From Rhizophagus irregularis (taxonomy: Eukaryota > Glomeromycota > Glomeromycetes > Glomerales > Glomeraceae): a stretch of 64,000 bases of DNA. The stretch is from the NCBI RefSeq assembly GCF_026210795.1, contig NC_089459.1, positions 2,418,001 to 2,482,000 on the forward strand, written 5' to 3'. Positions 1-64,000 of this stretch are shown one piece after another. A program made the translations under genes and the position numbers. A model generated the notes under the pieces. It searched no databases. It saw nothing but the letters and a program-made list of their open reading frames with translations, and was not told the origin of the DNA. Position 1 is the first letter of the stretch. Every line of letters starts with the position of its first letter.

Positions 1-3000
1 ATATTTTTACAATTGATGTCCTCCACGATTGTATAACAACAAAAAAAAAAATTGAAATGTTGAAGATCACTGACTAATTTTGTAAATATTTTTTCATTTG
101 CGGGAAAAATTAAAATGAGAAAAAAAAATTTTTTCTTTTTATTAGATTGGTTCGATTTAAATGGTTGAATGACGGAAAAAAGTCTCACAATCTTTTTTAT
201 AGTAATTATTCGCTCTTTTTGATTACCAAAATTACTAAAAGAAAAAAAAATATATAAATTTTTTTTTTAAAATTTAAATTTAATAATAATATTTAGTGAG
301 ATATTATGAATGATATGTCCCCTGTTACATTCTTTAAAAGAAACGCACGCCATGTAAACAAAAATTAAAATTGTTTTTCTTATACGAATAGAATGTGTAA
401 ACAGTAAAACATTTTCTGTATGATACAAATTGATGTGCAACATTATTTCTATTGTGATTTACCATCAAAAAATAATAATAATAATAATAATAAAACAGTG
501 AAAAAGATCGATAAAATCAGATCATCAACAATAACTCCTGCTTATAATTACGTATGTTTACATGTATTTTATGTATTTTTCAAAACAATTTTTAATAATC
601 TCTTTTTTTTAAAAAAAAATATTCATGCATTTGAATGTATTATTTTATTATTATTTTGAATATGGTTTGAAAACAGATAATCTTTTTTTTTAAAAAAAAA
701 AATCGCATCACAAAGTACACGAAATAATTATTATTATTAGTAGTCTCCAGAACTACCTGCTTTGTAAGCTCAGTTTTAATAGGACCTTTTTTGAATTGAC
801 GAAAGACCAACGAATAACGATTATGTACAAATCTTATCAAAAATGTTTTAATTTGACATAAATATAGACGAATGTAGACGCGAAAAAAAAAAAATATTTA
901 TCGGATACTTCCAAATTAGGAAATGTTTTTTTTTTGTATTATTTCGAAAGTAATTGAATCAATAGTGTACACGATTCATAATTATATATTGATTTATTTG
1001 ATTTGGTTCAAATAGTTAAATAAATTATAATATCTTCGGTTAATAAAATCTTCGTTGATTCGGTCAATATCATTAATAGCATTTAACATTGAATAATAGT
1101 AATCTTCGTTGATTCGGTTCAAATAGTTTGAAATAACATTAAAATAACATACTAATCTTCGTTATATACGTTATAAATATATATTAAACAGGAACTAATT
1201 TGCAAAGTTTATTCTTAAATAAAAGTTGTACCATTGACACAAACAAAAACAAAAAAAACATGATTATATAACTCAAACCGTTTACTTTTTTTTTGTAAAA
1301 CCTAAAATTTGTACCAATTAAAAAGCATTTAATGTACCGCAGTAACAATGCTATAATGGCGTGAGAATAATAAATGCATCCAAATTATATAAAATTAAAA
1401 TTTTGTTGATCGAATAGCAAGTTTATTTAAAGTCATACCACATTTTTGTATTGGGCGAATTAGGAAGAGTACCAGGATCTAATAATAATTTTATTATTGA
1501 GTTCCCTTAATGCCACGTTCCTTTATATTCTTTATAGACGCATGAAATGTGTGACCGAACTACTTCCTAAAATATCTTCCAAACAGAATAAAAGAAAAAT
1601 GCATAACCTAATAAACAACAACGGTAATTTGATTTAGGGATAAAATTGTTGAAAATCTTTTAATCACGTGAAATTAGGTTTTTCAAAGTGATATCATCAT
1701 TTTGCAATAGATTTTTTTCTCCCTGTACGAAGGCGGTTTGGCGCATTTTAATAGGGTCATATTGATGAACTTTTTTAACTTGTTTACAAAATATTTTTAT
1801 AACATGTGACCTATATATCATGTAATCCGATTTAAAAAAATTTTGAACCTTTCGTTCATTCTAATGTAATGAATTTTTTTTTTTCATGGGGAGGACAGAT
1901 GGGGTTGGTTCGTGGATGATAATACAAAGAAAAATGAATTTCTTAATTCGCCTTTTGGTTAAAAAAAAGAAAAATGAATATGCATATTTAAGTATAATAA
2001 TGCAACATTCACACAGAAATCACAGAAATCACAGAAATCAACAGCATTTACTTAAATGGTGTTACGATGATCATTTAATTATATATTTTCCTTGTTCAAA
2101 AAGAAGTAATTTCAATAAAAAAGATTCGATGATTATAAAATTGCATAATTTTTTCTTATCAATTAGTAACATTACTCAAAAATTACTAATCATTGATAAA
2201 TAAAGTTAACTAGATCAACCAAAAAAGGTTTATTACATTTTGAAGATGTAGTATTTTTTTTTTTGTGTATAAAGTTTTTATTATATGAAGTTGGGGAGAT
2301 TTAAAAAAGATTAAAAAGATTAAAAGAACTTGAAATGAATTAAATGTGGGAGTAATTGTTAATTGATGTAGTTGATTGTGTTATTTATTCCTATTTGAAA
2401 ACGAATAGTTTGGTAAATAATAAGCAAACCATATGAAAGACCATATGGAAATCAAAGCATTGGTTACCACTTTTGGTATATAAACTAAAAAAAAAAAATG
2501 TCCGGTGATGCGTAATGTGACACGTAGTGTGATTGCGTGATGGAACTGCATACTTTTAATGGCTCCGGCGCAGTTAACGAAAAAAAAATCATAAAAAAAT
2601 TACTGCGCCATTTGAATAAATTAATGACGAGATTATTGTAATTTTTTTTTCAACGGCGTTATATGTTCCTTTGCATAACATTGCATATAAAAAAATAATT
2701 GATATTTCCGAAATTAAATAATAAATACGGCTAATCACTTTTCCCTAGAAATTATTTGTTGAATGAAATGATGGGCCGATTAAAATATCCATCCCCTGAA
2801 TAATTTCAAGGAACCTCAATAAAACAAAAAGTATTTCTATGCTTATAATTATTATTACATGAAAATAAAAGAAAGATGATTTCGTTCGCATGAATATTTT
2901 TTTTTTTTCGTTTATTAAAAAAATATAAGGCTTCTTTGGTCATTGCGCCTGTGCGTAGTAGTGATAAGACATTCGTTACTTTCTATGGAAAAATGGCAAT

Positions 3001-5134
3001 TTTTATGTAACTTATAAAACCAGAAATTTTTGTGGCTTATTGTTTCGTTACGATTTATCATTGGATTTAGAAATATCGAATTTCGGTGATTGCCAGTTGC
3101 AATTTAAATTTTTAATTATTATTATGACATCATTAAATTTGAATAATTTTATTTAATTTAATTTAAAAAATCATGTTTGATTTTTTGAAAAAAAGAGGGG
3201 GCTTACATTTTTAAATTATATATAGCCAAGAAATCATCCAGATCTTCGAATTGGCATAATAATTACAAATCAAGCAGGTGATAATGTATGAGGGAACAAA
3301 AAAAAGAAACTTAATTAACAATCTTTTTTTTAAAAAAAAAAATTTTAAAAAAAAATAAATAAATAAATAAATAAAAAAATAAATAAGAATAAAAAAAAAA
3401 ATTTAATTGAAACCCTTTAAAAGTTAACAAAAGTTAACAATTCAAAAAAAAAAAAATGTTACAATTTTTTTAATTTTTTTTTTATTTATTTTTTCTATTT
3501 TTTTTATTTTTTTATTTTTTTTTCTCTTTTTTCTCTTTTTTCTCTTTAAGAAAATAGAATTTCTTTAACAATCAAGAGGTAATTACATGTTGTGCTTTCT
3601 TATAACGCATTGAGCAACCAAAAATGGACGATCTATTTATAACATAGAAATTTAGAATTAGAACGACTCAAAAACTTGAAAAAACCAAGAATTCCCTGGT
3701 AAATTCTTGAAATTATTTCAAAATTCGAATAAACCATTGTAATGAAATAATTTACTAATTAGAATGATAAAAACCGATTCACAAAAATATTCTTTTTTAA
3801 TTAACCAAATATTTTTTTTTACTTGAATGATAAATTTTTTTTTGAAAACCTTTTTTTTTTTATTACGTTTTAATAATTGTTACGGAATGTATAAATTATA
3901 ATAATCATTTATAAACACAAACAATACTTTGAGGAGTTATTGGCATTTTAATAATTTCATGTTTATTATTACAAATGATTTCAATCATATGGATTTAGTA
4001 AAATTATAATAAGTGATAATAATATTATTTTAAACATGACATGAATCGTCAAAACCATCTTTTTTTTTTAAAATGACCACAATATAAATAAATTTATTTT
4101 AAAAAATAATTTTTTTACAATAAGTAATATATTTAGAAATTGAATGAGTAATATAAAATAAATATATATAATAAAATTAAATAAAATCGACTTGATATAG
4201 AAAATTACTTTATTTATGTTGCAGATTAGCACTAGCTAAATTTCCATTCAACTCAAAAAAAAAAAAAAAAATATTTTTTTTTTAAAACATTTTTTTTCCT
4301 TCTGAATTGTTTCTTCGCTGGAACATTTTTTTTTTGTTATTCATTTTAGCAATACTTAATTTAAATTTTTTATTGTAAGGGGGAAGGGGAGTACAATAAA
4401 AAAAAATTTTTTTTTTATTATTATTATTTCAATCCAATATATATAATTATTTATGATATCATTATATAAAATCGGAACTAAATTATCCATTTTTTTTTTT
4501 ATTTAATTACTTGAAAAAAAAGTATTTATATTTAAAGAGCTTAGTAACCTGACCACGTTTTTTTTTTAAAAAAAAATATATATAAAATTTTTTTTTTTTT
4601 TGAAAAAAAACAAATAAATTATTTTTTTTCCTCCTTTTTTAACCCCCTCTTTAATATCGATATATCTTATCAATTCTTTATTTTTTTTTCATAAAGAAAA
4701 AATTTATTTTCTTCTTCGAATTTATCGTCATTATTGTAAATTATTAAAAAAAAAAAACTTTTCTTACCTTTTTTTTTTTTTTTTTTGTTAAAAAAGAATT
4801 AAAATAAAGTTTCTTTACATAGTTAACATATTTAGTAAAACATAAAACCAAAACAATTAAAAACTATTTTCCTTGAAATCCGATTTTAGTTTTATTTTTA
4901 TCGGAGTACATTATAATCATTCCGAATTCATTTACTATATAAACAACAGTTTTTTTTTTTATAAAAAAAAAAAAAAGACAGGAGATTATTCTTGAAAAAA
5001 AAAAATTTTTTTAAGCCCCAATTTCACAAATTTCACAAAAAAAAAAAAAAAAAAAATTACATATATATATATATATTAATTAATTGAGGAAAAAAAAATT
5101 TTTTTTTTCTCCGTAAAAAAAAAAAAAAAAGATT
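1..5134. other. AT-rich intergenic DNA upstream of the SWIRM gene
   Basis: No gene is recognised here. Open frames are short and have the composition of translated AT-rich DNA; the longest (1886-2203, +, 105 codons) matches no family I know and carries a small CAGAAATCA repeat. The stretch holds many A and T runs, an AAAT microsatellite near 3356-3395, a CT-rich tract near 3521-3548, and one GC-richer patch (2490-2640) with an inverted repeat listed separately. Homopolymer density rises from about 4.2 kb to the start codon at 5135, so the last few hundred bases probably hold the promoter and 5' UTR of that gene. Confidence 0.6.
2567..2609. repeat. inverted repeat GGCGCAGT / ACTGCGCC
   Basis: Perfect 8-bp arms, GGCGCAGT at 2567-2574 and ACTGCGCC at 2602-2609, flank an A-rich loop of 27 bases. 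The right arm continues into TTTGAATAA, and a very similar string (CTGCGCC then TTTTGAATAA) recurs near 8509. It stands out because GC-rich 8-mers are rare in this sequence. It could be a protein-binding site or the end of an old repeat; the sequence does not decide. Confidence 0.5.
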
Positions 5135-6490
5135 ATGTCTTCACAATATATGCAAGGCTCAAATTTCTTGGAGGTAAAACCAATTCCACCTATTTCACCT
5201 CCTCTTTCTCCAAATCCATGTCCTTTAACTAGAGAAATGACTCAATCGAATAAAAATGATGATTTAAATAATAATCCTCTTGAAAGAGGACCAAATGAAC
5301 CGCAACAACAACAACAAGAGCAACAACAGCAACAACAACAACAAGAAGAAGTAAATAATTTACCAAAAATTACTGTCACTCAAGAAACTTCATCATCAAA
5401 CTCTCATTCTATTACTTCTTCAATACCTCGTAATAAATATAGAATGAGAATTTGTGAAGCACCAATAGAAATTTTAACATTAATTAAAGCTTCCGAAGAA
5501 GAAAAAAATAAATCAACTGTTTCGTCAAATAAAAAATTCTTTGATGTATCAACTGCGGTTTCTGCGTTAACTACAGGAGAAGTACCCGCTGTCCCCGACA
5601 TCATGGGTAGTACAAATGATAAAAACAGTTCTTCATTAAATCAATCCTCCAGTCATAACAAAGGTCGTGTGATCATTACGACGCCAAATAATACAACAAC
5701 GGCGCAACAAACAAGTCAACATAAAATGATTACAGATAAAAAAAATAAAAGAAATCGTTCTAGAAAAAATCCATATCCAAAAAAAGCACCATCAAAATCT
5801 TCACCAGGAATAACTCTTAAAGTTGATGTTTTTACACCATTTAAAGCGGATCCAACATCACTTTTAAAAAGTGATGATCCACCAACAAATTCCAATTCAA
5901 CAAATTCATTATTCTTTGGAGATTTTTCATCATCTGACTCTTCGCCACCAAATAGTCCAAGATTAACATCTAAAAAACAAAGAAAAACAAAAACAAAGAG
6001 ATCAAAAAATCATGTTTCAGAAAGAAAACGTAAAGGAAATAGTCTTGCAAGAGTAATGGCAGATCGTGGCTTATTAGAAACAACTTTTAATCCTGTTTCA
6101 ACAACTACAGGGGAAATTAAACCACTTCGTATTCCACCTCCGCCTCCAATGCAATTTGATGAATTAATAAAAAGTATTGATAAATTAGGTCTCACAACAG
6201 AATTATTAAATAAAGCAAATCCAAGAATAAACTGGAAAGGACAACCTTTATCGATTTTACATCTTCCACATTACAATTCTTTACATCCAAAAGAAGCAAT
6301 TGTGGCTTCAACACTTCGACTTACACCTGTTCAATACTTGACAGCAAAGAATACTTTAGTTTCATCAGCTCGAAGATATATACAAAAATCTTTACCATTC
6401 CGTAAAAGTGATGCTCAAAAACTTCTTAGAATAGATGTCAATAAAGCAAGTAAACTTTGGGAATTTTTTATGCAAGTAAAATGGATCTAA
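5135..6490 (+). CDS. SWIRM-domain protein (Fun19/Laf-like)
   Basis: Single-exon gene, 451 residues. The last ~89 residues (about 363-451) form a SWIRM domain, with the typical stretches NSLHPKEAIVASTLRLTPVQ and LLRIDVNKASKLWEFF ending exactly at the C-terminus. SWIRM is a helical DNA/nucleosome-interacting module of chromatin proteins (Swi3, Rsc8, LSD1, Ada2). A disordered N-terminus with a terminal SWIRM is the layout of budding yeast Fun19 and fission yeast Laf1/Laf2, the latter linked to the Clr6 histone deacetylase, so a nuclear chromatin role is inferred. The first 360 residues are low complexity: Pro-rich start, poly-Gln at about 57-70, Ser/Asn tracts, and basic clusters around 195-225 and 275-305. 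The start is the first ATG after a long homopolymer leader. There is no catalytic domain. The SWIRM call is firm; which fungal orthologue is less sure. Confidence 0.9.
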   Translation: MSSQYMQGSNFLEVKPIPPISPPLSPNPCPLTREMTQSNKNDDLNNNPLERGPNEPQQQQQEQQQQQQQQEEVNNLPKITVTQETSSSNSHSITSSIPRNKYRMRICEAPIEILTLIKASEEEKNKSTVSSNKKFFDVSTAVSALTTGEVPAVPDIMGSTNDKNSSSLNQSSSHNKGRVIITTPNNTTTAQQTSQHKMITDKKNKRNRSRKNPYPKKAPSKSSPGITLKVDVFTPFKADPTSLLKSDDPPTNSNSTNSLFFGDFSSSDSSPPNSPRLTSKKQRKTKTKRSKNHVSERKRKGNSLARVMADRGLLETTFNPVSTTTGEIKPLRIPPPPPMQFDELIKSIDKLGLTTELLNKANPRINWKGQPLSILHLPHYNSLHPKEAIVASTLRLTPVQYLTAKNTLVSSARRYIQKSLPFRKSDAQKLLRIDVNKASKLWEFFMQVKWI

Positions 6491-9011
6491 AAAGAAATTC
6501 GGAATTTTCGGAGTATAAGGGCTGTACAATTTTAGTTAAAGTTTAATTTGGCGCAAATTTTTGACCTTTTATTTACTCCCCTTTAAGGTTTTCTTATCAC
6601 TTATTATTACATAAATAAATTTGGCATAAATGGTTTCATTTTTAGAGTTTATTTTGAATAATAATAATAATAATAATAAATAAAAAAAAAAATTTTTTTA
6701 TTTTTTTTATTTTTTTTTCTCTTTTTTGGCATTTTTTAGATAATTATTGTACATATAAGATGGTAATATCATTTTCATTCATCCTTAGAGAATTATTAAT
6801 TATGGATCTCTAATATTTTTTTTTATCACGTTTTTATTTTTATTTTCTAAATATATATATATAATATATATTACATATTTTTTTTTCTTTCTTCTTCTTC
6901 TTTATATTACCTGAGAAAATCTGAGAAACAAATAATATACAAAATAATAAAATTAAAAAAGAAAACATTGTATAAAATGTATAAAATCGAAAAAATAATA
7001 AAAAGCAATAATTATTTGAACGTTTGTAAAAAAAAAAAAAAAAAAAAAAAGTTCCTTATTGAAAATTAAATTTTTTACAAGACTAATAATAATAAATTGT
7101 AAATCATTAAAAGAAGAAAAAACCTTAATTACAAACCAATCCCATTTTGATTTACCAAATAAATGTTCCCCCCGTAAACTTTAATAAATTGACACATTTC
7201 CCACATCGTTCACACCACTTTTTTAAGAATCCAACCGATAAACGATATTTTATTACGTCAGATCATTTGTAACACGTGATAAACTTTTTTTATCTACTGA
7301 TCTATTATTGATCTATCAAAAAAAAAATATATATATATATATATATATTTTTTTCTAGATTGAAAAGATAAATTTTTTAAAGATTAATCTCAAATAATAA
7401 AACGGGTAAAATTATTACTCCAGATTTCCGATTAAACATGGTAATATATATTATATTATATTGAATTACCTAATATTTATTCTATTTTATAACCTTTTGA
7501 TATAAACAAATCATTATAATAATAATATTAATAGAAATTATAGTAAATCACAAATTATCTTTAATTGGGAAATTTTTTTTTTATCAATATCCAATCGGGA
7601 ATTTAATGTAGTCGCATGTTTCAACATGTAACACTATAATTTATTCTAATGACTTTTCCCTTTTTAATCCATTTAAGGAATTAAGTTGGTACAACGAATG
7701 TTATTCTTTCTGTGGTGTATTTTTATTTTTTATTTTTGAGAAAAAAAAAAATCGAAAGAAGTAGGAAAAAAAAATAAATAAACTTGTTATTTAATGTTTG
7801 TTTTTATGAGTTTTATTATGTTATTTCCATGAAAGGTAAATTTTAAATACTGTAAATATGAATCAAAACTAGAAATAAAACCGGAGTTTAAAATGAGAAA
7901 AAAAAGATCTAAATATTTTGGTTTTCTTTGTCGAGTAACAGAAAAGGATATATTTATTTACCAATTATCAAATGTTTTTATATTAAGTTTCGTGAATAAT
8001 CTTTTAATAAATATATAAATATAATATAATAAAACGATCAAATCTATTTACGTAATCGGAATTTCCGTTATTCGTTATAAATCTTCAAAACTATACAATT
8101 TAAGGTAATTTATTTATAAAAAGATATCTTCAAAAGATAAATGCCATAAAAAAAATAAATAATATATTAAATTATCGATATACAAAATTATAATAATTAT
8201 AAAAAAGATATTATATAATAATTTATCAAAAAAGATTTCAAAGATTTTAAAAAAGATTTTTTAGTATTTGGAGATTATAATCAGATTAATCACGTAATTC
8301 ATGATGACTAGAAAATCATCAAAGTGAAATAAAAAAATTTTTTTTTTTTTTAAACAATAAGAAATTTGAATAATATTGTTTTGAATGTATTTCTTCGTTT
8401 GACGGAAAATGCCGTTAAAATCCTTAATTAGGAAATTTATTGTACAATCCAAAAAAGAAAGTATCAAAGAAATCTTTATATCCTGAGTCACGTCACTAAT
8501 ATCCCAGCTGCGCCTTTTGAATAATAATTTAAGGTTCCAAACTTTATTTACTTTATATTTTCATTGATCAATGTTTATTTTTTTTCAGTGTGTAAAAATG
8601 TGTAAAAATGTGTAAAATGAATCCTTTCAAACGTTTCATAATCATTTTTCTTTTAAATATCACTCAATTTTTTAATAACTAATATTCCTCAACATATCAA
8701 AACAAAAACACAAGTTGCACAATTAATTTCTTTAATTTACACAATGTATTCACACTGTAAAAAGTACTTTATTATTAAAATACCCTAAATGATTTGATTT
8801 GATATTTTATTTATTAATTTGGTTTAGTTGATTCTTACAATAATAGTGCTTTATATGGAAATTTGAATGAGGATTACCAGGTGTACTTCTGCGAGTGATG
8901 TGAAAGATACCTGTGTGTAACTTGACGCATCATTACGTTTTTTGAATATTTCTTTAAATCAACTTCCTTTATTCATAAATTCAAAAAAGAAGAGAAAAAG
9001 AAGAAAAGAAG

Positions 9012-9042
<31 letters not shown>

Positions 9043-9159
9043 GATATCATTTATAATATATATATATACATACATATACATATATATATATATAGATGCA
9101 TGTACATAATGATAATTTACTAACCAATTTTTTTTTCAAATTTTTTTTTTTTTTTTTTT
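6491..9159. other. intergenic region between SWIRM and hydratase genes
   Basis: Convergent gap between the 3' ends of the SWIRM gene (+) and the hydratase gene (-). It holds an AAT microsatellite (about 6657-6680), an A24-class run near 7029, an AT microsatellite near 7327-7350, a 12-bp tandem repeat GTGTAAAAATGT at 8591-8619, and the CTGCGCC...TTTGAATAA motif near 8509 shared with 2603. The small frame at 8261-8491 (-) has no recognisable content. No gene is supported. Confidence 0.6.
9011..9094. repeat. AT dinucleotide microsatellite
   Basis: Alternating TA tracts at about 9011-9038 and 9054-9094, the second interrupted by ATACATACATATACATATA. It lies about 70 bases beyond the stop codon of the hydratase gene, probably in its 3' flank. 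Confidence 0.85.
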
Positions 9160-10479
9160 TTACAATTTAGCATTAATTTTATCATTTTTTAATATAGCAA
9201 GACCATTACCTAAAACTATAGAATCTCTTTCTTTAGCTTTAGTAATAAAAATAACATTAATTTCATCCGATTTTTCACTAGGTACTTTCCACATAAGAGT
9301 TTCCAAAGTATCTCCAGGAAATACAGGAGCTGTAAATCTAACTGATATACTTTTCAATAATTCAGGATTATTATTAGCAAGATGTTTAATTATTGCATGA
9401 GCTGCAATCCCATATGAACATAATCCATGTAATATAGGTCTTTCAAATCCTAATTTTGGCGCGACTTTTGGATCTAATAAAGGTTTATTAAAAGGATTAA
9501 TAAAGGTTTATTATAATATACTTATATAATAATAATGAATAAATATAATTATAGAACACTCATGTACTTTACCTATGTGAAGTGGATTATAATCACTATA
9601 ATCATCAATAAAGTTTAAAACTTATTAACTTATTAATAGATTAAATAGATTAATCAGTAATTACTGTAATTAAGTTCATACTCACCCAGATAATCGATAT
9701 AGTATAGCTTGATTTTTACTAGTTGAACAAACATCGACAACATCAGGTTTTTTATCTTTAGGTGGCTTATAACTAGGACTTTTTTGGCCTTTTGAACCAC
9801 CAAATCCACCATAGCCAACAACAAAACTTTGAGTAGTTAGTACACAATATTCTTTATCAATCTTTGGATCAACTAAAGTATATGTACGTTCTAATAATAT
9901 TCCTTTTCCTTTATCATATACTCCACTAAGTTTACTACGTAATTCAAATTCTCCGGATGTAGGTAATTGATTTAAAATTTCAATTTTTTGTTCTCCATGG
10001 ACTATTCTATTTGGATCCATATCAGGTAATCCTGGTGTTGGTCCACTAATATTTATAGTTTCAGCGAATAAATTTACATCTGGTGAGTCACCTTTAAGAA
10101 ATAATACAACGGGATAAGTCGGAAACGGTGTAAAATTCTTATCTAAAGTTTATAAAGGTTTATAAAGTTTATAAAAAAGTTTATAAAAAGTTTAATTAAC
10201 GCCTAATCAAAAATTGTCCAATTATAATTAAATTAAATTTAGTAATTCAAAATTAATCAAACCTAGTTCATAAAGATATTTAAATTCATCTTCTTTAACT
10301 CCGATTGATAAAGCGTACAAAATAAGATCCCGTTTATTAAATGAAACCTGTAAATATTAAACCTGTAGTGATCAATCAAATGATTAAATAATTCCAGAGA
10401 TTATAACTTTAATTAATACCTTTTGAGGTGGATATTGATGTCCAACGGCTTTATTTACATCAACTTGAAATTTCGGCAT
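9160..10479 (-). CDS. peroxisomal 2-enoyl-CoA hydratase 2 (MaoC-like)
   Basis: Five exons (minus): 10479-10420, 10347-10263, 10142-9686, 9595-9573 (only 23 nt), 9473-9160; together 939 nt, 312 residues, all joins in frame. The protein has two hot-dog halves as in the hydratase-2 domain of peroxisomal multifunctional enzyme 2 (HSD17B4, yeast Fox2), which hydrates trans-2-enoyl-CoA to (3R)-hydroxyacyl-CoA in beta-oxidation. The hydratase-2 signature is clear: LYRLSGDYNPLHIDP (about 196-210) followed by GFERPILHGLCSYG, with catalytic Asp about 202 and His about 207. The chain ends in Ala-Lys-Leu, an accepted PTS1 peroxisomal signal. It is a free-standing hydratase with no dehydrogenase or SCP2 part. 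It starts at the ATG of MPKFQVDVNKAVGHQYPPQK. Family assignment is firm; localisation is inferred from the tripeptide. Confidence 0.94.
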
Positions 10480-13400
10480 AATTTCAAAATAAAAAGAAAA
10501 AAAAAAAAAAAAAAAAAAAAGATATATAAATATATAAATAAAATATAATTTAAAAAAAGAAAGATTTTTTTTATTTAGAAAAAAAAAAAATTTTTTCTTC
10601 TTTTTTTCACGATGATCTTTTCACATTTTACTTTAAAAGGGAATATTGCTTACTCATTATGAATTTTATTATTGGATAAATAAATTTTATTTATTAAACG
10701 AATCAAATTTAAAGGAGTTATAGTGTGGGAATGGGCTGGGAATAGAGTGGCGCAGATGTTTATCAAGTGATTTTGCCGCAGCGCATACACATACATTCTT
10801 ACTTGATTAATCACACAAAGAAACCCGATTTATTTTAGATTATCGAAAATTGTCTAGTTGTTTCTTTGTATAATAATGATCTTTTCTTGAAACAAAGAAA
10901 TAATAAAAAAAAAATTACAATTAAACAAAGGAAATTAGTTTAAAATCTTTAAAAAATAATCCGAATTCCGATTAAAAACGTACATTGTTTAATAATATTT
11001 GTTGATAATTACTTTATAAGTGAATTTTTTTTTAAAAAGAAAAAATTTACCTTATAAAGTATCCGTTAAAAAAAAATTTAATTTGATTTTTTAATTTGAT
11101 TGGTTGAATTTAAAAGTAAAATTTGATTATGAAAAATTTCATGAATCAAAATTATATTAATAAATTACCGATTTTCTTATTTAATAAATTACCCTACAAA
11201 ACGCGGGTTTTAAATACCAGTTTTTTTATTGTTGAATTAAAATTTGTAATTCTATCTGGTGACCATTTTTTATTTAAAAATTGGAATAGATTGAATAGAT
11301 TGTAAATCCATCATCACAAATTAATATATTTTAGGTAAATTTTTTTTTTTTACAACAGAAAATTATACCAAATTATAATCATTCAAAGGAAAACGAATCA
11401 AGATCAAAATTTATGTGAATGGTCAACTAAAAAGTTTTTATATATTCGGGTAATAACTTTAAATATTTTTTAGGGAGAAAGTTTTGTACAAATTTTAAAT
11501 TTTTTTTAATGTAGCGAAATATATAACAGATAATGAAAATCTTTAATATAAATAGTAAATAATAATAATCTTTCGTACATATAACATATATATGAATTAC
11601 ATTAACAAGTGTGCCCCGAATGTTGAGTGGCTGCCATTAACGGGAATAAACAAATAAATTTTTTCTTTTTATTTTTTTTTTTATTTTTTTTTTAAATTTA
11701 TTTTTTTTTATTTTTTTATTTTTTTAAAGTTTTTTAACATTCATTTAAAGTTTAACTTTTATTAAATACAGGTTCTCCTGCTAAATTAATTTTTATATAA
11801 GCTTACACAAAAACAACAAATAAATAGATTTATATTGTAACAGGTAATTTATTATTTGTGGCTTGGAAGGAAGTACAAAGTATTATGTATAATTTGTATA
11901 TTATGTACGCGTGAATTCTACTGCGCCAAAAAAGAACTTCCTTCCGGGTACCCAATTATTTTAATGCTTTTTTTATTTGTATCATGTTCATCGTGCTTGA
12001 CTCATCGTGCTTGCCGTATTATGACATAGGATGTAATAAAATTATTGGTTAAATGATTTCTCTTCTTTCTCTCTTTTTTTTTATTTCTTGAAAAATTATT
12101 TTCCTAATAAAGTTATTGATTTTATTATAAAATGAAACGCCAAACAAAATAAAGGAAAAAAAAAGGAACAAATCATGAAACGATTGAAACGTTATGACAA
12201 ATTAAAATCTTAATTAAATTATATCTCATTATAATAATAAAACAATGATCATTATTATCAATATTTTTATTGGTTACATTTTTTTTAAACAGGTTTGTAA
12301 TTATACTAATAGCAAAGGATTTGTTTATGAAACATTTTTTTTAAACCATTTTTAAAAATATTTGACGGGCGTAAATCCGCTTTATCGGACTTTAAAAAGA
12401 TGTCATTTTATAATGTTTCACAACGCTAATTTAATAAAAAAAATCATCGTATTATAAATTAAGATAAAAGAAAGTATTCAATTTAATTTAAATATTTTAA
12501 ATATATAATAATAAAATTTACGCGTCATTATGATTGTCCATATTATATGAAAAAATCGGGAAAAGAAGGTAAATTCGGGATCTTCTAAAGCCGAATTACT
12601 TATTATAGTATATCTTATGTTTATATAAGATAAAAAAAAAGGGTCAAGGAACCTTTCGCGTTTAGGTTTCATAAAACAATATCCAATTATAATCCCTTAT
12701 CTCTTTCAAATCGATTATTTGTTTAAATTATGGTACTACGATAACTCGGTTCTTGAATTTTCTTTAGAAAATAAAGGAATTCACTTAATATATATTTTAA
12801 TATATTTTTTTTTAAAAAAAAAAAGAAATAAAAAACAAATAAAAAATATATTACATTGATCTCTGGTAAATCGGAAGAGAATCAATTATCCTTAGTTCAA
12901 TTTGATTATAATAAAGTTTAAAAATTTTCCCTCCCCTTTCTCTTTTCAAATTAACAACACGTGATATTTTTCACTCCCTTTAAACAAAAAAAAAAATTGG
13001 GAAATAACATTTTCCTTTTGGAAATTAAATTGATCGGATCTACAGATGAATTAGCTTTATTAAGATTAGGGTTTCAGGGCACATGTTATAATAACTAAAG
13101 TACCTCCGTAAATGTCATAATTATAAACCTTTTTCCTCTCCGTTAAAAATATCGTTAATTGGGTAATTTAATTCTTATTTTATTCATCTAAAAGATCTTT
13201 TAAAGGCAAATTAAAAGGTAAACATTAAATACGCCAATAAACCAAAATGTTCTTATTATAACTATATTTTTGTAAGAGAAAACACACAAGAAAGTTCATA
13301 TATATTATTACGATATGCTAAAGGTTATGCATGTAAAATAATTTCTAATCTAACGTAAATTATAAATGAACCGATTTCAAATAATAATTAATAATAAAAC

Positions 13401-14693
13401 ATGATCTCATGATTAAAAGAAAGAAAAGTCTTTTTAGAGAAAATAATCATCTTATTTGTAAATTATTATAATAATATGTAACAGGGTAAATATTGAAAAA
13501 AAAATTTTTTTTTTTTATGAAAATTTGTTCAACATTATTAAGTCAAAATTATTAACTAAAATCGACAATGATTTACAATGACTTAAGCTAATTCTTGTAT
13601 TATTGTATGTGTAAATGTGTAATGTAAATGTAAATGTAAATGTATATATAATATATGTATGTGTAATAATATATATATAATACTTTACAGTACAATAAAT
13701 ATTAATTTAATCAAGGGTCCTTGATTCTGAAATATTTTCGGATCTCGGATTATCCGTTCCCATTAATTTTTACGATAATCACTTGTGATAATTGTGATAT
13801 ATGATGGATAATCTATTCCCCCGGATATTTTAGTAATTATAATTAATGTACTGTATAAAAGTTCTTACACAGAGAAAAGTGATTTATCGATAATTTCAGT
13901 AAATCATCATTTATTTATTGTCATAACAAAAAAAAATATTTTAAGATATTGAATTTTTTTTTTTAAACGAATTACGATCAATTTTCGTAAGTGCCAAGAG
14001 TCCAAGACAAAGGTTTGTCATATTTTTTATATTTAGAACAGTTTGCCAAGACTTTATTTTCCACATGATTTAGACGATGCTTCTTTTCTCCTAATCATTC
14101 AAATCATTCACGTGTTTTTTTTTGATCTTCTACAAGTGATCAGGTGATTAATTGTGTCAAAAAAGTGATGAAAATCATGAAATATTCGCTTTTACATCTG
14201 ATGAAACTGATGAAACTGATGACGTGTAGTTACAAATAATTTTGTATACAGGAAGTTTAATAAACTGATATTTTAACTTTCCAATGGACTCTCATAATCC
14301 AATGATCTATTTTAATGATTTATATTCTAATGATCTATTTAACTCTAATGACTTATTTTATTCTAATGACTTATTTTATTCTAATAATCTATTGATCTAC
14401 TTTATTCTAATGACTTATTTTATTCTAATGATCTATTTTATTCTAATGACTCATTTTATTCTAATGGTCTATTTTATTATATGATCTATTTTATTATAAT
14501 GATCTGTTTATCTATTTTTCAAATGATTTATACTTTTTTTTTAAAAAAAAAAATGATTTTTTTCAAAAATGATTTTTTTACTGATCACTTTTACTCTCGT
14601 TTCAATTATATATATCCCACTATATATCCCACAAAATAATTATCTCTCTCCCAAATCAATTATATATCTCTCAAAAAATTCTTTCGAATAAAA
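10480..14693. other. intergenic region upstream of hydratase and HP1 genes
   Basis: Divergent gap of about 4.2 kb between the hydratase start (-) and HP1 start (+), so it should hold both promoters. I see A/T homopolymers, degenerate TGTAAATGTAAATG repeats near 13608-13645, an 18-bp tandem array at 14301-14510 (listed separately), and GATGAAACT repeats near 14201-14222. Small frames at 11123-11305 and 12478-12672 show no family signature. No RNA gene was recognised. Confidence 0.55.
14301..14510. repeat. 18-bp tandem repeat (TTTATTCTAATGACTTAT type)
   Basis: About eleven imperfect units of 18 bp, variants of TTTATTCTAATGACTTAT with ATGATCTAT alternates, end some 180 bases before the HP1 start codon. 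Because the unit is a multiple of three, it creates a 66-codon open frame (14284-14484, +) of Ser-Asn-Asp-Leu/Phe and Leu-Met-Thr-Tyr repeats, which I regard as non-coding. Confidence 0.88.
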
Positions 14694-15760
14694 ATGACCA
14701 TAGATAATAGAACACTTGAAACTATATTTTTTGAAGTTGAGGCTATTATCGATCATAAAACAAAATCAAATGTAAGTAAAGATAATCGAATTATCGTTAT
14801 TTCATAACATTTCTTTCATATGTACCTATATTTTTAAGGGAGGTATGGAATATTTGCTTAAATGGAAGGATTTTGGTGATGAAGAGAATAGTTGGATCGA
14901 TGAGGAAGACACGTAAGATTTTTTATCTTATGAAAAATTTGATTTAATGAATTAATTAAAATAAATATATCTGATAATACAATTTTTTTTTAAAAAAAAG
15001 AAACGCACCATCATTGATCAGAAATTATTGGATAAATAAGAAAAATATCGTTAAACGCAGAGGTCGCCCTCGTAAAAATAGTGCCAATCGAAATCGTAGA
15101 GGTCGTAAATCTCTTAAGAAAAATAATGTTAATAAAAAGCAAGAACTTGATTTAACCATTATTAAAGAAACAAATGGCTCGAATGATGATAATAATACCG
15201 TTGTCAGTGATAGTGACGTTTCCACGAATGATTCCAATGAAATCACTATTGATATTCCCCAATGGTTACAACCTGCTAGTGAAGAAATTGAAAGGACAAA
15301 TCAGTATTTTGCACTATATACTCACAATAATTGGGAAAATCATGCGACTATTTTGAATGTTGTACGTGAGACCGAGAATGATTCTGATGATGTTTTTGTT
15401 CAAATAAAATGGTGAGTTCATAATCATTATATGATACGGCTCACCCTTACTATAACTCTAGTTATACCGAATTTTTATTATAAATTCACTATAATTTTCG
15501 TTATAAAAAGGGTGAACTATAGTGTCTAATTAATAAGTGCGATATAATTGATTCCTTTTTTTTTATTCAAAATTGAAGGCCTGATGGAACAGATAGCTAT
15601 CATATTTCGAGTGAAGTATATCAAAAATGTCCATTAAAGGTATTTTAGAATTATTATATCTAGAATTTTATGTACCTTCTTTCTTTCTTTTAACCAAAAT
15701 ATTATGAATATTTTTTAGTTGATCCAATTTTACGAACAACATCTCGTGATTAAAAATTAA
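14694..15760 (+). CDS. heterochromatin protein 1 (HP1/Swi6-like)
   Basis: Five exons: 14694-14771, 14839-14912, 15001-15411, 15579-15639, 15719-15760; 666 nt, 221 residues. Residues about 10-62 are a chromodomain (FFEVEAIIDHK ... YLLKWKDFGDEENSWIDEED ... LIRNYW), the reader of methylated histone H3 lysine 9; the aromatic cage positions appear as Phe, Trp and Phe. Residues about 135-221 are a chromoshadow domain (ILNVVRETENDSDDVFVQIKW, then DGTDSYHISSEVYQKCPLK and LIQFYEQHL), which dimerises HP1 and recruits partners. The hinge carries an AT-hook-like KRRGRPRKN (about 69-77) and a second basic patch NRRGRKSLKK, suggesting direct binding to AT-rich DNA. Size and domain order match HP1, Swi6 and Chp2. 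The exon 3 acceptor sits at the end of an unusual T8-A8 tract. Confidence 0.94.
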
Positions 15761-15897
15761 TAATTTACCTCTTTTTGGAAAGTCACTATCCAGAAATTCA
15801 TTCTTGATTCTTTTGTATCCTTATGTATAAAATTTAATGCGTTAAAAAATATGTATAATTAGAAATCGTTTAGAACATTCGATGAATTGCAGCATCA

Positions 15898-16083
15898 AAG
15901 CTACTTTCTTACCTGTACCATAATAACTTGCAATTATTGATTTTTTTTTTGTTGTCATTTATATTTTTAACTATAATACATTTGTCACAAGCTACTTACC
16001 TGTACTATAATAACTTGCAATTATTGATTTTTTTTTTTTTTTTGTTGTCAATTATATATTTCTAATTATAATGTATTTGTCAC
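15898..16083. repeat. tandem duplication of ~92 bp
   Basis: Copy 1 is 15898-15988 and copy 2 is 15989-16083. Both begin AAGCTACTT, share CCTGTACYATAATAACTTGC and end near TTTGTCAC, differing by a few substitutions and the length of an internal T run. It starts 138 bases after the HP1 stop codon, so it may lie in that gene's 3' UTR. Confidence 0.9.
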
Positions 16084-16207
16084 TACTTAATGCTATAACC
16101 AGGCTATTTAATTACAGTTCATCAATTGCCCATCATCATGCTTATGATTAAATCTTCCACTTCTTCTACCTCCCCTTTGTTACTTTCTTTTCATTCTTTA
16201 TTATTAT

Positions 16208-16877
16208 GTAATGTTGAATCAATTGCAAAAAGAGACTTTATTATTGCATTTTTAAAATTGGGGAAATTACGAATGTTTCTGTGTTAACAAGTTCAATATG
16301 TTATTGCATAAAGGACTTTATTATTGAATTTTTGAAATTTGAGAAAATTACGAATGTTTCTGTGATAAACAAGTTCAGTAATGTTTAAATCAATTGCAAA
16401 AAGGGACGAATTTTTGAATTTGGGAAAAATAACAAAATGTTTCTGTGATAAACAAGTTCAGTAATGTTTGAATCAATTGCAAAAAGGGACGAATTTTCGA
16501 AATTTGGGAAAAATAACAAAATATTTCTGTGATAAACTAGTTCAGTAATGTTTGAATCAATTGCAAAAAGGGACGAATTTTCGAAATTTGGGAAAAATAA
16601 CAAAATATTTCTGTGATAAACTAGTTCAGTAATGTTTGAATCAATTGCAAAAAGGGACGAATTTTCGAAATTTGGGAAAAATAACAAAATATTTCTGTGA
16701 TAAACTAGTTCAGTAATGTTTGAATCAATTGCAAAAAGGGACGAATTTTTGAAATTTGGGAAAAGTAACAAAATGTTTCTGTGATAAACTAGTTCAGTAA
16801 TGTTTGAATCAATTGCAAAAAGGGACGAATTTTCGAAATTTGGGAAAAATAACAAAATATTTCTGTGATAAACAAGT
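16208..16877. repeat. 84-bp minisatellite, ~8 copies
   Basis: The core AATCAATTGCAAAAAGGGAC recurs at 16388, 16471, 16555, 16639, 16723 and 16807, spacing 83-84 bp; two more diverged units lie at about 16217 and 16300. The inner copies are nearly identical, pointing to recent expansion or homogenisation. As 84 is a multiple of three, the minus strand stays open for 156 codons (16385-16855) with a 28-residue period containing SSLFAIDSNITELVYHRN. There is no splice or start context for a gene and the outer copies break the frame, so I treat it as a satellite. Confidence 0.92.
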
Positions 16878-17113
16878 AAGATGGTTAATTAATTAGGGCA
16901 GATAATTGAGTGTCAACCAGTTAATACTATAAAGAAATTACATGCAATTTGACTCACGAATTATTAAAGATTTAGTTATCCAATCATCACGGTACCCAAG
17001 CATAACGGTACTATACGTTCAACAAACACGACCTTTCCAAAACATTTATAAATCATTTTAACCTAAAGAGCAAAAAATTAAAAAGAATAAATAAAATCAA
17101 TAAAAAGTTGGGT

Positions 17114-17198
17114 AATTAAGAAATTCACATAATTAAGAAATTCAAATAATTAAGAAATTCAAATAATTAAGAAATTCACATAATTAAGAAATTCACAT
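17114..17198. repeat. 17-bp tandem repeat, 5 copies
   Basis: Exactly five units of AATTAAGAAATTCACAT or AATTAAGAAATTCAAAT, 85 bp in total. Confidence 0.93.
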
Positions 17199-17274
17199 CA
17201 ATTTAAACTCACCCTTAGTGATAACAAACTTGAATCGAGAAATCATCAAGAGTAAGTTCTTCTCGAGAAAGATT

Positions 17275-17407
17275 TTAATAGTCAACCTTCGATAAAATAA
17301 CTTTGGCCTTGGCTCTTATATTGTAATCAAATTGAGCACTACCATCTGCTGGCTGTTCACTATAGTCGCAGTGGTGTTGTAAAGGTTTTTCGATTAAATG
17401 TTTAACT
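17275..17407 (-). pseudogene. coding-looking fragment, possible orphan terminal exon
   Basis: On the minus strand a TTTTTAG acceptor at 17408-17409 is followed by 43 codons to TAA at 17277-17275. They read with ordinary protein composition (for example EKPLQHHCDYSEQPADGSAQ, then FDYNIRAKAKVILSKVDY), unlike the Phe/Ile/Lys/Asn-rich noise around. I recognise no family. It could be the last exon of a decayed or undetected gene whose upstream part includes the fragment at 17658-17770. Confidence 0.35.
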
Positions 17408-17624
17408 CTAAAAATTTTAATTCGTTATTTCTGTAAAGATAAGCCTTTCACGGACCCATTCACGGAAAATGTAAATAATTCGATAAATTCCGTGATATAA
17501 GGTTATTAATTCCGGAAATATGAGCCAGCCTTCTACGGAAAAAAAAAGATGGAATATAAAAAAAGGATTGACTTTTTTTACAGGGTAATTGACCAACACC
17601 CTTCTACCAAATAACAACATAGTT

Positions 17625-18005
17625 AAACTTTTTCGATTACTTTCGCAATAAGGATTATCTACTGCTGTCCCACATCTTCTTTAACATTAACATGCCAGCA
17701 GCATTGTTTGCATCATGTAATTTTGTGATGGAACCAGCTTCTCTATAGGTAATATACTCTAACCCCTTTCTATAAGTAGATTCCTATTTATTACTCACCC
17801 GGTCGCCATGAAGACAGAATAGAAGTCTTCATATGACTTGCATGTGTAACCCACTAGTGATTTAATATAGGAAAAACTCGATCTATCAGCGCTTTATGTG
17901 CGTTTACAACTAAATGAGAAGTTCTTGCTTATAATTAATATAACCAATAAAACATACAAGTGGTCATTTCATACTACGTTATGGATAGTTAAATGATTAT
18001 TAATG
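17625..18005 (-). pseudogene. degenerate duplicated gene fragment, copy A
   Basis: This segment is repeated in diverged form at 18088-18360. Shared landmarks are CTTTTTCGATTACTTTCGC, AAGGATTATCTACTGCTG, CTTGCTTATAATTAATATAA and ACTACGTTAT. On the minus strand 17770-17658 reads as 34 protein-like codons ending in a stop (EYITYREAGSITKLHDANNA, then AGMLMLKKMWDSSR). No complete gene model can be built and the family is unknown to me. I read it as a relic of a gene or transposon duplicated in tandem. Confidence 0.4.
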
Positions 18006-18087
18006 TCTAACAAAGTGTTCAATATTTTCATCCAAACTACCCTATGTTAAATTCACACGTGCACACTATCGTTTTGCTAGCAAACTT

Positions 18088-18360
18088 GCTTTTTCGATTA
18101 CTTTCGCCATAAGGATTATCTACTGCTGCTGTCCCCATCTTCTTTAATATTAACATTCCAGCATTGTTAATATACTCTAGTGATTTAATGTACATTAGAA
18201 TTTTTTTTTTCCAAGTCTTTTCATAAGATCTATCAATGCTTTATGTATTTTTACAGCTAAACGAGAAGAAAGTATGGTCTTCTTGCTTATAATTAATATA
18301 ATGAATAAATCAGGTAAGTCACTACGTTATAGATGGTTGAGATATGACAGATGATTACAT
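18088..18360 (-). pseudogene. degenerate duplicated gene fragment, copy B
   Basis: Diverged, internally deleted copy of 17625-18005. The minus strand retains NNAGMLILKKM-like coding but lacks the stretch matching the first part of the fragment, and the frame differs downstream of KKM (copy B has an extra GCT in the CTGCTGCTG tract). Copies A and B lie in the same orientation 83 bases apart. Confidence 0.4.
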
Positions 18361-18646
18361 GCGCGCCAGCGCATTTGAATACCATCAAACTAATCTAGTG
18401 TCATAGTTAATCCAAGAATAATCATCCATGCATCGATGAATATGTTTTTCTCGCTAAATATTTAAACCAATGATTGGTCACCTATTTTTTTTGTTCGTAC
18501 ATCAAGAGATTATAATACATATTATTGTTCGGAATATGCGGATTTTAATGACCGATATTTTCATGAGAAATCCAATGTTGAAAACGTTGTTAGTAACATT
18601 GATTCTATTGGTCACCGCGGTATTCCTAATGACTGAACTATAACTC

Positions 18647-18670
18647 GAGATATCGGTCGACCGATATCTC
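18647..18670. repeat. perfect 24-bp palindrome
   Basis: Twelve bases, GAGATATCGGTC, are followed immediately by their exact reverse complement with no spacer. GC content is well above the surroundings. Possible readings are a dimeric protein binding site or a trace of an inverted-repeat element; nothing nearby decides. Confidence 0.85.
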
Positions 18671-20281
18671 TTTTCCCAATCCAATAACTATGATGGGATC
18701 AGAATCATCAGATAATATATTATTCTTTTTAGTTTAAGATATATATAAAGTGACTTTTTAATAGTAACACCATGAAAAAATGTATTTAATTGGATGCGTA
18801 AAGAGTTACTGAAGTAAAAAAAATATAAGATAATTTTTTTTTTTGAAAAAAAAGAACTTTCGTAAAATGAAAGAAACAGAAAAAAAATCTCTAATTATAT
18901 ATATATATAATAATTATATAATATTTCTAGAAATGTTGTAAGCAATAGTTTGTATTTATCCGGAAATTTTTCATATGAATTAAAATGGTAAAATGATTGT
19001 CCTATCAATAAAGGGTAAAAAGGCACGACTAATCATAAATAATGTGCTACTACATAAATAAAGTTTGAAATGTTTGGAATGTCTTTAAATAATAATGTCT
19101 ATTATGAAAATTTTTGATTACTTTAATTAAAAATAATAATTAGTAATCATTAGTTTATTTCCTTTTTCTTCTAAAATGGTAATGTTTTTACTGTATTATT
19201 TAAATTAAAACTTTATTTAGACATTACAAAATTTAACTTTACATTTTTTCCTTAAATTATGATATTCATGAAAAAAAAAAAAATTTTAAAGTTCATAATT
19301 AGCACAAAAAAGGGATTGAATTATTGAACAAGATCTGACCATGTGAAAAATTTCTAGATTATTATTCATTGTCCCCGGATATATTGTGTACTATAAAACT
19401 ATAAGACATCGGCCGTACGAATCATTTACCGAAGAATTTTTATATGACCATCTCTCGCTATTTAAATGATCGGATTTACTTTTTTTCCAGATAAAAGATT
19501 CGATAAATCTTTTTTTCTTATTTATAATGGAAAAATGGAAACAATGTCAAAAAAAAAAAAAAATTGCGTAAATAAAACAAAATAATAATAGAAGATAGTG
19601 TGTATTTTTTTGATCTCATGTTTTTTTGTGTAATTAAATGATTTACAATGCATGCTGAAGGAAGGGGATTAGGGGGGATGTTTTTGTGTGCAACCTAGTG
19701 GGGAAGAAAAATTAATGATTTGCTTTCTTTGTTGTTTGATAAGGATAAGTGGGAATAGAGAATAATTATTTATTACAATCTTTTTTTTTTTTACTTTCAA
19801 TTTCAACTTTATTTAATTTTTTATAGTAGATTGTTTTATAATTTTATTAAATCGTAATACCTAATACGTATGAGGAAGCCCATTAACAATTGGTGTAACA
19901 CAAAAAAAGGGACCTCTAATCTGTTTGTTTGTTTTTAAAATGAAAAATTAACAAAGCGATTTCTGTCAAAAATTAAGGATAGAGTTATCCCATTAGGAAA
20001 TTTTATGAAAGACAAAATGAACGATTGGATGTGATTTATGTTACACGAAATCATTCAGAATAATCCTTTCAAAATTGTAATTTAATTTGGTTAAACAACT
20101 AATATATATATGGATTCCTCGATTACATTACATTATCAATTAAGATTAACATTGTAAATCAGATATTCTTTCATTTATTTTAGGATTTATATATAATGAA
20201 CGCTTTTTGAAAGAGATTTCTTTTTCAATAATCATCATTTTTTCTTTGATCCATTCGACCTATTAAGCAAGGATAGTAAAG

Positions 20282-21262
20282 ATGGAAAGTCAAAGTCAAA
20301 TTAATCAAGAAAACCCTTTACAAAATGAATGTTTTTTACATTATTTGATACATAACAATGTGCCCTGTGATTTCAATAGACTTCATATTGATCCTTCGTA
20401 CGCTCAAGCCTTGTATGGTGATTACTTTAATCATTTAATTTTCGAATACTTCAGACCAAAATTTCCGCCATTCATAAACGTGGAGGAATATGTCTCCGAA
20501 AATGAAAAAAATAAGAAAATCAAAGACATGAGTAAAATGAACAAAGGGAATGGTTTTATGGTTTACCGAAAAATACTCAATAAACATCTGGAAATATTAG
20601 GAGAACGTATTACTATGCAGCAACTTTCTCCTCTAGCTGGATCATTATGGGGTAGTGAACCAGACCAAGTAAAAGAGTTCTATAAAGAACTTTCAGAAAA
20701 GATAAAAAAAGTACATAATGATCGAGTAGAGAGCTATATAAAAAACAATCGTAATGAAAACATGAGCCGTAAAACAATTAAGGATATGACTACAAAGAAT
20801 GGAGGAAATGGCTTTATTATTTTTAGAAAACAACTTAATGAACTTTTAAGATCATTAGGATACAACTTTAGTATGCAGGAACACTCAAAGATTGCTAGCT
20901 ATCTTTGGAGTATACAACCAAAAGAAGTGAAAAGTCATTTTAAAGAACTTTCGGGTCAATTTAAGAAAACACTTAATGATCAATTAAAGCAAATGTTTTG
21001 TAAATCAGACAATGATAATAATGAACCAATCATTGATAACGACTCCTTGAATATAAAATCAAATAATGATGACAATGGATTGATCATGAGTTATATAAAA
21101 CTAGACAATGATGCGTCCACAAATGATGTTCACGATTCCTGCTGGACGGGAGAATCAAAACCATATGGATCGTTCACAAATGACTTCAATAATTACCTGA
21201 AATTGGGACCAGAATCAATCGTTGAAAATTCAATCGAAGAGAATTTTTTTTTGACTCAATAA
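20282..21262 (+). CDS. MATA-HMG-type protein with two HMG boxes
   Basis: Intronless, 326 residues. Two HMG boxes of the fungal mating-type alpha/MATA-HMG style lie in tandem: about 89-147 (GNGFMVYRKILNKHLEIL ... SLWGSEPDQVKEFYKELSEK) and about 175-233 (GNGFIIFRKQLNELLRSL ... YLWSIQPKEVKSHFKELSGQ). Flanking residues repeat as well, beginning with KDM at 81 and 167, so the unit is an 86-residue (258-bp) internal duplication, now diverged. HMG boxes bind and bend DNA; relatives include mating-type regulators, and this subfamily is expanded in Glomeromycotina, where most members have one box and unknown roles. An N-terminal region (about 18-70) precedes the boxes; the tail (240-326) is Asp/Asn/Ser-rich. 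The start is the first in-frame ATG. A nuclear DNA-binding role is inferred from family. Confidence 0.9.
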   Translation: MESQSQINQENPLQNECFLHYLIHNNVPCDFNRLHIDPSYAQALYGDYFNHLIFEYFRPKFPPFINVEEYVSENEKNKKIKDMSKMNKGNGFMVYRKILNKHLEILGERITMQQLSPLAGSLWGSEPDQVKEFYKELSEKIKKVHNDRVESYIKNNRNENMSRKTIKDMTTKNGGNGFIIFRKQLNELLRSLGYNFSMQEHSKIASYLWSIQPKEVKSHFKELSGQFKKTLNDQLKQMFCKSDNDNNEPIIDNDSLNIKSNNDDNGLIMSYIKLDNDASTNDVHDSCWTGESKPYGSFTNDFNNYLKLGPESIVENSIEENFFLTQ

Positions 21263-22596
21263 TAATATTTTATTTTTAATATTTACATAATATTTATATT
21301 TTTTTCACTTTAATTTCTTGTAATTTATTTATATACCTTTAACTTATTATTTTTTTGTTGTATCATTTTTTTTGTTGTATCATTTTTTTTTTCAATTTTT
21401 TTTTGTTCAATAAATTCAAATAAATGTCCATTTTTTTTTAAAAAAAAAACAAAAGTAAATATTATATTTGTTTATTGAAGTTTGAACAAAAGTGTGATCG
21501 CCACATAAATATTTCTAAGATCGTCCTCGAAGATCTCAGTAATTGAGGCGAAATAAATTAAAAAAATTTGTGCATAAAATAAAAATAGAATGCGTGATCA
21601 AAGTTCATTCTAAATTGATTACATATTTAAAATATAAAATTTCTCTATTTGTATGATTACTTTAAAATAATTTTACTTAATTTTAAGCCAATGTTCGAAT
21701 CAAATTTTGTCAAATTAATTCACAAGTAAAATTTTAGTATGTGTGATCATATTCCATTCCAAATGATCATAGATTAATAACCAATCTGAATTTAAAGCGA
21801 AAATTCGTCATTTGTTCGCTATTTTGGGTAATTACTCTAAATTTAAACCAATAGTGTTTAATTGACATTCTTAATGAAATGAAATAAACAAAGTGAATTT
21901 AATGTCGGAAAAATGGGGAAAATAGTATTGGTTGATTATTACAATGACGAAAATCTTTGTCTAATTGAAAATACAATTTCTTTTGAGATTATCACATGGA
22001 AAGGTGATTATATATTATATGTATTCGGGAGAGAAATTCTTGGGGGAAATCTCTTGGAAGATTTGGATAAACAATAAAAAATTTTAATTTTTTTTTTCAT
22101 CATCATATTTTGGGGAATAGAATGTATTAAAAATGACAATACTTGGGGAAAATAGCTTGAAAAGATTGAAAAAAAGATTGGATAAACAATAATAAATGTA
22201 AAATCTTGTGATTATTTTTGGGGAAATTTGTAATATTTTTTGGTCATGAGAACTCTAAAATGTATAATTTTATAAATTTCTTCCTAATAAATCACGGAAT
22301 AACTATGTTAAACGAAAAAATTTTGATTATAATATATTACAATAAAATAAATCCCCAAATTCTTTGTTTATTTAAATAAAAAGTTAATTGTGATTATTCT
22401 ATTATCAATGCTCTTTACTTTACTAAAATGGATTAATTTTGTTTTGCAAATTCTTATTTAATCTTTGAATTTTTTCCTTCCAAAAATAAATCATTTGAAA
22501 GAATATAAAGTTTATCAAAGCTTTTACACTTTTCCATAAAAAAAAAAAATATATCTCCTTTTCTTTCAAATTTCAAAGGTAGTAAAACATCTTACA
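21263..22596. other. intergenic region between two HMG-type genes
   Basis: About 1.3 kb. It has T-rich 3' flank with a TTTTTTTGTTGTATCA tandem repeat (21345-21390) and two old, degenerate duplications: segments starting TGCGTGATC (about 21591) and TGTGTGATC (about 21739), and GGGGAA...GATTGGATAAACAAT-type segments at about 22040 and 22145. It presumably includes the promoter of the next gene. No RNA gene was seen. Confidence 0.5.
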
Positions 22597-23421
22597 ATGA
22601 ATCTTTCTTATTATTTTCTCACAATGATTAGTTGCTCCAACTTCAACTTATTGATTCTCGTTATCTTGGTTTTGATCCTTTCGAAAATATGCATTTCCCG
22701 TCAAAATCAAGTCGAGGATCGAATTGAAGTTCTAAAAGAATTAATGAGACAACGCCCTCTTCCTATAAACACTATAAACCCGCGCAAAAAACTTCATTTG
22801 TATAATTTTTACTGCACAGTATTTTATTCACATTCGGAATATCTTAATGTTCCAAATGACCCAAAACTAAAAGTACTTGTTAGTAAATTATTTAGTGAAG
22901 AATCAAAAGAAACTAAAGAATATTACCAGTCAATATACAAATATCTTGTAGAATCAAATAAAAATAATAAATCAACTTACAACCATAATAATATAAAATC
23001 AAAAGAAAATGATAAGTCAATTCGCGACTATATTATTGTAGAAATGGAATCAAAAGAAAATAATAAGTTAGCTCGCGAATATACTATAAAATCAAAAGAA
23101 AATAATGGGTTAATTCGCGACTATACTTTAAAATCAAAAGAGAATAATAAGTTAGCTCGCGAATATATTATAGAAATGGAATCAAAAGAAAATAATAAGT
23201 TAGCTCGCGAATATACTATAAAATCAAAAAAAAATAATGGGTTAATTCGCGACTATACTTTAAAATCAAAAGAGAATAATAAGTTAGCTCGCGAATATAT
23301 TATAGAAATGGAATCAAAAGAAAATACTACTTTTACAGTGTATAGTAAAAATCAAAAGGAGAAGGATGAAAGAAATAAGAGTAGTTTTTTATATAATTTT
23401 TTGAATTTTTGTTTTTTTTGA
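22597..23421 (+). CDS. membrane-anchored HMG-like repeat protein
   Basis: Intronless, 274 residues. Residues 18-33 are a strong hydrophobic segment (LLILVILVLILSKICI), either a membrane anchor or an uncleaved signal. Residues about 66-118 (LHLYNFYCTVFY ... LVSKLFSEESKETKEYYQSI) align by eye, with similar spacing, to the MATA-HMG boxes of the neighbouring gene, but the usual N-[GA]-F-xx-[YF]-R start is lost. Residues about 133-246 are Lys/Glu/Asn-rich repeats in a higher-order unit of 44 residues (132 bp), made of MESKENNKLAREYTI, KSKENNGLIRDYTL and KSKENNKLAREYIIE, predicted highly charged and helical. The chain ends in a hydrophobic FLYNFLNFCFF. A conserved long frame and balanced codons favour a real gene; function is unknown. 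It may be a decaying HMG paralogue. The HMG link is inference. Confidence 0.6.
   Translation: MNLSYYFLTMISCSNFNLLILVILVLILSKICISRQNQVEDRIEVLKELMRQRPLPINTINPRKKLHLYNFYCTVFYSHSEYLNVPNDPKLKVLVSKLFSEESKETKEYYQSIYKYLVESNKNNKSTYNHNNIKSKENDKSIRDYIIVEMESKENNKLAREYTIKSKENNGLIRDYTLKSKENNKLAREYIIEMESKENNKLAREYTIKSKKNNGLIRDYTLKSKENNKLAREYIIEMESKENTTFTVYSKNQKEKDERNKSSFLYNFLNFCFF
23041..23325 (+). repeat. 132-bp higher-order coding repeat
   Basis: GAAATGGAATCAAAAGAAAA recurs at 23041, 23173 and 23305, spacing exactly 132 bp. Each 132-bp unit is three related 42-45-bp subunits. The two full units differ at very few positions, so the duplication is recent. Confidence 0.93.
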
Positions 23422-24851
23422 AATAAGACCTATAATATTTTTTATATTATAGAATCAAAAATTATATTTCACACCGCAGTGTTCAACACCGCAGTTATAT
23501 GATTTATATATTTTTTTATTTGTTACCCTAACTTTTTATTCTATATTATTAATAGTCTAGCTGTAGGCTATAGTTTTTGTGAAATCACATACTATGGTAA
23601 AGTCGTATAGAATAATAAGTTTCAACTTTAAGATAATATAATAAGGATTTAAATTTTAAGATTTTTAATTGTAGACAAAATTAACATAAAATTTATAGTT
23701 TTAATTTTAGTAATATATACTTCTATATAATATATATATTTTCACCTTCTTGCAAGATTAAGGCAATAAGATATTGGCGGACAAATTGCAATCATTTAAA
23801 CATTTAGGTTATCTTTATGTAATTAATTAACATTGTAAATTTTAAGATTAGATTATTTGTCAAAAAAAAAGGCGGAGAAAAAAACGTAGTTAAAAAAAAA
23901 ATGTAAAAAAAAAATTCAAAAAAAAGGAAAAAAAGGGAAAAAAAAATAATTAAAAAAAAATAGTATAATCATGTCAATAAATTGATACATTATCGCACAA
24001 ATTGTGTTTATATCATTTTTGCAATTGGATTTGGAATCAATCTTGCACGAATAACTATACTAACTATACTTACGGAATTAGGTAGCCGAGAATAAGTGTT
24101 TAATTTCGAATAAAATTGATATACTTACATCTACGATATATTTCTTCGCGAATAAAATTTTAATGCACATTTCTCTTTAATAAGCGAGCCGGAACAAAAC
24201 CAGTAATTGAAGACTTCCACTAGCTAATAAAAGATATGGTATATAAGTTGCAGTAATTCACGATCTAATTTTAACATGTCGAAAACTTTTAACCGTAATT
24301 TATTGTTAGAATATATCAATACATTCTCTATAGAACCATCGATGATGGACGCAATTCTTGCCCGACAACGATTGCTTGAAAAGAGATATTCCGGATGAAC
24401 ATTAATTTGACGAATCTTTGCCTTTAAGTTCTGTCCAGCCTGATCGTTATATATATCAGTCAATATGTCGTTGAATCGTTAACGATTCGATCAATGGCAT
24501 AAAAAATTTTCAAAACCTAGTCGACAATATAAGGTATCGATATATTATTTTCCGACATGACAGACATGAATAATATTCTGAAGACATTTTCCCAACTGGA
24601 TATTCTCTGAAAATTGATTTACGAAATTATAAATTAATTTGATAATAAATAATACAAATACACAAATAATTTTTACAAATAACTAAATAACGAAATGTTT
24701 TGATTCCATATATAAAATAATCATTAACCATTTCATATTTTTCACCGAAATTTATTGTGATGTTACAAAGATTAATTATAATAAATTCCATGAAAGTTTT
24801 TTGCCGTAGAATTGATTTGATTTAAATCATGATTTAAGTCAGGAAAGTACG

Positions 24852-25325
24852 GTATATCTCAATTGGGTCACGGTACGTTTCGCTGAAGTCCATCTTGTCG
24901 AAGGGAAGTTTCTCCGAAAGGATATTTCGCCGAATCCCTTTCCCCATTTCATTGAAGGACATTTAAAATGTTGGTGATTGACATATTTCCTTAATCATTA
25001 ACCATTTGATACAAAAAAAATAAAAATGCCCGAAGAACAAATTCTCTTTAAACTATTTTATTTTCACTGGTTTCGAAAAATTATTGGATATGATCTTTTT
25101 TTGAACTTAGGACCGAATTTCCTTTAATTAAAAAAATAAACAAACATGACTTGATACAATGTATATTGCTTAAGAATTCTATATCTTTGGCGAAATGTCG
25201 GCAAAATGTCTTTCAGGAAATGGCACTTTGGTGAAATATCTCTTCGACGAAATTGCTTCTGTGAAATGGGTTTTAGTGAAATGGACTTTGGCGAAAAGTC
25301 TGAATACCCTCAATTGGTATATCGA
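24852..25325. mobile_element. candidate MITE-like element with TTTCGCCGAA arrays
   Basis: At 24885-24960 variants of TTTCGCYGAA recur about every 16-17 bases. At 25187-25300 the reverse-complement motif (GGCGAAATG) recurs with the same period. Both arrays are bounded on the outside by CAATTG-containing strings: GTATATCTCAATTGGGT near 24853 and, in reverse complement, GATATACCAATTGAGGGT at 25323-25306. The whole is therefore a roughly 470-bp imperfect inverted repeat with repetitive arms. There is no transposase. A non-autonomous DNA transposon is the simplest reading, but target-site duplications are not evident. Confidence 0.4.
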
Positions 25326-26145
25326 ACAAATTTTGTCAAAAATTTTTATAGGATCAAGCATTTCGGTATATCAATCAATTTTCGGATCCATTCGGGAAAA
25401 TGTCTTACTTTTCGGGCAATCGTTATCGGGCAAAAGATACGCACGTACAGTATGTCGGAAAATCGCAATGTACAGAAACCATACCTTTCTAACTAATATT
25501 GGTTAAGCAATCCAACGACTTCGTTTCTTTTGGTTGGAATCTAGAGTCCACTCTTTTGTCAAAATATTACTACATTATTCAACAGGTAATTTTAGCAATT
25601 ACTCCATTGACAATGTAATAAAGAGAGATTTATATTTCATATAAAATATTAAAGATTAAATTCACGTCACGAAAAATTTCACGTCACGAAAAAAAAGGAG
25701 TTAAAAACTTTTTTAAATGGATCCCTATAAAAATGAAATGGGTTAAATTCATTTTATATTTGTGTTCATGTGCAAAAAATGTCTAAAAAGCACCATTTTG
25801 TCCGATTTATGGCTTATTGCAAAAAAAACAAAAAAACAAAAATTAAACAAAATAGTGGTTTATTAGTCATTTATTACACGAGCACAAATATAAAACAAAT
25901 TTAGCACATTTCGTTTTTTATAGGGATCTCATACACGATTACGTTCACCAATTGGAACAATTTGAAACTCATCAAATGTGAAGAAATGCTGATTACCGTC
26001 GCTTCAAAGACGAAAATTATATACAGTTTGATTTTATTTCAAAGAAAAAACACCAGTATAAATTTTTTGGTACACGAGCAATATAATTTAGAGGTGGTAT
26101 TTGGCCGGAGTTATCATTAAATTTGGTCGAAATTAAATATAATGA

Positions 26146-26349
26146 TTCATTCATTTTATTATTATCACGTGTTACTCAGATTATAGTTTTGAATTTTTCT
26201 CTAATTCCGCTCTAAATTATGTTCTCAATATGCTCAATAGATTTGAACGGTCTAAAGAAGACAATATTGCAGAAAGCACTACTGTATTCGGCGCTATACG
26301 AAAATCTGCACGTTTATTACCCGATCATAAGAATAAGATATCGGTCTAA
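26146..26349 (+). pseudogene. coding-looking 67-codon stretch, no start
   Basis: An open frame with no ATG start, preceded by TGA at 26143 and ended by TAA at 26347-26349. It has normal protein composition, including FEFFSNSALNYVLNMLNRFE and STTVFGAIRKSARLLPDHKN. Upstream, in another frame, is a further protein-like run (GGIWPELSLNLVEIKYNDSF). It may be an exon of a decayed gene with a frameshift between the two runs. I cannot assign a family. Confidence 0.35.
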
Positions 26350-29009
26350 GACACGATTCCAATAGTATTTCTATTTTCTAATTTATAAAATAAAAATAAT
26401 CGATAACAATCAGTAATGTGCACTGGAAGTTGGAAACATATTTGTACTAGTTTTGTACTTCCAAATCTTCCAATTTAAATATTATTTCCAATTATTGGAA
26501 GTTTCTAATGCAGACTACCGACGATAACGATAGAATAATTTAATTAAATCGTTTGGATTCGGCAAAGAAATTTAGGTGAAAAAAGTTTTATAAATGTATT
26601 GCACGAGATTTGCTTTATTTCCAAAAGAATAAACGAATTTGACTAAGGCCATACAAACTTGATTTTATGGTTTTCATAATATAAAAATTTCATCAATAAC
26701 CCGGCAACCGGCTTTTAATTTTTTTTTTTCAAGAATTTTATGTGAAATTTTTTTTCAATTTTTAAAAAATTCTCACCCGGCATAGTAACAATATAAAAAT
26801 TTTTTTTCATTTTAAGACCTAACAAAAACTGATCCGGCCGGACTATGAAAACCATTTTACCACTTTGTGTCGCCTAATCGAAAATTAGTTAAAACTTTTG
26901 AGAATTTTTCAAATGGCTCGTATCATCTATTTAAATTAACAGCATTACAGCATTTATACTATAAATATTTTAGAATTACCGATAAAATCATGTACGTTTT
27001 TTTTCAAACACTTGTTATTTCATAAGTACAATATATTGCAGCGAATACGGAGTTCTCATAAGATTTCTATAAAATAACCGGTTTTATCATTACTTTTCAC
27101 GTATACACAGATGAATTTTATACTTTTATACTAGCATTTATAAACCAGTGCAATAAAAATTGTATATATGTTTGTTTTACTAGTGGGTCGAAGTTCAAAA
27201 TTTGAAACATTTAAATAATGTATCACAATGAATTGAAACTTTGAATGAATTCACGAGTCCTTTGTAAAGGGTTTATCATTTTTATTATTATTTCAACGAT
27301 TAAACAATTAATTGAGATTGTTCCTTAACCGTGGCGTCTTAAATCACATGAACTACCACAGTATTTTTTTTTTGAAAAAAATAAAGCTACAGAAATGAGA
27401 TTAATTTTAAAATTTTTATCTGATATCATGTGGCTTTGAGTGCATGACTAATACGATTTCGCGTATATGCCAAAATGCATTAAAATGGGTTAAGTTAACT
27501 TTTTATTTAACACAATACGATAATAAACGGATAATTGCGATTATTTTCGATTAAATTTTTTTTTCTCGGTATTCTCGATATCGGAAGTATCGGACGGATA
27601 CCACCGTAATTTATTATTATACGGTATTTTATTTTGCGTATTTTGCGGATAATTCTAATTCGGAATAATTAAATTTTGGCGGAAAAAAAAAAATTTCGTA
27701 AAGGTCTTTTTATCTTATCAGAAAAATTCCGCCTCTCCAAGATTTCTCCATTTTAGCTAGATTATTAATATATTTTTACTTAACATTTATAAGTTTTGTA
27801 GTAGGTGTGAAATTGTACCGAATTTTCTATATTTATATAAAATGTTTATCCCTTTTTCTGAATAATGGGCGAAATAATACAATCATATAACAACAAAGTA
27901 CGTTTGTTTAGTGTATCAGCTCTGCATTTAGTTTTTTTTTATTGTCTCGAATTTATTACATGTTACATGTTAAGGGATAATTTTTTAACTCAGTGAAAAG
28001 GGCAGAATGAACATTTTACTGAAACCGGCTATTAACTATTAACATAGTTTTATACCCTGAAAATCCGTTTTACCTAGAGTAATTTAGAATTATAATAAAC
28101 TGCGGGACGTATTTGCAAATCATATAGGACAGAACCAAAAAAAATTTTTCCTAATAAATTGCTGCGGGACTTTTACAATTGTCGTTGGGGACATAAGGAC
28201 ATATCAGCAAACACACAACACTATTCAAATTTCTTTGCACAGTAGACAAAAAAAAATAAAAAGAAAAAAAAAATAAAAAATATGAAAAATTATTTGTAGA
28301 GAACAAAACCAACAACCCTAAACTTTTTTACTTTATTTTTTTCTTATCTAAAGAAAAAACTAAAATAAAAAAAAATTGTTTACCAAAAAGGACAAATTCT
28401 ATTAGTGCGAGAAGGAATAGGAAAGAAAATTAAAAATTATAAATATACTAAATAATAACCTAAGTGTCTATAATAAATTTTTTTTTTTTCTTTTAAAAAA
28501 AATTGAGAAATTAAGTGAAGAAAAGGAGGGCGATAATGATGAAAAAGTAAGGGGGGTAAAGGAAGAAGTAGAAACAATTTTTTTTTTTTCCAATATAAAA
28601 TAAGATTGTAAAAAAAAAAAAGAAATTAAATGCTATTGTGAAAAACCAAATAAAAAAAAAGCATTCACATCAAAATAATGACTAAAAGAGCTGTTAAATA
28701 AAATAAAGAAAAAAAGAAATAAAATCTATTAAATATTTACTTGACTATTTCTAATTTCTTAATACTTTTTTTTTTTCTACTACCTACTAGTGTTGTGTGC
28801 TTTGCTTTGCTTATTTTTGGCTTTTCTTAAAACAGGTTACTTATAAATTTCTGTGTGCAGTAAATTGGCTTCACAATAAAAAATCCCATTTTCGTTTTTC
28901 ACTTAATAAATTCCCAATTAAAAAGTAGGTTTGTAAATGGTATATATTTATATGTATGTAAAACGAAACATGTATACTACATTTTTTTTCCAAGCTCACC
29001 GTCTAAGGT

Positions 29010-29260
29010 TAGTGAAACAAAGAAAAAAAAAAGAGAAAAGGAAAAAAAAGAAAAAAAGTAGGGAATTGTTGAATAAATAAAAAAAAAGAAGAGAATAAAA
29101 AAAAATGTTCATTCGATGTTGTACTAAGAAAACTAAGAAAAAAGGGGGGAAGAGGGGAAAGGTGAAAAATGTACATACAAAGAAGGAAAAAAAACCCAAA
29201 CCCAAAAGAAAAACGGAAAAGAAAAAAATAAATAAATTAATAATAACGACAAAAAGAACC
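29010..29260 (+). repeat. long polypurine tract
   Basis: The plus strand is almost entirely A and G, with blocks such as AGAGAAAAGGAAAAAAAAG and GGGGGGAAGAGGGGAAAGG. It lies 150-400 bases beyond the stop codon of the minus-strand HMG gene, so its transcript would carry a pyrimidine-rich 3' UTR. Open frames on both strands here are composition artefacts. Confidence 0.7.
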
Positions 29261-29407
29261 ACAAACCGGTTTTGCCAAAACCCAAGAACCAATGAACCTT
29301 CTTTTTTTATAGATATAAATAAATATATTCTTCTTTTTTTTTGTAAAAATTTTTCTTTTTTCTTTCTTTCTCAAAAAAAGGAGAATGCAAATAAAAAAAA
29401 ATTTTTT

Positions 29408-30751
29408 TTATTGGAGGTATTGACCCGATGTATCAAGACTATTACCATTGTGGCTCACAGAACCACCTATGTAAGGAAATTCAAATCCAAGCATTTCGGT
29501 GAATGAACCATTGTTCGCATAATATTGAACAGTAGAAGCAGGATTCGAAGATGGGACGGTTGCTGTTGGAGTGATGTGATGATGTTGCTCGTGATGAAGC
29601 ATCATCTCAGCAAGCATTTGCTGTTGTTGCTGTTCAACATCAGGAACGAAACAGAAATCCAATTGTTCAACCGTTTGATTAGAAGCGTTATAATGTGTTA
29701 AGGGAATGGGCTGGAAGGAGAAATGTTGAGCATTTCCCTGATGATGATGATGTTGTTGTTGTTGCTGTTGCTGCTGTTGTTGTTGTTGTTGATGATAAGT
29801 TAATTCATGCAATAACTTATAATCGTGATCATTTTCAGGAGGGGTAAGAGGGGTTATCGGAGTTATAGGATTAGAATTAATGAATTCTCCGGGATTTTCT
29901 GTAAAATGAGCTGACAACAAGGGAATCTCAGGACTAGGAAGTATTGTGGCATATGTACTTGAAGTATTATTATTATTAGAATTTTGTTGATTGAATCCAG
30001 CCATTCCGTTCATTGATAAAGGTAAGTCCAATTTAGTAGGTGGTTTACTGTTAACATTCTTTGTTGATCTTCTTCTAACGGGTCCTGGGTTTGTTGGTTT
30101 ATTTTCAACCAAATTATTATTATTGCTATTATTGTTATTATTATTTGATGAATTTGTTGAATCTTTAGTACTTTGTTTTCTTTGTTGCCTTCTTTTATCA
30201 ACTTTGGACTTATTTTTATTAGGACGGTAAACATAATTTGGATAAGTTTGCATATGTTCCAATTTTTTTCGATCGGCGTATCTTTCCCATTCTAATCGAA
30301 TTTCTTCAGGTTCTTTTCTCCACATATCACTTATTGTTCTTGATACTTCAGCATTGGTTAAATTTCTTTGAGATGCGATGATACCAGGTTGTTTTGCTCT
30401 TCTATAAAGGATAAAAGCATTTGGAGGTCTTGGAGTTCTTTTTGCAGGTTGAGATTTTGAATTTGCATCACCATCTATTACATTTGAAGTATCAAGATTT
30501 TCTTGATTTATTAAGTCACCACCGGCAGCGGCACCAGCTGCGAGAGCGCGACTTGAAGCTGTAAATTCACCGAAACCGTCTTGCATAACGAATTGATGGT
30601 CATTCATCATGATTCTAGATGATTCATAAGTCGATGAGGAAGGGTCAACGTCCCTCATTGACATATTATTAATGGTAATATCATTGTTCCTCGATGGTGT
30701 TGGAGGGAACATCAAGAGTCCACAATATTTCCTTCTCGCTTCCACGTCCAT
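29408..30751 (-). CDS. HMG-box transcription factor (Ste11/Sox-type box)
   Basis: Intronless, 447 residues from MDVEARRKYC. A canonical sequence-specific HMG box lies at about 105-176: RTPRPPNAFILYRRAKQPGI, then NAEVSRTISDMWRKEP, ending in MQTYPNYVYRPNKNK, like the YPDYKYRP end of Sox and Ste11 boxes; a basic stretch follows (KVDKRRQQRKQ). Such boxes bend DNA in the minor groove; fungal members control mating, development or hypoxia genes. The rest is disordered, with Asn tracts, SP/TP-rich segments (for example NPITPITPLTPPEN), a Gln/His run encoded near 29744-29796, and a second Gln run. The frame stays open 44 codons upstream, but these are Phe/Lys-only translation of homopolymer leader, so MDVEARR is preferred. 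A nuclear regulator; targets unknown. Confidence 0.92.
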   Translation of the reverse strand: MDVEARRKYCGLLMFPPTPSRNNDITINNMSMRDVDPSSSTYESSRIMMNDHQFVMQDGFGEFTASSRALAAGAAAGGDLINQENLDTSNVIDGDANSKSQPAKRTPRPPNAFILYRRAKQPGIIASQRNLTNAEVSRTISDMWRKEPEEIRLEWERYADRKKLEHMQTYPNYVYRPNKNKSKVDKRRQQRKQSTKDSTNSSNNNNNNSNNNNLVENKPTNPGPVRRRSTKNVNSKPPTKLDLPLSMNGMAGFNQQNSNNNNTSSTYATILPSPEIPLLSAHFTENPGEFINSNPITPITPLTPPENDHDYKLLHELTYHQQQQQQQQQQQQQHHHHQGNAQHFSFQPIPLTHYNASNQTVEQLDFCFVPDVEQQQQQMLAEMMLHHEQHHHITPTATVPSSNPASTVQYYANNGSFTEMLGFEFPYIGGSVSHNGNSLDTSGQYLQ

Positions 30752-33700
30752 TTTTTTTATGAAAAAAAAGTTTTTTTTAAAGAGAAAAAAAAAATATAAA
30801 TTACAAAAAAAAGAATGTAAAAAAAATAAAATAAAATAAAATAAAAACTTTTTGGTAAAAAAAAAAAATATCAGTAAACTCAAAATGGAGTAATTTGGAC
30901 GGTATAATTCTCCACCAGAATTTACTAATTTTTATTAAGGTAATGGGTGTTTGTCCTTGGCAAACAGGGTTGTTTTATTTTGTTCTCTGAAAAATAAAAG
31001 AATATTTAAGTGAGTGTGTCCCGTCCCAAATGAAAGACTGGTTGAAGTTGAAGTTTTGAAGTTTTTTGATTAAAAAAATATGTAAGAAAAGAAGGGACCT
31101 TTTTATATAATAAATAATGTTACACACCAAGAGCAATAAAGTATATATGTTATTTTAAAATGCAAATCGTTTATAAAAAAAAAAATTTTTTTTTTTTAAT
31201 ACTTAGTTACACATTTTTCTACTTTAAAATATTATATATATATTTGATATAATGGTATATAATTATGCCAATCCATATATGTTCATCAAAAGAATTTTAG
31301 AGTAATAAAAAGTTTTTTTTATTTGCTGTATATAAATGTGATAAAACAGAAGGTAGTGCGAAAAATAATCATGCTATTGACTTAAAAGTAATAATTATTT
31401 ACGTAATCCACAGGAAAGTAGAACGGTTATATATAAAAAATTATTAAATTAATTTTTTTATTTTTTTTTTAAAAAAAAAAAAAAAATTTGGAGGAAAGTA
31501 AGAAAATTTTATTCATATAGAATATATAGAAACAATTATAATTTGATTTTTATATTATTTCATCGAGAAATATAAATAAATTTTTTTTTTTAGGTAAAAT
31601 AAAATTTGATCTTCAATTTTTTACTAAAATTTTCAATATATATATATAACAACAATTACAATTTATTCCTATTGATTCCAAAGTAGTGTGACAACAATCA
31701 TGTATCAGAAATTATTGTTATATTTTAAAATAAAAATTTATATTGTGATTTTGAAGTGATATATGAATATTGAATATGAAAAAAAAGGGTCCCCATTTTT
31801 TTTTTTTGCTACGCCGTAAATTACATTAAAACATATAATAGATTTTTTGAAATATAATAAATATATGTAAAATATGTGACAATAATGACTAATTCTAAGT
31901 TATTTAAATATTGTTTAAGCATCACGTGGAATTCATTTTAAAGTTTTAAATATATTGTTAAGAATAAAAAAACGCGAAATGACTCACTTACTTTTATTTA
32001 TTTATTATCATCAGTTTCTTTCTATTCATAATCTTCCTTCTTTTACTTATTAAGTATACGCGAGAGAAAAAACGGTTCCAACTAACTTATAATTGAACTC
32101 CGGATGTTTCCATTTTTTCATTCTATCTAAAAATTTATAATTGTCTTCTATACAATTAATTATATACAATAATATTTTATATATATATTTAATATTATAT
32201 ATACATACACATATATATATATTTATTTATTTATTTTATCTAAATAACAATACAATATAAATTAATATAGAGTGAATTGCGGGTATTGTAACGGATATTG
32301 TACTCCCTTAAAATCAACCCACACTTTCTTATCAAGTACATATCGGGTGTAAGTTTTTTCATTCATAACGCAGCAATTCAACCGTTTTCTTGGCGCTTCT
32401 TTTAAATTATTTATAGTTAATTATTAATAAATAATTATATTATTACCAATTAAGTATTTTTTTTTTATCCCTTGTTTAAAAAAAAAATAAATAAAAAGTT
32501 TGATTGATGATTGATACTCCGGCATTTTAAGGGTTACAACGAGATCGCATTTATTAAATCATTTGTTAAAATTAGTAATAATAAAATCGGACCCAATCCA
32601 TTAAGTAAAGAGAAATTCTACTCTTAACTTTAATTTTTAGGGCTAAAAATCCTTTTTCCCTTCATATATTCTATTTTTCTTTGTCTCAAATAAAAAATTC
32701 TAATGGAGCTAGAAGAGGAATTAAAAATCGGAACAGAAACCGAAGTAATTGAGTAATTGTGGCGGAAAAAGTATTAATTTGGTATGATTCGATGTAACGC
32801 CACACAATCACCCATGATAAACAGGAGTTGATTTCTTTAAACAATGGGTCGTTATACAAATTTCACAGCCATAAAATCCGGTTTTAATCTTGTTTTGTAA
32901 AATTTTCCTTATCAGCCACATTCTAACATGGGAATATACTTATGTTCATCCTTTTGGGATTTATAGAATCCCCCCTCAATGAGTAAAAAGCCGATTATAA
33001 ATTTTTTTTTTTAAAAAAAAAAAAAAAAAATTATAATTTTTTTTTTATTTCAATCGAAAATACGTTCCAATATTCTTTCTTGTGTAAAAGAATATTTTCC
33101 TAATTGGTAAAATTTTCTTTGTGTATGTGTTCTGAATAAGCTTTTTTTTTCCCCTTGAAACGTTTGATCATTGTTTCCGTACCTCCACTATGAGAAAACT
33201 ATTTTAAAGAAACCTAGTAAAAAATTATTATTATTATTTTTTTTTTATTATTTATTTTTATTCGACAAGTCACATGTTAAGAATTATTGGACCAGTTATC
33301 TATTAATTTTTGAAACTCTTAACCCTTTTGTTTATTATTTATCGTCCCTGTCTCTCAAAAAAATACGAAATGGCCAAGATAATCAGGTGATAATTGAACC
33401 CTTGTCGTAATATTGATTTTCATAATCATGACGTCTTACAAGGTACTTAAGTTCGATATTATTTTATTTTTGTACAATGAACTTATTGTTTCGACATTAT
33501 TCCGGGCTTAAATGTACAGTCAATCATTTTTACTATGACAAATCATTTTATCATTGGTTTATTACCAAATAATATATGAAATTAAATCGATTTAATCATT
33601 AATCAATCAGGAATTTTCAAACATTTCCCGTTCCAAAAAATTCACACAATACGATAATTATTATACATTGTAATAAAATCGTTGTAATTTTCGCATGTAA

Positions 33701-33993
33701 ATCAAAGAAACCAAAAATTTTAAAATAAAATAAAAATGAAGACATAAGCTTATTTTAGGTGAAACAATGTCTTTAATGTGTAATTTTATCTTAGTTATCT
33801 TTTTTTGAGTAGATTAAAATTTCCATGGACCCATGAAACCAATTTCGGAGTGCATTAATATAAACAAAAAGCAAAGACCATACTATAAACGTGGGAATCG
33901 GAATAATATAAAGAAAAGAGAAAAAAGAAAAGAAAACAAGAACAATATGATATAATTAAAGTAATGTAATTGTACATATGTACATACAATACG

Positions 33994-34106
33994 TTATGAA
34001 TCTGTAACATTTATCACTGTTCTAATGGGTGATTCTTGTAAGGAATCACATGAATAACATAAGTTAGCGTGAATAGAAAATTCTTCGCATTTCTTGCAGC
34101 AATTAC
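33994..34106 (-). pseudogene. possible orphan exon with paired Cys motif
   Basis: On the minus strand an AAAAAAG acceptor-like site (34107-34108, with TTGTTCTTTTG upstream) opens a 37-codon frame ending at TAA 33996-33994. It encodes NCCKKCEEFSIHANLCYSCD and then SLQESPIRTVINVTDS. The CxxC-x10-CxxC arrangement resembles a small zinc-binding unit. No upstream exon could be joined, so it may be a gene remnant or the end of an unseen multi-exon gene. Confidence 0.3.
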
Positions 34107-36386
34107 CTTTTTTCAAAAGAACAATAATTTAAAGGATCAGAGTCAAGATTGAATTGTGTTCGTTGTTATCAAAGATGACTCATCAAAAATTCGAAACATT
34201 TCAATTATTAAAAACCTGTTCTCATGACTTTTTATTTCATTCATTAATTTGTTTAATTTATTTAAACAAATGATCTGTAAATGCAACCTAAAGTAAATAA
34301 TAACCGACGATTATAATGACACTTCAAAATTGTATTAACTTGTATAGTAATAAGGCTTTAAAAAAAAAATCACCTTAATTATATCGAACAAAATATACAT
34401 TATTTTGGGTAACAACTGATAATTATTACCAAATTAAAATCTGATGATCACATTTTTTTATTTTAGAACATTAGAATGATGAATGAGTGGGAGATTTGCG
34501 GCAGGGAAGGGTAATTTTTGTGATAATTTGCTTTACACAAAGAAAACACTAATTTTTTTTTTTTTACGTTGAAACTTTTTACGACAAAAAAATTTAATTA
34601 TTGGTACAAAAAAATCTTCGGCTTATACCGATCGCAATAAATGCTCTTTATTTTTTTTTATTTTATCTTTGTTCTCGTAGTACATAATTAAAGGATCGCA
34701 AAAATAATTCTAAATAGTTTCATAAATTAGAAAATATGTAAAATATATAACTAAACATGATAACATCAAACAAAATATAGCAAAATCGTGACGCAGCATA
34801 CAATCTTATCGTACGTCTTTTTACAACATTACCCAAAATTTTTGTCATACATTATTAATTTATCTTTGAGATTTTTATCATTCATTCTAATAAAGGGAAT
34901 CTTTAAAATAAAATATATTACCATTCTCTAATTAAAAAATGTTAAAAATGACCCGTAGATTTTCTTCTCACTGTTCACACTGTGAAGATCTTTAATATGT
35001 GTATCATGAAAGAAAATTAAACTTGTTCTTATATTACTTTTAAGGCAACAGTTAAAATCATTTAAATGAGATAAATTTGTGTTTAAAGTGTAAAACATGA
35101 TTAAATTTTTTTAAAATTTGTCATATAATAAATAAGGATTACTCAAAAAAAAAATATGATGTGATATTGTGGTGTGATATATTTTTTTTTTTGGGGTGAA
35201 AAAATTTTTTTTTTCTGATACTATAAAAAAATATCTAAAATATTATTCGTTCGATTTATAATTAACATTACTAAAAACTTTAAGATGTGGCGTTATAAAT
35301 AATCATATGGTTAACCGAACATGGAGAAGTTAATAAGCGAAATATTAATGAAAATTTTCCATTTTTGCTTTGATATTTTTCTTTTTTAAATTGTAATATA
35401 AAATCTAGTAATAATTTTGATGTTAATAATAACTAAATTTTTGGTTAGCGTGGTTAAAATTTCTGCCGTCTTTCATGCAGGAATTTCGCATTACACAAGA
35501 TACGGGCATATGGGACCGTGTGTTACCAACTTTGTTTCTTTTTAATTTTTGAAACAGAGAAAAATCTTCTTTTTAATTTTTTTGAAGCAGTGTAATGCTA
35601 TGCTCAGGGCTCGAAACAATGTTATTGTTTCAATCATCTTTTTTTGACATCGCTAGCCAAATTAGGCATATTATGATCGTCCTTCACAAAGACACTTGAC
35701 AAAGTTTTTCTTTGACGAAGAGGGGCGGTATAGTTGAAAAACGAAAAAGTAACAAAGAAAGTACGACGATACAAAGCTACAAAACACCATTATATCAAGA
35801 AATATAGATGAAAGGAAGAAAATTTGGTATATAAATTCATTAAAGAAGAGTTGATAACTAAATCCACGCGAAAAGAATTACATTTATTCTTTTCAATAAA
35901 TTATATATTAATTATATATTTTTTTCAATAAAATATATACATTTATTTCTTCCAAGGCTACATACATTCATTCTATTCCGTCCTTTAAAATGTCTTTTTA
36001 TTCAATATTTTGTTTAATGTCCTAATACGTAATAATACGTATTTCGTTAGATTTCGTTCGTTAATCCAAAAAAACTATTCTTGCACTATCACCTTTGACC
36101 GAATTTCATTCTTTTAATTGTATTCATGATGTCATCAACAAAAGAGAAGAATTAGTAATGATTCGATTAGCTCATCTCCTCAACAATTGGGGAGGTTTCG
36201 AAAAGTTTGACGGTCTTACAAGCAAAAATTCCCCAAACTAAATTGTTACTAACCCTAAAAAAAAAAATACAAAAGAAATATTGTAAAAGTTTAAAAGTTT
36301 AGGTGTAATTTAAGAAAACCTTTCATAAATAATTTTTTTTTTAGGTATCTTCTTTTTTCCTATTTTTCTCTCTTGAAATTTTTCTT

Positions 36387-36621
36387 ACATTCATTCATTC
36401 ATTAATACCCTTGCATTCATTAATACCCTTGCACGCATTCAAACCCTTGCATTCATTCATTCCCCTGCACACATTTAAACCCTTGCATCCATTTATTCAA
36501 TTCCTTGCATTTATTCACTCCCTTGCGCAGTTGCGCTTCATTCAATCCCTTGCATTCATTCATTTTATTCAATCCCTTATACTCATTCTACCCTTGCATT
36601 TATTTAAACCCTTGCATTTAA
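36387..36621. repeat. 16-18-bp minisatellite (CCCTTGCATTCATT)
   Basis: About a dozen imperfect units built on CCCTTGCATTCATTNA with CATT insertions. It produces a 78-codon frame (36411-36647, +) rich in Pro-Leu-His-Ser-Phe-Ile that I regard as non-coding. Confidence 0.87.
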
Positions 36622-39600
36622 CCATTATAATAGATTTTTTCTTTTAAATAGATTTACAATCAATCAATATTATGACCATCAATTGTTTCAGTTCGTTTTT
36701 AAAGTTCAATAAAAACAACCAAATAAAATTAAAATAACTGCGGTTTTTAAAGTATTACCAATATACGTAATAAAGTAACACGGCACATCATTTTTTTATA
36801 TTACATGTTTTATTTGTTAACTCTTTTAAGATGTCAAATTACCTGCATGACAAAAATTGAGTCACACAAATTTTCGGAATTATAGTTTTTTAAGACCGGG
36901 GGGTCATTATATATATAACCATTCTTGTATAATAAGGAGAAATAAAATTTCAATGTAAATAAAAAAAAAAATGGATCTATTTTCGTTTTTTTTTTTTTTT
37001 TTGTTGCAAATCTCATTTGGAAATAATTGACTCATTATAAAATGCATAGAAAATCATACTTTCCCTTTATGTAATTATTTCACTCTAATTAGTAATTAGA
37101 TATTTCATAATACATAATAAATAGAAAACTCCTACCCCCAAAAAAAATTTATTGATTCATTATTGAGTTTATTGTAATTTAAAATTCACTATAAAGCATA
37201 TGATTTATATGCATTTAATATAACTTTAATGAGTATTTTTTCATCGGAGGGTCTCATATATCTCGTATGGGATGTACAAACCATATCAATCGTTATTCAT
37301 TATAATTAAAAATACAATGGTTTGATAAAATGATAACTTAATTTAAATGATTATTCAACTTAAAAAATTTATTGTGTTTCAAGATAGGTAAACAAGTTGG
37401 AAAAAAAAAACAAACTGGGTGATTTGTTTTTTTTCTTTGCAAGATCCAATTTCATTCTAATCACATAATATTGATATTTGATATTTGATAATAAAAAAAA
37501 ACAAGATTTTGAAAGTGATAAATTTTTATTTATATTAATTGAAGATGTGTGATTAGGCTTAAATGGTGACACTCAACATTTTAAGTTTTTCTCTTAATGG
37601 TAAAGGGGCTTTAAAAAACAAATAATATATCCTTTATTTATATTAAAGAAAAATATTACTGTATATATTAAAAATAACAGAATATATTTGTTTTTTTTTA
37701 AAAAAAAAACATTTTAATAATAACAGGTGACCCAAATCCCGTAAACAAACCAGTCTGTGAAAAAAGTATTGGAAGAATGAATTAAAAATTATGTTCTACA
37801 TACTAAAAAAAGTTAGGAACTATAATATATATTTTTTTTTAAGGAAGGATTAAAAAAAAAGAAACATTTTTCTTCGTTGGGATGATCAGGAGAATCAGGG
37901 ATGCATTTTTTTGCATTAAACTAAAAAAGAAAAAAAACTTTCTTTTTCATTAGTCAAAACAGATTAAATAGATTGAAATTCAAATATTCTTTAAAAAGGA
38001 GACAGATTAGGAAAAGTATGAGATTACAAGATTTAAATCTAAAACAATGATTTAAATTTTATTATTTAATTATTGGTTCAAATCAGGTTTTTTTTTCTTG
38101 GAAGATTCTTATTCCGTTCTTTATGTAAGATAATTTTGATAAAGAAACCAAACAAACCAGTTTAAATATTATTTGTCAATAAAATGCAGTTATTAATAGT
38201 TATTAAATGGGAGCTTATTTAATTCAAGTTTTAAAGTTTATGACTTTCGGTAAAACCTTTTATGCTATCACACAAAATTCTCTCCCAAATATGAAAAATG
38301 CAATTTAACCACGAGAGTACAAATTGTATTATTTAAGATAAAAATTTACAGTTGTTTTTTTTTTTTTTTTTTAACGTTAATAAATAAATAAATAAAAATT
38401 TTTACCTTGTTATCCTTTGTTGGAAAGTTAAATGAAACGCGTCACGCGGTCATTAAATTTACTAAAAGTAATCTCCATTTTCTGATTGTGGACTGATTGA
38501 GTAAATAATCTAGAAGGCAGATCAAAAGTTGTTATATATATTTTTTTTTTATAAAATTTTTGTATTTTATGCAACTTTATTTTATTTTATTTTTAATGTA
38601 GGGATCGCAGGGATATACGTATTTGTTCTGTGTTACATATTGCATAGTATATTATTATTATTATTAAAAACTATATTATTATTAAAACCGTTATATTTTA
38701 TTTTCATGGAATATATGGAATATAGGAATATTTTAATATCCGATTTTATCGTAACATCCAATCAAATCCACCCAACCACGTGACTTTGATTTTTTCAACC
38801 CTCGCATTCTAGAAAAAGACTTTGGATTCCAAAGTTACAAATAAAAAGAAAAAAGTTGTTAAACATAAAAAAGTTGGAAATTAATAAACCTTTAAAAGGT
38901 CAAATTCCCGGGTTGAATAACTGCACAATTTCTTGGTTTATGCGGGAATTTTACTTTTTTTATATAGTACAAATATTTATATTTACACAACTAATATTCA
39001 TTATTTGTAATATTTTTAGTAAAAACCATTATAAAATGAATTATGACGCATTATTATTCTAACTATTTTCTTTATTTATGTTTTGACTCTTAAATATTTT
39101 CACCTTTTCCCTCGCATGTTTGTCGTAGACAAATATTAACGCACTTATTTTATTAAGCAAATGGTATGATTGCAACCATAAAATTTCGCGCAGAAATGAA
39201 ATTAAACGTTTAAGAATTTAATAAATTTAAACCCTTCAGGGTTTTGTTTATCGTTTTGTGGTTAATATAGCATATATAATGTTTCGAATTGAAGCGGACT
39301 CAAGTCGTTCACCCGTATGACTCGAATTCTTTCCTTATGTACAGCATGTATGTGAAAAGAAAAGATTCTGAATTAATTTAATAATCAATTGATAATAATT
39401 ATTTAAATATTTTTGTTTAATTATGAATTAATGAAAATGCTCGTAAATTTAATCTCCTGATAAACAAATATAATTATTAATAAATTATTATTAATTTAAT
39501 ATTTATTAATAATTTAATAATTTTTTTTTTAAAAAAAATCTATTAATAAATATAATTTAATAATTTAATAATTTTTTAAAAAAAATCTATTAATAAATAT

Positions 39601-40464
39601 AAATAATTACGATAAAATTTTGAATTTCTTAATTTCTTAATAACAAAATAATAATAATTAACAAATAATAATTTATAATTCGACATTTCCGCTCAAAATA
39701 TATTTTTCGTGAATAAATTAAAAATCTAGAAACTTGAATTTTTTTTTTTGTTACGAAATTTTATTCATGATTATTCTTTATTGGTCGATATAAAATTCCG
39801 GGCTGCATAAATTTAACAGTAAAACATACATGATCGTTAATTAATGTTTATATTTTAGTAAGACCTTGCAGGATGATAAATGTCATGTGATTGGTAGGGA
39901 TTTACTTTCCGTTTTTCCGACATTTGGGTTTGGAGCTCATGAAAAAGCGACGTCAAAATTTTTTTTTGGTAATATTGAAAGTTAATAACAAGGAAACATT
40001 TAACCCCGATTGTATATGCAAAATTATTTATTATTTATATTATTTACTCAAATGTTTTTTTTTTTACAAGTTTTAAGGTTCTAGACATTTAAAAAACAAA
40101 ATCAAATGATCATTCCTATTTTAAAAACTTACATAAAATTTATTCGAAAAAAAAAAAGATATGCAATAATTATTAAGTGAAACTTTCGGTAACAATTCAA
40201 ACGCGTTTGAATGAAACTTTCTTTCCTAATTGATAAAGTAATTAAGGCATGCAGGAAAAATCCGAATCATGGGACATGTAAATTTTTCTTCACAAACAAA
40301 AAAAAAACAGGGTTGCATATTGACGTTATTAACGTTATCATTAATCCTTTCTTTCATGTGATTAGATTAAAACGTAATTTATATCGGACATACGACGAAT
40401 ACGTCAAAGAAATTTGTCAAAATTTCATTGGTATATGTGGTTGATAATTTCATTCCTTGTATTT

Positions 40465-40526
40465 AACCTTGAATGAAAAAACCTTGAATGAAAGAACCTT
40501 GAATGAAAGAACCTTGAATGAAAAAT
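40465..40526. repeat. 18-bp tandem repeat, ~3.5 copies
   Basis: Units of AACCTTGAATGAAAGA plus one or two A, beginning 20 bases after the end of an uncharacterised 77-codon frame (40211-40444, +). Confidence 0.85.
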
Positions 40527-43500
40527 CTTTATATAACAAATTTTTTTTCTTTCTCCTTTATCCAACAACTTTTTTTAAATTTAAATTCTAATTTTCGAAC
40601 TTTAACAGATGGCTATTCCATTTTTCGATATAATGGATAAAAGTTCTAAAATTGGAAATTTTTAATAACTAAATGAAAACCGCATTGTATTACTACATTA
40701 TATTTATATTTACGTAGTAATATTAACGTGTACCATCATCATTAGGTATTAGGACTGGTATAAAAGGATTTAATATGAAACGGTGGTTAAAACAAGAGAT
40801 TATCATATACATCTTACTGGAATAATTATTTCGATACACCACATAATAAGTTTTTATTTACGTAGCATTTACGTGAAAATGAAAAAAAAAATATTATTTC
40901 GTGCATTGTCTACGGCATATGATCAGGATTAACAATTTTGGTACGTGTGATAGGCCTAAAAAAAAGGGGTCGACACAAATTGTGATATTAAAAAGTGAGA
41001 ATAACATTTGGACAAGGTCAGCTCTGTGTCAAAGTTACACAATGTTAAAAAAAAAACATATATAATGATTTTTTTTTTTAAGAAAAAAAAATAATAATAA
41101 TAAAAAAAATAATAATAAAAAAAAAAAAAAAAATTCCCCAATATATAAAAGTTTCCCCCGCAAAACAATTGCCGCCATTATTTAAGTTTTTTTTTAACAA
41201 GTAAATAACATTAACAGGTTATCATCTTCAACTTTAATTTTATTTTGGAGACAAATTTTAAATGATTGCAAATTTATTTTGATTGAATGAAATTACTATT
41301 GTAACACAATTAGTCTGTTTGTTTACTAGTATAAATTTTTTTGAGAATAGGGATGATTGTTCATTTAATTTTAATCTACGCCATTTAAACAAATTATGAA
41401 TAAATTTATTTTTGTTACTATGGGGACATTTTTTTTTTCAATTCACTCTTGAACAATATTCAAATAGATTTTAATTGTAAATAAAAATTTTATCGAAGTG
41501 AGATCTTCGAAATTCCAAAAATCAGAATCCTAACGGAGTTTAGACTAACAACAATAGAGTTGTTCAATAATCCAAATACCTGATGATGATCAATAACAAC
41601 ATTATGAACCTTAAATTCTGGTTTCCGAAACCAATCAAAAATGTTGAAATTTTAATATTTTATTTCTTTTTTTGAATAATACTTCATTATCTTCTAATAA
41701 GCATGTTATGTCATTTATGCGGGTAAAAGATTATCTTCACATTTCACACTATACCATTATTGAATTTTTTTTCTTTCATTTCCTGTATTCCTGTATCACC
41801 CTTTTCGGAATCCTTTAATATATAATACAGTAAGCTTTCTTTTTCGATAAACAAGAATTTTCATTAGTAATAGATTGAATTAATTTCTTCTCCGTAATAA
41901 AACACATATTATATGATATTAATTACCGTACATGTATTAATAACAATTACTTTCTATTAGATTACGGAGTTGTTTATAATCATTAAAATTCATTAAATCA
42001 TTATAATCATTGTTATATAAAGTCCGAACAATTATTTTAATTAATTAGGATATATAAGCCACATATATTTTACAAGGTTTCGAATTTATTAAAAATATTT
42101 TTTATGTAAATAAATAAGAAATAAAAATTTTATTAAAAGTCTAATACCCGACATGTTTACGGTAAATGACCAATGTGGAAAAATATTAAAGTCATGTGAT
42201 TAAAGTAAACATTATCAATATCAGATATCAATATATATCAAATATAAATATATCAATATCAAATATATCAATATTAATATACCTCCATCTTCCCCTGCTA
42301 TTGGTTTAGTTTCATCATTATGTTATTATTAGAAATGATGGGAACCTATTTTTTCTTGTTATACTGAAATTTATTGTAAAAAATAGTATACATGACGCAA
42401 TGAACAAAATACATGCAATGACGGAAATGTCCATTTTATCATATATATCAAATAAAGAAAAGAAAAGTAGATCATTAAAATCACTAAACTAATTTTTACT
42501 AGGATTAAACCATCATAATTTTTATAATTCTGGCCACGAAATAAAAAATAATTAACTAAATTGGCTAAATTTCAACATGTGTTGATCGTCACCTAAAAAT
42601 GTCAAATAAACCCTTTACTTTCTCATAGAAGTAGAACTTAATTCGGAATACAAAGCACAGTAGAATAAAAAATAAAACGCGATTAATTACACAATAATGA
42701 CATTATCCATAATTACAAATTTTGCAATTTGTAATAGGAGAACCAAAGATATAAAATACATACATAATTTCGTTCGTGTTTTATATTATAATAATAAACT
42801 TAAAATAGATTTTAAAAGATTAAATATGTATATATTTATCTGGCGTATATTTAATCTATTACTACGTGAATTAATTAAATATGGCAGCATTACTTAAATA
42901 AACAATGTGACCTAAAAATAAATAAAAAGTCACGTCACATTGGAAGTCATGCGATCCATCATAATAAGCAAAGCACCGTCTTATAAAAAAAAAAATCATA
43001 TATAAAAAACATTTTTAATATATTTTATTTACTTCATTTAATTTTAATTTTTTTTTTTCTTTGTTTTTCAATATTGGAAAACAAGATCAAAAAGAAAACC
43101 TTTTTTTTTTTTTAAAAAAAAAAATCAAATTCTTTTTTGAAAATTCTATTGGTATTAAGGATAGTGAAACAAGTTTGATTTGATTTGAAAATCACGATTA
43201 TTTGAATCCAGGATCATTTAAAGAGATTCAACATCAATGGTTCAAAAAGAACACAATCATATGCATTTATAAAATTATAATTGTTTGATTCCAAGTTTTA
43301 TTTCTTGTTTCAATTCCTGCGATTAATAATTAATAATAAATATTAATATTGATTGTTTGTACAGTAAAAATTAATTAAACAAAATATAAATAAATTATAT
43401 TATATAATATATAAATATTAACTAAAACGCCCAAATAGATAATCTGTCATCAAACGGGATCATGCATTACGTGTTTAATTTTACGTTTGATATTAATCAT

Positions 43501-43749
43501 ATTAATCATATTAATCAATAATTAGCGGCGCGTGTTTCTTTCGGGTATTCCATTTCATACTCCGCTAAATATTTTACACGTATTTATATCAGTTATAATT
43601 TCGTCAATTTCGTCATAAATTATTTATCTTAATTCAGCGAATAATCTCTATATTAAGAACTAAACTTCATCTTGTGATTTATTATTGAATTGATGATAAT
43701 CAATAATTCCAAGATCACGCAACTTATACTATAATATAAATTATATTTT

Positions 43750-43811
43750 TTATTTATTTTATTTTGTTTATTTATTTATTTTATTTATTTGTTTTATTTA
43801 TTTATTTATTT
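43750..43811. repeat. TTTA/TTTAT microsatellite
   Basis: Interrupted TTTAT and TTTA units over about 60 bp. Confidence 0.85.
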
Positions 43812-46800
43812 CTATTATGATGGCTTATAAAAAGAATTTCTTTGTTTTCTTTTGATGGTTAGAATTATCTTGAAATATGCGAACACGCGTTTATATTTAT
43901 TTATTATTAGTAAGGGAATTCTGGATTCTGGTAGTTAGTATGGTTTACCTGTAAATATTATGAGCATTATGCGTTTGAAATGGTAAAACATGTTTTTAAT
44001 TTATTTCTTTTAAAGTTAATTCGAAATAATCACATATTCACATTTAATATGTTTCCAGTTTCGTAAGAAATTAAAATTGTAAAAATAGAAAAATAGAACA
44101 ATCTTTTAATTATTTTGACTCAGGAACGGAATTCTAATAGTAAGCATGCAATATGTATATTATTATTTTCAAGGAGTTTGTTTCCGAATTTATGTTATCA
44201 AGGTTACTCCGAATAAAGAAAAATGAATAAAAAGAAAGAAAGAAAAAAAAATTAAAATCTCCGATTTTACATACAAATCACATGATTACGATGTTGATAG
44301 AATATTCCGCAGTTACATTACAATAATGATGATCGGAGTTTAAATAATGTTTTTCTATTTTTATAGAACATAAAATTAAAATTTTTTTTAAAAAAAAAAA
44401 AGTTTATGCAAAATTAAAAATAAATTTCTATTTTACAACAATTAAGAACAATCTATTATTATTATTATTATTATTATTTTCTTCGTGCGTACTATGTAAT
44501 ATGTATGGTATTATGGTTGTTACTATTACTATTTTTTTGCGTATGATTACTACAGTATTATATTATTCTATTAAGACGATCTATAAATTCATGATTATTA
44601 ATTGTGCTTTTTTTTAAAAGAAATTTAATCCCCGACTTGCAGGCCAAGAATTTTGTACATACATTTTTATACGTGTGTAACTTGATATCATTCAATAATA
44701 TATAATAATTTATATTCTTACCTATTTTATGTATTTTACATAATGCAGTAATCAATTAGACGCAGTAAAATATTGTAGATTTTGATGCACGGGCCATGTG
44801 TTTTTTTTTACACGTGGGTTAATTACAGTAAATGAAAAAAAAAATATATCGATACTACATATAAACAAAATATACAAATTCAATAATGTTCAATTATGGT
44901 ATCAACGTTGAAGTACAAATAAATCTTTACACAAGACCAAAAAAACTGGTAAGACTTGTTAAAAAACTTGATAAAATAATTATTGTTAGTGATAAAATTT
45001 ATTTTGAAATAAATAAGATTATTATCTCGGTAATTATTATAATTATGCAGTGAAATTATATGTTAATAATCAACGCATATAAGTAAAAGTATATTAAACC
45101 AATCATTTATCAGTACCACTAATAAAAATTTATTAATATGCGGAAAATCCGAACACAAAATTTGAATCTGATCAAGGTAAATCGATTTAATTCATAGATA
45201 ATTAACTTTAACCAATTAATAATATTATTATCACTAAATATTTTCGTTAATAATAATAACTCGGCGTGAAAATTGTAGATCCTTAAATATTTATTTGCTA
45301 TTTACCTAAATATTTTTTTCGATTTTATAAATATAAAATGAATTTACATATGAAAATGTTAATCGAAACCGTATACAATGTGCTCTTGTTTATTACTTTA
45401 ATGGTTTGCTTTTCTCGCAGCAGCATAACCGATCATTAAATACATTAAACATGTGTTCAAATAATTAAATAATTATCAACTGAAACCCCATGCAACGAAA
45501 TTACATCATCCTTATTTTCTATATATGTATTCAAGGTAAAAAAAAAGAAATTATGGTCATATTATTTTAAGTTTATTATATGCACGATCATGTACTATAT
45601 TAAACTCGGAAAATTAAAAATTCATTAGTATAATAGAATTTACCTCGTGAAAATATTCAATTGTATTGTGTTTATAACTCATGAAAAAAAAATAAAAAAA
45701 ATGACAGCTGAGTAACAGCATTATGCGTGTTATGGTATCAAACGATAGATTCACTCTCGTGTGGATTTACTTCTGCAGTGAATATATATATATATATATA
45801 TTTGTTTTAAATTGAATAAATTTGCATGACCTTTTGTTATCCAAAATATTATATTAAAATTTCGACAAGTTTAATTAGGTGGTTTCGTTTAGTTGCACAT
45901 CAAAAAGAGATGATGGTTTCATATGATATGGACATGTGTTATATGAGACACAAGTTAAGTTATCACAGAGATAATAAGGGTGAGTACCCTCTTTTTTTAG
46001 GTGATAATAAATCAATATCCATGCATATATATTTTGTACTTCACAGAAAGTCGTACACAATATTATTTTTCACACAACGGAAAGCCCCGTATTCAAAAGT
46101 CAAACAATTGTTTATATTATACCTGATACGGCTAAATTTTTTTTTACTAATAAAAACTTGATATTAACTTGTTTAAATATTTTTTCTCCTTACTTACTTT
46201 TTATGAGATGCAGGTATGGGTTTCCTTAATTCAAAATTTTTTTAAACTTCATTTGCATACACTGTTGATACTGTTGATGTAAATCATAAAAAAATGGCGG
46301 GAAAAAATCAAGAAAATGATTGGACCACCCTTCCATGTAACAGAGCTTAAATTTAAAATTTCTGCAAATTTTTAAACACAAATACGTTATCGTAAGACGT
46401 ACTATTTTATTATTATTTGTTTTTTGTAAATCCTTAAATGACTAAGTTAAATTAAATTCTTTTATAATTTATCTTTTTTCAGTTCAAATTAAATAGAATT
46501 AATAAACGGAGTTTTAATCCCGACTTTACGCTTATCAATATATATTACAATCAGAAATTAAAGTTGATTATTCGGACTTACATTAAATTTCCAATTAAAG
46601 AATTTCATTAAAAACTCGACTTTCCTATATTAATAAGCGCAGTACGTGATATGTAAGTAATACCAATTTATTTCGTACGTCCATTATAGCTTTGTTTATA
46701 TTAATATTTGTTTTCTTATTGGGACGGCGAATATGTTGATTACGTATCATTTATTTAGTTAGTTAGTTAGAATAACGTTTCAATTATTTACAGTATTATT

Positions 46801-49649
46801 TATTAGTTTCGTCCTTTGTAGTAAATTTTTAACCTTTGTAATTTCCCTTTGTTTTTTAAGTTGTACAATATAAATAAATTCTAAGCTTATCAAAAAAAAA
46901 ACAAGTTTATTTTTTTTGCAAACACTAAAAAACAACATAAATATATATGCTATATCATATTATATATATTTTATTTAAATGTTATATATATCTATATGAA
47001 ACATTTTTAATTCATTGTATGTTGTGAAAAAAACTATATTTATTATAGCATCTTTGTTTTTCTTAATCCCGAGAAAAGAAATATCGCGTGAATGGTTTAA
47101 AACTTTTTTGGAAGAAATGAACATTTACCATGAATTGACTAAAAAAAGATCGGTAAACCTTGTTATAAATAAAACAGGGGTCAAAAGGTCTTTTTTTTTT
47201 AATTCTATAGGTATTAACTTGGAAAAATCCGGCAAATTTCGGAAAATAAAAAATTCCGGTGAAAACTCTGGGTAAAAATCGAAAAAAAAACCCCTCATAT
47301 TCTCATTCTTTTGGGTCTTTGTAATATGGTGACAAAAAAAAAAAAAGTTTTTCTTTGTTTAGATTAGATTTGAGAATATTCGGAAAAATATCAAATAAAT
47401 TATGATTTGTATCCAAATAAAGATTATTATCTGGTAACACGGGATTTTTTATTTATTTATTTATTTATTTTTATTCTTCCTTTGCGTAATCTCATTAAAA
47501 GTGCTTCTATAAAAAATTTCGTCCGAATAAACTGATAAAGATCTTTTTTTTCAAATTTGTTTAAAAAAGACTTTTTACTTTAACATTTATTATCAGGGAA
47601 TTGACCAAGATTATCAATTTTTCATAAAATACTCGAATTTTCACTTGAATATATATTCGAAATACAAAGCTGACCTTTAAAGCTGGCATATCGCACAGCC
47701 AATAGAATTGCAATGTTACTTATCATGTGATTATTCAGTCATATTATTTTTGAGTTTTGATTTCCTTCACTATTTTTTATGTTTAAAAATGCTATTAAGG
47801 TCTAAATGTTTGAAAAAAAAAAATGTTTTGGGGTATTAGTGGTGATTTATGTTATATAATTTATAATAAAAAGCACTTGCTATGACAGCTGCGTTACCTG
47901 CGTATCAGCGTATGTCATCTGACATTTAGAGCATTTCGTGACAATCATTTAATGATTTATAGTTAATTCTACCAACATTAAATATTTCAAATTCCGCAAT
48001 AATTTCAGCCAAGATTAATGATAGTCTCTGGACATATTTATCATATGATGCACTGCTAAGTATGCAACCTGCTGAATAATTAAAAATGATGAGATTCGTG
48101 TTATAAAGATCAAATTTTATTATTGGTGTCTTTAAAGCATAAAATTATTGGTTCTACCGTTCAAGCGTTTCGGCAAAATATGTATAAAAATCTCAAACAT
48201 TTTCCGAACAAACCAATCATGTTTATTTATTTTATTATAAAAGCATACAGTAACTTTGAAAAAAATTTTTAGTGTTATTCCACAAATAGTACATTATAAA
48301 TCATCTATTATCTATAATTAATATATCCGAATTTTTATTAAATCATCCATGAGAGGCCAAAACTTTTATTTAATCCTGTAATTCCGGCAAAAAAAAAAAT
48401 TGTAATTTCACGTTTGTAACATGATTAACCCTTGTAAATCACATAATCTACCCATGTCCACGTTAAACAAAATCTATCCGAGGTCATACTATACCAATAG
48501 GTCTACGACTTTCAAAATCGACCCTTAATTAGTCCGATGTACTGTATATAAAAGGTTTATAATTTATAATTTTTTTTTGTTTTTAAATCAAGGGTTGGTT
48601 ATTTGTCTGCAAATCCCTGTTGCAAATCCCTGTTGTAAATCCCATGTATTTAAATATGGAGTCGTAGCCCATTTAACGCGTTCTCTTTGTTTAAATTAAA
48701 AAAACTAAATTAAATAATTTTAGTAATCTTCATTATTGCGTATTTCACTGAGTCAAACCTCTGTTAAATTTAGTGATTATTTAATTAGTTTATATAACAC
48801 AATAATATCATAATATCACATAGACACATATTAACTAACTCCTAAAAGAAAATTAAACACAATTATTAGAAAAACTTTCAGGAACAAAGCTTTAGTGTAT
48901 TGTCTTTAATTTTTTTTTTTTCTCATTCATAAATATTAACGAAAATAGTCAAGAGTACAACATTATCTAACCTTTTTTTTTCCTACTTTTATCCGATTAT
49001 CCGATTTCGCGTTCTATTAAAAAATATTATTCATCTTGTAATTATTAAATAAGTTCTTTTTTTTTTATATTGCGTGGGAAATGGGGGGAAATTCTTAAAA
49101 AGATAATCATAAAATCGGAATTTTCGGAACTAAATAAAAAAGAAACCTTTTTCCGATCCGTTTTCGCGTTACTAAAATTGAATTAACCTTATTTAATTTT
49201 ATCATTAATAATCATTAAAAATTAATAACGATCTAAAACTTCTCATTGATATCTCAATTTTATTTATATTTAATAGATTCGGGATCCTTTTTTTTTTTTT
49301 TTTAACTTTATACGGTACAGTTCAATCTTTAATAAAAGATTACATAAAGCATTATTAAATAATAAATAAAAACATTATTAATGTTATTAATGTACTTTTA
49401 TTAATAAAAAAAACATTTCACTTGCATATTGTAACTTGCATATTTGTATTTTTTGTAACGCGATAATAAATCTTTCGCTTTTTAGAATAAAATAATGAAA
49501 AAAATAACTTTTTGGATCTAAATTAATAAATTGAAATAGATTATTGTGCATTTCGTGAATTTACTCATTGATTTATTCCCGAAATATACATATCAATGCT
49601 TTTATTTAAAGAAAAAATAAATGAATCCTTTCCTATTATCGTTATATAA

Positions 49650-49650
49650 A

Positions 49651-49684
<34 letters not shown>
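49650..49684. repeat. TTA trinucleotide microsatellite
   Basis: About eleven uninterrupted ATT/TTA units. Confidence 0.93.
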
Positions 49685-49687
<3 letters not shown>

Positions 49688-51329
49688 GATGACTTGTTCT
49701 TCATTATAGGAAAACAAGAGAAAAAAAAAGAAATCTTAATTTATTTTTAACTTTTACTTGCATAATTAAATCATTCCGTTCATTCCCCCGTTCGTTTATT
49801 TTATATTAGATTAGATAGACTAAATTAGTTGTCGATACCTAAATAATGACAGCTTTTTTAAATAATTTACAACAATGGTCAAATTTAAGTTTAATAAGAT
49901 TTTCCTTTCAAATCCATATTAAACCGTAGCTTTCATGGCTCAATTCGGTATCATTACGTTTTTGTGACACATCGTCCCATTGTTAAAATCACGTGAATAT
50001 TTGTGAATAATCCCCAGCATTACCATCAACTCCCCCGTAAAAAAGTTTCTCTCAAATATATTGATGTGAGAATTGAAAAATTATTATATGAAGTTATTTT
50101 TGCAAATTATGAGAATTTCTTGGGGTCGTTAAAAAGTACTAATTTTTATAATTTAATTTATAATTCATTATTACGGTCGGTTTCATTTAAAAAATTTTCT
50201 CTCTGTTTTTTTTTCTTCATCTCTCTAAATTATGATCTAATAAAAAAATTTTAGTTATATTAAATTTTTTAGTGATAACCCTGGTATATATATGTAAGTA
50301 TTTCTTTTAAAGTTCACCTGTGGTGAATGTCACCGGATACCAGTCTTTAAGTTGTGATGGAATTATTTAAATTAATGGGAATAACAATAGAATGTTACGT
50401 GGTGCATCATACAGTAGCAATATGTATCTGATAGAGTACAATTTACAAATTTATATTATTCATTAATTTATTTAAAGAGTAAGATAACCAAAAGTACACT
50501 AGGCCCATAATTCCCTTATACATCTCAAGTCTCAACTTAATCAATTTCACTTAAAATAGTATCTATCAAGTCGAGTAAAACCATTTATTTTCATTAGTAT
50601 TTGATATGTATGATGATTATATCATATCATCTATGCAAATACAGACCTAAACATGGTTTATAACTTTATATGTATATATATATTGGAGAAATTCGAAAAA
50701 AATAAAAAAGAAAATAAGGGAATCGATGGTTAACGATCGCGTATTAAATGAATTTCCTTTCAATCGTATTTTCGTCGTTTTTTTGAAGGTCTACTCCCTA
50801 ATTTATGAGAAGGTCGTTAAAAGTTAACTCTAGGAAGTAACAAGATCATGACTAAGATCATGTCACCACGAATTTGACCACCATTAAACTCTTTAAATTT
50901 AACATTAAACAATAGCTTTTAAACCGAACGCATATTTCATGTCATCATGTAGATCTTGATAATATAACCAAAATTTTTAGTATAAAACGTGACGCGACTG
51001 ACGCGTATAAGATGCTCGCTCCTGTTGAAACTCTATTAATTATCTAAACTTCATTATTTCGTAATCGAAAATTAAACATTAGTGAGTAAGTGGACAAACC
51101 ACACCTTTTAAATGCTTTGCTTTATTGTTTCAAGGTATAGTTTTTAAAAGATTCTTATTACAATAATATATTTTCAGTTAAGAAAAAGTACTCTATATTT
51201 ATAAAAAAAAAATTTTTTTTTTAAAAAATACAGATAAACAATTACAAATACATTCAAAGAACTTTTAAATATTTTGATTGATTATATGAAAATCAATTAC
51301 TAAATTACGAGAACTTAACAGAATAAGAA

Positions 51330-54300
51330 TTATTGGTAATTTTTCGGACCAAGATGAAATATGACATTTTTGCCTTTCTGTTTCTTTTGCTTCTTCTTTT
51401 TGTTTCCATCTTTTGTACTTTCACTGTATGAAGAATCATCCTCACTATCATTTTCATTCTTGTTATTATCAGATGCAGATGATCCTCCTTGTCCCCATGC
51501 ATTGCTTTCTGATCCGTTCTTTTTGATTCTTTGTTGTGAAAAAGAAGAGTTTGAATTTATAGGTAATTCAGGAAACTCAACATTTTCAGCTTTAGTAGGT
51601 CTACCTCTGACAAAAGCGGTTGTATATGATGAAGTATTTGAAGAATTATTTACACTAGATGAAGGAGATTCCCTACGTGGAGAGGATTGGACGAATTTTG
51701 GAGAAGAGTTTTTCCAAAGATCATTATTAGAAGTACTAGCTGAAGTTGCAAGTGAAGGATAAGCAGAATTATTTTTTTTGGATTCACGGGCAGCAATAGC
51801 AGCAATTTTATCCCAAACTTGAGGTCCACTACTTGATTTTGTACCACCAGATCGAGTAGTTGAAGATTTAATTACTAATACACGAGGTGATGGTTTAGGT
51901 GTCGTAATATTTGGTTTAGAATTACTTTGTGTAGAATTTACTGGTTCTAAAGCAGGAAAATCGGTAGTAGTACGCTGTAACCAGTAATTTTCAAATTAAT
52001 ATTATTGTTATAAGAATTATATAAAATCGAAAATTATATAATTCACAAATGATTACCTTAGCTTTATGATCATTCCATGCTCTTAATAATTCTTGTTTCT
52101 TCTTCTCGTCTTCCAATACTTCTACCATACCATTTACGACTTTACCGACATCCTCCTTTCTGTTAAACAGCTCCAATAATGATTCAACGTATGAATGTGC
52201 GCTAAGAAATGAGGAGTCACTGTATAATTCAGTTATCGAATTAAATTCATCCATTTTGGCGGAATCGTTGGATAAAAGTCCGAAAACACGTTGGTGCAAA
52301 ACTAATTTACGAGAACTGAAATTTCATTGAATGGTTAGAAACTTGTATACAATAAATGAAGTGGAAAAGAAAAAGGAAATATATATATATATATATTATG
52401 TATATACTTTGAATTTGAATTTTCAAAACTAGACAAGGCTTTTTCTCTGTAGTTTAAGGCACTAGTGCTATTGCTACTATTTGACGTAGAAGTTGAATGG
52501 CTCGTAGATGGTAAAGGAGGAAAGGCATAATTATTTCTTTTTTTTGTAGACTCAAACATTGGTGGTTGTTGTAAAGAATAAGGTGGAGTTGGGGAAGTTT
52601 CACTTCGACTACTACTTGCAACCGTTTGTGTAGGTCTATCAGCAGTGGGTTTAGGCTTATTAGCAGTGGGTTTAGGCTTATCAGCAGGTTTATGTTTATC
52701 AACTGGTTTAGGTTTATCAACAGGCTTAGAATTTTGCTTTACTCTTTCACTGTAATTTTTAATGGTACCTGAATTATTACTCATGCTAACCCCCATTGCA
52801 TCACTTAGTGTAGGAAAATCTTCTTCCCGTATGCGAGGTGGTGTGTAAGCATTACGTAATTGCACCTCACTTTCTGGTGATTCATTCGCTGATCCGATCA
52901 CTTCATCAGGAGACAAAGCACCGAAACCTGGAGGTGGTCTTGTTGTTGTTCTAGCATTAACAGTCGTACCGTTGACAGCAGAGGGAGTGGAATCTAGATT
53001 AAGATTTTGAGTTTGACGTGAAATTTCTTCAACTACAGTTTGTACAACCTCATCGCCATCTGCCCGCCTCTCCGACTACACAAAATTATTTAAATTTTAG
53101 ATCTTAGATAAAAAGCATCAATGACTCATTTAGAATGTTTCATTGATTCAACTCAAAAAAAAAAAAATGATAAGTACGGTTTGTCTATAATTCCTACCTG
53201 TCTCTCACGACTTCTTCGCCGTCGTGGATGTGTATCTGCGTAACTATTGGTATAAAGAATCCCAATCCTCCTTGCTTCATGTTTAGCTCTTTGTCCGCTT
53301 AAATTAGTTCCGTGAACTTCGACCTATATTAAAAAAGTCATAATATTATTAGAAATATTATTAAAATATTTTTTTTAAAAAAAAAAAACTTACTTCATGA
53401 GCCTTTAAATCAATTTCTGTTTCAAATACAATAAATTTTTTCTCTAAACACTCTTTATCTTGACAAAGATAGTGTTCCGAATTGAAATGACCTTCCTAAA
53501 AAAAAAAAAGATAGAAACTATAAATTATATGTAAAATAAATCAAGATTTAAGATATTAATTAAACAAATAATACATACTAATGAATTATAGTCGCGATAA
53601 TAACCATGTCTTATACCAGCTCTCATGCAAATAAAGCATTCTTCATGCTTATCACGGCAATGTTCATAGAGTTCATCATCTCCATAAAAGCGTCTTTTAC
53701 AAAATTCACATTCAGGATGCCCTCTGAACCCCGAATCATCGTCACCTTCACGAAAGTGTTTATCAAGATCTTTATTATTGAAAAGAGAATGTTCATGTGA
53801 AAAGATCTTTTTATGTCGAATGCAGATATCACTAAAATTTATAGTATTTCAAAAATGTTTATGTTAATAATTAAAATTAAAACTATACAATTTATAACTT
53901 TATTATAATATAAATTAACATACCATAACATTAAATGATGATAATCTTTAATATGTCGCTTTAATTCCGGCCATCCCTCACAAGACACGTCACAGTTCGA
54001 ATATGGACAATTATATTTCAATAGTAACTTTATATCATCAAGCATTTCTTGATCCTCACAATAAGCATTCAAATCCTCGTCAAAGTATGGAATATCAGAT
54101 TCCTTAAAATCTTGGAATTCTTTATCATGTTTACGAGTAAAGATAACTTTATCTTGTTCAGTCTAAATATATCATTAAAATTAATTCACATTATGTTGAA
54201 AATTGACGTTAAATAAATAATCAATCTTTATCATTACCTTACAATAAGCGCAATTCTTATTTTCATATAATGCTCTTATCCTCAATGAACACAAGTGACA

Positions 54301-54741
54301 AAATTTATGGTTACATTCCGAAACAGCATAGTATATAACGGGGTTTGCGCAGATAAAACAAACGGATTCATTTGAGGGAACTGGAGAAAGAGAATCATTT
54401 TCGTTCAAATTAATATTTCCGTTCAAATTAGAATCCTCGTCCGAATGAGAATTTTCATTTAAATTGGAATTTTCGTTCGAATTAGAGAAAGTACGTCTAG
54501 TAGCTGCAGAGCTTCTTGAATTTTGACTAGAGCTTGAATTATATTCTCGATGGTTCGACGAATGTCTTACAAAATGATGATAAGGACGACCTCGACCTCG
54601 TCCTCGACCTCGTCCTCGTCCTCGTCCTCCTCGTGGTCTATGATCATTATAGTGGCGCTGTTCTCTGTTAGATCGTTCAGGACGTTCAGGGCCAGTACCT
54701 GAGACGGTTTGTATATCAGTCGAGTTTGATGTGGTAGACAT
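51330..54741 (-). CDS. HEL2: E3 ubiquitin ligase ZNF598/Hel2 homologue
   Basis: Eight exons (minus): 54741-54238, 54162-53924, 53831-53579, 53495-53394, 53323-53198, 53075-52408, 52315-52057, 51974-51330; 2796 nt, 931 residues, all joins in frame. Hel2/ZNF598 senses collided ribosomes and ubiquitinates small-subunit proteins to start ribosome-associated quality control. Seen in order: an Arg-Gly repeat (about 37-52); Asn/Glu/Ser-rich repeats; a RING finger (about 126-168, CFICANPVIYYAVSECNHKF through NCAYCK); a run of C2H2-like fingers in exons 2-4 with family signatures CEFCKRRFYGDDELYEHCRD and CFICMRAGI and RDYNSLEGHF; a Lys-Pro-Asp repeat (KPVDKPKPVDKHKPADKPKP) in exon 6; a helical segment in exon 7; and a C-terminal Lys-rich tail KKKKQKKQKGKNVIFHLG typical of the family. 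Cytoplasmic, ribosome-bound. It shares a 158-bp divergent promoter region with the ChaC gene. Confidence 0.95.
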
Positions 54742-54899
54742 TGAAATTATGAAATTAAAATTAATGGAAATTTTTATTGTGATAAAAAAATCGATCCGGA
54801 TAAAAACAATAAATTTATTAAATTTGACATATGTAGATGAATGTAGATGATTACCAATAAATCACATGCGGGATACACTCGGAGATTTTCTTGGAAACA
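54742..54899. promoter_or_regulatory. bidirectional promoter region, Hel2/ChaC
   Basis: Only 158 bases separate the two divergent start codons, so both 5' UTRs and core promoters must lie here or inside the genes. It contains a direct repeat ATGTAGATGA (54831-54851 area) and ACCAATAAATCAC, a CCAAT-like site at about 54853-54857. No clear TATA box for either side. Confidence 0.6.
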
Positions 54900-56021
54900 A
54901 TGATTTCTAATGAAGTTGTAACAATAAAGAACATTTCAGAAGAAACTGATAATACAGAATGTTGGATATTCGGCTATGGTTCTCTAATTTGGAAGCCACC
55001 ACCTATATATGAGGAAAAGTTAGTGTTATATTTTGTTTTATTCTTGTGAGATCACTGTATACTAAAGAATTATTCACTCAGAATACCAGGTTTTATTAAA
55101 GGATATGTTCGAAGGTTTTGGCAGGTATATACTATCGCTTTTTAATTAAATTTGTTTTGGTGGCTTTATTTTATTTATTTCTTATTCTTTGTACGATTGA
55201 TTATCTTTCTTTAGCGAAGTACAGACCATCGAGGAACTGTAGAAAACCCCGGTCGAGTTGTGACTTTAATCCCAATTGAGGAATGGAAATTACTTAACGA
55301 TTATGTAGGATAAAAACTTTAGTCAATTGTAAAAAAAATATATATATGTATGTATATAAACTTCACTAATTTATTCGAATTTTCTAGCACGTTCATAAAG
55401 AAGATGATGTTACTTGGGGTGTCGCATACAAAATCAACAAGAAAGATGTTAAGGAAGTGATGGATTATCTGGATTATCGAGAGAAGGTTTGTTATTATTG
55501 AGTTTGTACAAAATTTTTGTAGATAAATGCTAATTTATTTACTTTATAGAATGGATACACTATACATTATTTGGATATATATCAATTAGAAAAAGAAGAG
55601 CCCATTATAAAAAATGTAGGAGATTAGTCATCTTTATCAGTTTCCTTTAAATTAATTTAAAAGCGTTCCAACCTTTTCTTTTTTTTTAACATCTCTCCTA
55701 TTAGGCGATAGTATATATTGCTACAACCAAAAATGAGGAATATGTTGGACCAACTTCTTTGGATTTGTTGGCTCAGAAAATATATGAATGCATTGGTAAA
55801 TTATTTTATAATTGTCTCATTCTTTCTTGACTTATTAATTACAATATTGAATTATTATTATTATTCTTATTATTTCATTAGGTCCAAGTGGACCTAACAG
55901 TGAATATTTACTTAACCTTGCATCTGCACTTAGAACTATAGCACCAAATGCGTATGATGCTCATTTATTTGATCTCGAAGAAAGAATATTAAAATTGATT
56001 AAAACATCAGGTTATTTATAA
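54900..56021 (+). CDS. ChaC-type gamma-glutamylcyclotransferase
   Basis: Seven exons: 54900-55018, 55082-55124, 55215-55304, 55388-55486, 55550-55615, 55705-55795, 55882-56021; 648 nt, 215 residues, the usual ChaC length. ChaC enzymes split glutathione into 5-oxoproline and Cys-Gly in the cytosol. Diagnostic features are WIFGYGSLIWKP (22-33), the gamma-glutamyl pocket loop; GFIKGYVRRFWQRSTDHRGT; NPGRVVTLIP; TWGVAYKI; and YLDYREK, whose Glu (about 116) is the catalytic base position. The C-terminal GPSGPNSEYLLNLASALR is also family-typical. The start ATG lies 158 bases from the oppositely oriented Hel2 start. Family and reaction are confident; specificity for glutathione over other gamma-glutamyl peptides is inferred from ChaC membership. 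Confidence 0.95.
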
Positions 56022-56555
56022 AATAAATATCAAATATAGTGTATAAAAGAGAATATTAATTTATTTAATTTATTATATTTTCATAGCCTATAAGTTAGTT
56101 TATTTTTGAACTTAACTATTTACAAATTATCATTTATGAAATTTGCAGCGACCCTTAATTAAAATAATATAATTAATCAATCTAATCCCCCCCCCTTTTA
56201 ATTATTATAGAATAAATAGAAATTAAAAAAGTTCAAGTCTGCGTTATATTATAGAACAAATAGAAATTAAAAAGTTTAACTCTGTATTGTAATTTAATAT
56301 ACACTATAAAAAATCTTAGATTTATAATAAGCTATTATTATATAACAATAATTATAAATCTACAAAGTAAAAACTTATATTATACATTTAAATCTATAAT
56401 AGTTAAAACAGGGAAAAAAAAGAACTTGAAGAGTCGATTATGATTTTTTATCGAATGTTTCGTTACTTCGATTTTTTGAAGCTGAAGAAGAATGGTTGGG
56501 AATTTTTTCTGTATATATGTGTGTGATTTAAAAAAAAAAAGAAAATAATTTCCAA
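56022..56555. other. convergent 3' intergenic gap with 44-bp duplication
   Basis: Lies between the 3' ends of ChaC (+) and the sugar transporter (-). A 44-bp unit beginning TATTATAGAAYAAATAGAAA is repeated in tandem at 56203 and 56247. A C9 run lies near 56187, unusual in this AT-rich DNA. No gene. Confidence 0.7.
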
Positions 56556-57650
56556 TCAAACTTGTGATTCAGATCCATCAACGGAAGTATAACCGTTTCC
56601 GTTAACATTATTAGCAGGAGTATAATCATAACCATACCCATCATCTTTTTCCTTATTATTTGAAGGTATTTCTTTTTTTGGATCAGGTTTACTATACACA
56701 TATGTTGCAATTAAAACAAGTGTAGCCCCCATCAAAAATGTTGAAGTAACAATAAAATTAAAGAGATAAACTGATGCGAGGAAGCTAAGAATAATTGAGA
56801 TTGATGTAGCAAATCCCTTAAGAATATTGTCTGCATATTTTACGACCATGGCAACAATAATACCACCAATAGCTTGACAGGCGATTGCTCCTAGAACTAC
56901 ATAATTGTAATTATAAAAGAACCCATTTTTCCAAACTCCTGCCCCATCTTTCCACCAAACTCCCATAATTAAAGCCGGGAAAAGTGAAAAGAATGAAAGT
57001 TGAACATTTCGAATCCATACGGAAGCTTTAGAATTTTTAAGAACTTTTTCAAAATATACACCAGCGATACCAGAAATTACGCAAGCTACAGCCACAGCCC
57101 CTAAACCCACAATTTTTTCCATGGTCGCATCATCATCCTCATTTGAATTTACATGATCGCTACTTGGCATTTGAACAAGTGCAACACCAAAAGTGAGTAA
57201 GACTAAAGAAAACCATTTCATTCCGCTTAAAGAAGTTTTGAGCATAATGACAGAACATAAAGCTGTTGTCAAGATTTTTAATTGATAAGTAACTTGAAAG
57301 GTAGCAGCATCCAACATGCTTACGGCAACATATTGTAAATTATTTTGAATAGTGTAAAGAGCTGCTGGAATCATTAATTTCCATGCGTCAGGTGCAAAAA
57401 TTTGAGAATAGAGTTCTTGAATACTAAGTCGTCCAGTCTCACGCACTTGATTTCGTCCAGCGACATAGAGACAGATAATGAGCTTAATTAGCTCTGATAA
57501 AAATACGGCAGTTGAAGTATAATATAAATTCTCTTTATCAAGTCGAGAGTAACGCATTACGATTACTAGCGTACTATTTTGAATGCAAAGTGTGACCAAA
57601 CTGACATACTTTAAAGGTATGCCGAGAATAGTTGCGTCAGCTGCCATCAT
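56556..57650 (-). CDS. nucleotide-sugar (UDP-galactose-type) transporter
   Basis: Single exon, 364 residues from MMAADATILG; the next codon is also Met. It is a multi-pass Golgi antiporter of the SLC35A family, part of the drug/metabolite transporter superfamily, moving UDP-sugar into the Golgi lumen in exchange for UMP. Family signatures are seen: QNSTLVIVMRYSRL near the start, LYTIQNNLQYVAVSMLDAAT then FQVTYQLKILTTALCSVIML, GVYFEKVLKNSKASVWIRNVQLSFF, and GGIIVAMVVKYADNILKGFA then TSISIILSF. About ten hydrophobic segments can be counted. A hydrophilic Asp/Asn/Gly-rich tail (about 330-364) follows. The open frame runs 28 codons further upstream, but that part (FFLFQKKNNIF) looks like leader. 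UDP-galactose versus UDP-GlcNAc or CMP-sialic acid cannot be fixed from sequence; the set resembles UDP-galactose transporters (Gms1/SLC35A2). Confidence 0.94.
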   Translation of the reverse strand: MMAADATILGIPLKYVSLVTLCIQNSTLVIVMRYSRLDKENLYYTSTAVFLSELIKLIICLYVAGRNQVRETGRLSIQELYSQIFAPDAWKLMIPAALYTIQNNLQYVAVSMLDAATFQVTYQLKILTTALCSVIMLKTSLSGMKWFSLVLLTFGVALVQMPSSDHVNSNEDDDATMEKIVGLGAVAVACVISGIAGVYFEKVLKNSKASVWIRNVQLSFFSLFPALIMGVWWKDGAGVWKNGFFYNYNYVVLGAIACQAIGGIIVAMVVKYADNILKGFATSISIILSFLASVYLFNFIVTSTFLMGATLVLIATYVYSKPDPKKEIPSNNKEKDDGYGYDYTPANNVNGNGYTSVDGSESQV

Positions 57651-58628
57651 AAAGATATTATTTTTTTTTTGAAATAGGAAAAAAACTCGAGATGACCAAG
57701 GGCTTATAATTGTGAGTAAAGGGTTGCAGAGCAAGTTACGAACTATGGAAAAAATATTTATAATATGATTTAACTAAATAAAAATTATAAATAGAATAAA
57801 AATAAACAAATACGCTATAAAGAAGGTCCTTTGAATCTTTAAAAAGGGTTACTTCAACCTATAACAATTTGGAAGGAGATAATTATGCTATGATTTTGAT
57901 GCAGTGCAACTATAAAAACGACGAAATTTAATGATATCTTCCGACTATGGCGAAACTATATTTAGTAAGGATCCTCGCCAAAACTTTATAATTTTTAAAT
58001 TAATCTGTGATTTTACGACTGGTTTTTCGTATTATGAATTAGTCTTCGATTGAAGTGAAATTCATGCGGTTTTATTGAGACGTTGGACGAGATGATTATC
58101 CGCGTTTAAATCGTCGACTAAATAATATATTCCGGAAGTTACTATTTAAAGTATTCAAAAATAAAAGAATAGAAATTTTACAGGGATTAAACCTTAATTG
58201 ATCTATATTTAGAATATGTATGCCATAATTCGATTGTCTCAATGACAAACGGTTTTTAAACACAGTTGTTATATTTTTAGTAAGGAGATAACACTCCGTA
58301 TGTGATAGGATCATTGGATTAATTTACCCGTTGTTTATCGCGAATCTAATAAATCTAATGGAACACAAACGATCGAGATCAATAGATGGTTGACATGTCT
58401 TGGCAAAATTAGAGAACGTAGCAAATGACAGTGGTGTAAACAAATAGTATCTTGTGTCTTGTCCTACTTTTTATTATTATTACAAAAATAGGTACTTGTG
58501 CTTCCTTGTAAAAAGCGTGTTGTTTTTCCATTTTAGAAATGTACGAGTCGATATTGCATTGGCTGATTATCATTTTGAAATTTCATTTCGTTGATTTCGT
58601 TATGATACCGTTTTTTAGAAATTTCATA
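57651..58628. promoter_or_regulatory. divergent intergenic region
   Basis: About 980 bases between the divergent transporter (-) and oxidoreductase (+) start codons, so it should hold both promoters. A possible TATA-like CTATAAAAACG lies near 57911. In-frame codons upstream of both chosen starts (57734-57651 and 58539-58628) are open, so longer N-termini cannot be excluded. No RNA gene was seen. Confidence 0.5.
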
Positions 58629-61268
58629 ATGTCCAAAGCTAGCGCCGTTAAAATTGTCCCACAAAAGCATATCGATGAAGGAACTTCATTTGCCAGTACA
58701 TTAAAAGCTCTAGAAGATCCCATACCTTCTCTTCCAGCTAAACCAATTACTATTTCTATCGTTGGTGCTGGTCAGAGGTTTGTTAATTTTACGAGCCAAG
58801 AATCTTTTCAAACAAAAACCAACGATAATTACCGAATCTTATTTCTTATATTATCAGAGGTTGCGGATACGCATTTTATGCTAAAATGAATCCACAATTG
58901 GCTAAGGTTGTTGCTGTTGCTGAACCGCGTGAAAGTCGCAGGAAAAAAATGCAAGAGGTTTTGGTTTAATTACTAATGTTGTACGAATTTAAAAATTTTT
59001 TTTTTGATTTAAATTTGCTTTTTATTAGACATATAATATTCCTGACGAAAATGTATTTAGCGATTGGAAAGAAGTATGTAATTTTTATTACTTTTAAATA
59101 AACAACTTCAACAAATTAATTTAAAATCCTGAATTATTTTAGCTCGCAAAACGTCCTAAGATAAGTGACGCGATTGTAATTGCAACTTTGGATCATCTCC
59201 ATATGGAACCCGCAATCGCATTTGCAGATTTAAAATATCATATTTTACTAGAAAAGCCAATGTCCGTCAATCTTGATGAATGCAAAAAAATTACCGATGC
59301 TGCAATCAGAAACAAAGTAAGGAATTACTGAAATTGGATTCTTTTATACATTACTATTTTAATTAACAAACCAAAAAATTTAATTAGATCGTGTTCTTAG
59401 TAGGTTTGTATTTTTTTCCAGATCAAGCAGATTTTCCGTTTAATAGGCAGATCGAATTTTATTAGATCATATGATTTTAATCAAACTCAAACGTCATTTA
59501 TTTCAGGACACGTGTTAAGATACACTCCACATAATCGGCTTATTAAAAGAATTATCGATTCAGGGTTGTTGGGAAATATTATTAATATTCAACACTTGGA
59601 ACCGGTTGGTAATTGGCATTTTGCACACTCGGTGAGTAGAAAGTTAGTTGTTTTATGGTTCAGTAAATGTTTCATACTTTTAATGAAAACATTCTTTTAA
59701 TTCAAAGTATGTAAGAGGCAATTGGAGAAAAGAACAAGATTCTTGCTTTTCCCTAATGACAAAGGTATGTTTAAATGCAGTTAATATAATTACGATCATT
59801 TCTCGTATTAACTTTTGATTATAATTTATTAAAAGTGTTGTCACGATATTGGTAATTAAACACGAATTAATGTATATTATTTCATTTCAAATTAAAATCA
59901 ATTCAAATTAATTAAATTAATTTACAGATTTAATGTTGCATTGGAATGATTCTCCTTGTGTGGTGATTAGACTTTTATTGCTTTTTGAGACGTTTTTTTA
60001 AATTATTTTAAGCTAAAATTATATTTACTTTAGAAAATAAGTTCATTTGGAAACTTATCACATTTTAATTCAAGAAATAAACCTACCGGAGCAGGAGATG
60101 CAAAGTATGTTACGTGAAAACTATGCTTTTTATATATATAAAAATCAAAGTTATAGAAGTTTATCAAATTTTATGTAGACGATGTCTAGATTGTGCATAT
60201 GAACCTTCGTGTGCATATTCTGCGAAGAAGATTTATATCAAGTCATTTGAAAACGGAAATACTCATTGGCCCGTAAGCGTGGTTACAGATGTATTTGGTA
60301 ATATTTTTTTCAAAATAATAAGAATTGACTAACATATTTAGGCACATTATATGCTAAAATATACAATTCCTAAATTTACTATAATAGATATTGAACATTT
60401 GGCTGAAGCATTAAAAACTGGGCCGTATGGTCGATGTGTCTATGAATGTGATAATGATGTTGCGGATCACCAGGTACTAATAAGCGCGACATGACTCGAT
60501 TCAATTTTTTAAATTTTTGCTTTCTATGATAGGTTGTAAATATGGAATTTGCGAGTGGCGCTACAGCAACCGTTACAATGGTTGCTTTTACTGAATCCAT
60601 ATGTGAAAGAAAAGTAAGAATTTAGTATTTATATATTTTTTTTCATAAATAACCTCGAGAATAAAGATTAAAAGTCTCTCTTTTATTTAATAAAAAAAAG
60701 ACTAGGTAAAGGAATCCATTATCAAAATATTGGTGTTCTTATATACGAATTAAAAATAAATTTTACTATATAAAAGGATCTTTGGCTCTCTTGGAGAGAT
60801 AGAATGTGATGGTATGAACACAATAAGCTATTATAATTTCCTAACGAAAAAGAAAGAAATTCTAAACGCTAAAAATATCACTGGTGGTACTGATTTGGGT
60901 GGCCATGGTAAGTTTTATTCTAATTTAATGTAACAATTAGTTTTTAATTAATATGTTAAATATCATTAATAATTACAGGTGGAGGTGACATTGGCTTAAT
61001 GGAAGCATTTCTTTATGCAATTTCATCAAAAGACGAATCTAACAAATTTAATGTTTCAGGAGCTGAAGAAACATTCGGTAATTAGACATCATCATTATTA
61101 TTTATTATCTAAACAAGAAAAGCTCGAAGTAAAATAATTCTATAATTCTGAATATGAATAGATTCCCATTTATATGTGTTTGCCGCGGAACATTCGAGGA
61201 GAATCGGACAAGTTGTTAATATTGAAGATTTTAAACACAATACTGACAAAACCGAAAATGATATTTAA
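58629..61268 (+). CDS. Gfo/Idh/MocA-family NAD(P)-dependent oxidoreductase
   Basis: Seventeen exons, 1416 nt, 471 residues: 58629-58777, 58858-58957, 59029-59073, 59143-59316, 59388-59403, 59507-59631, 59708-59764, 59836-59851, 59928-59962, 60034-60104, 60179-60297, 60388-60473, 60533-60613, 60701-60705, 60777-60907, 60979-61077, 61162-61268. All joins are in frame, including two 16-nt exons and one of 5 nt. The N-terminal Rossmann fold begins [16 protein letters not shown] (41-56); the family motif EKPMS is at 135-139, preceded by [14 protein letters not shown]. The C-terminal half holds [40 protein letters not shown] and [15 protein letters not shown], typical of the large oxidoreductase branch. 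Members oxidise sugars, inositols or related polyols with NAD(P); the substrate here is unknown. Cytosolic by absence of signals. ATG 58629 is preferred; an in-frame ATG at 58539 would add a hydrophobic 30 residues. Confidence 0.93.
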
Positions 61269-61799
61269 AATACTGATTGATTTAAAGCTATAATTTGTAT
61301 TAACGTAAATAAATTTATTTATTATAAAAGAAACTTATTTATTTTTTACGAGAAATCTAAACCACTTAAAGAGGATTTATTTTAAGATTGGTTGAACACT
61401 TTACTTTCAATATAAATTGCGATCAGCAAACAGTAAACTTTTCACGATCTGACGTTAACGTTTGTCCGATTAACATATTAATTACTAACTTTGATATTAA
61501 ACTAAAATGGATTTTCCGACGCGATTGCAAACAAAATTCAGACACATATATCTGTTTGTTATTTTGTTCTTAACAGGAAATTTTGATGATTAGTTCAACC
61601 CATGATTAAATATATGTGACTTATTTGTACATCAATGTACTAGCTGTAGTACAAGAAGGTTTCATTTATAATATAGCGTTTTGATATATAATCAATTTTA
61701 CAATTTAGTCATTTATCATTTGGATCGTGATACATTTTTTCACTGTTCAAGACTTTTGCAATCATTTTTGATAATAAAACTTTAGCTCCGGTTCAAAAC
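61269..61799. other. intergenic region upstream of cytochrome b5 gene
   Basis: 531 bases between two plus-strand genes. The first ~100 bases are the 3' flank of the oxidoreductase gene (AATAAA-like TAAATAAATTTATT near 61306). The rest is likely promoter of the cytochrome b5 gene. The 61-codon frame at 61388-61573 has no recognisable content. Confidence 0.55.
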
Positions 61800-62791
61800 A
61801 TGTATTCATTCGCTAGCAAAATATATAATAGTGTAGTTGGAAGTTCCGAAGAACAAATTATCGAGGAAAGTACAGAACAAGAAATTACTAAAAATACAAA
61901 AACCACAAACCAAACTATAGAAGAAACCTCCCAAGCTGGACAAACGACCGTAAAAGTTTCGTTGACGACGGAAGAGAATTTAAGTACCGCAAATGTTACC
62001 AAAGAATTTACAGTTCCACTTTCTGTGCCGAAAATGCAAGTGTCTGATTTTAATGGTATGCATAAAATCGAATTTTTGATATTAGTTGTATTATAGTTTC
62101 TAATAAGCTTTCGCCATATTCATAGGTATAATATCCGATGTTGCTCCAACGTTCCCAAGTATTGACAGTCCACAACGTTCCAAAAAACGAACACCTCTGG
62201 AGAAAGCAAACAAACTACGACAAAAGATTGCTTTGGAACCCGGTCATTCCCCATTAGATTGGGCAAAATTAACCAGTAGTGGAGCTAACCTTAGGGTGAT
62301 TTGAAAAGATCTATTTGTAATAAACTGTGAATTAAAGTTAATTTTATGTCTTTATTTGATAGGGAGTTTCAGAAATAAGAAAGTACCCCATTGAAGAAGT
62401 TAGACTTCATAAGACTAAAGATGATGCATGGACAGTATTTAATGGCAAAATTTATAACATTACTCCATATCTCAAATTTCACCCTGGAGGTAAGCTCTAT
62501 GAAAAAAAAGGATAATTATAATTATATATATTATTAATAATTTAAAATTTTGCATCATTTCAAAAAGGTGAAAAAGAGTTAATGAGATCTGCTGGTAAAG
62601 ATGGGACCAAATTATTTAGTAAGTTAGATTTAATACTGAATAATATCCCTAAAATAATCTTATTTAATTCTCTTTTTTTTTCCTTTTCCTTTTCCTTAGT
62701 GACAACACACGCATGGGTAAATTATGAGTTCATGTTGGAAAAATGTTTTGTCGGTTTTCTAGTTGGAGAACAGCATAATTTATTAACTTAA
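61800..62791 (+). CDS. cytochrome b5-domain protein (Irc21/CYB5R4-N-like)
   Basis: Five exons: 61800-62055, 62126-62295, 62363-62489, 62568-62618, 62700-62791; 696 nt, 231 residues. The C-terminal ~85 residues form a cytochrome b5 heme-binding domain: DDAWTVFNGKIYNITPYLKF, then HPGG (His about 182) and ELMRSAGKDGTKLF with the second ligand in THAWVNYE (His about 205). HAWVNYEFMLEKCFVG closely follows the b5 domain of human CYB5R4 (Ncb5or) and yeast Irc21, rather than classical microsomal b5. There is no C-terminal membrane anchor, so a soluble electron carrier is inferred; the redox partner is unknown. The first ~85 residues are Thr/Glu/Ser-rich and disordered, followed by a basic linker with RSKKRTPLEKANKLRQKI. 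Convergent with the next gene, only 105 bases between stops. Confidence 0.93.
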
Positions 62792-62896
62792 ATAACTTAA
62801 ATATAAATTGGACATTATTAATCCACCAATAATATAAATAATATAAAAACTAATTTTTCTAATTTATTAATATTCACTTAATAAAAGATTACTACT

Positions 62897-63361
62897 TCAC
62901 AATTTTCCTTGTTCGCTTAATTCTTGTTTCTCTTTATCACTAAGTGACCAGAATTCACTAATTTTGTGATGATACCAATTTCGTATCTAAAATTTTTCGG
63001 GATATAAATAGAAAAGCACAACCAGCAAATAAAATATCTTGGAATTTAATAATAAGAAAACATACAGGTACAAAACAATGACTATCTTGTCCAAAGTCTG
63101 CATATAATACGATATATACTCCAGTAGCTAATAATAAATTCGAATTATTCACTTTAAATTGCAATTAGTTAATTGCTCTTCACGTTCTTACTTACCTACA
63201 CTTAAAACAATACTACCAACATGATAAGACCTTGAATAAGGTGATAAATATCGTACTAAACCTAAATTTTGTACTCTTCTACCATACTTTAAGAATAATG
63301 AAGGATCTGCTGTTTCCTTTGTTGGAATCGGCGATTTTGGAGAAAATTTATTTATTCGCAT
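62897..63361 (-). CDS. small single-pass membrane protein, unknown
   Basis: Three exons (minus): 63361-63196, 63127-63066, 62986-62897; 318 nt, 105 residues, joins in frame with good donors (GTAAGT, GTATGT) and acceptors. The N-terminus is basic (MRINKFSPKSPIP ... LKYGRRVQNLGLVRYLSPYS), then one hydrophobic segment at about 51-66 (VGSIVLSVATGVYIVL), an acidic-to-polar loop with DFGQDSHCFVPIRNWYHH, and a charged C-terminal helix (LSDKEKQELSEQ). The layout suits a small inner-mitochondrial or ER membrane subunit, but I recognise no family and propose no function. The splice pattern and compact position support a real gene. ATG at 63361 is the first in frame after a homopolymer leader. Confidence 0.75.
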
Positions 63362-63642
63362 TATTGTTTTTTTTTTATTTTTATATTTTAAGAAAACGAA
63401 AACTTTTTTTTTTTTTCAGCTATTTATACTTTTTTCTAAACGTGCTACGTGATACAATCTATCAAACCAATTATAAAAATTGAGATAAGATTTATTCCAG
63501 AATTTAAAATTTCTTAGCCATATGCAGTATTAACGAAAACTGTCAAATAAACGTCATACTAATAGTGAACATAAAAATTATAATTAGACTTTCAAGAGAT
63601 TATAAATTCGTTACCAATTACATTTAACCACATAAAATCTAT

Positions 63643-63962
63643 TTACTCGGGTTGTAAAAGACATCCACTAACAATACGTTTTCTAAAATCATTAATATAG
63701 GCAACCATATTTTCAGTATCATCTAATTTGACACCAGAAGATCTAACTGTGGGACCAATTTCTCTTTCTAATTGAATTAAAGATGATTTAATTTTTTCAA
63801 TATATTCTGTTAATTCGTTGTTTAATCTTTGTATTTCATCAGATTCTTTTAGGGTTTTTTCAGATTTAGCTTTAAGTTCTTGAATTTTTTCACGAAGATC
63901 ATCAATTTCTATTGAAGTTAATTTATTTTCTTGTTCAAGTTTTTGTTGTTGAGTACGCTTGC
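63643..63962 (-). CDS. coiled-coil protein, C-terminal exon (partial)
   Basis: Last exon of a gene that continues beyond the window. An acceptor TTTTTAG (63963-63964) opens a phase-shifted frame of 105 residues to TAA at 63645-63643. About the first 75 residues are a clear heptad-type coiled coil rich in Lys, Glu, Gln and Leu (QQQKLEQENKLTS, then LREKIQELKAKSEKTLKESD and LNNELTEYIEKIKSSLIQLE). A short globular-looking tail follows (TVRSSGVKLDDTENMVAYIN, then DFRKRIVSGCLLQPE). No family is recognised. Bases 63965-64000 look intronic. Confidence 0.75.
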
Positions 63963-64000
63963 CTAAAAATATATTTTATTTGCGATAAGTAATTGTTAAT

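Follow-up and report, generated by a model that had tools for sequence, protein, structure and literature searches.

A probable five-nucleotide coding micro-exon in a Gfo/Idh/MocA-family oxidoreductase gene of an arbuscular mycorrhizal fungus

The pentanucleotide ACTAG at positions 60701–60705 is very probably (with a probability of roughly 0.9) a genuine coding micro-exon of an apparently intact Gfo/Idh/MocA-family oxidoreductase gene of an arbuscular mycorrhizal fungus. The gene is found in the window, the 64,000-nucleotide stretch of DNA analysed here. We infer spliceosomal inclusion of ACTAG, as well as the efficiency of inclusion, from the sequence. The gene and the features that bear on this reading are as follows.

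58629–61268, plus strand: Gfo/Idh/MocA-family oxidoreductase gene of 17 exons and 471 codons; hand-drawn model, open from ATG to TAA
59388–59403, plus strand: exon 5, 16 nt, encoding IVFLV and the first base of a G codon, within the conserved motif VGHVLRYTP
59836–59851, plus strand: exon 8, 16 nt, encoding CCHDI and the first base of a D codon, within the conserved motif CHDID
60533–60613, plus strand: exon 13, 81 nt, ending ...ICERK in phase 0, with AAA/GTAAGA at its 3′ end
60614–60700, plus strand: intron 13, 87 nt, GTAAGA...AAAAAAAAG
60701–60705, plus strand: putative exon 14, the 5-nt micro-exon ACTAG, encoding Thr359 and two bases of Arg360
60706–60776, plus strand: intron 14, 71 nt, GTAAAG...TATAAAAG
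60777–60907, plus strand: exon 15, 131 nt, with the last base of Arg360 followed by IFGSLGE

The gene model was built by hand with the use of family knowledge, and scoring was done afterwards. The spliced model is 1416 nt in length including the stop codon, and all 16 introns display GT–AG boundaries. At the amino acid level, both the NAD-binding Rossmann domain and the C-terminal alpha/beta domain of the Gfo/Idh/MocA family are detected with Pfam; the matches are to PF01408 (9.8e-21, 75.1 bits with a cut-off of 24), PF22725 (7.8e-10, 39.3 bits with a cut-off of 27) and PF02894 (3e-06, 27.6 bits with a cut-off of 22.9). E-K-P is a motif of Gfo/Idh/MocA oxidoreductases, and E135, K136 and P137 are invariant in an alignment of 13 sequences. 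The protein retains the family residue in 67 of 68 near-invariant columns, and thus the gene gives no indication of decay. None of the nine listed named NCBIfam subfamilies, inositol 2-dehydrogenase for example, reaches its cut-off, the top score being 77.5 bits versus 450. Of 62 matches to solved structures, the 60 listed extend no further than residue 251 of the protein and so stop short of the junction. In a search of the fungus's own genome (146,748,485 bases in 32 contigs), only the present locus matched the gene among the best candidates scored, and no spliced retrocopy was found, the exon 13-14-15 junction being unmatched at up to three mismatches.

The first-pass annotation had placed the end of exon 13 (...ICERK) at 60613 and the start of the next conserved block at 60777, and both coordinates are found in the sequence. 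It had also stated that direct joining of these exons leads to a stop after ten codons; translation confirms this, and a direct join of exon 13 to exon 15 is rejected. The stop likewise leads to rejection of a stwintron, i.e. removal of the whole 163 nt with no exonic bases between the introns. The proposal of ACTAG in front of GTAAAG, with introns of 87 and 71 nt on either side, agrees with both sequence and model, and the context reads AAAAAAAAG / ACTAG / GTAAAG. Exon 15 begins G/ATC TTT GGC, where the G at 60777 closes the Arg360 codon opened by the last two bases of ACTAG, and the Ile codon follows from 60778. The two flanking introns are of normal size for this gene, whose 14 other introns are 59–103 nt in length; 71 nt is the exact length of 6 of the 16 introns, intron 14 among them. 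Read as one intron, the gap of 163 nt would exceed every other intron of the gene. The ACTAG sequence itself is common and is present 55 times on both strands of the window, where 48.3 ± 8.0 copies are expected. The unusual feature is AG-ACTAG-GT at a usable distance with T-R coded in frame, and ACTAG is the sole AG-N5-GT of the gap that leaves introns of at least 40 nt.

Homologues from prokaryote contigs and plasmids share conserved residues and a fixed spacing at the junction. The sample consists of 12 plasmid and 80 prokaryote loci, 86 of which are free of stops and frame problems and make up the aligned rows. The patterns that retrieved the 80 loci represent two other parts of the protein and not the junction, with ranking by the whole spliced protein. 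The closest plasmid match shows 48.7% identity to the oxidoreductase, and identity in the best-matching segment reaches as much as 54% among prokaryote contigs. A scan of genome contigs with the window protein alone produced eight stretches that fitted a pattern and no relatives. Arg357, the last Arg of exon 13, and Gly363 occur in all 86 aligned homologues and, counted inclusively, always span seven residues. Because this spacing is fixed, exactly five bases are wanting between the given exon ends. Thr occupies position 359 in 70/86 homologues; at position 360, 59 have Arg and 13 have Lys (R or K in 72/86). ACTAG yields the commonest family residue at both. Gly366 is also highly conserved (83/86). 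The K-T-R-I-F-G pattern, previously put forward as typical of the family, is seen in aligned rows as RKTRIFGT (4/86), with RQTRIFGT in 11/86. Each of the six excluded rows has a matching segment, with Thr in five and Arg in three, although here the search pattern itself demands the spacing. An unaligned Arg-to-Gly count, which finds a spacing of seven in 71 of the 86 rows and only other spacings in 15, is uninformative because the leftmost Arg is taken.

Competing splice models were enumerated from 11 GT/GC donors and 17 AG acceptors, allowing at most one internal exon and no intron shorter than 35 nt. This gives 1520 splice combinations, of which 141 are open to the final stop, and models were scored against a profile built from the 86 homologues; the alignment behind the first profile included the window protein. 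The model with ACTAG is at the top of the 141 with 584.8 bits, a lead of 8.8 over the next, and has 471 open codons, in keeping with the original proposal that ACTAG restores the frame and supplies Thr-Arg. Ranks 2–4 are occupied by models with internal exons of 31 nt (576.0 bits), 23 nt (570.3 bits) and 29 nt (569.5 bits). The best model with a single intron reaches 555.2 bits, rank 20 of 141, and is 29.6 bits below. When the profile is realigned without the window protein, the first four models score 583.1, 574.3, 568.6 and 567.8 bits, with their order and the 8.8-bit lead unchanged, and the best single intron (553.7 bits, rank 19) is 29.4 bits worse. In a control, the procedure was repeated at every one of the model's 16 junctions, and the model's own junction always comes first; at seven of the 16, an extra exon gives an open rival, and none of these rivals wins. 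Exons 5 (16 nt), 8 (16 nt), 9 (35 nt) and 14 (5 nt) were dropped in turn, and each is regained at rank 1.

Splice sites were scored with leave-one-out weight matrices from the gene's 16 introns, where donors range from 0.32 to 9.76 and acceptors from 0.92 to 7.57. Intron 13 (donor 5.57, acceptor 4.58) and intron 14 (donor 5.03, acceptor 5.66) both lie within these ranges. Rival sites score lower, at −0.61 and −2.52 for the donors at 60602 and 60734, and at 1.65, 2.39 and 1.32 for acceptors with exon starts at 60706, 60675 and 60799. The micro-exon acceptor, AATAAAAAAAAG, is without the pyrimidines typical of most acceptors. An A-rich acceptor is nevertheless unexceptional here, since four of 16 acceptors in the oxidoreductase gene and one of four in the next gene end in AAG. 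With respect to the branch point, the motif matches CTRAY at four of five positions at best in all 16 introns, introns 13 and 14 included, and speaks neither for nor against the micro-exon.

The expectation by chance was estimated by shuffling the gap 20,000 times with dinucleotide composition preserved, for 5-nt exons only and with both known exon ends fixed. If each flanking intron must measure 40 nt or more, 11.2% of shuffles contain any AG-N5-GT, 2.3% contain one whose residues are seen in the family at each of the two positions, and 0.05% contain one that encodes both majority residues (T-R). A minimum intron length of 59 nt lowers these values to 5.8%, 1.2% and 0.04%. Within the gene's 14 other introns, AG-N5-GT is found in one, intron 6, where the five bases are TAAAT and start with an in-frame stop.

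Four other explanations of the junction can be weighed against a coding micro-exon. Very unlikely is an assembly error, by which the sequence near the junction would lack bases or contain surplus ones and the gap would truly be one intron. The junction site is A-rich, and the assembly, provided that it is the one published, is nanopore-based with Q36.27 after polishing (PMC10234402). However, an error of one or two bases in length might repair the frame yet would leave the seven-residue spacing, which needs exactly five bases, unrestored; five bases flanked by AG and GT are already present in the gap; and the implied 163-nt intron would be longer than all others of the gene. The long A run sits in an intron, and its length therefore leaves the frame untouched.

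Less probable still is a single intron of 185 nt, 60614–60798, which has its acceptor within the conserved block.

60797–60798, plus strand: rival acceptor AG of a 185-nt intron, giving K/IECDG in frame with TRIFGSLGE lost

This intron would keep the frame without a micro-exon, by joining ICERK to IECDG in a protein nine residues shorter, and it is the best ranked of the single-intron models. Yet it removes TRIFGSLGE, with Gly363 (86/86) and Gly366 (83/86), scores 29.6 bits worse, depends on an acceptor of only 1.32 and exceeds the 59–103 nt range of the gene's introns. On a par with it in improbability is a larger cryptic exon, either of 31 nt (60675–60705, with the donor after 60602) or of 23 or 29 nt ending at 60734. 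All three versions are open and keep IFGSLGE, and the 31-nt version also keeps T-R, but the 31-, 23- and 29-nt exons insert five, six and eight residues into a spacing that is fixed in 86/86 homologues. In addition, the 31-nt exon drops the invariant Arg357, and the donors used (−0.61 at 60602 and −2.52 at 60734) compare poorly with 5.03 for the micro-exon donor. A decaying pseudogene with a real frameshift, to which the frameshift of the direct exon 13–15 join might point, is hardly credible in view of the remaining junctions, all in frame, the 471 codons without internal stop and the 67/68 near-invariant columns retained.

How a coding exon of five nucleotides might be spliced can be outlined. 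The spliceosome would take out two ordinary short introns, of 87 and 71 nt, successively by intron definition, and the productive mRNA would read ...R-K-T-R-I-F-G.... Because the introns are 60–100 nt in length, pairing of splice sites across introns is the simplest assumption, and since introns would be defined individually, the size of the exon should be of little consequence. Splice sites five bases apart are unlikely to be co-occupied, and therefore sequential removal would be expected. Intron definition is reported for filamentous ascomycetes in work on stwintrons (PMC5639578), the authors of a study on a 1-nt exon in Arabidopsis prefer intron definition with introns removed successively (PMC4674806), and a plant survey regards micro-exons as too small for simultaneous binding of both flanking introns (PMC8831610). 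We infer sequential intron-definition splicing here as well.

A second AG lies at the end of the micro-exon itself.

60704–60705, plus strand: possible competing acceptor AG, abutting the GT of intron 14; its use would lose the five nucleotides

The acceptor score of this AG is 1.65, versus 4.58 for the AG at 60699–60700, five bases upstream. If the competing AG were used, exon 14 would shrink to zero length and a donor would be formed anew, with the same product as skipping and a stop after ten codons. This raises the question of whether the micro-exon functions as an on/off switch, i.e. as a recursive or zero-length-exon site where the choice of acceptor would set the balance of productive versus frameshifted and likely degraded mRNA. 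Such a role is conceivable but unlikely.

The first-pass annotation had regarded five nucleotides as near the lower limit for exons. This does not hold, as the known limit is 1 nt; exons of this size are reported with transcript evidence in Arabidopsis and in a fungus, Fusarium (PMC12940212; PMC4674806). The 1-nt exon of Fusarium CYP621A, which its authors consider to be without precedent among fungal genes, is presented with RNA reads (PMC12940212). It resembles the present case in that the gene is fungal, the neighbouring exons cannot be joined in phase, and a tiny exon flanked by AG and GT in a conserved motif mends the frame. The two differ in exon size, 1 nt versus 5 nt, and in the kind of evidence, as 24 genes share the Fusarium candidate exon and RNA reads come from two species, whereas here there is one gene and the DNA sequence alone (PMC12940212). 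The same source mentions an 8-nt exon in Phanerochaete and exons of 2–5 bases in Arabidopsis, Drosophila and human (PMC12940212). The constitutive 1-nt exon of Arabidopsis APC11 is likewise a coding micro-exon required for the frame, but it belongs to a plant gene, is smaller and was tested with reporter constructs (PMC4674806).

With its 5 nt, the micro-exon falls inside the smallest class (≤15 nt), the same size class as plant micro-exons of ≤15 nt, which are frequently absent from annotation (PMC8831610). The plant set differs from the present single gene in that it comprises 2,398 cases with RNA-seq; rice Os08t0562700 has a 5-nt exon beside a 12-nt exon, checked by RT-PCR (PMC8831610). Trichoderma virens Xlr2 also represents a micro-exon in a filamentous fungus, but there glucose-dependent inclusion switches a regulator, whereas here inclusion is apparently obligatory and the product is an enzyme (PMC11121469). 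Fungal stwintrons share with this locus two close-set introns, consecutive removal and intron definition, but no exon remains between stwintron introns, whereas here five coding bases must stay (PMC5639578). Since 1-nt exons in Arabidopsis and Fusarium and a 5-nt exon in rice have already been reported, the 5-nt exon of this gene belongs to an already documented exon type. Among the matches listed from the open-licence literature, we saw no report of a micro-exon in Rhizophagus or mycorrhizal fungi; one of them, PMC10197012, contains the word microexon once.

The locus would offer an unambiguous example of a coding exon of ultra-small size, within a gene that already has two 16-nt exons, and the host is probably the reference arbuscular mycorrhizal fungus. 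Automatic gene annotation is prone to overlook such exons, and missed micro-exons may be common in the host genome. If they are general there, the gene models of such intron-rich genomes would carry false frameshifts, truncated proteins or false pseudogenes at each one overlooked. The gene may also serve to examine sequential intron-definition splicing in a lineage that diverged early among fungi.

In the prokaryote-genome and plasmid collections scanned, the nearest relatives found for the oxidoreductase are prokaryotic, at approximately 50% identity, despite the 16 introns of the gene. Its origin could be either an old horizontal transfer or vertical descent. Seven of the 12 plasmid loci fetched are annotated, and four of these (L015, L016, L020 and L021) adjoin a sugar-related gene; the neighbours are a carbohydrate ABC transporter permease, an alpha- or beta-galactosidase and a family 4 glycosyl hydrolase. 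Because homologues adjoin carbohydrate transporter and glycosidase genes, a sugar or glycoside might be guessed as the substrate of the oxidoreductase.

Several other features are present in the window. The gene downstream of the oxidoreductase, at 61800–62791 on the same strand, has an in-frame model of five exons, and one of its four acceptors is AAAAAG. The second half of its product resembles a cytochrome b5-type haem-binding domain. A long open frame at 56556–57773 on the minus strand matches the nucleotide-sugar transporter family PF04142 (1.7e-114). Two open frames with an HMG-box (PF00505) are found, one at 29408–30931 on the minus strand (5.2e-15) and one at 20267–21262 on the plus strand (6.1e-11); the latter is also weakly similar to the MAT alpha HMG box. 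At 16326–16877, an 84-bp unit is repeated in tandem (6.6 copies, 96% matches) and overlaps a repetitive open frame at 16385–16888 on the minus strand.
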